From Tachypleus tridentatus (taxonomy: Eukaryota; Arthropoda; Merostomata; Xiphosura; Limulidae): a DNA stretch of 64,000 nt. Below the pieces are notes generated by a model. It was not told the origin of the DNA and searched no databases. It was given only the letters and a program-made list of their open reading frames with translations. A program made the position numbers and the translations under genes. This document shows, piece after piece, positions 1-64,000 of the stretch; position 1 is the first letter of the stretch, and every line of letters starts with the position of its first letter. Where the stretch lies: the NCBI RefSeq assembly GCF_004210375.1, contig NC_134837.1, positions 160,745,310-160,809,309 on the forward strand, read 5' to 3'.

Positions 1-93
1 TGCCTTCCCTCTAGTCTTACACTGCTAAATTAGGGACGGCTAGCGCAGATAGCCCTCGAGTAGCTTTGCGCGAAATTCAAAACAAAAAAAAAA
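1..93 (+). repeat. SINE-A, 3' part, cut by window edge
   Basis: This is the 3' half of the commonest SINE in the window. It includes the conserved block GCGCAGATAGCCCTCGAGTA, then GCTTTGCGCGAAATTC and an A-rich tail. The tRNA-like head lies outside the window. Confidence 0.85.
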
Positions 94-1190
94 CCGAAAG
101 AGACGGTGCTGTATATATAAATATTTTTTTCTTGTTTGTACATTTTTAAATAATTTTAAATAAGTCAGCTTTAAGATATAGTTGATTCAGTGTTTTTGAT
201 TCAGCTACCTTTCACATTTTATTCTAGATTGATTTATTTTTGAACATTTTAAATGATTCATCTGTTTAGCTTAAAGAATGTATACCTAAAAAAGCATTTA
301 CTGCTTTTTATGAGAGATTTATTATCATCTCTCTGAATCTGATATTTACACGTTACATCAACTATCATCCTCTTTGGACGCAGAAAACAAATTTTTGAAA
401 TAAAAAACTAAAATTCTCGTTAGTTTGAAAAAGTTATTGGTTGTTAAACTGATTACGATTTTCAAGTAAACAAGTTTGAATATTTTCACTTTAAAATATT
501 TAATATTTCAGAAATAGAACAGATAATTAAATAATAAGTACAAACAAATATCATATGTGCATTTGCTAAATCCTGCTTCGTAAAATGTTACGGAAATTCG
601 GATTTTTGTGTAAAGAGCAATCACATACATTTCTTATCTTTTATTTATTTGTAGAGATAAATGTGTTTCAATAAGAGCTAAAAGAGATCTACAAATATAA
701 AGAAATAATTTATCTATTATATGTCCTCCTACGAAAGCATTTATTAGGAACTTGGTAGAATAGATAGATAAAATAATTGCTAGAAGTATTTGGAAAATCG
801 AATTATGAAAATAATGTTCAAAAAATACAATCCTTTCATATATTTATAGCATCCATATGGATTTAATAAAGAACAAAGATGAATTTTAGCACATTGTTTT
901 TTACGGTTTCATTCTACCACCGAATGACGTAAACTTGAAGCAATAGAAGTAAACCAGAAAAATCAATATTATTCACGTGACTTCACTTAAGTAGTGAGAC
1001 AGTTACAGAGAAAGAAGTGAGAAGTTGTAGGCATTATCCACCCAAATCAGGTCGTCTATTGGGAATTCTTTCAATGCTCTCCCTGGAGGTTATTAAAAGA
1101 ACTATAACTCTGTTTGACAAAGCCTTTTATTATTGTTAGACAACAGTTATCTAGGGAGAGCTTGTACAATTCAGTTGTCAGAATTGTTTG
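94..1190. other. No recognised feature
   Basis: AT-rich sequence without a convincing exon, repeat unit or RNA gene. Confidence 0.5.
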
Positions 1191-1204
1191 TGCATATGCG
1201 CAAA

Positions 1205-1224
1205 CTCGTGTTTCGAAACGCGAG
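1205..1224. promoter_or_regulatory. CpG-bearing near-palindrome in candidate promoter of the 6.4 kb gene
   Basis: CTCGTGTTTCGAAACGCGAG is an almost perfect palindrome with several CpGs, which are scarce in this AT-rich region. It lies about 150 bp upstream of a TATA-like box. A regulatory role is inferred from position only. Confidence 0.25.
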
Positions 1225-1354
1225 TAGTACGATTATAGAAGCTATATCAAACTTTAATAAGTGAGAGGAGCATCTGGAGATACTTTTGGTAGGATTGGTT
1301 TGTCTTGAAAATATAAAACATTGTAGGGTTAAATGTACATGTGTTCAGAAGAAA

Positions 1355-1362
1355 TATATAAG
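1355..1362 (+). promoter_or_regulatory. TATA-like box (TATATAAG), candidate promoter of the two-pass membrane protein gene
   Basis: TATATAAG lies about 30 bp before the proposed start of a short noncoding exon that ends at a good splice donor at 1443. The next exon begins after a clean acceptor at 6380, so a noncoding first exon is needed somewhere upstream. This is the best candidate seen, but it is not proven. Confidence 0.35.
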
Positions 1363-1385
1363 CATTTCCCTTGAAAAATACCGGA

Positions 1386-1442
1386 GCTGATACGAAGACA
1401 GTGACACAGAGAACATTGAAGGAATATCAAATGTGTGAAAAA
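1386..1442 (+). other. Candidate noncoding first exon
   Basis: The segment ends at the donor GTAAGTTTT (GT at 1443), about 60 bp downstream of the TATA-like box. If real, it would splice to the exon starting at 6381 across a 4.9 kb intron. There is no coding signal, and RNA evidence would decide. Confidence 0.3.
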
Positions 1443-1779
1443 GTAAGTTTTGCTGGAATGAAACTTTGTCAACAATACCTGTTATGTCATACTAAAAGAG
1501 TATTCAATTTAATAATGTTCTTATACACTTCGCTTTAGACGTTAACAATTTATATTATACACATTCTCTTATATAATCCAATTAAACTACAAACTAAAGA
1601 AAAGACAAGAGCAATGCCGTCAGAAATTTGTTGTTTTTTTAGAAATGTATAAAACTACAGGGTGCAAAATCGTTTTCACAACATATGATCAAGCTATAGA
1701 AAACAAAACATCTAATGATTCAATCTAATCATTTGTATACATTTACCAATAAGATATTTAAATAACTCTTTCTTTACGG

Positions 1780-2178
1780 TTTCATTCACTTTAATGACAA
1801 AACTACGACACTGAAAACATCAGTTTCACCACAGAAGTGATTTTTGTATTTGAACTATGATATTTTAATGATTACTGTTAGTCTTAACTCTAACGTAGAT
1901 TTAGTAACAGAAAGTGAGTTAGCATTATTACTAAGGACATTTTAGCTTTTGAACAACAAACATGATTATTGTTAGTTCTGTCCCTAATATACTTTGAATG
2001 ATAGAATAGTAGATGTAAGTCAGTGTTATTCATGAGGCAATTTTGTAACAGTAAAGCCCTACAGTGGCATGAGGGTATTATTGTGGATTTACTTCGCTAA
2101 AAACCGAGTTTTAATATCGTGGTGGAAACTGCTCAGATAGCCCATAGTGTAGCTATGTGTTTAACGTTAAACAAACAA
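1780..2178 (+). repeat. Composite interspersed repeat: about 270 bp unclassified unit fused to a SINE-B tail
   Basis: The same arrangement occurs in inverse orientation at 8850-9270. Shared blocks include TTACGGTTTCATTCACTTTA at the outer end, the region around AACAACAAACATGA, and the junction GTAACAGTAAAGCCC leading into SINE-B. Because both copies share the junction with the SINE, the pair derives from one composite element and not from two independent SINE insertions. Confidence 0.65.
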
Positions 2179-2820
2179 ACAAAGAAGCAAATAAGGATGA
2201 AAATATAAAGAAGATACTGCCATTAAAGTACGATATACAATGGAAATCTTGTTAAAACCTTTCTTTCAAGGTATTTGTTGCAATGAAAGAACTGATATTT
2301 AAAAAGTACAATCAGTATTAAATTATTAAGATATAATTAGGAAGTTTTAGAGATTTGACAATGTTAAAAGTTGTATATTAGTCCTAACACGTGTGACTAT
2401 CGAATAACCAAATGCACAAGAGATAAGAGTATTAATGCTTATTTTACTATATATATAGTAGTATTAACTACATATTTTACCAATAGAAGGACTCTAGTTT
2501 GAAGAAATAAAACTAGTAATGTAATATTTATCCCTAACGAAACTATGCTAAATTTTAAACTTTGTTAAATGGTTTATCAAATGATCTTTAGTCAGCTTTT
2601 CAATACTTTTGCTCACCTCTGGTAATAATATAGAAAACATTTTTATTCATTTAATCAAAAACTTAACTTGCCTGTTTATTTAAACTAAATTCACTATTAA
2701 CAATCCACTTTCTATGATTAATATAAATATATTTACTAATATTCATATGATTCATGGTATTTTGAACAATAGATATTTGAAGATTTTGTGTTTATTTTAG
2801 ATGTATCTGTATATTGATCG
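2179..2820. other. No recognised feature
   Basis: AT-rich sequence, inside the proposed first intron. Nothing recognised. Confidence 0.5.
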
Positions 2821-2822
2821 TG

Positions 2823-2947
2823 CACCCTGGTGGCACAGAGGTAAGTCTGAAGGGCTATAGCTCTAAAAAACCGGGTTACGTTACCCATGATGGACATAGC
2901 ACAAATACCCAATTGTGCAGCTTTGTGTTTAACTAGAGACAAACAAT
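2823..2947 (+). repeat. SINE-B copy
   Basis: It has the SINE-B order: GTGGCACAGAGGTA head, ACCGGGTTACG B-box-like block, then a diverged CACAAATACCCA and CAGCTTTGTGTTTAAC tail and an A/C-rich end. Confidence 0.75.
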
Positions 2948-3535
2948 CGATATATAGATGTTTTCGATTTTTTTACAAGTATAAAACATTTGTTATTTAT
3001 AAGTATGGGAGCAAGTTGATAATGGATTGATTAGAAATAGCTATTAAAGTTTCTAGCTTATGCAGTTCCTTTTATATACAAACGTATGATTAAACGTATT
3101 GTGCTCCTAGATGGTGATATAACTCTGCATTTAAATAATCAAGTTTGTTTGGTTATTTATTATTTAAAATCATTTGTGAAGAATTTCCCAATCACAAAAT
3201 ACTATAATATAATATAATATTATTATTTCGTATTTTTTCTTCTGACGATGAATTATGTGCTTACTTTACGTACAAGGTGAATTTATTTCTCATTTTAGAG
3301 AAACACATTTTATTATGCATATTTTATCACCTTTTAAAGTGTATTGATTATACTATAATATCAGAAAACGTTAATTGTCTGTTTCTTTGCACTGTAATTA
3401 TTCATTTTAAGTTTCCTTTCACGAGTTTTGGGCTTTAATGTTATTCACTTACAATGTTTTATGCTTCCTTCCTTAAACTTTACTGGTACTTTTTGGTGGT
3501 CTTTCCTAAAACAACACAAGAGAAAATAATCTTAT
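2948..3535. other. No recognised feature
   Basis: AT-rich, nothing recognised. Confidence 0.5.
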
Positions 3536-3540
3536 GCAAA

Positions 3541-3675
3541 AAAATATTTATTTTTAATTATTATTTGAAACGATTTTTACACATAAAATAGTCGAAATTT
3601 TCAGTGCAAGAAAATATTTATTTTTAATTATTATTTGAAACGATTTTTACACATAAAATAGTCGAAATTTTCAGT
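3541..3675. repeat. Recent 70 bp tandem duplication
   Basis: About 65 bp starting AAAATATTTATTTTTAATTA and ending GTCGAAATTTTCAGT occur twice, at 3541 and 3611, without a difference that I can see. A period of 70 bp and near-identity indicate a young duplication. Confidence 0.9.
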
Positions 3676-3819
3676 TAAACAACGAACTTACCCAATAATT
3701 AACGTATTCGTGTTGATAACGATAGTACACAATAGAAAATTGAAGTTTTACTACGAAAATACTCAGAATATAACTGAAGAATTTTTATGAAAAAAATTAC
3801 ACAATAAATCTTTTCATTT

Positions 3820-3932
3820 TTGTTTGTTTGTATCTAAGCTACACAATGAGCTATCTATGCTCTGCTCACCATGGCTATTGAAACCCGGTTTCTAGCTCTG
3901 TAAATCTGCAGATATATCGCTCTACCAATGAA
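3820..3932 (-). repeat. SINE-B copy
   Basis: Reverse-complement SINE-B: TTTGTTTG tail, GCTACACAATGAGCTAT, CTGCTCACCATGGC, GAAACCCGGTTTCTAG and the head end ATCGCTCTACCA. Confidence 0.75.
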
Positions 3933-3974
3933 GATTTTTTTTTAAATAATGCTACATGATAAGAAACTGGAAGT

Positions 3975-4150
3975 TTTTAATTTTTATGTTTGATACAGAG
4001 CCCTTTCCAATAAATCAATACATTTTCAAGAACATTGTTGCATTTTATATAGCTTTTACTAATTATAGAGCTGTATTTAAAACGTTTATACGGTATAGTT
4101 CTTTCTCCATCATAAGTCTGACCATCGACTTCAACGAACAGAGGCCATGT
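3975..4150 (-). pseudogene. Coding-like stretch, weakly like a double-stranded RNA-binding motif
   Basis: The minus strand is open for about 57 codons and begins with a peptide of the form WPLFVEVDGQTYDGE, followed by lysine-rich and alanine-poor sequence. The PLFVxxVEVDGQxxxG pattern is the beta-hairpin signature of double-stranded RNA-binding motifs such as those of ADAR. The helix that should follow (KKxAKxxAA) is poorly kept. No splice sites or neighbouring exons were found, so this could be a relic or chance. Low confidence. Confidence 0.2.
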
Positions 4151-4254
4151 TTTACAGGAAAATTAGAAATAATATTGTGCATAAGATCACCAATTTTCAT
4201 TAAAGTCTGATTATTTTTGAACGAGTTAGAGTAAACAATAGTGTGAAAAATCAG

Positions 4255-4490
4255 TCCTCATGTAGGGATGATTCGAATTTTTTATGATTTGGTCTTTTAC
4301 CTTGGCCTTCCAAAACTAATCACTTTTAAATTGGGTCATAGTCAAACTATATACCAAGTTTTATTCACATCCATTGAGCTGATTTTGATCGATATTGCTG
4401 ACAAACAAGCAGACATACACACAAGAGTGAAAACACAATCTCTGTCACTTTCGATAGCGGTAGTAATAAGTTTGAATATCCCTTTATGTG
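4255..4490 (+). repeat. Unclassified interspersed repeat, LINE-3'-end-like
   Basis: It has the stereotyped order GATTTGGTCTTTTACCTTGG, GGGTCATAGTCAAACTATA, then CATTGAGCTGATTTTGATCG followed by GCTGACAAACAAGCAGACA. Motifs of this sort are common near the 3' ends of decayed retroposons. The class is inferred only. Confidence 0.45.
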
Positions 4491-6380
4491 AGAAATATTC
4501 ACAGAAATTTTACATTGATAATCAGACACCTCTAAGATTGAAAGATAAAAAGAAAGTCAGGGTATCACGATGTCACGGCCTAGTCAATCACCGGCTACGA
4601 ATCTCATTAAACACGTGTGAACTAATTTCAAACCATCCCTGCAAAAGCTACACAAGAAATGTACTTCTGGAGCTCGTTAAATGCAAATTTTGTGTTAGGA
4701 TCTGGCCTCAAATGCCGCTGATTTCGTTCATATAATGTGCAAAAGAGGGTGAACCATAAAATTTTACCATACTCCTATTTTGCTATAGAATAAACTGATA
4801 TTACTATATATGGATTACAGGTGTATTTTTGGATTAAATGTTTATATACTGATTATTTATACAATATGCACAATAGTGAAAAGAAAGTGACTTTTCACGT
4901 CAGAAGATACTTGGTTATTATGACTTACTCCTTTCTCATTTTTTCCGATAAATATAAAAAATTTCATTTATTTATTGAACGAATCTTGCAAGAGGAAAAT
5001 TTGACGTATTGAAACCTATTCATAATCATCTAAAGAAGATCCCAAATATTTAGTATGAGATATTGCTTCTTTTTAGTAGACTTTACAATATAGAACAAGA
5101 AGCTAAATTCATTGTTTATTTGAATATTTAGTGTTTTTTAGAAAAAAAATTCTAATTAAGTAAAACGTGAAAAGTACCTGAATATTTCTTTTATTATTCA
5201 AGTTTACAAAATAAAATATGGTCACCAACTTTCAGATTTTAAGCCATAATTTTGTTCTAACGGAAACTAGATCTTCAGTTAATCTCAGTAATTAAAGTAA
5301 AGCACAACTTTGTCAAGATTTTGGTAAATTTGATTTCTTGTTTGACTTAATGTAATTATGGATAGGTAATCTGCTAATCTGTCTTCTAATTTATAATAAT
5401 TTGTTGACATATACAGTTTTTCGAGCATAATTACACAACTGATTAAAATTATACTGTAACATGAGACCTTAAAATTTACCAACTGATAATAAGAGTGGTA
5501 TTGTTTGTTTTTTCTTTTAACTGAAATATGATACAAAAAAGACAACGTAGACAATGGCTTTGACCAGTATTAGTACAATCATAAAATACAAAGTAGTGGT
5601 CAATGTAATGAATATATTTATAGATTTCGTTTACTTTTGTGGCTTTCTATAAAATAAAACCTTGAATGTTATAGACAGTGTTTTTGAACTACTCCGTGCC
5701 TGAGCTACTTAAAATTTTCTATAATTTTATTCATTTTGCTCTTTCAAAAATGTTCGCTGCAAAGAAAATGCATAAGAGTAGTTTCTATAGACTTAGTTAA
5801 TTATACTAGAGGTTCACTTACAACGTAAGTTCCATTTCGATACAAAAATCTTATCAGAACCCAAAAATATCTAATCTAATATTGTAACTTGCTCTAACAA
5901 AATCAATTACTAAACATTAAAATTGAATATTTTCTTTAATGTCAAACAAAAATGTTTCACAATTAATTCAGAAAGTTTACCAAAACACGAATTTTTGCGC
6001 TGACTTAATTTCATAAATACGTTAAAGGTATTTAGAATAACAGTGTGAGACGACTATTGTTTTATGTCATTAGAAATATTAATGGTGTCAATCACCAAGA
6101 AAGTAAAATTTTCATAGGAATTAAATATTTTATATTCCATTCATTCGGATTTTTAAAAGGTGTAAAAGTTAATAAACTTTTTTTTTAAATGTTACTTGTT
6201 AATTGACTTAAGAAAAGTTTCTTTTCTTAAAACTCTAAACATGTTTTATGTAAATTAGATTATATGTAAAACATCAATTAGAATCTCTTTAGAATACGAA
6301 TTATGAGTCAGTGACAAATTAAAGTTTACAAACAATAGCAGGAGGCTTACATTTTATTTTGTTTTAGTTATTTTTTACAG
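4491..6380. other. No recognised feature
   Basis: AT-rich sequence within the proposed first intron. An open frame at 4268-4735 runs through the repeat just upstream and shows no family resemblance. The stretch ends with the acceptor ATTTTTTACAG at 6380. Confidence 0.5.
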
Positions 6381-6966
6381 ATTCGTTTCTTCTTCCCTAT
6401 TTTATTTAAACGAATATGAGTGGCGAATCAGCACAGGAGTTTCAAAAATCAAACGGATCTCCTAAACCACCTTGTAAAGGATATGGTAAAACTCAGAAGA
6501 AATACTTTTGCAGAATAATACTCTTCAGGGCATGGGTAGTGACTGCAATATTTTTATTTGCTACAGGAATGGTTTTACTCATTTTCGGAGCAATTTACTG
6601 GAAGAAAAGTATAGGTATGTTTCTAGGTGGCGCTTTCTGTCTAGTTTTAGCGGTGCCTGTCACGGCATTTTATCTCTGGTGCACTTATTGTTATGGTGAC
6701 AGTCAAGAAATCCCACAGCACATGGAAAGCGGACAGCTATCAATTGAAAAAGATATATCAACTCTTGAATCTCCTGGTTTTTACAAGCAGAACTTCACAG
6801 AAACAAAGACAGATGTCCCTGTGGAACCGCTTGTTGCCATGACGTCCATCATGTCATCTTCAAATTCTGATGAAAATGAACAATGTTTTAGAGATACGAG
6901 CACTTCACGTGAGCCAGAAAGCAATAAAAGTAGCGCTACTTCAACTCCTGACATTTTAACTCGAAG
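6381..6966 (+). other. Exon with start codon of the two-pass membrane protein gene
   Basis: It begins after TTATTTTTTACAG (AG at 6379-6380), has a 35 bp 5' leader, coding residues 1-183 and two bases of codon 184. It ends before GTGAGT at 6967, so the following intron is phase 2. Confidence 0.8.
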
Positions 6967-9900
6967 GTGAGTTCGAGAGGATTTCCTTTTATAAATATAT
7001 TGCAAAACAGAAAACTAAGTATTTTTTCATGGCTCAGAAAACGTCTCCAACCACAAAATATAATTCCCTCTTCTCTCTATAGTCTCTTCCAGAGCTCAGG
7101 TGAAGTATTAAACAAACAACAAAAAATCCACTATTTTCAAGCTTATCTCAGACCCGTCAAGCGTTAGGTGAAACTTTTCAAAACAAAACTTCTTTTAATC
7201 CCTAAATCACTTCAGCAATCACGACAGCAATCAGATCTTTACCATTGTGGTTAACATAATAGCTAACATCCATCACCACTTGTCCCCTTCTTCTCATCCT
7301 TCGTCATAACTAAGGTAAGGTCTTCAATACCAACAATCATTTGTTCCCTCCTTCTCATCTTTCGTCATGACTAAGGTAAGGTATTTATTATCAACCATCT
7401 TTTGTTCCTTCCATCTTATCCTTCATCATGATTGATGTACAGTCTTAAAATATCATACATCATTTTTTTTCTTTCTTCCCATCTCTCCCGTCATTATCAA
7501 AGTAGCGGCTTACTGATTTTTCTCTAAGAACAAAATCAATACATTAACAACTTTAATAAAGCTTTTGAAACGTTAGTGCTAACCAATTCATGGTAACTTT
7601 ATAAAAGAGTCATAGAATAATTGTATATTTTTATATATCCTGGTTCAAAATTACACTTTTAAATGTACAATAAAATAATCTACAGCGATAAAAAGTAAAT
7701 ACTATAACTATTCCTATAAAGAAATGAAATATTGATCTATCTGTATGTAACTGTAACTGTTATTCGCTTGATTTTTAATTATTTATTTACGTTTTTAACC
7801 TTTTGATACTATTAATGTTTTATAATATAAGTTGTAATACATCTTTTTTTCATAACAGAAGATAAGTGAACACAATATATAATAATGTTTATTACATTTG
7901 TATTTTATGTAGCTTACATGTAGTTACGAAAATATTTTCTCACTTCTTTAAAATTTTATTTTCCTCAAAATTCGTACAAGCTTTATTTCAATTCCTTACA
8001 GTTATTTTGTTCAACCGCGATTTATATCGTAATTTGTTTACTGATAAAAGATGTATAATTTAAGCCACATTCAAACTTTCTACTCGTTTTAGCTTTTGCT
8101 TAGCAAACACAAAAACAACCAAATACAACATATTCTAATTTTATCACTAGGTTTTTCATTCCTACAATACATTATAATAACTTATTTGTATGAAATATGA
8201 AAAGAAAACAGCTCAAATATTGAAATTAATTGTGACTTTGAAAAATCAATACTTCGACGTTAGTTACATAAATGTGTAATACGTAATACACGGCCATCTT
8301 CGGAATTTTGAATCTGCTTAATCTAATACTAACTTTAATGTTATTGATTCAGAGGTTGATCTTTGAACAACGGTCTATGTACTATAGTTTTATATATGGT
8401 TTATTCGATAATTTTAGGATTTTCAGAATTTCTAAATATACGCTTTAAACACCTACATCACTTAATACAGAACATTTGTAAAGGTTCTTGATAATTATAG
8501 AATGTTTTCCAAAACGAATACTTTTGGAAAATAAATGTATTGTTTTAATGAAGAAGAAGAAAAAAACAGTGATACTGATATGTTTGAGAGGCTACAGGAG
8601 TAGTGTTTTTGTTCAGCCCCCGCTGGCAGAGCGGTATGTTTCCAGACATATAAGTCTAGAAACCGGGTTTCAGTACCAATGGTAGACAGAGTATAAATAG
8701 CCTATCCTGTAGCTATGTGCCTAACTACAAATAAACAAAAGTTTTCGTTTAATAACTTATATTATATCACATTTTTACTTTTATTGTTTTAAAACGAGTA
8801 TTTTTTTAATTTTTCTTCTGGGAAAGTTTTCATTGCAATAATTGTTCGTAGTTAACCACAAAGTTGCCGAATGAGTATTCTGTGCTATGCCCAATATCAC
8901 TATTGAAACCGAATCTTTAACTTTATAAGTCCGCAGAATAACCACTGAGAAATTACAGGGCTTTACTGTTGCGAAATTACCCCACAAGTAGCGCTGACTC
9001 ATATCTATTGTTCTACCATTCGAAGTATGTTAGAAGCAAGACTGAAAATAATCATGCTTTCATGTTTGTTGTTCAAAAGCTGAAAGTTCCTTACTAGTAA
9101 TGCTAATTCACTTACTTTTCCTCTTCTGTTGCTAAATCTACGTTAGACCTAAGGTTAACAGTAACCATTAAAATATCATTGTTCAAATACAAAAATTACT
9201 CTTGTGATAATACTGATGTTTTCAGTTTCGTAGTTTTGTCATTAAAGTGAATGAAACCGTAAAAAAGAGTTATTGTGTTATCTTACTGATAAACATATTT
9301 GACTAATAAAATGAACAGATCTAATGACTATTAAATCCAAGAATAACACATTTAAGTATTGAAAATTATTGTACGCCCATATAAGATGTTCTGGTCTTAC
9401 TTAATTCCAAGCAAAGATGTATGACTTGACTGGTATTAGCATCTACACTATTTGTTTATTCTGTAGAACTAAGTATTACAACTGTAATTTCTAACTGTTT
9501 TTTCTTCAATTCATCGAAATAAAAATTACTGTTTTATTCGAACCATTTTATATTTTGAAATTATAGGTTATTTCCTTTAAAAAAGGTTTTAATAGATCCC
9601 AATCTTAACAGCTTTTATTTGCAGTTAAGCCTAGATGTTGAAATAACCAACTCAACAGTTAAGAAAGAAATGAACGTTTCTCAGATATGTCTTGAATTTT
9701 ACGTGATTTGATAACCAAATCAAATATATTTGTGTTTACTAGCTACAGGCTCAGAGCTAAGTGTTCGTTGCCCCTCCAATTAGTTCAGTTTGTCTTTTTG
9801 TTTTTCTATTCGTTTTTGCTTTTATTTTTTTTAGCTTAAACAAATATGTTCGCAAAGATTTATAGCAAATTAAACAACAAATGTGTCTAACTGGGCCTTC

Positions 9901-12900
9901 TCGTCTGTCTCTTAAGGAAGTTCGCACTAACCAATGTAAAGAGAGAGTTTCTTAATTTTGGTATGATTTAAAATTATGACATTAACGTCTCCTGGAAGAT
10001 GAAAATATCTGTAAAACCGTCAAATGTTAAGGTTGCAAAATACGTAATTAAATAATGTATTTGAACAAAGAATGTACAAGACATGGTAAATAATAATTCA
10101 TTAAACTTGCCACGTCGATTATCTTGAAACAGAATACACATTACCAAGAAAATCATAAACTGTAAGATCTTGAAAGACTAGGTCATGGAATATTAATTGC
10201 AATAAGTGATTTTACTTGATTTAGTTGCCACTCGTTGTCAATTTGCTTACATTATAATAAGTGAACACGTAAAAGGTTCACAGAAAGATGACCTAAACTT
10301 AGGTGGCGTTTTTTTTTTGTACCAAAGTACCTGAGTCCATGCATTTATTTAATTTATTTTCTATTTATTATTTCTTCTATGTTTCCTCTTCACCACTAGT
10401 TTTACTGAATCTCAAGTCATAGTTTAAGATTGCTTGAAAACAACTGGAGTTTAATTTGTTTCGTTAAATAATGCACTTGATAGATCCGGGTCATTTTTTA
10501 TTTTCTAAACCAAACAATAAACTGGTCGAATATAAATCAATTTTTAAATTCATATTTGGAATATATATAAAATGTAAGTAAGTTATTACGTTTATATGAA
10601 CAATCCTATGGACGAGAATCATTTGTTCAAAAAGTGAACACCGTAAAATACAACCCATAATGCAACAGTACGGTTGCCTGCACGTGCTTGAAAGTGACGG
10701 ATAAAAGAAAATGAGTTTAACTTTTTTTTTATTTCATTCTAGTTTTTCTAACTAGCTGATAGGCAAGTAAAGAGTTACATTTTATGTTCGACCATGAGAT
10801 TGAACAGATAACAGAATAGAGATGTATAGATGTTCTCAATAGACACAATGTTAAAACTTCAACATAACTTTACAGAACGCTCTGAAAGCTTGCTTAAATA
10901 TGTGAAATTGATTATGACATGATACGTCAGGCAACTGCTTAAACGCTTTAAATACAAAAATTTTGTTTGCAAATTAAGCACAAAGCTACACAATGAACTA
11001 TCTGTAATCTAGCCTCCACAGGTATCGAAACGTGGTTTTCGGTGTTGTAAATCCGCATACTTACCACTGTGCCACTGGAGGGTAGATAAGTACAACAAAT
11101 AATTATGTTTTACAAATTTGTTTGAGTTTGTTATTTTAAACATTTAATTAATAGGTGCTACTGCAGCATGTATTTTCAACAGAAAAAAAAATGGATTCAC
11201 ACAAATAATTTTGTTCTTCTTTTAGTTTGTTTTTAGCATTTTGAGGTAAATTTTACCTAAAAATAACATCTGTAAATTTAAAGGATATATAGTTATATAT
11301 ATACATAATTCACAATATTTTACTTAGAATTCTGAAGAAAGTGTTTGAAATTTTTTGTACTTTTAAAATAAATACTAGGTCTTAGAAGTCACGGTTTAAA
11401 TGCTGAAAGCGAGCGAAGCATTGAAAACCAACTGGTCTACTATTTGTGAGCAAAATCCATTTCAAGTTCTAAATACGATTAGAAAATGAGAGATAAAAGC
11501 TTTTCTGAAGCGCTATAAATGCAGCATACAGTTTGAAAGCCCAAAGCTCAAGTAGCATTGGAAATCAATAGGCTACATAGATCTGCTAAGAGTCAAGCAA
11601 ACTGCATGTTTTTGTCATATTCTTAATTTGTTCGTTTCGGATTATAATTAAAAATGCTTAAAAATAACATTTGAAATCAACCATTTGTTTCCTACAAGTC
11701 GTCGCCGAAGATCTCTTACGTAATGTCAAACTCGTAACTATGACTGAGTTATTCTTTTTTAGTTAAGCATTGAATTAAACAATAGGTTATCTGTGCTCTT
11801 TCCACTACAAGTACGAGTGTCGCAGACATACCGCTGTGCAACTGTAGAAGGTGGTACTCAAATAAACTGAAAGACAAAAATATTCTAAAAGGTTGTTTAT
11901 ATATGAACGTAATTCGGAATTGTGAAATTTCCGGTTTTGTGCCGAAACCTCACAAAATGAAGCGGTTTCCTTAATTTTTAGCACAAAACGTGAACGTTAT
12001 TTAATATAAAAATGCATTAAATTTTAGGGCTAGCTTTGTAATATTTACACTGTTATGTATGGAATAGTTAAGACATAATAGCTGTATTTACAAAACGTTC
12101 AGACTCACAGAACAAAACACACCAGTAATTCGCATACCCGATACCAGAATACTATAAACTCTGGATATAAAACACTTCAGTGTTTCCCTTCAGTGTTAGG
12201 CAGCGTTTGTTGAAGCTATTCTGTTCAAGGCGGATGAGCGATTGTTTGTTTTTGTTGTTTGAATTTTGCGCAAAGCTACTCGAGGCCTATCTGCGCTAGC
12301 CGTCCCTAATTTAGCAGTGTAAGACTAGAGGGAAGTAAGATAGTCATCACCACCCACCGCCAACTCTTGAGCTACTCTTTTATCAACGAATAGTGGGATT
12401 GACCGTCACATTATAACGCTCCCATGGCTGAAAGGGCGAGCATGTTTGGTGCGACGGGGATTCAAACCCGCGACGCAGATGAGCGAACGATTGAACTTGC
12501 AATCCGCGTGACACTTGATGACAAATGTTAGCTATATGTAGTTTTAATCAAATGATTTGCTGTGGAAATATTAAATATACTCTTCAAAAAAAAGAAACGC
12601 AAAAGGGATATTTTTTTTATTTTAACGAGAAATAACGTTACAAGCTCAGAGTATGTGATGTTACACGTGTTAAGGCACTGATTTTCAGACCAAAATGACA
12701 ACAAAAGTTGTGCACTTTGAAAACGGAGGAAAACAACGGATTTTTCGCCAAAACGCATTCGTGTCCAATAAATTTGTTTGAGAGATCTGCATGTTCTGCA
12801 AGTGCAACATATGCAAAATCCCTATAAAAGTGACGGGTTCTCGGTTTCCATAGCTCAGTGTTAAGCCACCGACACGCAATACAGTTACGCCAAGACTGAC

Positions 12901-15900
12901 TGAAGCACAACGCAACAACGCCATTGGTCGCTTGGAAGCAGGCGAATCTCGATCAGATGTTGCCAGAGCTGTGAATGTTCACCCAAGCACCATCACAAGG
13001 CTATGGAATCGTCACCAACAACATGGATCAACTCGTGACCGTCCACGATCTGGCAGATCTCGTGTGACCGCGCCTGCACAAGATCGCTACATCCGGTTAC
13101 GTCACTTTTTGGGATAGGACCACCACTGCGACGTCTACTGCCTCAACCATACCAAAGCTGCGTAGGATTTCCGATCAGACCGTACGCAACCGTCGACAAG
13201 ATTCTTAGGCCCCATGTGCAACCCATCATGGTGAACGTTAACGACGTTTTTCAACATGACAACGCCCGTCCTCACACAGACCGACTCACCATTGTCTTCT
13301 TGAGACATCACAACATCAACGTTCTTCCCTGGCCCTCCAGATCACCAGATTTAAACCCCATAGAACATCTTTGGGACGAGTTGGCCGACGTCTGCGACGG
13401 CGACAACCTCAACCGCAGACTCTACCTCAGCTTGCAGCAGCTTTGCAGGCTGAGTGGACAGCCATTCCACAGGATGTGATTCGTCATCTCATCGCTTTAA
13501 TGGGCAGGAGATGCCAAGCAGTTATTGATGCTCACGGGGGGCATACTCGTTATTGACGTTGAGTGACGTTAAACTTCAACTAGTGAGCGTGGACTTCACC
13601 TTTGCAGACTTTGGACGTTCAGCAGTGAATGTGCAAAGTTTCACACATGTCATACAGAACTACCCGGAATAAACTTGTTAACAATTTGTCTCAAATTTTG
13701 CCTTTTGCGTTTCTCTTTTTGAAGAGTATATTAGTTTCCAGTATATATTTAGTTTTAGACAACATATAGCATTAACTCAGTATATTACCAAAATTATGCC
13801 TATATTAATTAATAACCTAACATCCACCTGCAACAGCCCGTACAATCCCTTACTCTTTTATACTCTCATACCTAAGACATGTGTCCGGCAACAGTCACAT
13901 TCCAACTCTCCTTTTCTTAACCTGAAGATTACCTAGGAAGGTCAAAACGTTGTTTTCTACTTATCGATAAAAGTGTCAATACCCATACCAGCCGTTCTGA
14001 GATACACGTCTCTATATATGTTACATTTTATTAATAAAGTGACTTCACACTTTCTGATTAAATACGAAAATGTCTATTTTCTTTTCGATGAAAAAGACTG
14101 AATAACCTCTATTATCGTTTAAGTTGAATTATTGGAATATTTCTGTTATGCTGTTCTTGCTAGAGAAGCTACATAGTGTGTCATTTACTCGTGATCAAAC
14201 TTTTGTGTACATTTTTCTGTGTGATGACCTTATTGAACTCCTATATACGCTTAAAAATGTTACGTAAATAAACTAAAAAGGTTTAGGATATGACATTTCG
14301 GTTAACTGCTTAAACGCAGTAAATACTGAGATGTAATATATCACTGTTAGCTTACACTCAGTAAGAGTAAATGTCTCTTGGGTTTTCAAAACGGCATTGT
14401 TTTCAAACACAGTTTCTATACTAACTGTTTCAACTACTAATTGTAAGTTTTCACCCATAACATTAATCAAAACCAATACCCCTGCCAATTGGAAAATCAT
14501 GGCTGCCAAATGCTGAAGACTGGTTAAAGAGAGGGCTCATTGTACAGACTTGTAAAATTTAACAGATGCTAGATTAAGTCCCATTTGACCAAGCCCACGA
14601 AGTAGGAAAGAAAGTGCTATACGGCCACTGAGACAAATCTTAAAGTAACTTTATTTACATACAAACAGAATAACATGTCTTCAGATATGAGTAGACTATA
14701 GACGTTGATAGGTTGATTTTCCCCCTTTTACTCAAGAAAATATAAAATATGAATAAAATCACTTGATATACTTAATCTTGATTATTTTGTTGTATTGAAG
14801 ATAAAATAATGATGTTGTCGTGAATCTGGATTTTGTGATTTATTAAGAGGAGCAAGTGTGCATGAACATTTTGATTGATTATCTCCATTATAAAATCATA
14901 TATTTCCATCCTAATGAACAAGAGTTTTTTTCAGAATAATAAAGCAATGCCCCGCAACATAATACCTGAAAGTGGTTTGAAGGGCTTCACAGTAACTTTA
15001 ATAATTTTATTTGACAAATGAAACTATCAGATCTTAATGCAAATAAGCTTTAAGGAACATATTGCAATGGACTTCAAAACAACAAGACCCCTTTCCTTAT
15101 TTTTGGAGTCCATAATACGCCGAATCCAGACTATTATGTTCGTGAAAAGCGATTCAGCTCAGCTTTGTTTGGTTTTGAGAAAGCGGTTAACCAATGTACG
15201 TTAACATAACTTATTAAAACAGGTTTTTACTACAAACAGTTTAGTACACTAAGATTATAACACTTGATTTCTATTATCACGATAATATAATCTTTATTGA
15301 CCTCAGTTAAACGTTAATTTCGTTATTCAGCACTTAGGGTAAGATCATATTCATCCGATTATTAATGCTTAACCTCTATCTATTATTTACTAGCATAAGA
15401 TTATAGTAGCTATAATTAATGACAAGTTTTTATTCATCTGCCTAGCATTAAGTATCTATTTGTATTATGCTTAATTCAAACTAATATCGTTAAGCTTCTC
15501 GTGAGTTCGCATTGACATAAGACATGAAGTATTCTTACTTTTATTTGAATATTGTAGTAGAAAAAATTAAAGTATTTGTATTTGAGCTCAATGGCATAGA
15601 AGTAGTATTATCTGAATGATTTAGAGAATACTTAATATTATAAGAGAAAATGTGGGATTTTGTACACATCAAATTTATAGTGTCATTTGTAAATCTGCAG
15701 CACGCTAATTTCTACTTTAGTACGGGGAAATAACGTGATATAATATAAAACTTTCCTACTATATCTCTACTGGTCAAATGCCACCTGAATGTTTCAGCAT
15801 CCTCTGCCACAGTTGAACGTTTGTTTAGCACCGGACACAAAAACCCAGACTTGATAGCTGTTGCCTCATTGACAAGGGATCTGAGAGACTAATATTTCCA

Positions 15901-18098
15901 AAGAACAAACACAGATATAATATCTGTATGTCTCGTTTAAGAATATATTATTTATTCTAACACTATTTATTTCAGTTTCTAACAAGGTTGTTTCATGAAA
16001 TAAAAACATTGAAATCTTATCGTATGCTATTTTATCATTACTGTACATTTCCTGAGAATGAATTCGTGAATACATTTCTACGTATTCGTGTTCATATTTG
16101 ATCACTTAGCAGCTTTCCTGTATTCGTAAAGAATATTAAATAATTGTATCTGAGTTCAATTACTGAACATCAGTAATCGCTCCATCACTAACTGACATAA
16201 AATGATTTGTTTTTATTTTTGTTCACTACGAACTTCAGAATGAGTGCCCATTTTTATCACATTAAACCTCTTGCAATTATTTTACACCCAGACTGTGAGT
16301 GTTGATTTTTCAATCTGTTTTTCATATATTTCGTTGACATATTCAACATTTTCCTGTTAGTCTAGAACGAAATATTTGCAGTTTAAATTATATACAAACG
16401 TTTAGAATCGTTAAGTTTATTAAATGTAAGGGATATTTTAATCAGTTCTAATTTATATTCTTGAATAATGTATCACCTTCGTTTCATGAACCACTCAGAG
16501 GGAGGTAGGGTGCTTATATGATTTTAAACCCTCTTCTTTCTTAAAACAGAAAGAAATATATTACTGCAATCAATAAAACATTTGCCGAAAACATGTTACA
16601 TGAAGATGTTACATAAAAGTGCTACTTTGAAGACGTACATCACGAACTACCCATACATAATGTTCTATTTGAAGATCATGTAATACAAGCATAGTATAAC
16701 AAATCATGTAATGCAAGCATAATATAATACATTATGTAATACAAGCATAATGTAACTATATTCTTGTTGAAAAATATAGCTGATACTGACTTATAACGAC
16801 TGTTCGTAATATTTTTACTTTCGTATTTTTTACTATCAGTTTTATGTCATCTTAATAGTTGCTATTAAAATATAAAAAAAATGATAACGTAACAAAGGCA
16901 AGGGAATAATTTTATTATGTACAGGGGAAAATGTTTGGTCTAATAAAGTAAAATTTGATCCTTTCTAGCTTAATATTTTATTTTAGCAAATGTAATATTT
17001 ATTTTTTTATTTTCTTTGTTCAGATATGTTTTTCGTATTTTTTTTAAATCTTCATAAAATTTCGATTTAAAAAAATACCGAAAATTGTCTTCAAGCAATA
17101 ACTAAATCTGAAACGTTATATACTGTCTATTTAGTTTTTCTAACTGACTTGTTTTCAGTCAAATATTTCACTGGCGAAGTAATCTAATGGAGTACTTATA
17201 AAGTACTCTTGCTTAATTTAGTTAATGGTAGAAGAAAAAAGTTAAACAAACAAAGTCCTTTTTAACTTATTTAAAATAACATTTGTTGAATTATACATTA
17301 CTTGATTTACTTGAATGGTCGCTTAAATCAAATACTGAAAAACATTTTATTTCTGTAAACTGGTTACCTTAAAGCCTTATCATTCTCTTTCGAAAAGTAA
17401 AGAAAGAAAGGTATATTTTAAGGAAATGTTGTTTTTGTTATTTTTCTTTATCGAGTATCGATATTTTATAATATTACAACGAAATCTTTATTAAATTCAA
17501 AGTTCTCTATTTTTCATTTTAGATTTTTTATATAGTGTACATCGTAAGTTAATAAGTAATTTGTAAATTATTATTATTTTTATGTATCTAAAATCATAAA
17601 AAGAAATGGAAGTGTGGAAGTAAAGTTTTATTTTGATGTAGAGTTAATCTTAAAAAGGAAAAGAGAAAACAAATGATTTGATTAAAAACACAGTGGAAAG
17701 GTAACTCAATAAGAATACATTTAGAAAAGCTCTGTATTTTTGTTTTCTTACTATTAAACTCATTAACATTTGGTAATGTATCATATATTTGCTTATATGA
17801 AGAAAGATATAATGTTCCAAACGTCATATATATATGTGTGTGTGTGTGTCTGTGTGCGTGTGTTTTTAAGTGGTAGTGATACTAAGTAGATTCATGGTTT
17901 CAGTAAAACCCCGGCTCGATATAACACATAAAAGGATCAGTAAAGATATAGTAATTTTATATAAATATGACACTAATTTTCTGTGTTTTTTATTTCAGGT
18001 TTCTGTTGAGTAAGGTTAATTTTGCACCGTTGGCCAGTGTCGAAACTCTTACTCCGTCTTTGAGGTCATCATTTGCAAGCATAAGCACCGCCATCTAG
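6416..18098 (+). CDS. Two-pass (hairpin) membrane protein, two coding exons, 216 residues
   Basis: The coding sequence joins 6416-6966 to 17999-18098. The start is the first ATG of an exon opening at 6381 after a clean acceptor. Residues 1-38 are polar and basic, helix 1 is about 39-61, a tight YWKK turn follows, helix 2 is about 66-90 and ends in CTYCYG. Then comes a serine/threonine-rich tail, probably cytosolic, with acidic patches. The genomic frame hits a stop right after CGAAG|GTGAGT, a near-ideal splice donor. Using it, the split codon AG|G joins the exon at 17999 in frame for 32 more codons to a TAG. Function is unknown. Hairpin topology with both ends inside is typical of small channel- or phosphoinositide-modulating proteins, but I do not recognise an orthologue. 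It may be distantly related to the gene at 46973. Confidence 0.75.
7250..7500. repeat. Degenerate tandem array, about 62-64 bp unit, four copies
   Basis: Successive units contain CTTCTCATCCTTCGTCAT, CTTCTCATCTTTCGTCATG, CATCTTATCCTTCATCATG and a more diverged fourth. The first two also share GACTAAGGTAAGGT or a close variant. It lies about 280 bp inside the large intron and is C/T-rich on the plus strand. Confidence 0.75.
7501..8610. other. No recognised feature
   Basis: AT-rich intron sequence, nothing recognised. Confidence 0.5.
8614..8740 (+). repeat. SINE-B copy
   Basis: It shows CGCTGGCAGAGCGGTATGTT, CTAGAAACCGGGTTTCAGTA and the tail AGCTATGTGCCTAACTACAA with an A-rich end. Confidence 0.8.
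8850..9270 (-). repeat. Composite interspersed repeat, inverse copy of 1780-2178
   Basis: Read on the minus strand, it has the unclassified unit first (TTACGGTTTCATTCACTTTA) and then the SINE-B part with CGGTTTCAATAGTG. It keeps a short stretch at the junction that the 1780 copy lacks. Confidence 0.65.
9271..10960. other. No recognised feature
   Basis: AT-rich intron sequence, nothing recognised. Confidence 0.5.
10964..11082 (-). repeat. SINE-B copy
   Basis: Reverse complement with AAGCACAAAGCTACACAATG, a diverged B-box (GTATCGAAACG) and the head end CCACTGTGCCACTGGAGG. Confidence 0.8.
11083..11760. other. No recognised feature
   Basis: AT-rich. Short similar blocks near 11410 and 11550 (GCATTGAAAACCAACTGGTC and GCATTGGAAATCAATAGGCT) suggest a very old local duplication. 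Confidence 0.4.
11762..11855 (-). repeat. SINE-B, degraded copy
   Basis: It retains ATAGGTTATCTGTGCTC and CAGACATACCGCTGTGCAAC, with the middle region shortened. Confidence 0.6.
12245..12474 (-). repeat. SINE-A copy with probable target duplication
   Basis: Reverse-complement SINE-A from its T-rich end through CTAGCCGTCCCTAATTTAGC to the B-box-like GGGATTCAAACCCGCGAC. The flanks CGGATGAGCGATTG (before) and CAGATGAGCGAACGATTG (after) look like a diverged target-site duplication. The outer part of the tRNA-like head is missing. Confidence 0.85.
12578..13728 (+). mobile_element. Tc1-like DNA transposon, internally deleted, intact ends
   Basis: The element is bounded by TA target duplications (12576-12577 and 13729-13730) and inverted ends of about 30 bp beginning TACTCTTCAAAAA and carrying AGAAACGCAAAAGG. 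Near 12826 a TATAAAAG box precedes the transposase. The N-terminal part encodes a helix-turn-helix (SRSDVARAVNVHPSTITRLW) and a GRPR-like basic linker. The C-terminal part encodes FQHDNARPHT and WPSRSPDLNPIEHLWDEL, holding the second aspartate and the glutamate of the DD34E site. The segment with the first catalytic aspartate is missing: ISDQTVRNR is followed directly by the ILRPHVQP region in another frame, so no active transposase can be made. Length is 1151 bp. Confidence 0.95.
13918..13952 (+). repeat. Hammerhead-like motif of Penelope-type repeat
   Basis: CTGAAGA (the hammerhead CUGANGA box) is followed by the potential stem ACC...GGT and CAAAACG, one base off the GAAAC core. The flanking text resembles repeats that I associate with Penelope-like elements. 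A decayed relic at best. Confidence 0.35.
13953..14330. other. No recognised feature
   Basis: AT-rich. The first part may continue the repeat carrying the hammerhead-like motif. Confidence 0.4.
14333..14650 (-). pseudogene. Unidentified coding-like stretch
   Basis: The minus strand shows a long, nearly continuous frame with one in-frame stop. Peptides include LLRGLGQMGLNLASVKFY and LVVETVSIETVFENNAVLK, and the frame ends near a GTAAGC donor-like site at about 14352. An acceptor-like TTCAG precedes the second part. I do not recognise the family. It could be an old exon pair, a gene relic or part of an unclassified transposon. Confidence 0.2.
14660..15770. other. No recognised feature
   Basis: AT-rich intron sequence, nothing recognised. 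Confidence 0.5.
15795..15890 (+). mobile_element. hAT-family transposase fragment (C-terminal dimerisation region)
   Basis: The plus strand reads VSASSATVERLFSTG and then about 15 more codons before a stop. SAxxxxVERxFS is the signature of the hAT C-terminal dimerisation domain. Nothing else of the element is recognisable nearby. Confidence 0.5.
15900..17825. other. Mostly unrecognised intron sequence
   Basis: AT-rich. Apart from the small repeat at 16672-16752, nothing is recognised. Confidence 0.5.
16672..16752. repeat. Three-copy tandem repeat, 28-30 bp unit
   Basis: Three consecutive units of the type ATCATGTAATACAAGCATA followed by a TATAACA-like end differ by a few bases each. Confidence 0.75.
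17826..17866. repeat. AT/TG dinucleotide microsatellite
   Basis: Alternating AT steps run into a (GT)n tract with a few interruptions. Confidence 0.85.
17999..18098 (+). other. Terminal coding exon of the two-pass membrane protein gene
   Basis: The acceptor TTTTTTATTTCAG ends at 17998. The first base completes the codon left open at 6966. The frame then reads 32 codons with serine- and threonine-rich sequence, including LLSKVNFAPLASVETLTPSL, to TAG at 18096-18098. Base composition is visibly richer in G+C than the flanks. The KVNF motif recurs near the C-terminus of the protein at 46973-47545, which supports the exon. Confidence 0.65.
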
Positions 18099-18265
18099 TG
18101 TGTAACAAACAAACCCTTCGTTACTTTTACTCCTCGTCTAAATTATTTTGTAAAAGTATTATTGTTGTGTTTATCGATAGAATGGTAATTATATCTGTTG
18201 TGGTTTACATATGATGATGAAGTTAAGGAAGTTACGTTTAAGTCCAGGCAAATACGACTAAACAA

Positions 18266-18372
18266 CAACCTCATGGTATCTGAGCATTATGCTTGAGGAC
18301 TTAAAAAACTAAAACTAGGGGTTTGATCCCTACTGTGGACGGCTCAGATGGCTTACCGTGCATATTCGAGTT
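18266..18372 (+). repeat. Degraded SINE-B-like element
   Basis: AGGGGTTTGATCCCTACTGT resembles the B-box region and GACGGCTCAGATGGCTTACC the shared tail. Confidence 0.4.
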
Positions 18373-18376
18373 TAAT

Positions 18377-18382
18377 AATAAA
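18377..18382 (+). promoter_or_regulatory. Candidate poly(A) signal AATAAA
   Basis: First AATAAA downstream of the TAG at 18098, giving a 3' untranslated region of about 300 bp. Position is the only support. Confidence 0.35.
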
Positions 18383-18399
18383 GACACAACAGTTGTCGA

Positions 18400-19420
18400 A
18401 ACTTATGTATACTTAATCACCTCTATTTACCTTCACAGTATGCAGTGCTGTAATATTTATTTCTTTTTATTCGAAAAGAACTATTTCAAGGAACCATTTT
18501 GAAGGAGAAGATTAGCTCGAAATACAGGCTGAAGAATAATCATTGAGCGTCCTCTTTGTTAACCTGAAGAAATATTACTCTATAAATAAGGTAATAACTT
18601 ATTCAAACATATTGTTCACCCTTTTTACAAAACCGTACCCGTAATTGTTAATTCTAATTAAAACAAGTCATATAAAAAGAAAGTTTAAAAGTATAATTTA
18701 ATGGTAAAATATAGCAACTACCTTTCAAATAGAGGAGTGATGGTTTTGTAACATTATAGATTGGTGTGTTCTCTTGTCTTAATATCACCAAAGTTATGGA
18801 AAGTTTAACAAAATGATACGATATATAATTTGCTTTAGCTATCTCTTTATTGTGGTGATATTTTTAGTTTTGCAAAGTATTTTCTTGTAACTTAATATTA
18901 TTATTACACTTTTATGGGATTACATTGTACACTGTTAAATGTTTCGCTACTATTTGGTAGTTAAATGATAAAAATACACATATGTGATGTGTTAAAACTA
19001 TACTGCTCGTACGTAGACTGGATTTCAAGTAGCGTGCACTGTCCAAATACGATAGTTTTATATTTAAATGATAGAATGTATGATATGGTATGGCTATTTA
19101 AGAATATTCTTAATATTATATCTTATCACAAGGAGAACATGTTTTAACATCATCTGGCCATTATATGACAGATAGAGAACAAGGATTCACAACTTCATAT
19201 ATATTACATATAATATAGTATATAAAACATTGTACAAATTAAATTCATTACTTGCTAGAAATTAATTAATAGATCTCAGTATGTAGTTTTGAACGAAATA
19301 TAAATTGTTTTATCCCTTAATTAGATCGAGTTCGATTTAAACAAAGCCGTTTATCTCTAATATATGATTTTTATGTTGGATTGATACAACAGGTTAGCTG
19401 TGAGACTCAACCTCTTATTG
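18400..19420. other. No recognised feature
   Basis: AT-rich intergenic sequence, nothing recognised. Confidence 0.5.
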
Positions 19421-19421
19421 T

Positions 19422-19530
19422 TGTTTTAAGCTACATAATGGACTGTCTGCTTTCTGTGTATAGTGGATCATCGAACCTCAGAATGTGCACTGTAAGCTCG
19501 TAAACTTACCTTTGACACACTGAGAGATGA
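19422..19530 (-). repeat. SINE-B-like, degraded copy
   Basis: It retains AAGCTACATAATGGACTGTC and an ACTTACCTTTGACACACTGA head remnant. Confidence 0.5.
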
Positions 19531-19573
19531 GACTTGAAATATGCCTAGTTCATTGTTCAATAAATTCGTTTCA

Positions 19574-19873
19574 TTTGGGCCAAGGGTTGCTTAGAGGTTA
19601 ATGGGCTAGATTATGTACCTGCGTGTCCATTGTTTTTATCTCGTTACCACATGAACATACACATAAATATCGCGTTCCGCGCTTTCAGACCGTGGGTACG
19701 TGATAAGTTTGTCTTTCAAATTCTAGTATGTGTTTATGTAAATGTAACCCAAGAATTTACAGTGGGTGGTGTTGATTAAGTGTCATTTCTCCAAACAATT
19801 AGATCGAGACTAGGGACGACTAGCACAGACAGCCCTTGAATAACTTTGCATAAATGGAAACAAAAACAGACAT
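19574..19873 (+). repeat. SINE-D (distinct tRNA-like head, shared tail)
   Basis: The head begins GGGCCAAGGGTTGCTTAGAG, followed by a body with CGCGTTCCGCGCTTTCAGAC and AGTGGGTGGTGTTGATTAAG. The end AGGGACGACTAGCACAGACA then GCCCTTGAATAACTTTGC is the same tail as in SINE-A. Only one copy lies in the window. Confidence 0.7.
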
Positions 19874-19874
19874 A

Positions 19875-20950
19875 AAATCATCCTATTAGAATTTTAATTT
19901 TAGTATTGTTTTATTATATTTAAAAATATATGTGTACGGATTAACGTACGGTTTAATCAGTGAGATAGACTTCAGTTTGCTATCGCCGAACGAAACTGTT
20001 TATCGGTTTCAAATAAAGCCAAGGCTTAACTTCATTTTAGCGGACAAAACCGATTAGCGATACGACTTGAGATATATAAACAATTTAATTTCAGAAGTGC
20101 AAGTAGTTTACGTCAACATTTTATATCATATCATTAGAGAAACTGGCTTGCTGTTAGACTTAATCTATACTTAGCCTGACACGATTCGTTTGATTTCAGT
20201 AAATGTAAATATTTTATAATTGATTTACATTTGGCTAGTTTAAATAAACGAAACGAATTAGTGGTAAGAGATGGACGTTACCACGTACAAGTAGTTATCT
20301 GTGTGGCTTAAATTATATGACGTATACCTCATATATCAAGTAAATGTAAATAGTTAGCAGTAGGATTTCATTGCTGTTACGACTGGTTTTTAGAAGTTGA
20401 ATAATACATGGTTATTATTTCCAAAATTTTCTCGAATCAAAATATTTAAATCAAATAACCATTATTAAACTATTCAGTGATATTTTAAAATATTTTTATT
20501 GCCTAATTATTTATGTTTAATGACTGATATGATAACGTATGTTCTTATTCGTTAAAAACGCTCATGTACGAACAAATACCTAAACTTTATAGAAATACTT
20601 TTGTATGTCAGTAAATCTGTATTTTTGTGCAAAGTTCTTTCTGTAAACATAGCTTTGTATGATAAACCCTATTTACAGTCTATCCATACATAATTTTCGT
20701 ATGATGAAAATAATAAAATCATGTGCATTGAACTGACTTCCGTGTGACTTGCTACGTAATAGATAATTTTGTAATGATGTCCTGATGCTGTAGACTTCGC
20801 GATCGAATATACTAAGTAACATAAATCATGTGGAAAAATCAAATAAAACAAAGTATGCCAAATAAGTTGCAGCCTTCAAGCAACCTCTTATAAAAATTCA
20901 TACATGCTGACTAGATCCTACCACAGTAGGTTCTGAAGTATATATAACAT
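19875..20950. other. No recognised feature
   Basis: AT-rich, nothing recognised. Confidence 0.5.
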
Positions 20951-20954
20951 TTTA

Positions 20955-21650
20955 AGCAAGTTTGATATTGACTGGTTTGTATCAAAACTGATTGCGAAAC
21001 ATACAATGTTTTGACAGTCTTCATACCAGCGAAAACATGCAAAAACTGATCAAGTGGTGTGCAACTTTTAAAGTAGTTTTGGTGCTGGTTATATTATACG
21101 AAATCTGATTATGTGGTATACCACTTTTTGAGAGTCTTTGTATTGGCTGTATCGTACTAAAACTGATTATGTAGTAGCCTGGCATGGCTAAGCGCGTAAG
21201 GCGTGCGACTCGTAATCCGAGGGTCGCGGGTTCGCGCCCGCGTCGTGCTAAAGATGCTCGCCCTCCCAACCGTGGGGGTGTATAATGTGACGGTCAATCC
21301 CACTAGTCGTTGGTAAAAGAGTAGCCCAAGAGTTGGCGGTGGGTGGTGATGACTAGCTGCCTTCCCTCTAGTCTTACACTGCTAAATTAGGGACGGCTAG
21401 CACAGATAGCCCTCGAGTAGCTTTGTGCGAAATTCCAAAAACAAAGAGTATTTACGTTTTTGACAAAGTATTCATAGTGGCTGGATCATATTAAAACTGA
21501 TTGCGATGTATACATCTTAACGAACTCTTTATACTGAGTGTATTGTACTAAAGATGTTTAGGTAGTTAACAACATTATGAGCTAATTTCACGTTAACTTG
21601 ATTGTACGAAAGCTGATTATGAATTATATTATTCATGACTTCTGATAACC
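20955..21650. repeat. Degenerate tandem array, about 60 bp unit, split by a SINE-A
   Basis: About seven units carry variants of TACTAAAACTGATTATGTAG followed by a TTTTGAGAGTCTTTATACTG-like block and a GGCTGTA-like end. Four units precede and about three follow the SINE at 21177-21445. Confidence 0.75.
21177..21445 (+). repeat. SINE-A, near full length
   Basis: It starts GCCTGGCATGGCTAAGCGCG, has a B-box-like GGGTCGCGGGTTCGCGCCCG, the body AGTTGGCGGTGGGTGGTGAT and the tail CTTTGTGCGAAATTCCAAAA. It is the best-preserved plus-strand copy with a complete head. Confidence 0.9.
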
Positions 21651-21654
21651 AGTT

Positions 21655-21995
21655 GTGTGCCATATTTTTATTTTCCACAAGAACATTTCGTTACAGAGTC
21701 GAAATATTCCTCTCCTTCCAACTCTTTTCGCATAAAAAAATGCATCAAAAGTAATGTTCCTGAAACTTTTATGGATTGATCAATTTCTTCACAAACTAAA
21801 AATAATTTCTCAAGGAATCATTTCTTCTGAAATTATCTTTTCTATACGAGTACTAGATATTTCTTAAGTAGCTCTACGTTCTCTTCAAAGCATTTCCTTT
21901 TGTTATCACAAGCCAGTGCTGCACACACACTGAAGTAATGAGATAAAATATTTTAAAAAATTTTCTTAATGCAGTTATGGAACCTTTACTAACTT
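21655..21995. other. No recognised feature
   Basis: AT-rich, nothing recognised. Confidence 0.5.
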
Positions 21996-22000
21996 CATGG

Positions 22001-22243
22001 GGCCGGCATGACCAGGTGTTCAAGGCACTCGACTCGTAATCTGAGGGATCGTGGGTTCGAATCCCCGTCGCACCAAACATATTTGCCCTTCAGCAGCGAG
22101 GGCGTTATAATGTTTTGGTCAATCCCACTATTCATTGGTAAAAAAAGTAGTCCAAGAGTTGGAGGTGAGTGGTGATGACTAGCTGCCTTCTTTGTAGTCT
22201 TACGCTGTTAAATTAGGGATGGCTAGCGCCGAAAGTCCTCGTG
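22001..22243 (+). repeat. SINE-A, tail truncated
   Basis: The head is GGCCGGCATGACCAGGTGTT and the B-box-like block GTGGGTTCGAATCCCC. It breaks off after GGCTAGCGCC and GAAAGTCCTCGTG, directly followed by the LINE fragment. Confidence 0.85.
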
Positions 22244-22249
22244 AAATAG

Positions 22250-22965
22250 GAAGTTGTTCTAACTAGACTACGCATTGGCCACAGTCTTTTAACTCATCGT
22301 TTTTTTTTTTCTGGAACTGATGCACCAATGTGTAGTTTGTGTAACACTCAGATCATAATAAGCCAAATTTTACTTTCTTGTCATCGTTACAATTCACAAC
22401 GACGGCGCCATTTTAAGCATTTTCTGTCCCAAGGTTTGTCCATAACGTTAGACAGTGTTTTTGGTGATGGTGACAATGTCCACCTTGTTAATGTTTTTAG
22501 TTTTTATAAAGGTCATTAATCTTTTTAATGCCATTTAAGTTTTTTAATTTATACATTACACCTTTTCAATGTGGCTCCCTTTTAAAAATCACAGTTCATC
22601 ATGTTCAATTTGAAATTAGAAACTGGCTGTAACATTAAGTAACTAGAAACCACGACTGGAAAGGCCAACTTCAGGTGACTGATGGTGGTTTTTGTACTTA
22701 CCTGTTAGTCTTCCCGGCGAGTTGTCATTATTATAGTCACGCTACAGAAAGTCCTTTACAACTTGAATTACTGTAGTTTTTCGCTTGACGTTGTAGACTA
22801 GATGTAAACATTGATTTTATGCTTATTTTTAATTATGTTTTGTTTAACCTTAATTTCCTTTTATGAATTTTACTGAAGTTACTTTTACCTTTATACCGGA
22901 CGTTTGGCGCAGATAACCTAGCTGCTTTGTGCCACACAACAATATATCAACCAACCAACCAACGT
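22250..22965 (+). mobile_element. 5'-truncated LINE (I/Jockey-like), last 89 codons plus 3' UTR
   Basis: An uninterrupted frame at 22250-22519 encodes the C-terminal end of a non-LTR retrotransposon ORF2. It starts EVVLTRLRIGHSLLTHR, then a cysteine-histidine cluster CSLCNTQIIISQILLSCHRY, typical of the post-reverse-transcriptase end of I/Jockey/R1-type LINEs. The 3' UTR runs about 440 bp and ends GACGTTTGGCGCAGATAACC then TAGCTGCTTTGTGCC. That end matches the tail shared by the SINE families here. The open frame suggests a fairly young insertion. The 5' truncation abuts a truncated SINE-A, and more of the LINE is not seen in the window. Confidence 0.8.
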
Positions 22966-23579
22966 GGTGTAGTTTCCGCGAAATTCAAACCAAACAAATC
23001 AAACTAACTTCATATCACTTCTTCGTGTCAAAAGACTAAATATGCTGAAAATATACATTTAAAGGTTGTATAAAACGTTAAGTTAAAAGATGAACATGTT
23101 ATTATGAAGCAAAATATTTTATTAATAAAAATATGATGAATGTAAAACATCATGTGATTAACATGATCAATCGATTTTCTTGAAAATGTCATTTTTACGT
23201 AGTGAAATTTCTACTAATTCTGATTTTTGAAATTTAAGTTATCACTGGTCAACTGCTCCGCTAAAGCTTACAGAAGAGTTTGAAATTTTGCGAAAAAATA
23301 TTGTAATTTTTAAAGGAAAATGTATCATTTAACCAAAATTGGCTGTAGTAAATAACTGTTAACATAAACAAAATTTGTTAATCTTGGTAAACATGTATTA
23401 TATTGACTATTCCAGACAAACTGTTTTCTCATCAAGACTGCAGTACTTTCGTTTAAAAGATATATGCAGTGAAAATAAAAAAATCAACACCAGGCACATC
23501 AAGATATGTGGTTAAGGGAGTTAAAATCAAGCAGTTTTTCGAAGGACGCTCTGTAAAGCAAGAAAGATTTCTCAATGAT
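22966..23579. other. No recognised feature
   Basis: AT-rich, nothing recognised. Confidence 0.5.
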
Positions 23580-23702
23580 ATGCCCTCCAGTGGCACAGTG
23601 GTATGTTTGCGGACTTATACCGCTAAAAACTGGGTTTTGATACCTGTGGTGGGCAGAGCACAGATAGCCCTTTGTACAGCTTTGTGCTTAATACAAACAA
23701 AC
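23580..23702 (+). repeat. SINE-B, well preserved
   Basis: It reads CCCTCCAGTGGCACAGTGGT, then GTTTTGATACCTGTGGTGGG, CAGAGCACAGATAGCCC and GCTTTGTGCTTAATACAAAC. This copy approximates the family consensus. Confidence 0.9.
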
Positions 23703-23732
23703 TCGGTGATATGTACATACATACATATATAT

Positions 23733-24725
23733 ATTTGGTTGTTCGAAAAATAATGACGGATTTAAAATTTTAACTGTAATAATAAATAAAAAATTAAAAG
23801 CAACTTTATTAATCAAAACAGGAACCTAGTGATCTATACACTTTTACCAACGAGAAACAAGACTGTTTATGGTATGACGAAAGAACTCTGAAGTTCTAGA
23901 ACTAAAAACATTCTTTAAAGCCATTCTGTGCTGATGCTCTGTTGTTGAATCTATTGTCCTGTAAAACGTTGTTCGGATGCTTAAAAACTGGAGTTGGTGG
24001 GTGACAGGTCTGAGAAGTAAGGAAGATGAGACAGTGTTTCTTAATTCAGTTTGTCGAGCTTATGGAGCATCATAAACCGACCATTATTATAAAGCAAGAC
24101 TGGTCCTCTTCGATTAACTAATGCTATCATTTTTATGCAACTTTCTATGCATTACTTTCAATTATTGACAGTAAATTTTAGCAGCAATATTTTGGTTCTC
24201 GCTGATCAAGCTGTAAGGGATAATAACGGTCGCAGACTACCATAGAGTGGCCATAATCTTCTGTGGTACAATTCCTGCTTTGGGAAGTGTTTTGGAGCCT
24301 CGTCACAGTTAGGCCATTGTGCATATTGCTTTCAGTTGTCGTCGCAGGTGACAATTTCATCAAGAAATGGGTTATTTCTGTTGCACAAAATCGGCATAGG
24401 GCACAGTTCAAAGCAGCATTTTTTTCTGATTTTCACCGAGTTCGTATGGAGCTCACTTGTCAAGGTTTCTAACTTTTCCAATTTGCACGAGATGGTTCAA
24501 AATTGTGGAAATGCCAACACCTAATCCTTGTGCTGTTTTTTAACGGTTTGGAGCAGGTTTCTTGCCATTAATACTCTTAGTTGATTATTTTTAACAGCAG
24601 AAGTACATTTCCTGCCTTTCTTATCTTCAAGACACACCTCTCCATTACGAAACTTTTGGAACCAACGCTGTACTATACGTTGGGAGGTGAGTCATTCGTT
24701 CCATGCTTGGTTGATATTGCGAAAT
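23733..24725 (-). mobile_element. mariner-family transposon relic
   Basis: Read on the minus strand, several frames give successive mariner transposase blocks. These are WFQKFRNGEVCLEDKKGR (end of the helix-turn-helix), FLDEIVTCDDN (first catalytic aspartate block), QWPNCDEAPKHFPKQELYH, and a weakened form of the SPDLxPTDYHFF segment near 23.99 kb. The plus-strand left end TTGGTTGTTCGAAAAATAAT resembles a mariner terminal repeat. Multiple frame changes and stops show an old, inactive copy. The 5' end is not clear and a SINE-B lies beyond it. Confidence 0.75.
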
Positions 24726-24832
24726 GTTGTGATGTATTATGATTAAGTTTGAATTAATGCAAAAAAATATGCGCAATGTTTTTTCATAATTAAATGTAAG
24801 GGGCTGAAACATTGAAAATAATAAAAGGATGT

Positions 24833-24950
24833 TGTTTCGAATTAAGCACAAAGCTACACAATGGGCTATCTTTGCTCTGCCCACCACCGGTATGGAAAAC
24901 GCAGATTTTAGCGCGGTAAGTCTACAGACATACCGCTGAGCCACTGGGTG
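24833..24950 (-). repeat. SINE-B copy
   Basis: Reverse complement with TTAAGCACAAAGCTACACAA, CTGCCCACCACCGGTATGG and the head end ACATACCGCTGAGCCACTGG. Confidence 0.85.
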
Positions 24951-25189
24951 AAGAATAAAAGGACTAATGAACAGAATAAAGCTTTAGTTTTTCAATGGTA
25001 AATATGAAGTTCTAGAAAACAGGTTTCTTATTTCTATAAATGACTAAAATTCTGATATAAAAATTTGCCATCATTTTTCTAAACCTAATATACTTATATT
25101 AATTTTTTTATAGATGTAACTCCAAATTTCGATACAAATATATTAGTTACTGCAAAAAATTAATTAGTTAAGACGTCAGTTTCAGTCGC

Positions 25190-25580
25190 TTTAATAAAAG
25201 ATTTCAAAACATCTAATGAATTAATCCGAGACGTGCAAATATAGCAGAAACTATATAACGTACAAAATACCTTTGTTTAAAACATAACGATATAAAAGAA
25301 AACTAAACTCAAAATCAAAATGTTTACTTGAGATTTACTTATTACTCAAAAATAACCTAAAGCCTGATGGATTGACTCAAGACTTATTCAACACAATACA
25401 AGAGTATACAGTAACAATCAGAAATTATGTCAAACATAACGGATTAATCTGAGACGAACATATAATTATCAAATACATATATATGACTTAAAATCTAATG
25501 GACAGATTCAAGAAAAACACAATAACAAATAAAAATTATTCAAAATTCTATGAATTTATAAAAGACTTACATAAATTCGA
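25190..25580. repeat. Very degenerate tandem array, about 70 bp unit
   Basis: Variants of CTAATGGATTAATCTGAGAC recur near 25214, 25365, 25437 and 25494 with AAAATAAC-like spacers. The pattern is visible by eye but not exact. Confidence 0.4.
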
Positions 25581-25584
25581 AGAA

Positions 25585-27600
25585 AATTATTATTATTTGT
25601 TTTGATGTAAAAACCACATAATAAGTTATTCACATGTTGTTTACTACAGTGGAATAAAACCCTAAATTTCAGCTTTGGGTGTCCGTAAATTTACCATTTA
25701 CCCATCAGAGGCCAAGCCAAGGTTTTGGCTTGGAAGAAATATAACACTATTGAAAATGTGTACTAATGAATACACTATTACACACAGACGTATCGATTTA
25801 TAGCAAAATGTGTTTGACTGACCTGAGTTTTTCTGACAAATTTCAATTACTGGCTTAGCAATGCTTAATTAAAGTTGATATAATATTTTAAAGAAACTGA
25901 GACATTATATCAGTTCAAATTCAAATGTAGATATTAATCATATCAAAACTTAATAAGCACTAGCCACAGCGCAGTGAAATATGATCAAATTAATAGTAAA
26001 GCTATTGTACCTCAGAGAACATGAAAAAGCATACGTTTGTTTGATATTAGATTTAAAAACGTATCTGTGAACTTAAGTTTACCAGTTGAAATACGACAGT
26101 TAGGTTCAAACTGACATTTTATAAATACACACAACAAGCATCTCAGACTAACTGCGGAAATTTTTTTATCGTTCTGATCTTTATTCTTATATATTTCTAT
26201 ACTCATAGCTAAGCCTTTAATAAACGTTAATTTAAAGAGGCACGTTGATAACGGCTTACAGATTATGGCATAGTTATTGTTAATCTATCCGAAAGATGGC
26301 ACAACAGTCATTTACGATAGCTGAGAATAAATTACAAGCTTGAAGATTTCCGTGTGCTCAAAATCAATAAAAACCTTTCAAGATTGAATAAATAGAAATA
26401 GACCTTCCCCCTCCAAACACACACATACCGTTCTATGTTGTCAAGGAAACAGTTCATCAAACAAAACCGCAGAAGTTCTAAAACAAAAGTTACTAATTAC
26501 CCTTAAGTTAGAAACGCCTGACGAAAAGAGTATCACGTAGGAATAACGAAAGATATTAAGCACAAATGAACAAGATGTTTTGTAATTAGAAACTAAATAC
26601 AATGCTACAACGGAAAATCAAACTGAAACGAAGTTTAATCAAAATGTACAAACAAGGACATCAGGTAAATAAAAAATACTTTTGTAATTGTATAACACTT
26701 CCTTTCTTTACTTTATCTTCAATAATTGGTATAATTAAAAACAATAGTCTTGAGGATAAGTTTAGATTATTATAAAGTATTAAATATTGCAATAAAACCT
26801 AAGTGTACAATATAGTGTTACTTTTCAACAAACTATGAAATTTTATCATAAACTTAAGTTTCTCTTTTACAGAATAATACCTTCAGAAACTAACATTTGT
26901 ATAAACGTATGTAAAAGATGCATAGAAGCAAATATAGTTTTAATGACTATGCATATTCATTTAATAATAGAAAGGAAACGAACATTTATCTGTCAGTGAA
27001 TTTATCTTGATGTAGAAAATACATGTACTCTAATGAAAAGTAGAACTTTTAAATATCACCCTTATGAAAAACGAGATATATATTCGATACGTAAGCAACA
27101 CAATCCTGAACTTCGTGGTAATAATAATAATGAATATTATAATGTTTTAATACGAAACTAACTTGATACATTCGATGTGAGGATCAGTATTCGATAACAT
27201 ATCTTTAAGAATTTTGTTTTTGAGGTTTCAGAACGTTCTGTAATACAATACAGTCTATCAGTTAGGCTTAGTTAATGTCCGTCACTATAGGTTTCAGTTG
27301 TATTTTTAATGTTTGTTATTTTAAGGATGTTTATGTGTTAATGTTTCTTTCTTTTTTATCCGTGCTGTTCTTGCTACTTAAAATGCGAACATTAGAGAAT
27401 GTTAGTTAATGTTCTTCTATTAAAAACAACTAATTGTAACTATTTTACTTTGATCTTTGATGTTTATTAAGCCACGAAATCCTAAAATCAGTTTGCAGTA
27501 ATCGGACCTACGTATTATAGTTCCTCAATCATTAATAAATTAACACATACTTATAGACACACAACACACACGTTTACATATATGTATACACACATATATA
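25585..27600. other. No recognised feature
   Basis: AT-rich. A short AC/AT-rich simple tract occurs at about 27550-27605. Nothing else is recognised. Confidence 0.5.
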
Positions 27601-27604
27601 TAAA

Positions 27605-28117
27605 GTGTTTGTTTGTTTATTTTGAATTTCGCGCAAAGCTACACAACTGCTATCTGCAATGGTAGTCCTTAATTTATCAGTGTGACTAGAGGGAGGCCCG
27701 GCATGGCCAAGTGGTTAAAGCACTCGACTCGTAATCCGTAGGTCGCAGGTTGAAATCTCTGTTACATCAAACATGCTCGCCCTTTCAGGCGTGGGAGCGT
27801 TACAATGTTACGGTCAATCCCACTATTCGGTGGTAAAAAAGTAGCCCAAGAGTTGGCGGTGGGTGGTGATGACTAGCTGTCTTCTTTCTAGTTTTACACT
27901 GCTAAATTAGGGACGGCTAGCACAGATAGCCCTCGAGTAGCTTTGTGCGAAATTCCCAAACAAACAAACAAACAAACAAAAAAACATACACCGCCATCTC
28001 TTGGGCTACTCTTTTACCAACGGCTGAGGAGCCAAACATAGTTTGTGTGACGGGGATACGAGCCCGTGACCTTTAGATTTTGAGTTGAGCACCCTAACCA
28101 TCTGGTCATGCTGGGAC
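27605..28117 (-). repeat. SINE-A copy split by a younger SINE-A
   Basis: The minus-strand SINE runs from 27605 to about 27695 (TTTCGCGCAAAGCTACACAA to GACTAGAGGGAG). It resumes at about 27990 with ACCGCCATCTCTTGGGCTAC and ends at the head CATCTGGTCATGCTGGGA. Part of the body is missing after the second half resumes. Confidence 0.8.
27696..27984 (+). repeat. SINE-A, full length, nested
   Basis: Head GGCCCGGCATGGCCAAGTGG, body AGTTGGCGGTGGGTGGTGAT and the tail CTTTGTGCGAAATTCCCAAA followed by (CAAA)n. It sits inside the older inverse SINE-A. Confidence 0.9.
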
Positions 28118-28284
28118 TGAGGGGAAAAGAAATGATAAAAAAGTGTTAAAAAGTGAAGTTTATTGAAATTAATTATTATAATCAAATACTCAGCATTATT
28201 AACCATATTAAAATACAAATTTTAATTTGTGATGAAAAGCAAAATATACTTCGGTGATGTCGAGAAAACCCACTTATAGAGAAA

Positions 28285-28452
28285 TATGCATGCAAAATGG
28301 CTCGTTTGGGTTGAGAAAATATTTTACATAGAAGAGCAAACAGCGTTTCGACCTTCTTCGGTCATCGTCAGATTCACAAAGAAAGAGGTAAAATATGTAA
28401 AATATTTCTATGTAAAATATTTTCTGAACCCAAACGAGCCGTTTTTGCATAT
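28285..28452. repeat. Foldback element with about 48 bp inverted arms and a hammerhead-like loop
   Basis: The left arm (28285-28333) and right arm (28406-28452) are near-perfect inverted copies containing GGCTCGTTTGGGTT and AAAATATTTTACATAGAA. Between them, on the minus strand (28371 to 28344), lies CTGACGA, then TGACC-GAAGAA-GGTC, then GAAACG. That is the layout of a hammerhead core with a short stem II. Confidence 0.75.
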
Positions 28453-28584
28453 ATAAAATATACTTCATTTGCAAAGAGAGTTTTTAGTTAGAAGAATACG
28501 TGTTTGATATTAAGAACAATAATAATGATAATCTAAATAATTGTTGTTGAAAAATAAAAAGAGTAAAATAACATATCAGTTGTG

Positions 28585-28715
28585 CCTAGAATTGCAAAAT
28601 CCAGTGGTTAGTGTGCTGGTTTGTGAATTCGAAGTTTGTTAGAACGGGCCTCAGAAATACTAAAAACAATATCATTCTTCACACTTTGGGAGAGTGCGTG
28701 GTTATAAAAGTCACA
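28585..28715 (+). repeat. tRNA-derived SINE-like element, variant family
   Basis: CCAGTGGTTAGTGTGCTGGT is a tRNA A-box-like head. The body CACACTTTGGGAGAGTGCG then TTATAAAAGTCACAGTCAAA recalls the body of SINE-A but is distinct. Confidence 0.45.
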
Positions 28716-28719
28716 GTCA

Positions 28720-31070
28720 AATGATTTTAGTACTTTATTTCTTGCTTTCATGTTTATTATTTATGTGTTATAAAGGTAACTGAAATATAAAAATAGAGAT
28801 ACTTTTAGATTAGTGAAGATTAGATTAGGTAAAATAAATAATAATATGATAAAATATTTCTCGTGGATAGTGTAGTTCGATAGCGAAACGTGAGTTGCAT
28901 TATTTGAAGTCATTATAGAAAGAGGAAAAGGGTAATTTAGATTTATTTCGCTTTTTTATGGTTAAGAGGTAGCTCGAATTGACCAACCTTATTTTAAGAT
29001 AGGGTAGAGAAAATAACAAATAATTGCAAAGTTTTGCTGAAAATATTAGATTTAAAATATATTTAGAAAGTTATAACTTTAGCATGAAGCTTACTTTACA
29101 GACGAATTATTCAAAACAAACACTATATCACTCAAAATATAATTCTTTTGTGTGTGAAATCCTTATAATTCTAATTCTTTCAACTGCCAAATAAGGTGGA
29201 TGTTGTCGAGCCAGAAGATGTGGTTTTAGAGATAATCAGATTAATAAGGTGTTTACAGTAGAGCATGCATGCATCATTATACGCATCTGTGCGCAAATGA
29301 TATGTTTATGCGTGTACCATTATACGAACCAGCAGGCCCATGTAAAGGAGAGATGGTATTTTATATACAATTAAATTAATAAGGTGAATGTAGTTGGTTA
29401 TTATGGACGATCAGATGAACAAAATAGTCTACCCGAGCTGTGAGAGATGGTTTAGTTACCAAATGGAATGGATGTTTTACATGAAGAAGTTAAGTTTTTG
29501 TAAAATAGTGGGATGATCATGTGGCTCATTTACGTGCTTCAGCATGTATCCCAAAATAAAAAAAAAACATAGCAATATTAAACGAAATTATCCAGTCTTT
29601 ATTTATTATTTTTTACATAAGTTTACTGTGGTTTGACTACTGATGGCTTAAATATTAATGAACAATAGGTTATCAAAACTAAAAATTCAATACTGAAAAT
29701 AATTAAATCCATTTATCAATATTATATCGTGATTTGAGATTTTTTTGTAGGAATAATGACTAGAAAATAGAAAACTATTGACATCCAAAGAACAAAGAAA
29801 AGATGCTCTGTCAGAAATAATTGACTTGTGAACAAAATCAAGTATTACTTATAAACATTTCTTTCAAAATTCACATACACACCAACACCTTTATAAGATG
29901 TGGTAGCAATAATGCATCTCTAGGTATAAATTAATTATTCTGTACACAAAAGCAAGTAATAAAAACTAACTATTGAAGTTTATTAAATAATGATATTATA
30001 ATATTATACTTACTGGTGTTGAAGAAAAACAAACAAAAGCGATTTCCTCCATAATTAAAATAGTGGTTAAAAGAGCTACAAAGAAACGCTTAACAAGGAT
30101 ATTTATTGATTTATCAAAATATATTATGAATGAAGGATTGTTCATTCTCTTCCCATGACGTTCGTAACACTAGTCGATGTAAAAGACTATGATTATAGAA
30201 AATGTTAACTTATAGTGGTACCAGATAATTTACATTTTAGGGGTAACTACAATATCAAACTACAATATCAAACTACTATCTCGAGCTCTAAATGAATCCA
30301 AAATGTCATAATGAAACCCTTTAACAGTCAGGTCGCGTGAAAAAGTAACTTACATTTGTTTCTCTTTAAAAATGTGGATAAGTGTGTTTTATATATTTTT
30401 TTTCTAAATCAGCAGTATAATTATTATGATATATGCTTCTTGAGTTTAAATCAAATTGTAGATTGAAAATCAATGTTATCATTACCAATTTATAGCATGT
30501 TAACATTGCTTGTTTAACCACAATAAAATATAGATTCGATTTTCGTATTCAATTTTATTTATGGATGACTTCGACGGAGAAGGTTACTAGAGGAATAATA
30601 AATAGATAACCAGTGTTTAACATGTTTCAGTCTTATGTGTTTACCTAGTGCTTTTAGAGATTTAACTGAAAACTGTACTCCACCAAAAGTAGCAAAATGT
30701 GTAGGGCTATAATAAATAAATTATTTTATACGCCGTAAACGTATAATAATTTTTCACAATCAGTTTTCTTTCTGACAATATTACGAATTTGACTTTATAC
30801 AATAGACGTTATTAATTATTAGCCAACTGGAAACATTAGCAAGCTAAAATGCTGGCAACCGCTCATGATGACAGTCAAGACAGAGAAAAGAATAATATGA
30901 TAGTAATTTATTAAAAAAACATCCAATATAAAAACAGTATATTTAGGTCTTTTATCATTTTTGTCATATTTCATATACTTCCATTGGTTTAAATTTACAA
31001 CAACTTCTTAAAGAGTATTCGTATTTTATACTTGTTCCGCAAAGTCTTTCCAAGCTTTAGGTTTAAACGT
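28720..31070. other. No recognised gene
   Basis: AT-rich. Between 29190 and 29400 the phrase TAATAAGGTG or a close variant recurs three times, spaced irregularly. Nothing else is recognised. Confidence 0.45.
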
Positions 31071-31086
31071 CTTTCGTTTTCATCGC

Positions 31087-31351
31087 GGGCCTGGCATGGC
31101 CTATCGCGTTAAGGCGTGTGTTTCGTAATCTGAGGGTCGCGGGTTCGCGCCCGAGTCGCGCCAAACATGCTCGCCCTCGGCGTTATAATGTTACGGTCAA
31201 TCCCACTTTTCGTTGGTAAAAGAGTAGCCCAATAGTTGGCGGTGGGTGGTGATGACTAGCTGCCTTCCCTCTAGTCTTACACTGCTAAATTAGGGACGGC
31301 TAGTACAGATAGCCCTCGAGTAGCTTTGTGCGAAATTCCAAAAACAAACAA
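31087..31351 (+). repeat. SINE-A with perfect 13 bp target duplication
   Basis: The element is flanked by TCGTTTTCATCGC at 31074-31086 and 31352-31364. The head is GGGCCTGGCATGGCCTATCG and the tail ends CGAAATTCCAAAAACAAACA. A perfect duplication marks it as a young insertion. Confidence 0.95.
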
Positions 31352-31429
31352 TCGTTTTCATCGCACTTTGTTGATCAGATCATTGATATCAGTGATTGGA
31401 CGGTATTCCACTGATAACTAATTCGCCAT

Positions 31430-34150
31430 GATCATCTCATGTTGGATCCCCACTGGAATGTATCAAATCTAGTAGAATTTCAGTTTTATTTTCAGATTTC
31501 TATAACCTCTAAATTTTCACGAGTTGGCGATATCATTGTAATTTTAACAGATTCTGATGATGTTGTTGTAATTGGTTTGTCATCTTTGCCTTATCATATA
31601 AGGATAAAGCATCATTTATATGACTGACTTCAATTCATTATCTATAAAGTTTAATGTTTTATGTACAGGCCTTCATAAACCTTGGATTGATAAAAATAAT
31701 GTATCATTTCTTCAGGAAAGAGAACCATTTGTTTTCCCATATGTTTTAACTTCCGGCAGCTTTACCAAAGTAAATATAATAAATATAGTGTCAGTCACTA
31801 AATAATAAAAATATTGGCGCTTTAAGTAGTGGTAAAACCCTCCTTTCTGCATTGTTAAGTTCCTTTTCTGTTTAAGTCGTGTTTTCTTGTCACAACTGTT
31901 TCAATAATGACTTTATGGTCTAAGTTTCTGCTTTTGTATGTTCTTCATAGAAACGTTACGCTTTAAAATATTTAAAGCGCATTTGCAAATACTCAAAATA
32001 AAGTCACTTTTACCTCCGGCAGTTATTCCTTTAATCTGTTTACATATGGTATTAGGTAATGCATAAAGAAACGATTGACGTAGTTTAAGAGTCATGATGA
32101 ATAAGTGAGAAGAAACTATGAGTACAATATATAAAAACAGTTTTTGATTTATCCATTTAGATATAAAATAAAAACTTTCTTCGCACTGTATTAATGATAA
32201 TCGTTAATGTACAATGGGCGTGACAGAGTCGATTTTCAAAGTTAAGAAACCTTGAAGCAGTCAAACAATTCCAGATTGTAACAAGGAATTTTCAAAGGGC
32301 ATGTCAGTATCTCAGTTTTCTTTATCCCCTTTGTATAAACGATTATAAAGTTCTCTCTCAACAATTAACCACACTCCACAGGTAGGAATAGCCAGTATTA
32401 CCAGATTTCTGTGGAGTATTAATAATGTGGTTTGTCACCCAAAAAATACTGAAAACAAGCAACATCCGAAGGACATTTAGTTGAAAACGGTTGTTTAAAC
32501 AAAGGCACTTTTATATATTCATTGACCAAACACTTGAATGCTGGGTCTTTAATTAGGTATTGCTTATTCTTCAGATAAAATTATTTTATTTCTGCTATAG
32601 TTATTGTCATGTTAATAAATGAGTATACAGTCACTTAAACAATATTTTAAATTTACTTTGGAATGTACGCTATAACTTTATGTTTCAAAAAAGTCCGGTC
32701 CTCAGACGGATCTGTTCAAGCGTTTGAGATTTCAAATCAGTGAAAAAGTAACCATGTAGTTGTCTCGCTGCATCTTGATTCTTTGAAATATTTAGTACGT
32801 GATAGAAACATTTGCATTTCTACAATATTAAACTGAGATTTTTCTTCGAAATTTTAACAATATAATATATTCAGAATTTAAACTAATGTTACGTATTTCT
32901 CTACCCTGATGAAATACAAAAATTCTCATAAATTTAAATGGTGACTTCCACGAGTAAAACGTTGAGACGTTCGTTTATTTTCTTTACTTTAATAACTCAT
33001 AAAATATTAAATGATAAACAATTTAGATTCTAAGGTTGTAAATATTCATAAGCATTTTCAAATAAGCTTTTGATAAATTGAGTGCTGGGAATATATTGCA
33101 TTATTTTTAATACAACGGTTAAAATTCCTGAATAGGATAAATTACTTGACGATATTATGTTAAAACTTTACTTACAAACTGTGATTTACAATTTTATGTT
33201 GTACCTAACAATAAACATGTAAAAGAGTGTATTAGGTGGCTATCCATCTCGAACTCTAATGAAAAAAAATTGTAACTTGAGTAATCTTATATATATAACG
33301 TTTGTAAACACTTGGGAACAATCTCAGGGCTCTTGCACATTTCCTCTTTTTGGTACATAAGACCATGGTGAGGAGTTAGTTCCATGGGATGCAAAAAACA
33401 AAAACATTGTCGATACAGAAGGGGTTAAAGTTAGGAAGTATGTGTCATCTGGTGAAAACTTTTTATTGTTCATTGTAAATGGACTGTATGTGTAAATCTC
33501 TGCAAATCTTTGAATAATTAGTCAATGTTAGAGGAGAGTGAAAAGAATTGAATGTACCACTTATCATACATTATATTGATGAAAAGTAAAACTTTTTCAC
33601 TGTTGATAAAGTTAAGGGTAAACCCTTGATTTTACATAATAATCTTCTACCGTTGTATATATTGTTCTAGTTTTTGGACCACAACTAACCCACGATTTTA
33701 TATAGTGCCTGTCCAACTCGTCTGTAAAATATCTAAGATAATATTCTAGAGATGCATTATTAGATTTGTCTGAAATGTAGAGAATACTATCTGTATCATA
33801 CTACAAAACAGACGAACCTAACTTCTCTAATGCATCACATAATTTTAAACAAGCATTTGCTGCTTTGAACGATATCTGAAGCAGATACTCATGTATATGT
33901 TTCTAATGAAGAGTTTTAACTTCTTTAATTAAAATAGCATGTTATAATTTTGGTATTATTTATTAACGGATGATATTATTTAGTAGATGTAATGTCGGTC
34001 AGTTCCGATTCATCCTCAAACATACACCAACAAAAGAAGTTAAGACAAAGTATATCAACTTACATTCTACCTAGATTACATTGTTTTCAAAAGACAGTTG
34101 CACACTTTCCTTTTCAGCATAATGCTCAATACATTACTCTTTTGCCTCTG
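31430..34150 (-). mobile_element. Polinton (Maverick) fossil, broken
   Basis: Two blocks of Polinton genes are recognisable on the minus strand. One (about 33330-34150) is the C-terminal palm and thumb region of a protein-primed family B DNA polymerase, with the motif C peptide YDTDS at 33786-33800 and a following YFTDELD block. The other (about 31430-32095) matches the small structural gene region of animal Polintons, with the peptides CALNILKRNV and MQKGGF. The stretch between them (32100-33330) shows no clear gene. The element is a broken remnant with several interruptions and no visible terminal repeats. The integrase, packaging ATPase, protease and major capsid genes were not seen. It is probably old. 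A Tc1 fragment lies just beyond it. Confidence 0.7.
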
Positions 34151-34389
34151 ATGTAACACAGAAAAAGGGCCATCCTAAAATTTCCTGCTTTATTTTTAGA
34201 AATGTGTCTATATACTTTTTTAAACAGAGTTGTGTGGATCTTTCAAGGAAATGGTAAATTTCATAAATTTGTATTATCTTATTGTTTAGCTCAACTACTT
34301 TTCACTTCCACTCTAACCCATGTGCTTATAAAAGCCGTCTCACCAGCCAAGAAACTACTTGATGGTGATATTCTTAAATTGACACTCGT

Positions 34390-34969
34390 TTTATACAAAG
34401 GGAAAGTCAAAAAAGAAAAGTACGTTGATATGTTAGGCACTTATATCAAGAATGATGCTCGGACCTTGCGGCTTGGGCGTCGTTGGATCTTCCAGCACGA
34501 AAATAACCCTAAGCACACATCGAAATATGTGCAATCCTGGTTGTAGAGGAACCATATAAGCGTTCTGGAGTGGCCATCGCAGTCACTCGATCTCAACCCA
34601 ATTGAAAACGTTTGGCATGAGTTGAAGACCAAGGTTCATCAGCGTCATCCGAAAAACTTGCAAGAGTTGAAGGCTTTCTGTAAAGAAAGATGGAAAAAAA
34701 TACCAATCGAGTACTGTCAAACGATCATGGAGGGTTATGAGGAGAGATTGCGCCAAGTAATTCACCTGAAAGGCGACACAACTGACCATTAAAGTAGATG
34801 CACGAACACTTTCTGCCCCTCCTACGTTTGGTTATTTGTGTGTTAGATGTGTGTTAGTATAATACTTATAATATACCAAACTTTCATTATCCTTATCGTG
34901 ATACGTTTTAAGTTATAAGGAAAGAACTACTCACGATGCAGGGGTACGAACACTTTCTGTCGTAACTGT
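34390..34969 (+). mobile_element. Tc1-like transposon, 5'-truncated, second lineage
   Basis: The plus strand encodes the C-terminal half of a Tc1-type transposase: KKEKYVDMLGTYIK, RRWIFQHENNPKHTSKYV, then VLEWPSQSLDLNPIENVWHE and a tail ending GDTTDH before a stop at about 34790. One in-frame stop interrupts it after QSWL. The 3' end is ACGAACACTTTCTGTCGTAA then CTG at about 34969. An internal copy of ACGAACACTTTCTG occurs at 34804. This lineage is different from the elements at 12578 and 41706. Confidence 0.85.
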
Positions 34970-34974
34970 AATTA

Positions 34975-35570
34975 TGATAATATTATGTTAAAGTATATAT
35001 GTACACCAAGCCATTGAAAAACTTGATTGACAATTACTTGAGCAAGTTTTAATTAAGATATCATCCTTTTAGGACATATAAAGGGCAAGAAAATTTAATC
35101 AACAGATGAATTAGTATAAAGTGTCCTTTTTATGATGATTAAGTAACTAATGAATTAGTATCAAGCATCCTTTTTTGGAGACAAATTAATTATAAATGAT
35201 TTAATGAAATAATTTTAACGATGCTTTTTTGAAAATTTAGTCAGAAATGAATTATAATTATAAATTTTTTAAGTAATTAGTATTAAGCATCCTTTTCAGG
35301 GATGATTTAATTAATTCACTATTGATTTAGTCATTAATTATATTCTTGTTGTTATTAATTATATTCTAGAAATGTGTTCTGTACTTCATGTTAAAATGAT
35401 TTAATTATTAATTTATTAACTGATGAATCAGCATTCACTATCTTTTTTTTAGAATTAACTAATTAATTTGTGTCAAGGTCGTTTTGAAGACGAATTAATT
35501 ATAAATTAATTAATGAATTAGTTTTTATCATCCTTTTTACGACGATTTAATTAATTAATGATTAATTATG
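34975..35570. repeat. Degenerate AT-rich tandem array, about 60 bp unit
   Basis: Variants of ATGAATTAGTATCAAGCATC followed by CTTTTT and TAATTAATTA recur near 35102, 35151, 35275, 35421 and 35515. Confidence 0.6.
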
Positions 35571-35589
35571 CCCATGTTGAAACATACAT

Positions 35590-35860
35590 TGTATAAGTTA
35601 TGGGTGCCTAGAAACACTTTCTCTACTTTGTGTATCTGTCACATAGTCATCAATTATGTCCAACTGTCATGGCTGTCTAGCAACACGCCCTTTGGTGAAA
35701 AAATTTCGTATTATTACTACCTGTCATGACAGCCTAGCAATGTGTCACTTTGATGGCGAAACTTGGAATTATATCTCAGCATTTTTTATGATGACACTTA
35801 CCCTCTTTGAGGTAACCATTGAGCGTGAGGTAGAGTCCTTTGGATAAGCGGGGCTTACCA
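35590..35860. repeat. Old tandem duplication, about 59 bp unit
   Basis: TGTCATGGCTGTCTAGCAAC (35664) and TGTCATGACAGCCTAGCAAT (35723) start related units. A third, weaker relative is GGTGCCTAGAAACAC near 35602. An open frame at 35656-35847 runs through this repeat. Confidence 0.45.
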
Positions 35861-35864
35861 CTAT

Positions 35865-36465
35865 AAACAGTGTGTGTTAATGCTACTGAACGATGAGTCC
35901 AGACCTAACAAAATAAGCAATTCTGTATTTTTAGCGTACTGTAGGAATTATCAGAAAAGAAGTAAAAATTAAAATAACGAAATAAATTATCCCCTTGTTA
36001 CTTCCCTAATAAAAATCTTGATGACAAGGTATCTTAACAAATATTATATTTTAACACTTGTAATAGACACGAATAATACCTATTTTCTTGCGAATTATTT
36101 ATAACAGCGGATATAAATATGCACTTGTCTTTAGAATATGAACTTTATGCTAGAGATAACAGACAGCATTAAAATATTTATAGGCTATTTTCACTCTATC
36201 TATTCCGGGTATCGAAATTAGACGTCTCAGAATGAAAAAATGTAAACATGCATTCGATTAGCCAAAGATGATAAAATATTTATACTGAGAACAGCTGTAG
36301 AATCATATAATATTCTTCCATTTTATCAAATTTTAAAAGAAATCCAGTTTTCTTTGGTATGGTTGTCCACCTGACATGGACTTCTCAATGCTATAGCATG
36401 GGATACAACGATTTCTTCAAAACATAGTTTTCTTTTGACTTTGAAAGATGTAGTTTCGTAAGAAT
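35865..36465. other. No recognised feature
   Basis: AT-rich, nothing recognised. Confidence 0.5.
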
Positions 36466-36469
36466 AAAG

Positions 36470-36592
36470 CGCCCCACTGGTACAGTGGTATGCTTGCGGA
36501 CTTACAATCCTAGAAACAAGGTTTTGAAAGCTGTGTTGAGCAGAACATAGATAGTCTATTGTATATCTTTGTGCTCACCTACAAACAAACTG
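36470..36592 (+). repeat. SINE-B copy
   Basis: CGCCCCACTGGTACAGTGGT head, TTGCGGACTTACAATCCTAG, and a diverged tail ATCTTTGTGCTCACCTACAA. Confidence 0.8.
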
Positions 36593-36594
36593 AA

Positions 36595-38355
36595 GAACAT
36601 ATATTTTTAAATGTTACTAATATTGTACATTTCAATAACTACATGTTTCTACAATCACGCCTGTACAAAACGCAAAATCATAGAATTGTGCTTGTGAAAT
36701 GTCGCACTTAATTCTTATTCACGGAAACAGTACGCAACAGTAGGGTAATCAATACCATCAGACCAGACAAGGATACTGGTATTCAGGTGTGGTGTAGGAA
36801 AATTTTCTCCGCTGAATCAATGTTATGTCGACACATTTGTATTAATTGTAAGTATAACCTTTCACATCCATTTTCCAAACAACTAATTTGTTATCTATCA
36901 GTGTAAGAAGTGCTTAGTCTTAATGTTATCCATACCATGTTTACATTTATAATTTACACCTATGCGATTCGATTTAACCTAAACTCCTAAAGCATGGTTA
37001 TCATTAAATAAAGTAATGTACTAAGGGCAGAACTAAAAATCAAACATACCATCAATACAGCTGATTAAAAACATTTTCTTACCTTTCTAATATTAAAACT
37101 TAGAATTTATCGCTTCACCAATCTGTACTTTCTTCAATGGTAATATTCTCGACAGTAATTTCATTATTACCATAAGAGATTCGGCTAAGTCAGGAGATTT
37201 AGACTAGTTCTCAATACAAATTCTGAGCAAACAATGGAAAACGATATTCATAATAAAAGTGTAATAATAAGCGGTAAATCGCGATAAAAGGTAATGGCAT
37301 ACGATATAATAGAATCATCCATAATGAGGCAGTTATTCCTTATCTACTAATGAGTAAGGTTGTAATGACGTGTCCTTGCTAATCGTCTTCACTTAGAAGA
37401 AATACATTAATTATAGAATTGCGTTGAACCTCACGTGATTTTTAGGACTTTAATCTGCAAAGTAATTAGTCATATCGATGTATATTTATTACTGTAAGTT
37501 TCCTGTAAGTGTATTGATTTTACAAGTGTTATTTCATACTTTTAACTATTCAATTTTACGGAGTTGTTTTATTACGTACTCCACTTCGTGTATTTTTGTT
37601 TAGCTGATGTTTATTGGTCAGATTTAATATTGTTTCTCAAGCCATTTAATTTCATTGACACAGTTCCACTTAAGTTAGTCTACACGTTATATGTGAAATC
37701 ATACACGTTATACGTGCACTCAATAGGTGAGACAAAAGGTGAGATAACTAAATGATTTATGGAAAGAAAAAAGGACAAAAAGTATTACAATCCAATATGT
37801 TTAAGTTAAACAATGTTAAGTAATTTTACATCTAATTTTTATGTTAAATAGAGAATTTTCCTAAGTACGGATGGATATAAAATTAAATACACACGTTATT
37901 ATCCCAAAATATATTTTATAGCATGGATATCTAATACGTCTAACTAAAGAGAACACATTAGGGTAAATTAAATATATTTATAATAATTCTTTAGCGAGAA
38001 AAGACGTTACTTTCTTTTCACGGAAGTCATGAAAAATCTTTATTTCTTACATTGGGTACACGTGTTCCAATAAACTGAAAAGGAACGACTGATATAGTAT
38101 ATTGTATTTATCTATTTCTTTTTATTTATGTGCGATTCCTGATGGAGGATGTATGCAAAAATTGCAAAATAAGAATAAATCATGCACACTAATGGGCCTG
38201 AAATTTATGACAAAATAGAGTTAACAGGAGATGTTTGTTTTCCACTTTCATCTTAATTTGTCGAGATAACCTGTAAAAATAACACTTCGTATCTATCTCC
38301 TGTCTCCCACAAGTCTTTACCTAAAATAATTTTAGTTGATTACCATAACTCATCG
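36595..38355. other. No recognised gene
   Basis: AT-rich. A 21 bp tandem duplication of the type TACACGTTATATGTGAAATC lies at about 37680-37722. Nothing else is recognised. Confidence 0.5.
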
Positions 38356-38358
38356 TAA

Positions 38359-38457
38359 GAACCCCCCGGCGATACATCGGTAAACCTGGTTTCGATACCC
38401 GTTGTGGGCATAGCACAGATAACCTATTATATAACTTTGTACTTAATTCAAAACAAT
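38359..38457 (+). repeat. SINE-B with internal deletion
   Basis: ACCCCCCGGCGATACATCGG is followed immediately by CTGGTTTCGATACCCGTTGT, then GCACAGATAACCTAT and ACTTTGTACTTAATTCAAAA. About 25 bp of the head is lost. Confidence 0.75.
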
Positions 38458-38991
38458 AACATCGTAATGAGAGACAAAAGATTTTCTGAAATGTTGTATT
38501 CAACTTTCTTTTCGCATCGTTAGGATAATTAACAGGACTGAACTGGTAAAACGTTTCAAAAAATCCTTTCGTATGATATTATTGATACACTTTTTAATTG
38601 TTCTAGTCAAACTTAAGCGTTAACAGTGAATTAATTAACTATAAAGTAGCTCAATAACAGTCATGAAAAGATATTTTTAAACTGTAACTAAAACAAGCAA
38701 AATGTTAAATTTTAAGAGCGGCTTAGAAACTTTAAGATTCATTCACACATATATTTCATTAAATTTTTGTAGTAAATATTGAATACTTAACTTTATTAAA
38801 AGACAGCAAAAAAATGAATATTATCACATTTAAATATATGGTTGTGTTTCAAATATTTAATAATTAGTTGTTTTTTTCAAGTCAGTATAGATAAACTAAG
38901 GTAAGTTAAGATTAGGATTCATTTGTTACACACACATGTAACAGAATCCAGATGACACCTAGGAAAAGAAGACTTATGAGGGGTTGTTGTT

Positions 38992-39275
38992 TATTGGTTT
39001 GGTTTGTTTTGAATTTCGCGCAAAGCTACATGAGGGCTATCTGCACTAGCTGTCCCTAATTTAACAGTGTAAGACTAGAGGGAAGGCAGCTACTCATCAC
39101 CACCTACCGCCAACACTCTTGGGCTACTCTTTTACCAACGAATAGTGGAATTGACCGTAACTTTATAACGCCCCCACGGCTGAAAGGGCGAATCTGTTTG
39201 GTGGAACGGGGATTCGAACCTGCGACCCTCAGATTACAAGTCGAAAGCCTTAACTCACCTGGCCATGCCAAGCTC
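38992..39275 (-). repeat. SINE-A, full length, 10 bp target duplication
   Basis: Flanked by GGTTGTTGTT at 38982-38991 and 39276-39285. It is complete from the T-rich end to the head CTGGCCATGCCAAGCTC on the minus strand. Confidence 0.9.
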
Positions 39276-39289
39276 GGTTGTTGTTCATC

Positions 39290-40170
39290 ATTGTTGTTTT
39301 ATCTGGTATTTGAACAGAAACTAAGTAAGCTTGTTATAAACTTCAAATTCACGAAACTAACGTATAAACTTCAGAAACTTCAAATCTTGATGGCTTTCCA
39401 GTTCAGAAATAGACCACAATACATTGGTGGATAAACATGAAGCATTATAAAAATCGTAAGATTCATATAATAATAAATACTCAAACGATTTTTATTACAC
39501 TCATCCTTATCCGATTCTGACAAATTTATTGGTGAAAGTACCTTATAAAGGAGTAGCAATCTTAAGAACTGATACAATGCAACACGACAGCTCTTACATA
39601 TTCATACATTTTGAATTTAGTTTAAAAGTATTATTAAAAAGGTGTCGCTAATGGATAGACGAATATCGTTTCTATGGTAACCTTAAAATTCAAGGTAATT
39701 TCAGAACACATAACGTGAAGGTACTTGAGCAGCGTAACGTTTATCGATTTTTAGGGTTACTGTTTAAAGGTAAAATAATAAAGCTACAAAGCATCAGGGA
39801 GTAGTCATGTTCAACAACAATAAAATAAATTGTAAAATCAACATACTGGGATATTAAAATTACTACGTTTATAACACTGTTTCCATGGATACATTTATTT
39901 GTTACCTAGGTTATTAACATATTTTCTCTTAAATGTTGAATTAATTTGGCAGAAATTTAAGTCACGTAAATTTGAGGCGTTGTGATAAAGCCTACATAAG
40001 TTACATATTGTAACTTCACAGAAATGTCATAATATATCTTTGATGTTTAAATATCCTAATACTTACCTGAAAAACTTATGACAGTTGCTATTGATACACT
40101 AAACAGTGACCTTATGCATGCCCTTCTTTTAGTTGAATCGAACAAGTAAAAGACTTATATTCGTTTCTGA
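39290..40170. other. No recognised feature
   Basis: AT-rich, nothing recognised. Confidence 0.5.
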
Positions 40171-40174
40171 AATG

Positions 40175-40395
40175 TACTGGCCTTACTGGTACTGTTATTA
40201 TATGAAATACTACATGAGTCTAGAGGATAACATCATACGTAAGTGAAGTACTAAATAAAACCACTTGTAAATAATTCTGTTATATAATGTCCTTTCCGGT
40301 ACGGTTTTATATGAACTGCTACATGGCCCTAAAGGATAACATCTCACAGAAGCTAAGCATTAAATAAAACCACTTGTAAATAATTCCGTAATGTA
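40175..40395. repeat. Two-copy tandem duplication, about 110 bp unit
   Basis: Both copies contain GGATAACATC, then ACTAAATAAAACCACTTGTA or a near match, and TAAATAATTC. The 5' parts are more diverged. Confidence 0.7.
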
Positions 40396-40399
40396 GTAA

Positions 40400-41700
40400 T
40401 CTTAATGTAACTCTGTCTATATAGAATAAAACAACTAAGTCATAGAGGCTTCATAACATATATATATTGAAATACTTTAACACAGTTGTACACAAATTTA
40501 ACGTTCTTGTTAATATTGTATAAATAAGTAAGATTAAATGGATTTAAATCGAAGTTTGTATGAATTTTCCAACCATATGTGATGATATGTACTTGTGATT
40601 TTTTCTAAATATTCACAATCAGTCCTTTTTCTCTTGAAAATTCAATTAACAGTGTAATAGTGCACACAAACGTATCAAACGCATTACCAATAAAATAAAA
40701 ACATCAAACGATAATCGTTTCTAGTTAGTTGACTATAAAATCACAAAAGCATTTCTCTTAGAACCTAGTTATCTCAGAAATGCAAAACTTCACTAAAATC
40801 ACATTGTAAAGCATATGGTAATTTAAATAAAATATGTACCTTATAGAATGAAAAACGTTTCGAAAATCAACGTCCGTTGTCTTGAACAGACGATGATTGC
40901 AACAGATGTACTTAATGCTAAGTTTAATACTATGCTGAATGAGAATGACGTAAGCCTAATAAGCACGTTCTATGTAAGATTTTGGAACATTTTGTACTAT
41001 GCTCAGACATTTTTGAGTGACAAGTATATATTAAGGTATACACGTGTAATTTTGGAACAAACAGATCCGAGATGTTCTAAGGCAGAGCTGCAAGAAGTAC
41101 TTAAAATTCTGAAAGCAAATGAGAAGAAAAATGTTTTACTTAGAACATGAAAAACCTACCTAAGAATTGTTTTTGTATATTATTTAAAATTGATTTACAT
41201 CTATCTCAAACATCTTTGTTTACCTAAATCGAGTACATTCGAAAAACTCAATATTAGTCAGTTGCATTTATAACGCTTATGAAGCATATTTAATTACCAT
41301 AAAATATCCTGTTTCCTTGGTATCCTTGGCCTTATATACTGAGGTCCATCGCAGAGAAAAGTAGATCCTAATATTGTTTTCTTCTTACTTATAGAACTTC
41401 TAAAGATGTTTACAGTTTTAAGTTTATATCAGCATAAAATACAACAGACATATTTAATCTTAGATTTATAGCTGAGGTTAATCATATTCGTTAATACATC
41501 ACTTCAATAATTCAGTTTGAAGAAACAGAACAGAAGCTGATAAGGTTGGGTATTTTCTATTAGAAATTGGTAGTTCCGTATCGTGGAAATAATTTCAAAC
41601 CATACTTTTCTAAGAGATTAAAGATGAGGAAAGATTGAAAAAGAAAATTTCTGCATAAATTAAATTAATACTTTCCACACAGTTTGTGATAGAACAACAG
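40400..41700. other. No confident feature; one uncharacterised 100-codon frame
   Basis: A plus-strand frame at 40848-41150 starts with ATG right after an acceptor-like TACCTTATAG and ends with the polar helix-like sequence SKAELQEVLKILKANEKK. It has no hydrophobic segment, no recognised domain and no neighbouring exon. In DNA this AT-rich, frames of this length arise by chance. Confidence 0.2.
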
Positions 41701-41705
41701 AAAAT

Positions 41706-42680
41706 ATACTCTTCAAAAAAAGAAACGCAAAAGGGATATTTTTGTTATTTTAAAGAGAAATATATTTAATAACGTTACAAGCTCAGAGTATATGATGTTA
41801 CACGTGTTAAGGAACTGATTATCAGACAAAAATGACAATAACAGTTGTGCACTTTGAAAACGGAGGAAAACAACGGATTTTTCGCCAAAACGCATTCGTG
41901 TCCAATAAATTTGTTTGAGAGATCTGCATGTTCTGCAAGTGCAACATGTGCAAAATCCCTATAAAAGTGACGGGTTCTCGGTTTCCATAGCTCAGTGTTA
42001 AGCCACCGACACGCAATACAGTTACGCCAAGACTGGCTGAAGCACAACGCAACAACGCCATTGATCGCTGACCACCACTGCGACGTCTATTGCCTCAACC
42101 ATACCAGGGCTGCGTAGGATTTCCGATCAGACCGTACGCAACCGTCGAGGAGATTCTTAGGCCCCATGTGCAACCCATCTTGGTGAACGTCAACAACGTT
42201 TTTCAACATGACAACGCCCGTCCTTACACAGCCCGACTCACCACTGTCTTCTTGAGACACCACAACATCAACGTTCTTCCCTGGCCCTCCAGATCACCAG
42301 ATTTAAACCCCATCGAACATCTTTGGGACGAGTTGGCCGACGTCTGCGACGGCGACAACCTCAACCGCAGACTCTACCTCAGCTTGCAGCAGCTTTGCAG
42401 GCTGAGTGGACAGCCATTCCACAGGATGTGATTCGTCATCTCATCGCTTCCATAGGCAGGAAATGCCAAGCAGTTATTGATGCTCACGGGGGGCATACTC
42501 GTTACTGACGTTGAGTGACATTAAACTTCAACTAGTGAGCTTAGACTTCGCCTTTGCAGACTTTGGATGTTCAGCAGTGAATGTGCAAAGTTTCACACAT
42601 GTCATGCAGGTCTACCCGAAATAAACTTGTTAACAATTTGTCTCAAATTTTGCCTTTTGCGTTTCTTTTTTTGAAGAGTA
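41706..42680 (+). mobile_element. Tc1-like DNA transposon, second copy, doubly deleted
   Basis: Same family as 12578-13728: TA duplications at 41704-41705 and 42681-42682, the same ends (TACTCTTCAAAAA), and the same TATAAAAG box. It shares the loss of the first catalytic aspartate region (junction around GCAACCGTCGAGGAGATTCT). It also lacks the helix-turn-helix segment, with GCCATTGATCGCTG joined directly to ACCACCACTGCGACG. The C-terminal part with QHDNARPYTARL, PWPSRSPDLNPIEHLWDEL and the final VIDAHGGHTRY remains. Length is 975 bp, and it is non-autonomous. Confidence 0.95.
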
Positions 42681-42684
42681 TATG

Positions 42685-43075
42685 TTATAGGACTTATGTA
42701 TGTCTCTCATCGCATTGGATAAGTGTCGGTACTAGTAATCAACTTGTGCGGTATTTATTACTGAGCTAACCCTTAAATTACCGACTTGTTATTTTACTGT
42801 CATTTTTTGCGTCTTACTGATTAATTTTGTTTTGCCTGTTAAAGCAAGTAATGTAAAGAACTAACTAAACTGTTAGCTAACTTACTTATTTTCTGTGCCA
42901 AATGTGTGTAATTTGTTGTGCTACATGAAGTTATCTAATATTTTGAATACAAGTTTTCTTTCAGTTCCATGGAAACTGTATTACTTGGCTTCAGATTTGT
43001 ATTTGTGATAATGTTGTTTACAGCTTTTTATGTCATAAAAATCATGACTTAAGTAACATTTCAAAAAACATTGTT
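42685..43075. other. No recognised feature
   Basis: AT-rich, nothing recognised. Confidence 0.5.
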
Positions 43076-43079
43076 CTAA

Positions 43080-44320
43080 GCAGGAACATAAAAAATACCA
43101 TTACCACTACAACACTTGTACTAATGTAAATTAACTACTAAAACTGCTAGGAGTCCAACACTAGTATCAACACAAAAAACAATAAAACCTTTTCAAGTGT
43201 AATAATTGTATCACTACAAAATAAACCTGCCATTCGTATCAGCCAAACACTAATATTGTTATCAATTAAACAGTAGCATTGTTTTAAACCAAACTTTACT
43301 ACCATTACAAAATAAATACAAGTACCATTATAACATAAACACTAAAATCGCTCTCAGCCAAACAACAGTATAACAAATTAACCATTAACGTCGCTATAAA
43401 CCGACAATTGTATCATTACAAATTTAATTATTGTATTGCTGTACACTAAACACGAGTACAACTATAAAATAAGCACAATATAGTATGTTTACAAGTCAAA
43501 CATTATTAACACTAAAACCAAATATTAATATACCTATATAATAAACACGAATAATATTAGAAATAAAATGCTAGCATCATTAGAAGCAATTACAATAAAT
43601 ACTTATATTAGTTGAAGTGAGACTTTTATCAAGTGAAACACTTCTATCATTAAAAGCTGAACACAAAAATATCACAAGTCGTAAAGCAACTGTATGACTG
43701 AAAGGAAATACTAAAAGCCAAACCCTATTTTCACTAGAAGTAAATACTTTTCCCACTACACATTATTCGTTCATTAATATGATCACAAGTCAAACATTTA
43801 TTACAAGCTAAACATTTTTACCACTGAAATCAAATATTTGTATCATTGTAAGCCAAGCAATAATACCACTAAAAGCCTAAAAGTCTAGTACTACTAAACA
43901 TGTAACATTCTGGTATCAATACCAATCAAATCTTAATATAATTATTCAAACAGGTATCACTCAAAATAAACACGAAAAATTAAACATTACTACATTTATA
44001 AGTCAAAAAACATTAATAGTATCACTTAAAGCTAAACAATAGCTTTACTAGAGCACTAATATTACTTGAATTTTAAGATAATTAAAATTCAAACAATATC
44101 GTTACCACATTACTGACATCACTAGTATAAATAAAATAAAAACCTGTTGTATCACTACAAATTGCATTAAACATTAATATCAATACAAGTCAAAAATTCA
44201 AATTACCTTAAGTTAGATATGTTTATTATTATCAGTTAAACAACTTTGATCAAAAATAAACAGAGACAAGTCAATACTAGTATCAGCATAAACCAAACAA
44301 TGGCGTTGAAATAATTCCTG
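43080..44320. repeat. Ancient decayed short-period tandem array, about 1.2 kb
   Basis: Over 1.2 kb the plus strand keeps returning to phrases such as AGTATCACTACAA, AGCCAAACACTAATA, TACCATTACAA and ACTAAAAGCCAAAC. That is consistent with a unit of roughly 20-25 bp with consensus near CCAAACACTAGTATCACTAC. Plus-strand composition is strikingly A/C/T with very little G. Individual units are heavily diverged, so this is an old array. Confidence 0.6.
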
Positions 44321-44647
44321 CACATTATTAGACAAACTTGTCTATAGCTAAACGTGCCTATCTAAATATTTAAAATACTACTCTTGTCTTTAAACCTGTA
44401 CAATAAGCACATCACGTCGCTAAATTTACCAGTCTTTCAGTGTATATGTTTCTGTTTTATTTTATCTGTACTTGTAAGCAATACAGTCACGATTGATGAA
44501 CGTGCTTCGAGCATATCCGGACTATGCAAGAAATCATGAAGAATATGAAGACAATATCGTAACGAATCGCAAAAAGGATTGATTCAAACGCTGTAGTAAC
44601 ATGTTACCTTTTATCAGAAATAGTATCAGTGTACGCTGCACCAGCGA

Positions 44648-44890
44648 TTATTTGTTTGTTTGTTTTGAGTTTCGCCCAAAACTACAAGAGGGCTATCTGC
44701 GCCAGCCGTCCCTAATTTAGCAGACTAGAGGAAAGACAGCTAGTCATCACCACCCACTTCCAACTCTTGGGCTACTCTTTTACCAACGAATAGTGATATT
44801 GACCGTCACATTATAACGCCTCCGCGGTTGAAAGGAAGTGTATGTTTGGTGTGACGGGAATTAGAACCTGTGACCCTCAGATTACGAGTT
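44648..44890 (-). repeat. SINE-A with 12 bp target duplication
   Basis: Flanked by CTGCACCAGCGA at 44636-44647 and 44891-44902. The outer end of the tRNA-like head is truncated after ACCCTCAGATTACGAGTT. Confidence 0.9.
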
Positions 44891-44902
44891 CTGCACCAGC
44901 GA

Positions 44903-46660
44903 AGCGAAGTTTAAAATTTTCCTCGTTTATGTTGAATTAGTTATGAGTGCCTTATTAATGTTACTTTTAATACACAGACGTAAAATAAATAACATTGCCT
45001 GTAAAAGGTTCCAGTATATAAGAATTAAAGTGTGATGTTTGAAATTACTCTGTTTTGGTTTCGTTCTTCAGTGATATTTTGAAATATGGATGAATTAACA
45101 TAAAAATGTACGAATAATATTTGAAGTATTCAAACAATTTTTTATGCCATAATATCGGTGGATTCAGCAGATAGCTTGATGTCGCTTTGATATAAAAAAA
45201 AGACACACAAATAATATCGATCAAAGTAGTTATTATTAACGGGCAAAATATAAAATGTATACGTAGGTGTGATAACAAATATATTACTCTTCCCTTTTAC
45301 AAACAAATATTAAATACAAAGAACATTGTCAGTTCTCAGTCGAACATTGTCTCACGTGGAGAATTTTGTTTCAGCGCAGATAGTGAGGCGTAAAATTCGA
45401 TTCCTTTAGAACGAGCGTGTTGAAAACATAATTTAATTTGAAACAACCTTCAGAAATGTTGGTGTTGTAACATAACTTTAAGGTTCGGTTGTTCTTCAGC
45501 TTATACTGTTTCAGCAGTATGAAGGATTTTCACATGACCGGCATACAGGTTCTATGTTTTATATCTTCTTGTATGGGTTTGTGTGATGCTAGATTTTTGA
45601 TGGTGTTGGAATATTTGTAGGCGACGATAATTTTATTTTTCTCTATACTTTTTCTATATATTTGTTATGTTTTACCATTTTTGTCTTCTTCCTTTGTTAT
45701 ATTTCCTTTTCAAAGGCATCAGAATAATTTCATTCTAGGTTTGCTCATCTGTTGCTTCTCATGTATGTGACAAATTTGTTCATTTTTATCGTATTAAGCT
45801 CACACAGATCTCGACAAAATACTTCTATATGCTATTTATATTAGACTATCCATTTTTTACCATGAGTTTCTTATTTACTTATCAGTTAGACGTTCTCAAC
45901 TTAGAAAATACCAATATATATTTTTGTATTTTGAGAAATTAGACTGAAATGGAACTAACAATAAACAGAAATGTTGACCAAAGTAAGATAAGAAGTTTTA
46001 GTTATAACGTTGACGTTGCAAAATTATCACGAAAATTACGAAGAACTAAAACTTCTTATCTTACTTTGGTCGAAATACTTTAGAATAATTTATAACGTTG
46101 TTGGAATTGATTTCCCGATTCATGTGTGCATAAGATAAAATTTTATTGTAAAATAAAAAACGTTTTATTGTACTTTACAATAAAAGTACAGTAATGAGGT
46201 ATGAATTTTGTTGAGAAATAAAACAGAAACTAACGTGAATGCTTTTCAGGGACATTATAATATTCATTCAGATATCTAATTTACACAGTCACAAGCAGTA
46301 GCTAGCTTATCATGTTATCCTTTTTCACTGTAGCCTTAGTCGAACTCGTTCTGATTGTCGTTCTTGTTTTAGATACTTCTTTGTATTACGTATTGTTAAT
46401 GTTAGCCATATTGTTTAGTAAGTTTATGAATACATGTTTTTGTTGTCGTGGTATATGATTACGTAATTAAATGTAAGATCATATATTTTAAAAATACGTT
46501 GTATTTTATTACATATATTTCAACAAAACATTATCATATTTCGAATAAATTCTTATGTTCTATATCAACTTTTTAGCTTCCAGAACCTCTGATCGTAGAT
46601 AAAAGCTCTTGTTACATTGTCTTCTATATGTGAAAACCATTATAGTTTTATGTATTTATT
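44903..46660. other. No recognised gene
   Basis: AT-rich upstream region of the gene at 46973, with the inverted repeat at 45976-46071 as its only clear structure. Confidence 0.5.
45976..46071. repeat. Perfect 28 bp inverted repeat with 40 bp loop
   Basis: GACCAAAGTAAGATAAGAAG continuing to TTTTAGTT (45976-46003) is exactly complementary to 46044-46071. Transcription across it would give a long unbroken RNA hairpin. Confidence 0.95.
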
Positions 46661-46661
46661 A

Positions 46662-46746
46662 TCTTTATAACATAATATACTATTTAAGATATTTAAGATA
46701 CTTCAGGGGTTTATATTCTTTATAACAGAATATACTATTTAAGATA
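46662..46746. repeat. 30 bp direct repeat, 55 bp apart
   Basis: TCTTTATAACATAATATACT and ten further bases recur at 46717 with one change. It lies about 70 bp upstream of the exon of the 46973 gene. Confidence 0.85.
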
Positions 46747-46816
46747 ATAAATACCTTAAGTTATAAACTAAATCCTAAAACCTACAAGAAATCTAATCAA
46801 CTACGTTTTCCCCTAG

Positions 46817-46972
46817 GTACCAGTAGACTTCAAACACTGAATGAGATAGACACACTATTACAGAGACCATTCTCTCACTTTCCAAAAACGTGAGTTGTCT
46901 TGATAACGATTCAACTCCAACTCGGAAGTAGACAAAAAGATGTGTTTTTCAAGTAGCACGTACTGAATTTTA
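46817..46972 (+). other. Probable 5' untranslated part of the exon
   Basis: It starts after the pyrimidine-rich acceptor TACGTTTTCCCCTAG and runs to the ATG at 46973. The upstream noncoding exon was not identified. Confidence 0.4.
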
Positions 46973-47545
46973 ATGGCTCAAAATAATCGAGTTTCTGACA
47001 GCAAACAGTTCAAAAACATCTCAATAAGGAATGATTCATCTGATGGTCAAGGTCCAGGACTTACCTCGGCGGTCAACCGATGCTCATTCAAACCAGAGAA
47101 TATTGGCTCAAATATTCTCATTATAGTTGGCTTGACGCTGAGTTTGGCTGGTGTTGCAATAACAGTGTCAGGGGTTTACACTAAATTTACTCATCCTGAA
47201 ATTAGACCAATAGTTTTAGGAATTGGTCCTTCGTTAATCGGTATTGGAGTGTTTTTTCTTTTCCTCAGACTTTTTTTCTGTCATCCACGATTCTTCAGCG
47301 GCTGTAAAGTGCTGAAAGGCATAAGACAATGGTTTTCATCAAAACGTGTGAGAAACACTGGTATTATGAATATAGGCGCCCAGTCAAAGACAACTTCTAT
47401 TAAAAACTCTTCGCATCAACAACCAACAAGAATTGTCGACACAAAAATAAAACCAACTATACGCTCGACAAGCAAAGCTGGAACTTCTGCGAAGGTGAAT
47501 TTTCTTTCAACAACAGAAGTGAAGGATATCGACATACCCAAATGA
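46973..47545 (+). CDS. Two-pass (hairpin) membrane protein, PIRT-like layout, 190 residues
   Basis: The coding frame is uninterrupted within one exon, probably opening at 46817 after CGTTTTCCCCTAG, with about 156 bp of leader. Residues 1-45 are polar. Helix 1 is about 46-69 and contains GLTLSLAGVAITVSG, a loop of about nine residues follows, and helix 2 is about 79-103 and contains GIGPSLIGIGVFF. The next 30 residues are strongly basic (KVLKGIRQWFSSKRVR). The tail is serine/threonine-rich and ends DIDIPK. The spacing of glycines and the G-P at the start of helix 2, plus the basic stretch, recall the vertebrate phosphoinositide-interacting protein PIRT. That likeness is from memory and weak. 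The gene at 6416 has the same overall design. A weak donor-like AAG|GTGAAT at 47494 leaves open an alternative 3' end. Confidence 0.7.
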   Translation: MAQNNRVSDSKQFKNISIRNDSSDGQGPGLTSAVNRCSFKPENIGSNILIIVGLTLSLAGVAITVSGVYTKFTHPEIRPIVLGIGPSLIGIGVFFLFLRLFFCHPRFFSGCKVLKGIRQWFSSKRVRNTGIMNIGAQSKTTSIKNSSHQQPTRIVDTKIKPTIRSTSKAGTSAKVNFLSTTEVKDIDIPK

Positions 47546-47664
47546 TTAAGTGAATTGCCAAGGAGGAAATGTTAAGGGAAATGAACAATCCAAAAGTAAT
47601 CTGTGTAGGCTTACTCCTGCGGACACATGCGACAGTATTGTGATTACTTATCGTAAACGTGTGT

Positions 47665-47795
47665 GTATGTTTTCTTATAACAAAGCCACATCAGGCCACC
47701 GGCTGTATCCACAGAAGGGAATCAAAGCCCTGTTTTTAAACGTTGTAAGCCCCGAAGTCATGCCGCTGTCTCACCGAGGGACTTATTGTAAACAC
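47665..47795 (-). repeat. SINE-C copy in the presumed 3' UTR
   Basis: It shares with 53768-53882 the order TTTCTTATA, GCAAAGCCA, GGGAATCAAAG (B-box complement), AACGTTGTAA and GCCGCTGTCTCACCGAGG. An open frame at 47550-47894 runs through it and is best explained as chance. Confidence 0.7.
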
Positions 47796-47899
47796 AAAGT
47801 AAAAGCTGGAGATAAGTCTGATGCTGGAATAAATACTATAAGATCCACTTCAAAGGATTTTACACATGATTTCAGTAATACTGTAAACAGTTGAGACTT

Positions 47900-48865
47900 A
47901 AATGATTACAACATTTTACTTAAAAATTACCACCTTTGAAGTTTATTTAATCGCCTACAAATGAAATCGATCACATATGTTTATCAAACATACTTTTGAT
48001 ATTATCTAATCACTGTTCTAACATATGTATTATGTGTCTAATTCTTGCTTTGAAAATGACAAGTTTATCGGTGGTTCAGCGTTTATCCTGGATCCGATGT
48101 GCAATTCTATATAAAGGAACGACACAAATAGCCCAATGAGCCACTTCACGCTTAACTATAAATTTTGAAATCATAACTATGATAAAGTTATTATCTTAAT
48201 AATATCTGTTTCTCTCAAAAAAGTAACTTGTTTTAGTGAAACTTGTTTAGAGAAGTAGTGAGATTTTAATACCATAGATTTTAATCATTATCTAACAAGC
48301 ATATTTCTTGAAAAATAAAATTGTTGTCTATCTACTGGTATACATTTAACTTAATTAATGTCTTTGGGTCACAATGTGAATAACCCAAAACGGAGTGAAC
48401 AGCTGATTATAGGCTAATAAATAAATCATAATAAAGATGTGAAAAAGATAACTGGACAATTTTTGAATAAAAAATCAGTAGCTCATAAAACTTCGTGAAT
48501 TTAAGTGTTCGGAATTTGAAATATTGATTTTCATTTTTTTTTTTTTGTCCTCAAATACCTATAATTTTCCTTTAAGGTTAGCACCTGTAATTTACAGTAT
48601 ATATTGATTACAAGTAGAATGGTGATATAATACCCATCTTGTCTCATTAACTTATCCAATACATTCCTTACACTGTTGTAGCAGGTATTTTAATAGGAAT
48701 ATGTGCTGCTAAAGACAAATAATCCACTTACTTTTTTATTGTATTAATAAAAGTTGGCTTATTATTATTCAAAGATATGTACACATATACAAAGAAAGAG
48801 GGAGATACATTTGAAATATGTACATTAAAAAAGAATAAAACTGTAACTGTTTCTACACTTTAAAA
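47900..48865. other. Mostly unrecognised; one SINE fragment
   Basis: A degraded SINE-B-like tail (ACACAAATAGCCCAATGAGC then ACTTCACGCTTAACTATAA) lies at about 48072-48165. Otherwise AT-rich. Confidence 0.4.
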
Positions 48866-48990
48866 TTGTTTCTAATAAAGAACAAAGCTACACTAGGGGC
48901 AATTTGTGCTCTGCCCATCATGGATAGCGAAACCCGAATTTTATCGGTGTTACTCCACAGACTTATTACTTTGCCGCTAGGGGGCACATT
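48866..48990 (-). repeat. SINE-B copy
   Basis: AAAGAACAAAGCTACACTAG, TGCTCTGCCCATCATGG, AGCGAAACCCGAATTTTA and the head end TGCCGCTAGGGGGCAC. Confidence 0.8.
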
Positions 48991-48994
48991 TCAC

Positions 48995-51170
48995 AACTTA
49001 CAGTGCTTAAGTCTAATCTAAGTATTAATTTGTGACGAATTTACCAGTCCATGTAACTGCACTATAAAAAACCGGTAGAGAAGGCACAGTGATAATATTA
49101 GTTTACTGTGATTAGGCTGAATGTGAGTACTTTATATGCATGCTGTTGAACTAATCTTGGCACGTGACATATATCTGCATACTTAATTTATATATAATAC
49201 AAACAGATTCTGATGTATAGTTAACAGGCAGATACAAACCAGAAGTAAATAAGCTAGATTTTAGTGCCTCCATTTTTAATGAAATATAAATTAACTACAC
49301 ACACTAAATGAAACTCACATTTATAAATATTTATAGATCTATCTGTAAATCATTATCTTAATACTGACAAAATACTAAATTTACATTTGTTGTACTAGGA
49401 CATGTGAATGCAAGAAACATCATAATAAAGTTGGTTGTGTGGATAAGTAAGGAGTGAAAGCTTCATATACATGAAAAGCATCTATGAAAAACCAAAACTC
49501 TAGATGCTCTGCCTGCAACACATTTTCATTATGTAGTAATTGGAATAAATAACAGAAAGGCAAGAAGGCTGCTGTCTGTTTTGATTTTTCAATCCTTTCT
49601 ATAAAGGTGTAGAGGTTTGTAATTCAGAACAAAGCTACACCATGTGTTGTATAGAAGTTAGATAAATTTAATTCACATTTGGTATAAAAAGACAATTTAC
49701 TAATTTCATGTAATTAAAATAAATTTGAGTTTTATTGTTCTAATATTATTAATGTTATCATAAGCTGTCTGTATGAAGAGAGATTTAAAAGTCTTGCTAT
49801 TCTTATCTGTTTTCGCCAACTTACTGTTCAAGCAGTGTTCACATGGATGATTCGACCAGTTTCCTTGCTCTGCTTACAGTGGATCAGATATACACGTACT
49901 GTGTATATCAATATTATAACTGTTTCTCAGCCTTTCAAAATATCAGATCTTTCAGTCCTAGATGTAGATAATATTTTATAAAACTTTATATATATGTGTA
50001 TATATATATATGTGTATATATATATATGTATATTTCTGTTTCAATATCTATTGTTGTTGTTTTTTTTATTTCTTATTTAAGACAGGTGAATGGAGGTTAA
50101 AACGGTGTGCCCACACTGCACTGTAGGTCCTACTTCGGAACTCACCTACAAAACCTAGGGTACATTTTATATCCCACATTATAGCTCGTACTCTGGGATC
50201 TTTTCAATTAGTGCAGCGTTTTTTGTTTAATGTATTTTTGTTTCGGATTGTTTTTAAGTTATGACAAACTAATATATTATTACTAATATCTTCAAAGCAA
50301 TCTCCTTAGCAAATTCATATTGTTAAGTATAAACAATAAACAAATTTATAGCTTACATTAAAAGTTATGCTGAACTCATTTTTTTAAATAAATGAAATGT
50401 AATCGAAGTGTTGTGGTGTGGGGAAAACGACAACTTAATTGGTATTCCGACTCCTGTCTTTATATTTTTCGCTCCTTCAGAAAAATTTCTTTTGTGTTTA
50501 TAGAAAACCCCAAAAGATGGCACCCCCATATTCTAATCTGGCTTAACTTTTATTTACGCTTACCATCTTCAGGCAGTCAAGAAGCTACACTAATCAAATA
50601 CATTATAGGTAACATGTTAGATCATAGATACTTTTAACGACTCAATTAGAAATGCAGATTACCATTACATTATTTTCTTTAACGCGAAATGAATACAATT
50701 AAAATCAAAAACAAATTCAATTGATCAATAGACCGGAAAATACTGGCTGATTCAGAGTCAATTAAAGCCATCATTTTTCACAACTGCTGTGTGGAACATT
50801 CATTTACTTCATCTTATTTTCTGTAACATAGCTTAGGGATTGTTTGCTTCTAAAAGAAAATTAATGCAATATGAAATATTTTTAGAGTGCTAATAAACGC
50901 GTCGATCTTTTACGCTTAAAACAATTTTTATCTATTCTCAAAAACAATACACCTTGACAAAATTAAAAAAAAGTTGTTTATATTCTATATGGGACGCAAA
51001 TAAATTAACTAAATGCAGTTTAGTCTAAATATAAACATAGTCACCACTGAGAAGAAACAATAAATTAATAGTAAATAATGATAGTAAGCAAGATTTACTA
51101 AATGGGCAATAATAATGCAAAGTATGCACAATGTATTAGCACTGACGACCAGTTTTGTCTGTTGATTGGT
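48995..51170. other. No recognised gene
   Basis: AT-rich. A (TA)n/(TATG)n microsatellite lies at about 49987-50033 and a SINE-B tail fragment at about 49618-49645. A frame at 50392-50637 shows no domain. Confidence 0.5.
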
Positions 51171-51171
51171 T

Positions 51172-51285
51172 CTTTGTTCTTAGGCACATAGAGTTATTTC
51201 TTCTGTGCCCAACGCGATTATCAAAACTAGGATTTTAGTGTCATAAACCCTCAGACTAACCATTGAGCTACTTTTGGGCTTGTCT
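51172..51285 (-). repeat. SINE-B, degraded copy
   Basis: TTCTGTGCCCAACGCGATTA, TCAAAACTAGGATTTTAG and the head end AACCATTGAGCTACTTTTGG. Confidence 0.6.
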
Positions 51286-51289
51286 ATTA

Positions 51290-51885
51290 ATCAAATCTGG
51301 TTATAATTTAATGCTCAACACAACTTATGATAATACTTTTATTATAGTTGAAATAGCAACTAATTTCAAGCTTTTGTAATTGGTTTATTTGAGTATTTTC
51401 GGATATTTTTTTTATATTTCTAAACAGTTCTACATATAATTATGACATCTCTGTTAACTGGATTTCTAAAGGTTATAAAGGTTAAATGTTTTAACCTAAA
51501 TCTCAGACTAGCATTTACTTGTTTTTGTATGAACTTCCTAGAACTTTCGCTTGTTCAAACGAATAATATAAAACCTATACAAACTGGTTTGAGATTGTTA
51601 GAATAATTCGTTGACTAGTTGCTGAAATATAAAACTTAATGACTTGTGTGATACCATATTAAGACTTTTTTCAATGATAAAAGTGGTATGTTCTTACAAG
51701 TGTTTTTTTTCATATTATCCTGTTCATTTTCAGTATATGTACATAAAGAGATAATCTCTCAAGACCCATCAGCCAATTTGAGCACAGAAATAAAATACGT
51801 AGTTGTCTATATTATGGTCTTCAAGAGTCCTGGATAATTTTTGTAAAGAGGGCCTTTGATCTGATCGTCATAAATAAATCAAATA
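51290..51885. other. No recognised feature
   Basis: AT-rich, nothing recognised. Confidence 0.5.
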
Positions 51886-51887
51886 TA

Positions 51888-52003
51888 GTTTGTTTGATTT
51901 TTTTAAAATTTCGCGCAAAACTACATGAAGGCTATTTGCGCAAGTCACCCGTATCTTAACAGTGTAAGACTAGTGAGAAAGCAGCTAATCATTACACCTA
52001 CCG
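51888..52003 (-). repeat. SINE-A, 3' half only
   Basis: ATTTCGCGCAAAACTACATG, then AACAGTGTAAGACTAGTGAG and CAGCTAATCATTACACCTAC. The head half is absent. Confidence 0.7.
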
Positions 52004-52004
52004 T

Positions 52005-53765
52005 TATCAAATACAGCCCAATCAATGTTATTCATTAAAAACAGTTTCAGCAATACACAAACAAAATCGATCGATATGTAGTGTACAAAATATTCATTCC
52101 AATATTTATAATAAGTATAATGACAAATAACTTTTTCGTTAAATGGCATAGTGAATATCTGTGAGAGGGAAAGCTACAATAGCATATTTCTTCTTTTATA
52201 TGAAACGACCGAAATTGCTCCTTTTATAGTGACACAGTTACAAAGACATATTCTGCAATGGATATTCAGTTTTTGACCTTTTTTTTATTATTAATTTCTT
52301 AACGCGGTTTCATTCATCTATAGAGCGCATGAAAAATGCACCCATTTACTCAAACAATCCAATCCTGACGACCAGTGTATTGTACAACACTTTAGTGAAA
52401 GAAAGATTTTGTCTATGTGATTACTTTTGACAGTCTAATCTTATTTATTATTCATGTTTGATTTATTCTCTGCATAATGTTCTCGCATTATACATGTTGT
52501 GGATGTTTTAAAGTTACCAGTTAAACATTAGTATACAACATTCTTTAACTTAACATCTTACAGTTTGATTAAGAGGAGTGATATGTTTTTTGGCATTTGA
52601 TCGTCTAAAAATATCAAAGTTAGCATAAAATGGTATGATTTAAGTTATCTAATTAAATAAAAAGGATGATTTTTTTCCCCATAGAATAGTATCAAATATC
52701 ATTGACAGTTCACAGTGGGAAGTTGGAAAATATTTTCATATTTGTTTTTAAAACTTACCACACTGTTACTGAAAACGTTGTACTTATTCTAATTTTAAAA
52801 TGTTTTCAGTTATTCAAGTTAAAGTGTCAAGGAATTTGAATATTTAAAGTTTTGAAAGACGAACACTTTTTTCAATCTATTGTACGTAAATATTGATCGT
52901 ATTGTAAAGTGAAATACTTTAATACTTTTATAGTTTTGTCCATAGTAACAATTGATCCATCTATCAGATTACATTTCAATGTTGAAAATAATATTTGAAG
53001 AAAAACGTATTTACTTTATTTAAGTCACATTTATTAAAAGAAACGTTTTTGTGTATATCGTGACTTATTATATTTTAAGAGAAGACTAATGGCTACATTA
53101 GTAATCTATTATAAAATGAGCATGCTGAGAAAAATCATAGCGCGACATGTTTTAATCTATTTACTAAACCTAGGCACAGATAGTTAATATTCATGTATTG
53201 TACCGCAGAAAAAGTTTGATCAATATTAAATGAGACGTTGGTTTAATTAATATTCGTTCTTTTTTTTCTTGTTTGCGGCAAAGTACGTATTAATATTAAT
53301 TAAGTTTCAAATCAGTTATTGCTCATTGTTATTTTCAATGCATATGCTTTACTATGTGGTTTGAAAGTTATTGTAGCAATAAAATGTGATCAGATAAAAC
53401 TCAACGAGGAATTGAAAAAGGTAGAAACCTTGGAAAATTGTTTAAACTGTTAGTTTAAACCAAGGACACTGTACAAACATGCATGAGTATTGTATAGTGA
53501 AATTATAAAAAATCTTCTTTGTTTCTTGACCTTCAAAAGAAGTATGAATTCTCAGAAGAAAACCTTGTCTAACCAGTGGTGATAAGGAAAACATGCACAA
53601 TCACCAGACACAAATATAGTTAAACATTCATTTAGGAAATATATGGGAGTAAAACTTACACTTTTTTATTTAACTTTAAAGTTATAAAATTGGATGTTTA
53701 CTGTATTTTGATCAACAATTCTTGTGAAGATAACTGATGTAATAATATCTATCTTTCATATGTGT
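52005..53765. other. No recognised feature
   Basis: AT-rich, nothing recognised on either strand. Confidence 0.5.
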
Positions 53766-53767
53766 GT

Positions 53768-53882
53768 GTTTTTTTCTTATAGCAAAGCCATCTCGGGCTA
53801 TCCGCTGTGTCCACCGAGAGGAATCGAACCTCTAATTCTAGCGTTGTAAATCCTAAGACTTATCGCTGTCTCCGCTGAGATC
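53768..53882 (-). repeat. SINE-C copy
   Basis: TTTCTTATAGCAAAGCCATC, CTGTGTCCACCGAGAGGAAT, the B-box complement AATCGAACCTCTAATTC, and ATCGCTGTCTCCGCTGAG. Confidence 0.75.
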
Positions 53883-54027
53883 GTTAGTTCTATGAAGTTC
53901 AAGGGTATCAAGTTTCAAACCATGTGTTTACTGTGCTTTTAAAAATAAAAATAATCTGTGAACTTTATATGTAAGAGATTATTTGGCATCAGAAAAGCAA
54001 CAAGAAACAAACACGTGCCAGTGATTG

Positions 54028-54135
54028 TTCTTGTCGTTAAGTGCAAAGTTGTGCAATGGACAGTCTGTACTATGTTAACTTCAGGAATCTAACCGCGAAT
54101 TTTGATTTTATAAACCGCTGAAGAGCTGGAGGTGG
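54028..54135 (-). repeat. SINE-B, degraded copy
   Basis: GTTAAGTGCAAAGTTGTGCA, then ACAGTCTGTACTATGTTAAC and a weak head end AAACCGCTGAAGAGCTGG. Confidence 0.5.
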
Positions 54136-54274
54136 GACATGCCAAAGAAGATATTTCTTAACTTAAAACATGTTTTCCTACATGGATATAACGGCATACG
54201 AACTTTCAATAAACTTTAGAGTTTAACATTCAAACCTGAGCTTTGTCATTGCTAGTCAATTCACTTTCTCCAAC

Positions 54275-54390
54275 CAGTGAAACAGCAGTATGTCTATGGA
54301 CTTACAACGCTAGTGACCGGGTTTCGAAACCTGTCATGAGCAAAGCACAGACAGCCCATCGTGTAGTTTTGTGTTTAACTTAAACAAATC
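54275..54390 (+). repeat. SINE-B copy
   Basis: CAGTGAAACAGCAGTATGTC, ACCGGGTTTCGAAACCTGTC, AGCACAGACAGCCCATCGTG and GTTTTGTGTTTAACTTAAAC. Confidence 0.85.
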
Positions 54391-54650
54391 CTCATAACTC
54401 TGTTTAAATACCTAAGATTAACAAAACAACGTTGTTTGCTTTGTGCAAATAAACTGGAGAAATTAACACACTCAAAAATTCTTAACTGCTGAAACACATT
54501 TCAATGTATTTAGAATTCTAATAAAGATTAACATCTAAATAATATTATTTTGTATATTCTATATAGAAATAAAGTTACACTTGTTTAAAATTAGTAAGTA
54601 AAAATGAAATATTTGAAGCCTCAGCGAACTTAAAATATCGATTTTTAAAA

Positions 54651-55330
54651 ATGAAAACTGTAAGTGTAAGAACTAGTGGCTACTTAAAATACAACATTAA
54701 GTTTAGAGTCATCCTTACGTGTATAAAAAACACAGTTCTAAGTATAAGAATTAGTGGCTACTTAAAATACAACATTAAGTTTAGAGTCATCCTTGCGTAT
54801 ATTAAAAAGACAGTTGTAAGTATAAAAGTAAGTGGCTACTTATTATACAACTATTATGTACAGAGTCAACTTTATGTACATAAAAACACAGTTGTAAGTA
54901 TAAGAGCGCGTGGCTACTTATCATACAACTATTATGTACATAAAAACACAGTTGTAAGTATAAGAGCGAGTGACTACTTAAAATACAACATTACTTTCAG
55001 AGTCATCCTTGCATATATTAAAAACACATTTGTAAGTATAAAAGCGAATGGCTACTTATCATACAACTATTATGTACAGAGTCAACTTTATGTACATAAA
55101 AACACAGTTGTAAGTATAACAGCGCGTGGCTACTTATCATACAACTATTATGTACATAAAAACACAGTTGTAAGTATAAGAGCGAGTGGCTACTTAAAAT
55201 ACAACATTACTTTCAGAGTCATCCTTGCATATATTAAAAACACATTTGTAAGTATAAAAGCGAATGGCTACTTAAAATACAACATTACGTTCAGAGTCAT
55301 CCTTATGTGCATAAAATACACAGTTACTTG
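54651..55330. repeat. Minisatellite with 78 bp and 60 bp units and a 216 bp higher-order period
   Basis: Units share GTAAGTATAAGAGCGAGTGG, then CTACTTA and a TACAACATTA-like block. They come in three forms: a 78 bp unit with TCAGAGTCATCCTTGCATAT, a 78 bp unit with TATTATGTACAGAGTCAACT, and a 60 bp short form. The order of the three repeats twice (starts at about 54816 and 55032), giving a 216 bp higher-order unit. All lengths are multiples of three, so a 234-codon frame stays open across the array. I do not regard it as a gene. Confidence 0.9.
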
Positions 55331-55395
55331 CAGGGTTATCATACGCACTTATTAATCATCTTTTATATGCAGAATGTTCTATCGCACCCAAAAGT

Positions 55396-55490
55396 ACATT
55401 ATGTTCACTATCGTCCTTCGTATACGTAAATGCAACATTATGTGCACTATCGTCCTTCGTATATATAAATACAAGATTATCCTTCGTACC
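55396..55490. repeat. 39 bp tandem repeat, related to the minisatellite
   Basis: ACATTATGTTCACTATCGTC and following bases recur at 55435, 39 bp later, with a partial third copy. A 39 bp period is half of 78 bp, and CATTA...GTCCTTCGTATA resembles part of the larger unit, so the big array may have grown from a 39 bp monomer. Confidence 0.75.
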
Positions 55491-55499
55491 AAATGTTTT

Positions 55500-55975
55500 A
55501 GGATGATTACTTGGCTTTGCTTTTGTTCTTTGGAACATTGCAACGAAGTGTATACTCAACGTGTATCAACTGGATTACAGGGTGATCTCACAAGTGTAAC
55601 AAATAAACACAGCTACAGTGTTGTAGAATCTGCAAATTGAAAGTTTATTGTAGTTTATTGAAACTACAACCATTTTTCTACGCATAGTAGGAAAGAGATA
55701 CGTCTAGAAATAATGACGTCATTGTCTTGGATGCAATTCTTGTCATTAGTGACTTTATGGGGTTTTGAGGGATGAGGAGTAAGTAACCATAACAGTATGT
55801 AGAAAGTTTCGAAGTGGCGAATGTCACTTATGACGCTCACAATCTTCACATTTGTAGGGGTTGTAAAAAGATAACCTTGTATTCGCCTACGTTCAGCCAC
55901 ATAGGTGAAAAGTAATATTGAATGGTCGTTCTTGCTCTTAACAGCAGTTGTGAATTAGGTATGAGTGTACTTGAT
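55500..55975. other. No recognised feature
   Basis: Nothing recognised. Confidence 0.5.
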
Positions 55976-55977
55976 AT

Positions 55978-56098
55978 TTGTTTGGAATTAAGCACAATGC
56001 ATCACAATGGGCTTTCTGTGCTCTGCCCATCATGGGAATTGAAACCAAGTTCCTAGCAATGTGAGTCCGCAGACATACAGCTGTGCCACTGGGGGGAG
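55978..56098 (-). repeat. SINE-B copy
   Basis: GGAATTAAGCACAATGCATC, CTGTGCTCTGCCCATCATGG and ACATACAGCTGTGCCACTGG. Confidence 0.85.
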
Positions 56099-56144
56099 GC
56101 TATACCTGAACTTTAGATATCTCCTCATTCATCACATACGTATT

Positions 56145-56380
56145 TTGTTTGTTTCTTTTTTAATTTCGAATCAGGCTACAAGAGGGCTATCTGTAATAGT
56201 TGTTCCTAGTTTAGCAGTGTAAAACTAAAGCGAAGGCAGCTAGTCATCACCATCAACCGCCAACACTTGGGGTACTCTTTTACCAACGAATAGTGAGATT
56301 GGCCATAACCTTATAATGCTCTCTTTGCTGAAAGGGCGAGCATATTTGATGTCACGAGGTTTCGAACCACATTAAGAGTC
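56145..56380 (-). repeat. SINE-A, diverged copy
   Basis: It is recognisable from TAGTTGTTCCTAGTTTAGCA through AGCTAGTCATCACCATCAAC to GAAAGGGCGAGCATATTTGA, with many substitutions and the head truncated. Confidence 0.8.
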
Positions 56381-56549
56381 TATAACTGTCACCACATAGC
56401 TATGTGTAACCCACAAATGTATTATAATGTGCTTATCGCTAAGACATAAAAAAACACAAATATAGTTAAAACCACAGAGGCGACAAAAATAAGAGGAAAT
56501 AGAAGGTTGAATAATGGCTAAGTTTTCATACATTTTTATTTCAAAAAGG

Positions 56550-56715
56550 AAGACGTTTCGAGCTAGTGCTCTTTGTCGTATCGTACTGTTTACAAGAAAA
56601 GTGCAGAATTCACATAACTAGCATGTCGTAGTTTATACATTGGAGAAACAGGCCACTGACTCGGTTATTGAGCACGAACACGTCTTAACCATACTAAACT
56701 GTAGAACCAAGATAC
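56550..56715. mobile_element. Penelope-like element remnant: GIY-YIG fragment plus hammerhead-like motif
   Basis: The plus strand at about 56627-56710 gives LYIGETGH and further weak likeness to the GIY-YIG endonuclease of Penelope-like elements, with stops. Just upstream on the minus strand (56588 to 56554) lies an ACGA...GAGC-ACTA-GCTC-GAAACG layout like a decayed hammerhead core. The two together support a Penelope-type relic. Confidence 0.45.
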
Positions 56716-56719
56716 ACAT

Positions 56720-57490
56720 ATAGGCAAACATTTCACCGTAAACAACTATACATTTACTTTACGATTTTTCGTCTGTTTAGTAATCCAACAAATATTTGAG
56801 AAAGATTCGAAAGGAATATTATCTATAATCTTGGGACCCTACAACCATCCAGTTTAAATAAATGTTGTTGTTTTTTACTTCAGTATTCTGTTTATCCAGT
56901 GTTTGTTTACATTTTAATTGCTATCTGCTTATCTTTCCATGACTTGTAATTTTTACGTAATAGATGTAATTGTACATGGAATTTTCACGTTCAACGTTCG
57001 AAAAACTACAAACGTACGTTCTTTGATTTTTGCGCATGCGCTTTCATTGTAAACTGTACGATCTGACATATAGTGTTAGCTCGAAAGATTATCCTTCTTT
57101 AAATAAAAATATAACTTGACGACTGTTCAGCCATTTATTTATTATTGTTGTGGCTGAAACAACCAACTTAATTTACGATTATACTGTGATTACTTATACA
57201 GTAAAACAATTCTGAATATGCAAATCAACAAATCATGTGAAAGTCACAACGCTCAAAAAGTAATGGTGGAACGGCATGTACTGTAATGACATTTTGGTGT
57301 TAAATATGTTACTAATATGATATCATCAAAAATTTGTGATATTTGGAAAAGGTATATGACGACCCTTTCCAACACAAAATATTCATATACTCAGATCTTA
57401 AAGACGTATTCAGATTTGTAACCCTGAATTTCCAAGGTAGAGATATTCCCTATGCTTAATAGTACCGGAAAATAAAGAACTGTGAATTAA
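56720..57490. other. No recognised feature
   Basis: AT-rich, nothing recognised. Confidence 0.5.
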
Positions 57491-57499
57491 TTTGGGAAA

Positions 57500-57744
57500 C
57501 ACAACAGGAACAGCCAGAGAGAAACATGTAAGAAGTTGTACGCCAGCTGTGGTAAGCAAAGTGCATCGTCTTATAAGAAATGAAAATCCACAAACAATAA
57601 AATCAGTGACAAATATCCCAGATAACAGTGTGCAACATATTAAAGCAAGCTGGATCTCCATCTGGTAAAGCGACACAAGTCACATGTACACAAGATGTTT
57701 CCACGGAAGTATCCATTGAACTGTCACATTTCTTAAGAAACAGG
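57500..57744 (+). mobile_element. Possible mariner-like transposase N-terminal relic
   Basis: One plus frame reads HVRSCTPAVVSKVHRLIRNE then NPQTIKSVTNIP. The pattern TPxxVxxVxxxIRxNPxxxxxxxA is that of the helix-turn-helix of some Tc1/mariner relatives. It is interrupted and short, and the SINE-A at 57745 is inserted next to it. Confidence 0.3.
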
Positions 57745-58019
57745 TTTGTTTGTTTTTGAATTTCGCACAAAGCTATTCGAGGGCTATCTATGCTAGCCGT
57801 CCCTAATTTAGCAGTGTAAGACTAGAGGGAAGGCATCTAGTCATCACCGCCCACCGCCAACTCTTGGGCTACTCTTTTACCCATGAATAGTGGGATTGAC
57901 TGTCACATTATAACGCCCCCACGGCTGAAAGGGCGAGCATGTTTGGCGCGACGGGGATGCGAACCCGCGACCCTCAGATTACGAGTCGCACGCCTTAACA
58001 CGCTTGGCCATGCCGGGCC
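57745..58019 (-). repeat. SINE-A, full length, 14 bp target duplication
   Basis: Flanked by TCTTAAGAAACAGG (57731-57744) and TCTTAAGGAACAGG (58020-58033), which differ at one base. Head and tail are complete (CTTGGCCATGCCGGGCC). Confidence 0.95.
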
Positions 58020-58034
58020 TCTTAAGGAACAGGA

Positions 58035-59480
58035 GAATAAAATGTGTATTCTTGCTACTTCATACAACAGATACGTCACTGGGTGCAACCATTATGTGTT
58101 TCTGTGCAAGTTGACTGTTGAAATATGCGTTGTGAGGTTCATCTTCTTCTGCACAAGATACACGGATAGCTGTAGAAAGGAGCTGTGTGCTTTGGGCATG
58201 AAAGCTTTATGGTGCAGACTTTTAGAAAAAAGACACCACAGAGCTACTATCAATATGCACGGTCGTTAGAGCGAGCATAACTAGACGTGGACTCCCAACT
58301 ACATGGTGAAGCTTCAAAATTGTTTTAATATAATATACTCTATCTCTGTTTAAACATGTTTTATACACATGATTTTATTTTGAATAGAAAGTTATGTTCA
58401 TTAGTGTTTCTTAATGATTGATTAATCAAGTAATCAGTTTAACTAAAAGTAATATTATTTGAAATAAATACTACAACTTTTTTCTGTTCTAAATGTAAAT
58501 AATAGTAGTACCACAGTCATGATCAGTACTATGCTGTTTTTAGTCATTTATATTTTAAATGGAAAAAAAAAATGTGGTTATTTTAGAAACGATATTTGTC
58601 GCTTTTGCTGTTTGAGAAAACGCGTTATACGCGTCGTACAGTTAAAAGCTTTTCACTGTTAGAAAAGTCGCTTTGATTTGTTGGTAGCGATCCCTGTGTA
58701 ATAGAAATGTTCTAATACTGAAACATTATCATCACATTATACTAGATCTACTACGGTATGCTGTGCGTATTTGGAAATATATATCATGTTAGCCAGTTAT
58801 CATGGAAAGGGAGTTAAAACTTTTTACTGGAATCTTTGACATAGTTTTAACAATTTTGAAATGTCGAATTTTAAGCACCTCTCATATTTCAAGAGGTTGT
58901 AATAATACGGTCTACCTACTCTTTGCACGGAAGCGTTTTCTAATTTGAAGGAAAAAATATCCGTGGCAAAGCTTCATGTTTTATATCCTATAAATAATTT
59001 TTCCACTGTTTCAGTTTGATTTGCCTACTATTTGCAGATAATTCAGATCATTCATATAAAATGTATTTTAGGAACCTACGGTGAAATTCAATGCAACATT
59101 ACACGAATCAAACTTACCATATTAGTGCCCTCGTTTAAAAATGCTAACTTTGTCTTTTTCATTCTTTTACTGTTACTTTTTAAACGTCATTAATTTCTCT
59201 CTGTCATGTATCCCTCACAGTTATTCATGTTTCTTGCATTAACATTTTCTATGAATAAAAAAATTCCCCTGTAAATTAACATTCGCAAGATTATTTGGTA
59301 GGTTGAAAATAAAAAATTATTTCGTTATTTTTCGCTGAACTAATTTCAAATATTATTATAAAACAACCACACAAATCCAATAAAACTTATGCACAAAGGT
59401 TTATTTCACAAAGCAGAATCTGAGACTATGGTTACGGAAGTGGGAACGAAATTTTAAAAATAGAATTATGAAACACAAAG
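58035..59480. other. No recognised gene
   Basis: An open frame at 57883-58269 begins inside the SINE and has no family likeness. At 58620-58634 the hexamer ACGCGT occurs twice, 3 bp apart. Otherwise AT-rich. Confidence 0.45.
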
Positions 59481-59483
59481 TCT

Positions 59484-59489
59484 TTTATT
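59484..59489 (-). promoter_or_regulatory. Candidate poly(A) signal of the IGFBP-like gene
   Basis: TTTATT on the plus strand is AATAAA on the coding strand, 82 bp past the stop codon. A second AATAAA lies at 59400-59405. Confidence 0.45.
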
Positions 59490-59570
59490 CAGAAAGCATT
59501 ATTATGAGTATGTTTTCATATTATTAAAAACCAGTATATTGTTTGTCAGTCTGGTATATGTTACTTTTTT

Positions 59571-59702
59571 TTATATCCTCAAGCATAAGCTGGAAATTCG
59601 CCCAGTCACAACGTCAGTATATGAATATCCTTCTGGAGGACGGCATAAATATCCATCTTCACAGGACTGTCCTGCGATCATGTTACATGTTTTTCCAGCG
59701 CA
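59571..59702 (-). other. Last coding exon of the IGFBP-like gene
   Basis: Acceptor TTGTGACATTTCAG. It encodes residues 58-100 with five cysteines, then TAA. Confidence 0.9.
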
Positions 59703-60688
59703 CTGAAATGTCACAAAAAGTTGTTTTTGTTCCAAGCAACAATATACATAATAAAAGATAGAAAAACATTTTAAGAAAACTTGACGTACTAATTCTATTC
59801 ATAGTTTCTAGAAACTGTGATTGGAATAAGGTTGAAAACAATTAGTTGCGGCGCAGCTCATTGTACTTGGGGAGCAAGTTAAACTGTGAGCTATTTGAGT
59901 TTGAGTGATATTTTAGTTCCTGCTCATGGATGTTAAAAGTATATATTTAGTTACATGTATGCTTATGAGAACTATCTAGGGCTTCTTGATGAGATATACT
60001 TACAGCGTTACAATATTGACAGCATTTACAGTAGTCCGCGAAGGTACCACAAGAACAGGAACTTGTATCTGGACAATAACTCGTGTCACAGCCCACACTG
60101 CAGTCTGGCTGACTGGTACCCATCACTCTACAAGTTGTTATAAATACCTTTATGTAAATTCTTATCTAACAGTCGTAATGAAATCCAAACACAAACACAT
60201 TAATAACTTTTTGCATTGTTTAAAATGGACGACGTTTCATTATACACGATGCATGTTTTATTTAGATTCATTTATGTAGTAAATTTGGATTTTCGCAGAG
60301 TTTCAGTGATGAATTTCGAAACGAAAAGTTTAAAGCTTTAAAACCTGAATTGAAATCCTAAACTTATACTAAATGCTACATTCTGACTATGTTTTAATTG
60401 TATTTATTTGCAAAGTGTTCGGACTTTTATTTTATTCTGTGTTATATAATTGTGACTCCTCCTTTGTTACATAAGCCAATTATATTATGCCATAATTATA
60501 TTATAGAATTATGTTATATTTACAAAATTGAAATTTGGGACACAAAATCTACAGTGTACTCAGTGCAGATAGCTCACTCTGTAGTTTTTGTCTAAAAAAG
60601 AACTTTTAAAGAAACAAATTATTGCCAAAAATTTAACATACCCATAAACCAAGACGGTGACGGTCACTATTACAAATATCAGCTTCAT
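59571..60688 (-). CDS. Secreted single IGFBP-type domain protein (SIBD-like), 100 residues, three coding exons
   Basis: The coding sequence joins 60688-60642, 60127-60004 and 59702-59571 on the minus strand. Introns have GTATGT/TAG and GTAAGT/CAG borders and phases 2 and 0. Residues 1-19 form a signal peptide (MKLIFVIVTVTVLVYGVMG). The mature part has 14 cysteines at 25, 29, 34, 40, 42, 49, 51, 52, 55, 58, 63, 71, 77 and 97. The block YCKCCQYC is the xCxCCxxC signature of the N-terminal IGFBP domain, followed by the usual CxxxxGxxCxDGxxCxP pattern. Length and layout match spider SIBD-1 and its arthropod relatives, which are haemocyte- or haemolymph-associated. Compared with the 12-cysteine IGFBP pattern, cysteines 42 and 58 are extra and may pair. 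Ligand and function are unknown. Confidence 0.9.
60004..60127 (-). other. Middle coding exon of the IGFBP-like gene
   Basis: Acceptor AACTTGTAG, donor GTAAGTATA. It encodes residues 17-57 plus the last base of codon 16, with nine cysteines. Confidence 0.9.
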
Positions 60689-60701
60689 TTTGCTTCAATA
60701 C
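60642..60701 (-). other. Exon with leader and signal peptide of the IGFBP-like gene
   Basis: It begins after the acceptor CAATTTCTTACAG (AG at plus 60702-60703), has 13 bp of leader, the ATG at 60688, and ends TATGG before GTATGT. Confidence 0.75.
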
Positions 60702-60942
60702 CTGTAAGAAATTGTGGTTATTACGTTTATCTCTGTCTCTGCAGATGAGATTTTAGATTTATGCTGCTTATTATACTTATTTAAATATAATTGAAATAGT
60801 TATAATTCTTAATTAATCCTCATAACAATACCCTTAAAGTAAAACAAGGAAAACAAACATTTTTTTTAAGTTCTGTTCATCTGCCAACTGGGAGGCCAAG
60901 TTTTTCACTGGCTGAGGCGTCTTATAATCTAAGCAAACTTAC

Positions 60943-61037
60943 AGAATATTACTCACTAACCTTTCTAAACTACTTTGTATGCAAGCAAAGACGTAGAGAC
61001 TTAACGTTCTCGTTTACTTTATAGCCTAAGAGTGTGT
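60943..61037 (-). other. Candidate noncoding first exon of the IGFBP-like gene
   Basis: It starts about 27-30 bp past the TATA box and ends at the donor GTAAGTTTG (G at plus 60942). A second possible donor, GTTAGTGAG, lies at 60960. The acceptor before the ATG shows that an upstream exon exists. Confidence 0.45.
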
Positions 61038-61063
61038 GTAAATATACCCAAACTCACGCAGAT

Positions 61064-61071
61064 TATTTATA
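61064..61071 (-). promoter_or_regulatory. TATA box (TATAAATA) of the IGFBP-like gene
   Basis: TATAAATA on the coding strand, with E-box and CCAAT boxes at normal distances upstream. Confidence 0.55.
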
Positions 61072-61088
61072 CAGTAAATTGATGTTTT

Positions 61089-61094
61089 CACGTG
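61089..61094 (-). promoter_or_regulatory. E-box CACGTG
   Basis: Canonical palindromic E-box 18 bp upstream of the TATA box. Binding is inferred. Confidence 0.35.
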
Positions 61095-61131
61095 ATCTAA
61101 AGCTGAGGTAGCCTCACTCATCTTCATTCTA

Positions 61132-61169
61132 ATTGGTTCTTTCTCAAAGGGTAAAAATCATTCTATTGG
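61132..61169 (-). promoter_or_regulatory. Two CCAAT boxes
   Basis: CCAAT on the coding strand at plus 61132-61136 and 61165-61169, about 60 and 95 bp upstream of the TATA box and in the same orientation. Confidence 0.45.
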
Positions 61170-62628
61170 TCAAAAATAAAAAATGTGTTGCTATAGGGTT
61201 CACATGATCTGCACAAAGAAACATACAAGAATTACAAAAGTTGCATGGATTATGAACGTTTATGAAACGGTAGATGCACAAAACACATTTGAAAAAAAAA
61301 CCTGAAGAAAATGTTGTTTCCAGTATGTAATTAGTGTTAAGATTTATTTGTAGGAGAAGAATATGTTTATTTCAGCAGCAAACAGGTAAACAGTTAATAT
61401 CAGATGTCACATAGATAAGCAATGAGTAGCACGAACAAAGAAAAATATTTAATTTTTTGCTTCGTAAAAATACAAGGTACGTTATTGTACATTCGTTAAT
61501 TTTTTTAAATTGAAATATATTGACTGAGATGAATTCCATAGTCTTCTTAGTTTTAACGTTGTTGAAAAGAAAATGTCAGAAGTTTATATTTATTGCTTAA
61601 CAAATTTCATTGTTAGTATCTTTAATTATCATTAACTTCTGATCAAGGCATACTAATTAATTAAATCTGAACAAAAAATTTCAAAATGATGTGACTTTTT
61701 ATCTAACAAAGAAAACATACTTAACACTTAGAATAAATTGATTCATCAATTAGGTATTATCACTGTTCTAACTATTTACAGCCAAAGCCTTCAATAAAAT
61801 CTAAAGAGGTTAACCTTAAGTCCATATACTGAGCTATTAATGCAAAATAATTTTCGTATGTATAAAACTAAATGCATAAACATTTATTATCTTATAATCA
61901 GTAATACTAACGAAACTAACTACAAAAAACGACTGGAATTTGTCTCTACTTACGATACCCTGTACACTTATTGTTTGTTTCCTGTACTGAAAACAGAGTT
62001 AAAACATTTATTGATCAAACCTTTGTATAAATGATCCAAAATAAGGAATATTTAATGATGTTTTCTAACTTTACATGAGGGTTTTCTGCATGCTGATAAT
62101 CATAAGTATCACATATAACAACTGCCTCTATAATTTCGACATTTGACCTGTGTCTGTGAGAAAATCCTAGGATGAAGCAAACTATCTCATGGATAATATA
62201 TATATACATATTGGTATAAGTTGAGCCTTTTGAATATGTAATCAAAAATATTCAGTGATGTCGGTAAAATATGGATTGTGGAATACCACATAGTTATTTT
62301 GATTCACCTTAAAAGTGTGGTATATAATCATTATTTCTGTTCTTTTGCCATAGCAATCAGTAAGAAGAAAAGAGGAAATAAGAAATCGGCCACTTTAGTA
62401 AAACACTAAACATTATTGTGAATAAAGATTGTTTTATTTGTCCTTTTGTCTGATTGCTTCTTTTCCTCTACTGTCCCTATTCACTTTATTCTCTGCTTAC
62501 CAGTGCTGAACTGGTGTTAATCAGTTGACACCAGTATATATGAACACAATATAGTCATCATCCTCCATTCGGAGTGTATCATGACATTAGTATGCAAAAA
62601 TAGCACTAATTATAATCCTCCATGTTTG
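61170..62628. other. No recognised feature
   Basis: AT-rich, nothing recognised. Confidence 0.5.
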
Positions 62629-62640
62629 TTTGTTTGTTTT

Positions 62641-62911
62641 GTATTTTGGAATTTCGCACAAAGCTACACGAGGGCTATCTGTGCTAGCCGTCCCTAATTT
62701 AGCAGTGTAAGACTAGAGGGAAGGCAGCTAGTCATCACCACCCACCGCCAACTCTTGGGCTACTCTTTTACCAACGAATAGTGGGATTGACCGTCACATT
62801 ATACACCCCCACGGCTGGGAGGGCGAGCATGTTTAGCGCGACGCGGGCGCGAACCCGCGACCCTCGGATTACGAGTTGCACGCCTTACGCGCTTGGTCAT
62901 GCCAGGCCGTC
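62641..62911 (-). repeat. SINE-A, full length, 11 bp target duplication
   Basis: Flanked by CCATGTTTGTT at 62630-62640 and 62912-62922. Head and tail are complete, and it is close to the family consensus. Confidence 0.95.
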
Positions 62912-62924
62912 CCATGTTTGTTAA

Positions 62925-63800
62925 AAACACATTATTACACTTTATTCACCTTTTTAAGGTATTATTCTCAGTATGTCTTGAGTCTATAGTGTGAAGTAAT
63001 ATTGTTTCCTAGAATAATATTTCATTAATTATGAACCTACATAACTTCCATTTAAGGGTCGGGTAATCAGCTACTTATAAGTAAAATTCGACGTAATAAG
63101 CACCATCTTAAGTATTTGTTTAGATCGTTTAGTAATGCCAGCAGTCAGACTTAATGCTATAAAACCTGAGTTCTGAGAAGCTAAAAGCCATTCAACTATT
63201 TGTTTTTAATCAGTATATTTGTACTTGTTTTATTGCAAGAATTTAAATAATGGATTTTCTCTGTCGAGAAAAATTTATAGATTTCAGTGTAGCGTGCACT
63301 ACCTTTGTACCTGTTGGATATTCGCCTTGATGCTAAAATATTTCCATTTTTCCTTAAAAAGAACAATTGTATTGTGAATAGTCTCAAAGTACACATAATT
63401 TTGTAAAGTTAAGGAAAAAAGTCACATTTTAGCAACGAGATAAAAGAAAACACTGGTGGGACAATCGTATAATCTGTATACACATTGTTTTGAGGCCTTT
63501 CTAAAACTTAATATAAAGCGTTGTATACAGTAAATGTCGTCTTCCGATATCTGTATACGTATTCCTGTTTCTTTATCTTATTCTTACCGGAAAACTTTTC
63601 GCTGTCGCTTTGAAACAAAAAGTTAACAGGAAAGCATGTTATGTTATTCGTGATATAAAAACATAGAAGTTTAGGAAGGAAATTTAGGAAGGAAGAAGCC
63701 TTTACATGAGGGTGTACACTGGAGGCTCCAGATAAAGAAAATAAAAATAAAATATTTTCTTGGGTATAGTAGTAATGAGTTTAATGGAACATAGTTTCAT
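62925..63800. other. No recognised feature
   Basis: AT-rich, nothing recognised. Confidence 0.5.
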
Positions 63801-63802
63801 AT

Positions 63803-64000
63803 CCGGCATGACCAGGTGGTTAGGGTTGGTTCGAATTCCTCTCACACCTAACATGCTTGCTCTTTCACCCGTGGGGGCTTTATAAAGTGTAGTAAAAGAG
63901 TAGCCCAAGAGTTGGCGGTGGGTGGTGATGACTAGCTGCTTTCCCTCTAGTCGCACACTGCTAAATTAGGGACGGCTAGCACAGATACCCCTCGTGTAGT
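63803..64000 (+). repeat. SINE-A, runs off window
   Basis: Head CCGGCATGACCAGGTGGTTA with a shortened tRNA-like part, body AGTTGGCGGTGGGTGGTGAT and the tail up to the window end. Confidence 0.9.

Follow-up and report, generated by a model that had tools for sequence, protein, structure and literature searches.

A 64,000-nucleotide stretch of the genome of the horseshoe crab Tachypleus tridentatus (hereafter the window) raises the question of whether three tiny minus-strand exons make a working gene for a secreted IGFBP-domain protein, and what such a protein would do. Splicing at GT-AG borders joins coding exons of 47, 124 and 132 nt (the last including the stop codon) into one product of 100 residues with 14 cysteines (Table 1). 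The preliminary description of this DNA had proposed the same exon sizes, matching phases, canonical borders and product length, and the model reproduces all of them exactly. Beyond that description, the present analysis adds a likely noncoding 5' exon behind a TATA box, a set of paralogs, and the recognition of two extra cysteines among the 14. The resulting claim of a complete small secreted IGFBP-domain gene is upheld by its sequence and gene structure, by the paralogs and the pattern of change among them, and by profile searches, and from the sequence we are very confident of the gene and of its IGFBP-type domain.

Table 1. Positions of the gene features in the window and of the paralogous loci in the genome
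Feature	Position	Strand	Remarks
TATA box TATAAA, probable promoter	61066..61071	-	putative start site
Probable noncoding 5' exon	60961..61040	-	approximate ends; putative, from conserved block and shared acceptor
Donor options for noncoding 5' exon	60960 or 60942	-	AAG/GTTAGT or TCT/GTAAGT, respectively
ATG exon	60642..60701	-	coding part 60688-60642 (47 nt); leader MKLIFVIVTVTVLVYG; ends in phase 2
Intron 1	60128..60641	-	514 nt, GT..AG, phase 2
Coding exon 2	60004..60127	-	124 nt; leader end and N-subdomain, cysteines 25-55, CKCCQYC, added Cys42
Intron 2	59703..60003	-	301 nt, GT..AG, phase 0, 2 residues past last CxCCxxC cysteine
Coding exon 3	59571..59702	-	132 nt with stop; C-subdomain, cysteines 58-97, added Cys58, protein end
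Polyadenylation signal AATAAA	59484..59489	-	another one at 59405
L030	C13:167.81 Mb (G000:C13:167806000-167815900)		nearest paralog, 7 Mb from window gene
L031 and L032	C12:60.03 and 60.91 Mb		inverted pair
L033	C9:50.71 Mb
L034	C13:47.92 Mb

At the 5' side, an in-frame TGA at -9 shows the ATG to be the start codon. Over the segment 61174-60974, the window has 70% identity to the upstream sequence of the nearest paralog, L030. Both regions share a CCAAT and a CACGTG element, the latter at 61089-61094 in the window with CCAAT further upstream, and the window copy of this conserved block includes the TATA box. The acceptor TTACAG/GTATTGAAGC, whose last base lies 14 nt before the ATG, is also common to the window gene and L030. 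Given the shared upstream block and the shared acceptor, a noncoding first exon probably belongs to the gene, which would then comprise four exons. Searching six family proteins against the window yielded no second copy of the gene, only a weak 20-residue match (E 0.09).

The predicted protein starts with a hydrophobic leader, judged by eye, and consists of this leader and one IGFBP-type domain, with nothing else. Assuming cleavage after residue 19, the mature part has about 81 residues, with a calculated mass of 8.6 kDa and a pI of 4.4. The xCxCCxxC signature named in the preliminary description is present, its core reading CKCCQYC. In the alignments and codon columns, all twelve cysteine columns of the IGFBP domain are filled, and two further cysteines are added. 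The profile alignment ends before the last cysteine, the assignment of which rests on comparison with IGFBP sequences together with the fold match of exon 3; it follows a G-R turn, as in IGFBP-1 and -5. A complement of twelve cysteines is canonical for the domain, as excerpts of a study of the shrimp domain state (PMC7866140). By sequence comparison, the two beyond this canonical set are Cys42 and Cys58, at the positions of which the spider protein SIBD-1 carries other residues in the alignment of the family profile against the PDB. Cys42 and Cys58 would pair in a seventh disulfide, close to where the two subdomains meet.

A six-frame genome search with the window protein revealed five further loci with paired exon matches. 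Queries with L031, L033 and L034 recovered the same six loci, beyond which only weaker IGFBP exons appeared. The members share 37-60% identity with the window protein, and every paralog has three coding exons, the first of 47 nt, with introns in phase 2 and then phase 0 as in the window gene. The first exon was found by tblastn similarity in L030, L031 and L032 and by a candidate search in L033 and L034, where the two candidates of 47 nt were chosen from six with a phase-2 donor; its length is therefore less independent evidence in these two loci. As a separate observation, L031 and L032 are 98.0% identical over 6163 alignment columns including introns, about 870 kb apart, reflecting either a recent duplication or an assembly effect.

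With exons as short as 47, 124 and 132 nt, one might suspect that short open frames had been joined by chance, but five more loci share the structure and fully shuffled sequences fail to reach the IGFBP score. With a profile built from six further IGFBP domains of the genome, the mature window protein scores 18.9 bits. None of 20000 full shuffles attained this value, and 6 of 20000 did when the cysteines were kept fixed (best, 22.4 bits). The statement in the preliminary description that there was little room for chance is thus borne out, and a chance assembly, refuted by the paralogs and also by the shuffles, is extremely improbable.

The pattern of change among the six loci also bears on whether the gene is alive. 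Thirteen cysteines are invariant in all six, and the fourteenth, Cys42, is present in five; its codon in L030 is TGA. In 11 of the 14 columns, nevertheless, both TGT and TGC occur as the cysteine codon. Synonymous difference exceeds nonsynonymous difference in all 15 pairs (pS > pN), for instance 0.43 against 0.24 between the window gene and L030 (Fisher p 0.004, on rounded counts) and 0.74 against 0.32 between the window gene and L031 (p 1e-9, likewise on rounded counts). Ratios of dN/dS are meaningless in 8 of the 15 pairs due to saturation of the silent distance, and the value of 0.45 for the window gene and L030 mixes in the decay of the latter.

In L030, the TGA lies in exon 2 (5411-5288, minus strand); the locus is otherwise open and has GT-AG borders. 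A selenocysteine reading of this codon was considered and rejected in favor of the simpler one of a dead copy: when L030, L031, L033 and L034 were scanned with Rfam at E <= 1, two chance-like matches appeared, neither of them a SECIS or located in L030, though such a scan could overlook a divergent SECIS. Given a TGA in an otherwise open frame and no SECIS found, L030 is probably a recently dead, decaying copy; hence some copies of the family do decay. The window gene itself could by analogy have died recently while keeping an intact appearance, as the stop codon replacing a conserved cysteine 7 Mb away might suggest. However, its frame, both splice pairs, start context, 14 cysteines and polyadenylation signal are all intact, which makes this reading very unlikely.

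We then asked how firmly the product can be assigned to the IGFBP fold. The Pfam profile IGFBP (PF00219), the search of which had been proposed as a check in the preliminary description, matches the window protein as the sole family, over profile positions 1-55 of 55 and with conserved cysteines, at E 0.024; the score of 15.7 bits, however, is under the curated cut-off of 28 bits. A lack of any IGFBP-domain match with conserved cysteines, which by the preliminary description would have refuted the gene, is thus not observed. IGFBP is likewise the only Pfam family at E <= 1 for all six members, with a best E of 8.6e-5. A profile built from the six rows retrieved eight PDB sequences at E <= 1, headed by HTRA1 (6.4e-4), two SIBD-1 entries (8.1e-3 and 0.010) and IGFBP7 (0.043), and followed by a cystine-knot peptide, two textilinin entries and MLL5. 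An hhalign comparison of this family profile with that of the six further IGFBP domains gave a probability of 95 and E 3.6e-8 over 59 columns. Searched alone against the PDB, the window protein hits an unrelated chain first, with HTRA1 third at 0.04 and SIBD-1 at 0.68. This first match, a carbon monoxide dehydrogenase chain, was regarded as chance; it is gone from the profile search at E <= 1. Exon 3 also resembles MCh-1 and MCh-2, two inhibitor cystine knot peptides, a likeness that was attributed to a common spacing of cysteines.

Structure prediction of exon 3 alone, without an alignment, gave a model with a mean pLDDT of 73.5 and a strand-helix-strand order. Foldseek returned 15 matches at E <= 10, none of them at E <= 0.001. 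The first two are IGFBP complexes, and IGFBP domains account for six of the 15 (1wqj, 7wrq, 2dsp, 3zxc, 2dsq and 1boe; TM up to 0.70), the remainder being mostly knottin-like peptides. The domains of IGFBP-3 and -4 top these matches and that of IGFBP-5 ranks ninth, none being significant by E-value; we take 1wqj and 2dsp/2dsq to be IGFBP-4. The model thus suggests that exon 3 by itself folds like the C-subdomain of IGFBPs, at scores that are not significant by E-value. The exon 2 fragment alone gave a low-confidence helical model (pLDDT 59.8) without a Foldseek match.

Considering all the data, the best overall explanation, to which we assign a probability of about 0.85, is a gene for a secreted protein with a single IGFBP-type domain, in which the 12 defining cysteines are joined by one added pair. 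The exons could instead be part of a larger multidomain protein of the IGFBP-rP1, HTRA or CCN type, and such genes seem to be present in the genome: L035 and L036 combine an IGFBP domain with a second cysteine-rich stretch on one exon, and L001-L008 are presumably CCN-like frames, the domain and family names for L035 and L036 being our assumption as well. In all six loci, however, the stop in exon 3 comes 1-4 residues past the last cysteine, and in the window an AATAAA at 59489 follows the stop. A multidomain fragment was rejected on this shared stop and polyadenylation signal, and is highly improbable.

The single-domain protein is of a known kind; its two extra cysteines make it a variant, not something wholly new. 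The preliminary description named the spider SIBD proteins as the closest family. SIBD-1 of Cupiennius salei (3zxb, 3zxc) indeed resembles the window protein in having one IGFBP domain of about 80 residues, the CxCCxxC motif and a GT...D segment before it, and its entries are the second and third solved-structure matches of the family profile. It differs in the two cysteines added in the horseshoe crab family, and the similarity is low. Moreover, a single-exon IGFBP-domain frame elsewhere in the genome, L052 (C4:51792414-51792587), matches SIBD-1 with E 5.1e-5, better than the window family does, which weakens a reading of the window gene as the SIBD-1 ortholog. The proposed kinship holds in kind.

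The subdomain split is probably not special to the window family, given that a donor-like GT occurs at the same place, two residues after CxCCxxC and in phase 0, in the IGFBP exons L037, L051 and L064, the first of which also has a fitting downstream frame. Judging from these sequences, a phase-0 intron between the subdomains may be common to other IGFBP exons of the genome.

HTRA1 and IGFBP7, the first and fourth PDB matches of the family profile, carry their IGFBP domains as parts of multidomain proteins. With the N-terminal domain of vertebrate IGFBP-3, -4 and -5, the window protein would share the C-subdomain fold; unlike these proteins it has neither linker nor C-terminal thyroglobulin domain, and identity is about 20%. 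The crustacean LvIGFBP2, LvIGFBP3, SIBD-2 and Eriocheir SIBD are described as having a single IGFBP domain, the last of these by title. The shrimp domain has twelve cysteines (PMC7866140, in excerpt) against 14 in the horseshoe crab, a comparison made by description and not by sequence. Short secreted SIBD-1-like proteins of Hydra, compared by description from part of PMC3509713, are also small and single-domain, with about ten remote paralogs; such a gene family is therefore not unique to horseshoe crabs. The excerpts of PMC7866140 also mention a horseshoe crab IGFBP-rp1. A literature search judged by titles found no paper on a horseshoe crab SIBD among those listed, and the gene may already be listed in public horseshoe crab gene predictions.

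For function, we propose a putative model in which the predicted protein would be secreted into the haemolymph, where its C-subdomain, encoded by exon 3 and resembling the IGF-contacting subdomain of true IGFBPs, would hold an insulin-like peptide. The peptide would thereby be buffered or carried, probably in blood cells or plasma, as has been suggested for certain single-domain proteins of crustaceans and spiders. The ligand side is encoded in the same genome, in which 13 matches to insulin-family exons were found. By analogy with true IGFBPs, we would rate binding of insulin-like peptides slightly under evens. A term search for insulin in the main text of four papers on horseshoe crabs (PMC7210998, PMC7815833, PMC9365167 and PMC7878551) found no occurrence. 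Separately, five insulin-family exons of similar score lie within about 2.2 Mb (G000:C13:174.2-176.3 Mb), on the chromosome that also carries the window.

The crustacean literature, as far as excerpts of the sources go, offers several settings for such proteins. Shrimp single-IB-domain proteins are low overall, with LvIGFBP3 mainly in haemocytes (PMC7866140); SIBD2 appears in crayfish claw regeneration (PMC11354258), and a study of disease resistance has SIBD-2 among the genes in which shrimp families differ (PMC8662381). SIBD-2 also belongs to a transglutaminase-positive haemocyte cluster of shrimp, among coagulation-associated genes (PMC9513592). A blood-cell role of the window protein, drawn by analogy, is a slightly more tentative proposal than peptide binding. 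Coagulin-family exons were also noted in the genome, two of which agree with coagulogen (1aoc, from T. tridentatus) at 48 of 51 positions (three differences at the exon edge) and at 48 of 48, respectively; this marks the genome as that of a horseshoe crab, most likely T. tridentatus.

An IGFBP scaffold might alternatively have been kept without insulin-like-peptide binding, as a stable cysteine-rich protein of haemolymph or haemocyte granules in defence or protease regulation. The divergence of the family at 37-60% identity to the window protein, the added cysteines, a locus closer to SIBD-1 elsewhere, the many knottin-like matches lower in the Foldseek results and the coagulation-associated company of shrimp SIBD-2 in one haemocyte cluster are all in keeping with this possibility. 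On the other hand, IGFBP-3 and -4 top the fold matches of exon 3, with IGFBP-5 at rank 9, and Pfam searches of the window protein and the other members found no protease-inhibitor or antimicrobial family. A non-binding scaffold is a plausible alternative that falls somewhat short of an even chance.

Returning to the single-domain secreted protein as a candidate binder, a bolder version would see a xiphosuran branch of single-domain IGFBPs that acquired a seventh disulfide tying the subdomains and then duplicated to at least five apparently intact genes, each of which would hold a different insulin-like peptide in a blood-borne hormone-buffer set. Such a set was not met in the literature searched, and we consider this scenario unlikely. 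If insulin-like peptides were bound at all, chelicerates would have a simple hormone carrier made of one domain. The extra pair of cysteines, being conserved, allows a direct structural test. Small genes of tiny exons that score under library cut-offs are easily lost in annotation, and the window gene is one of a six-locus family of this kind; the medical use of horseshoe crab blood makes it worthwhile to catalogue the small proteins of its plasma and haemocytes.

The rest of the window gave several minor observations, all on the plus strand. Two open frames of about 190 residues, at 6410-6970 and 46967-47545, contain hydrophobic segments and match no trusted Pfam family. For the second, six relatives were found on C13, C2, C9 and C7; these do not adjoin the IGFBP paralogs, and synteny was accordingly dropped as proof of a genome duplication. 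A frame of 260 residues at 54573-55355 is made of a repeated short unit and is probably a tandem repeat, not a gene. Finally, 13039-13479 holds a transposase fragment (DDE_3, Pfam E 3.8e-9).
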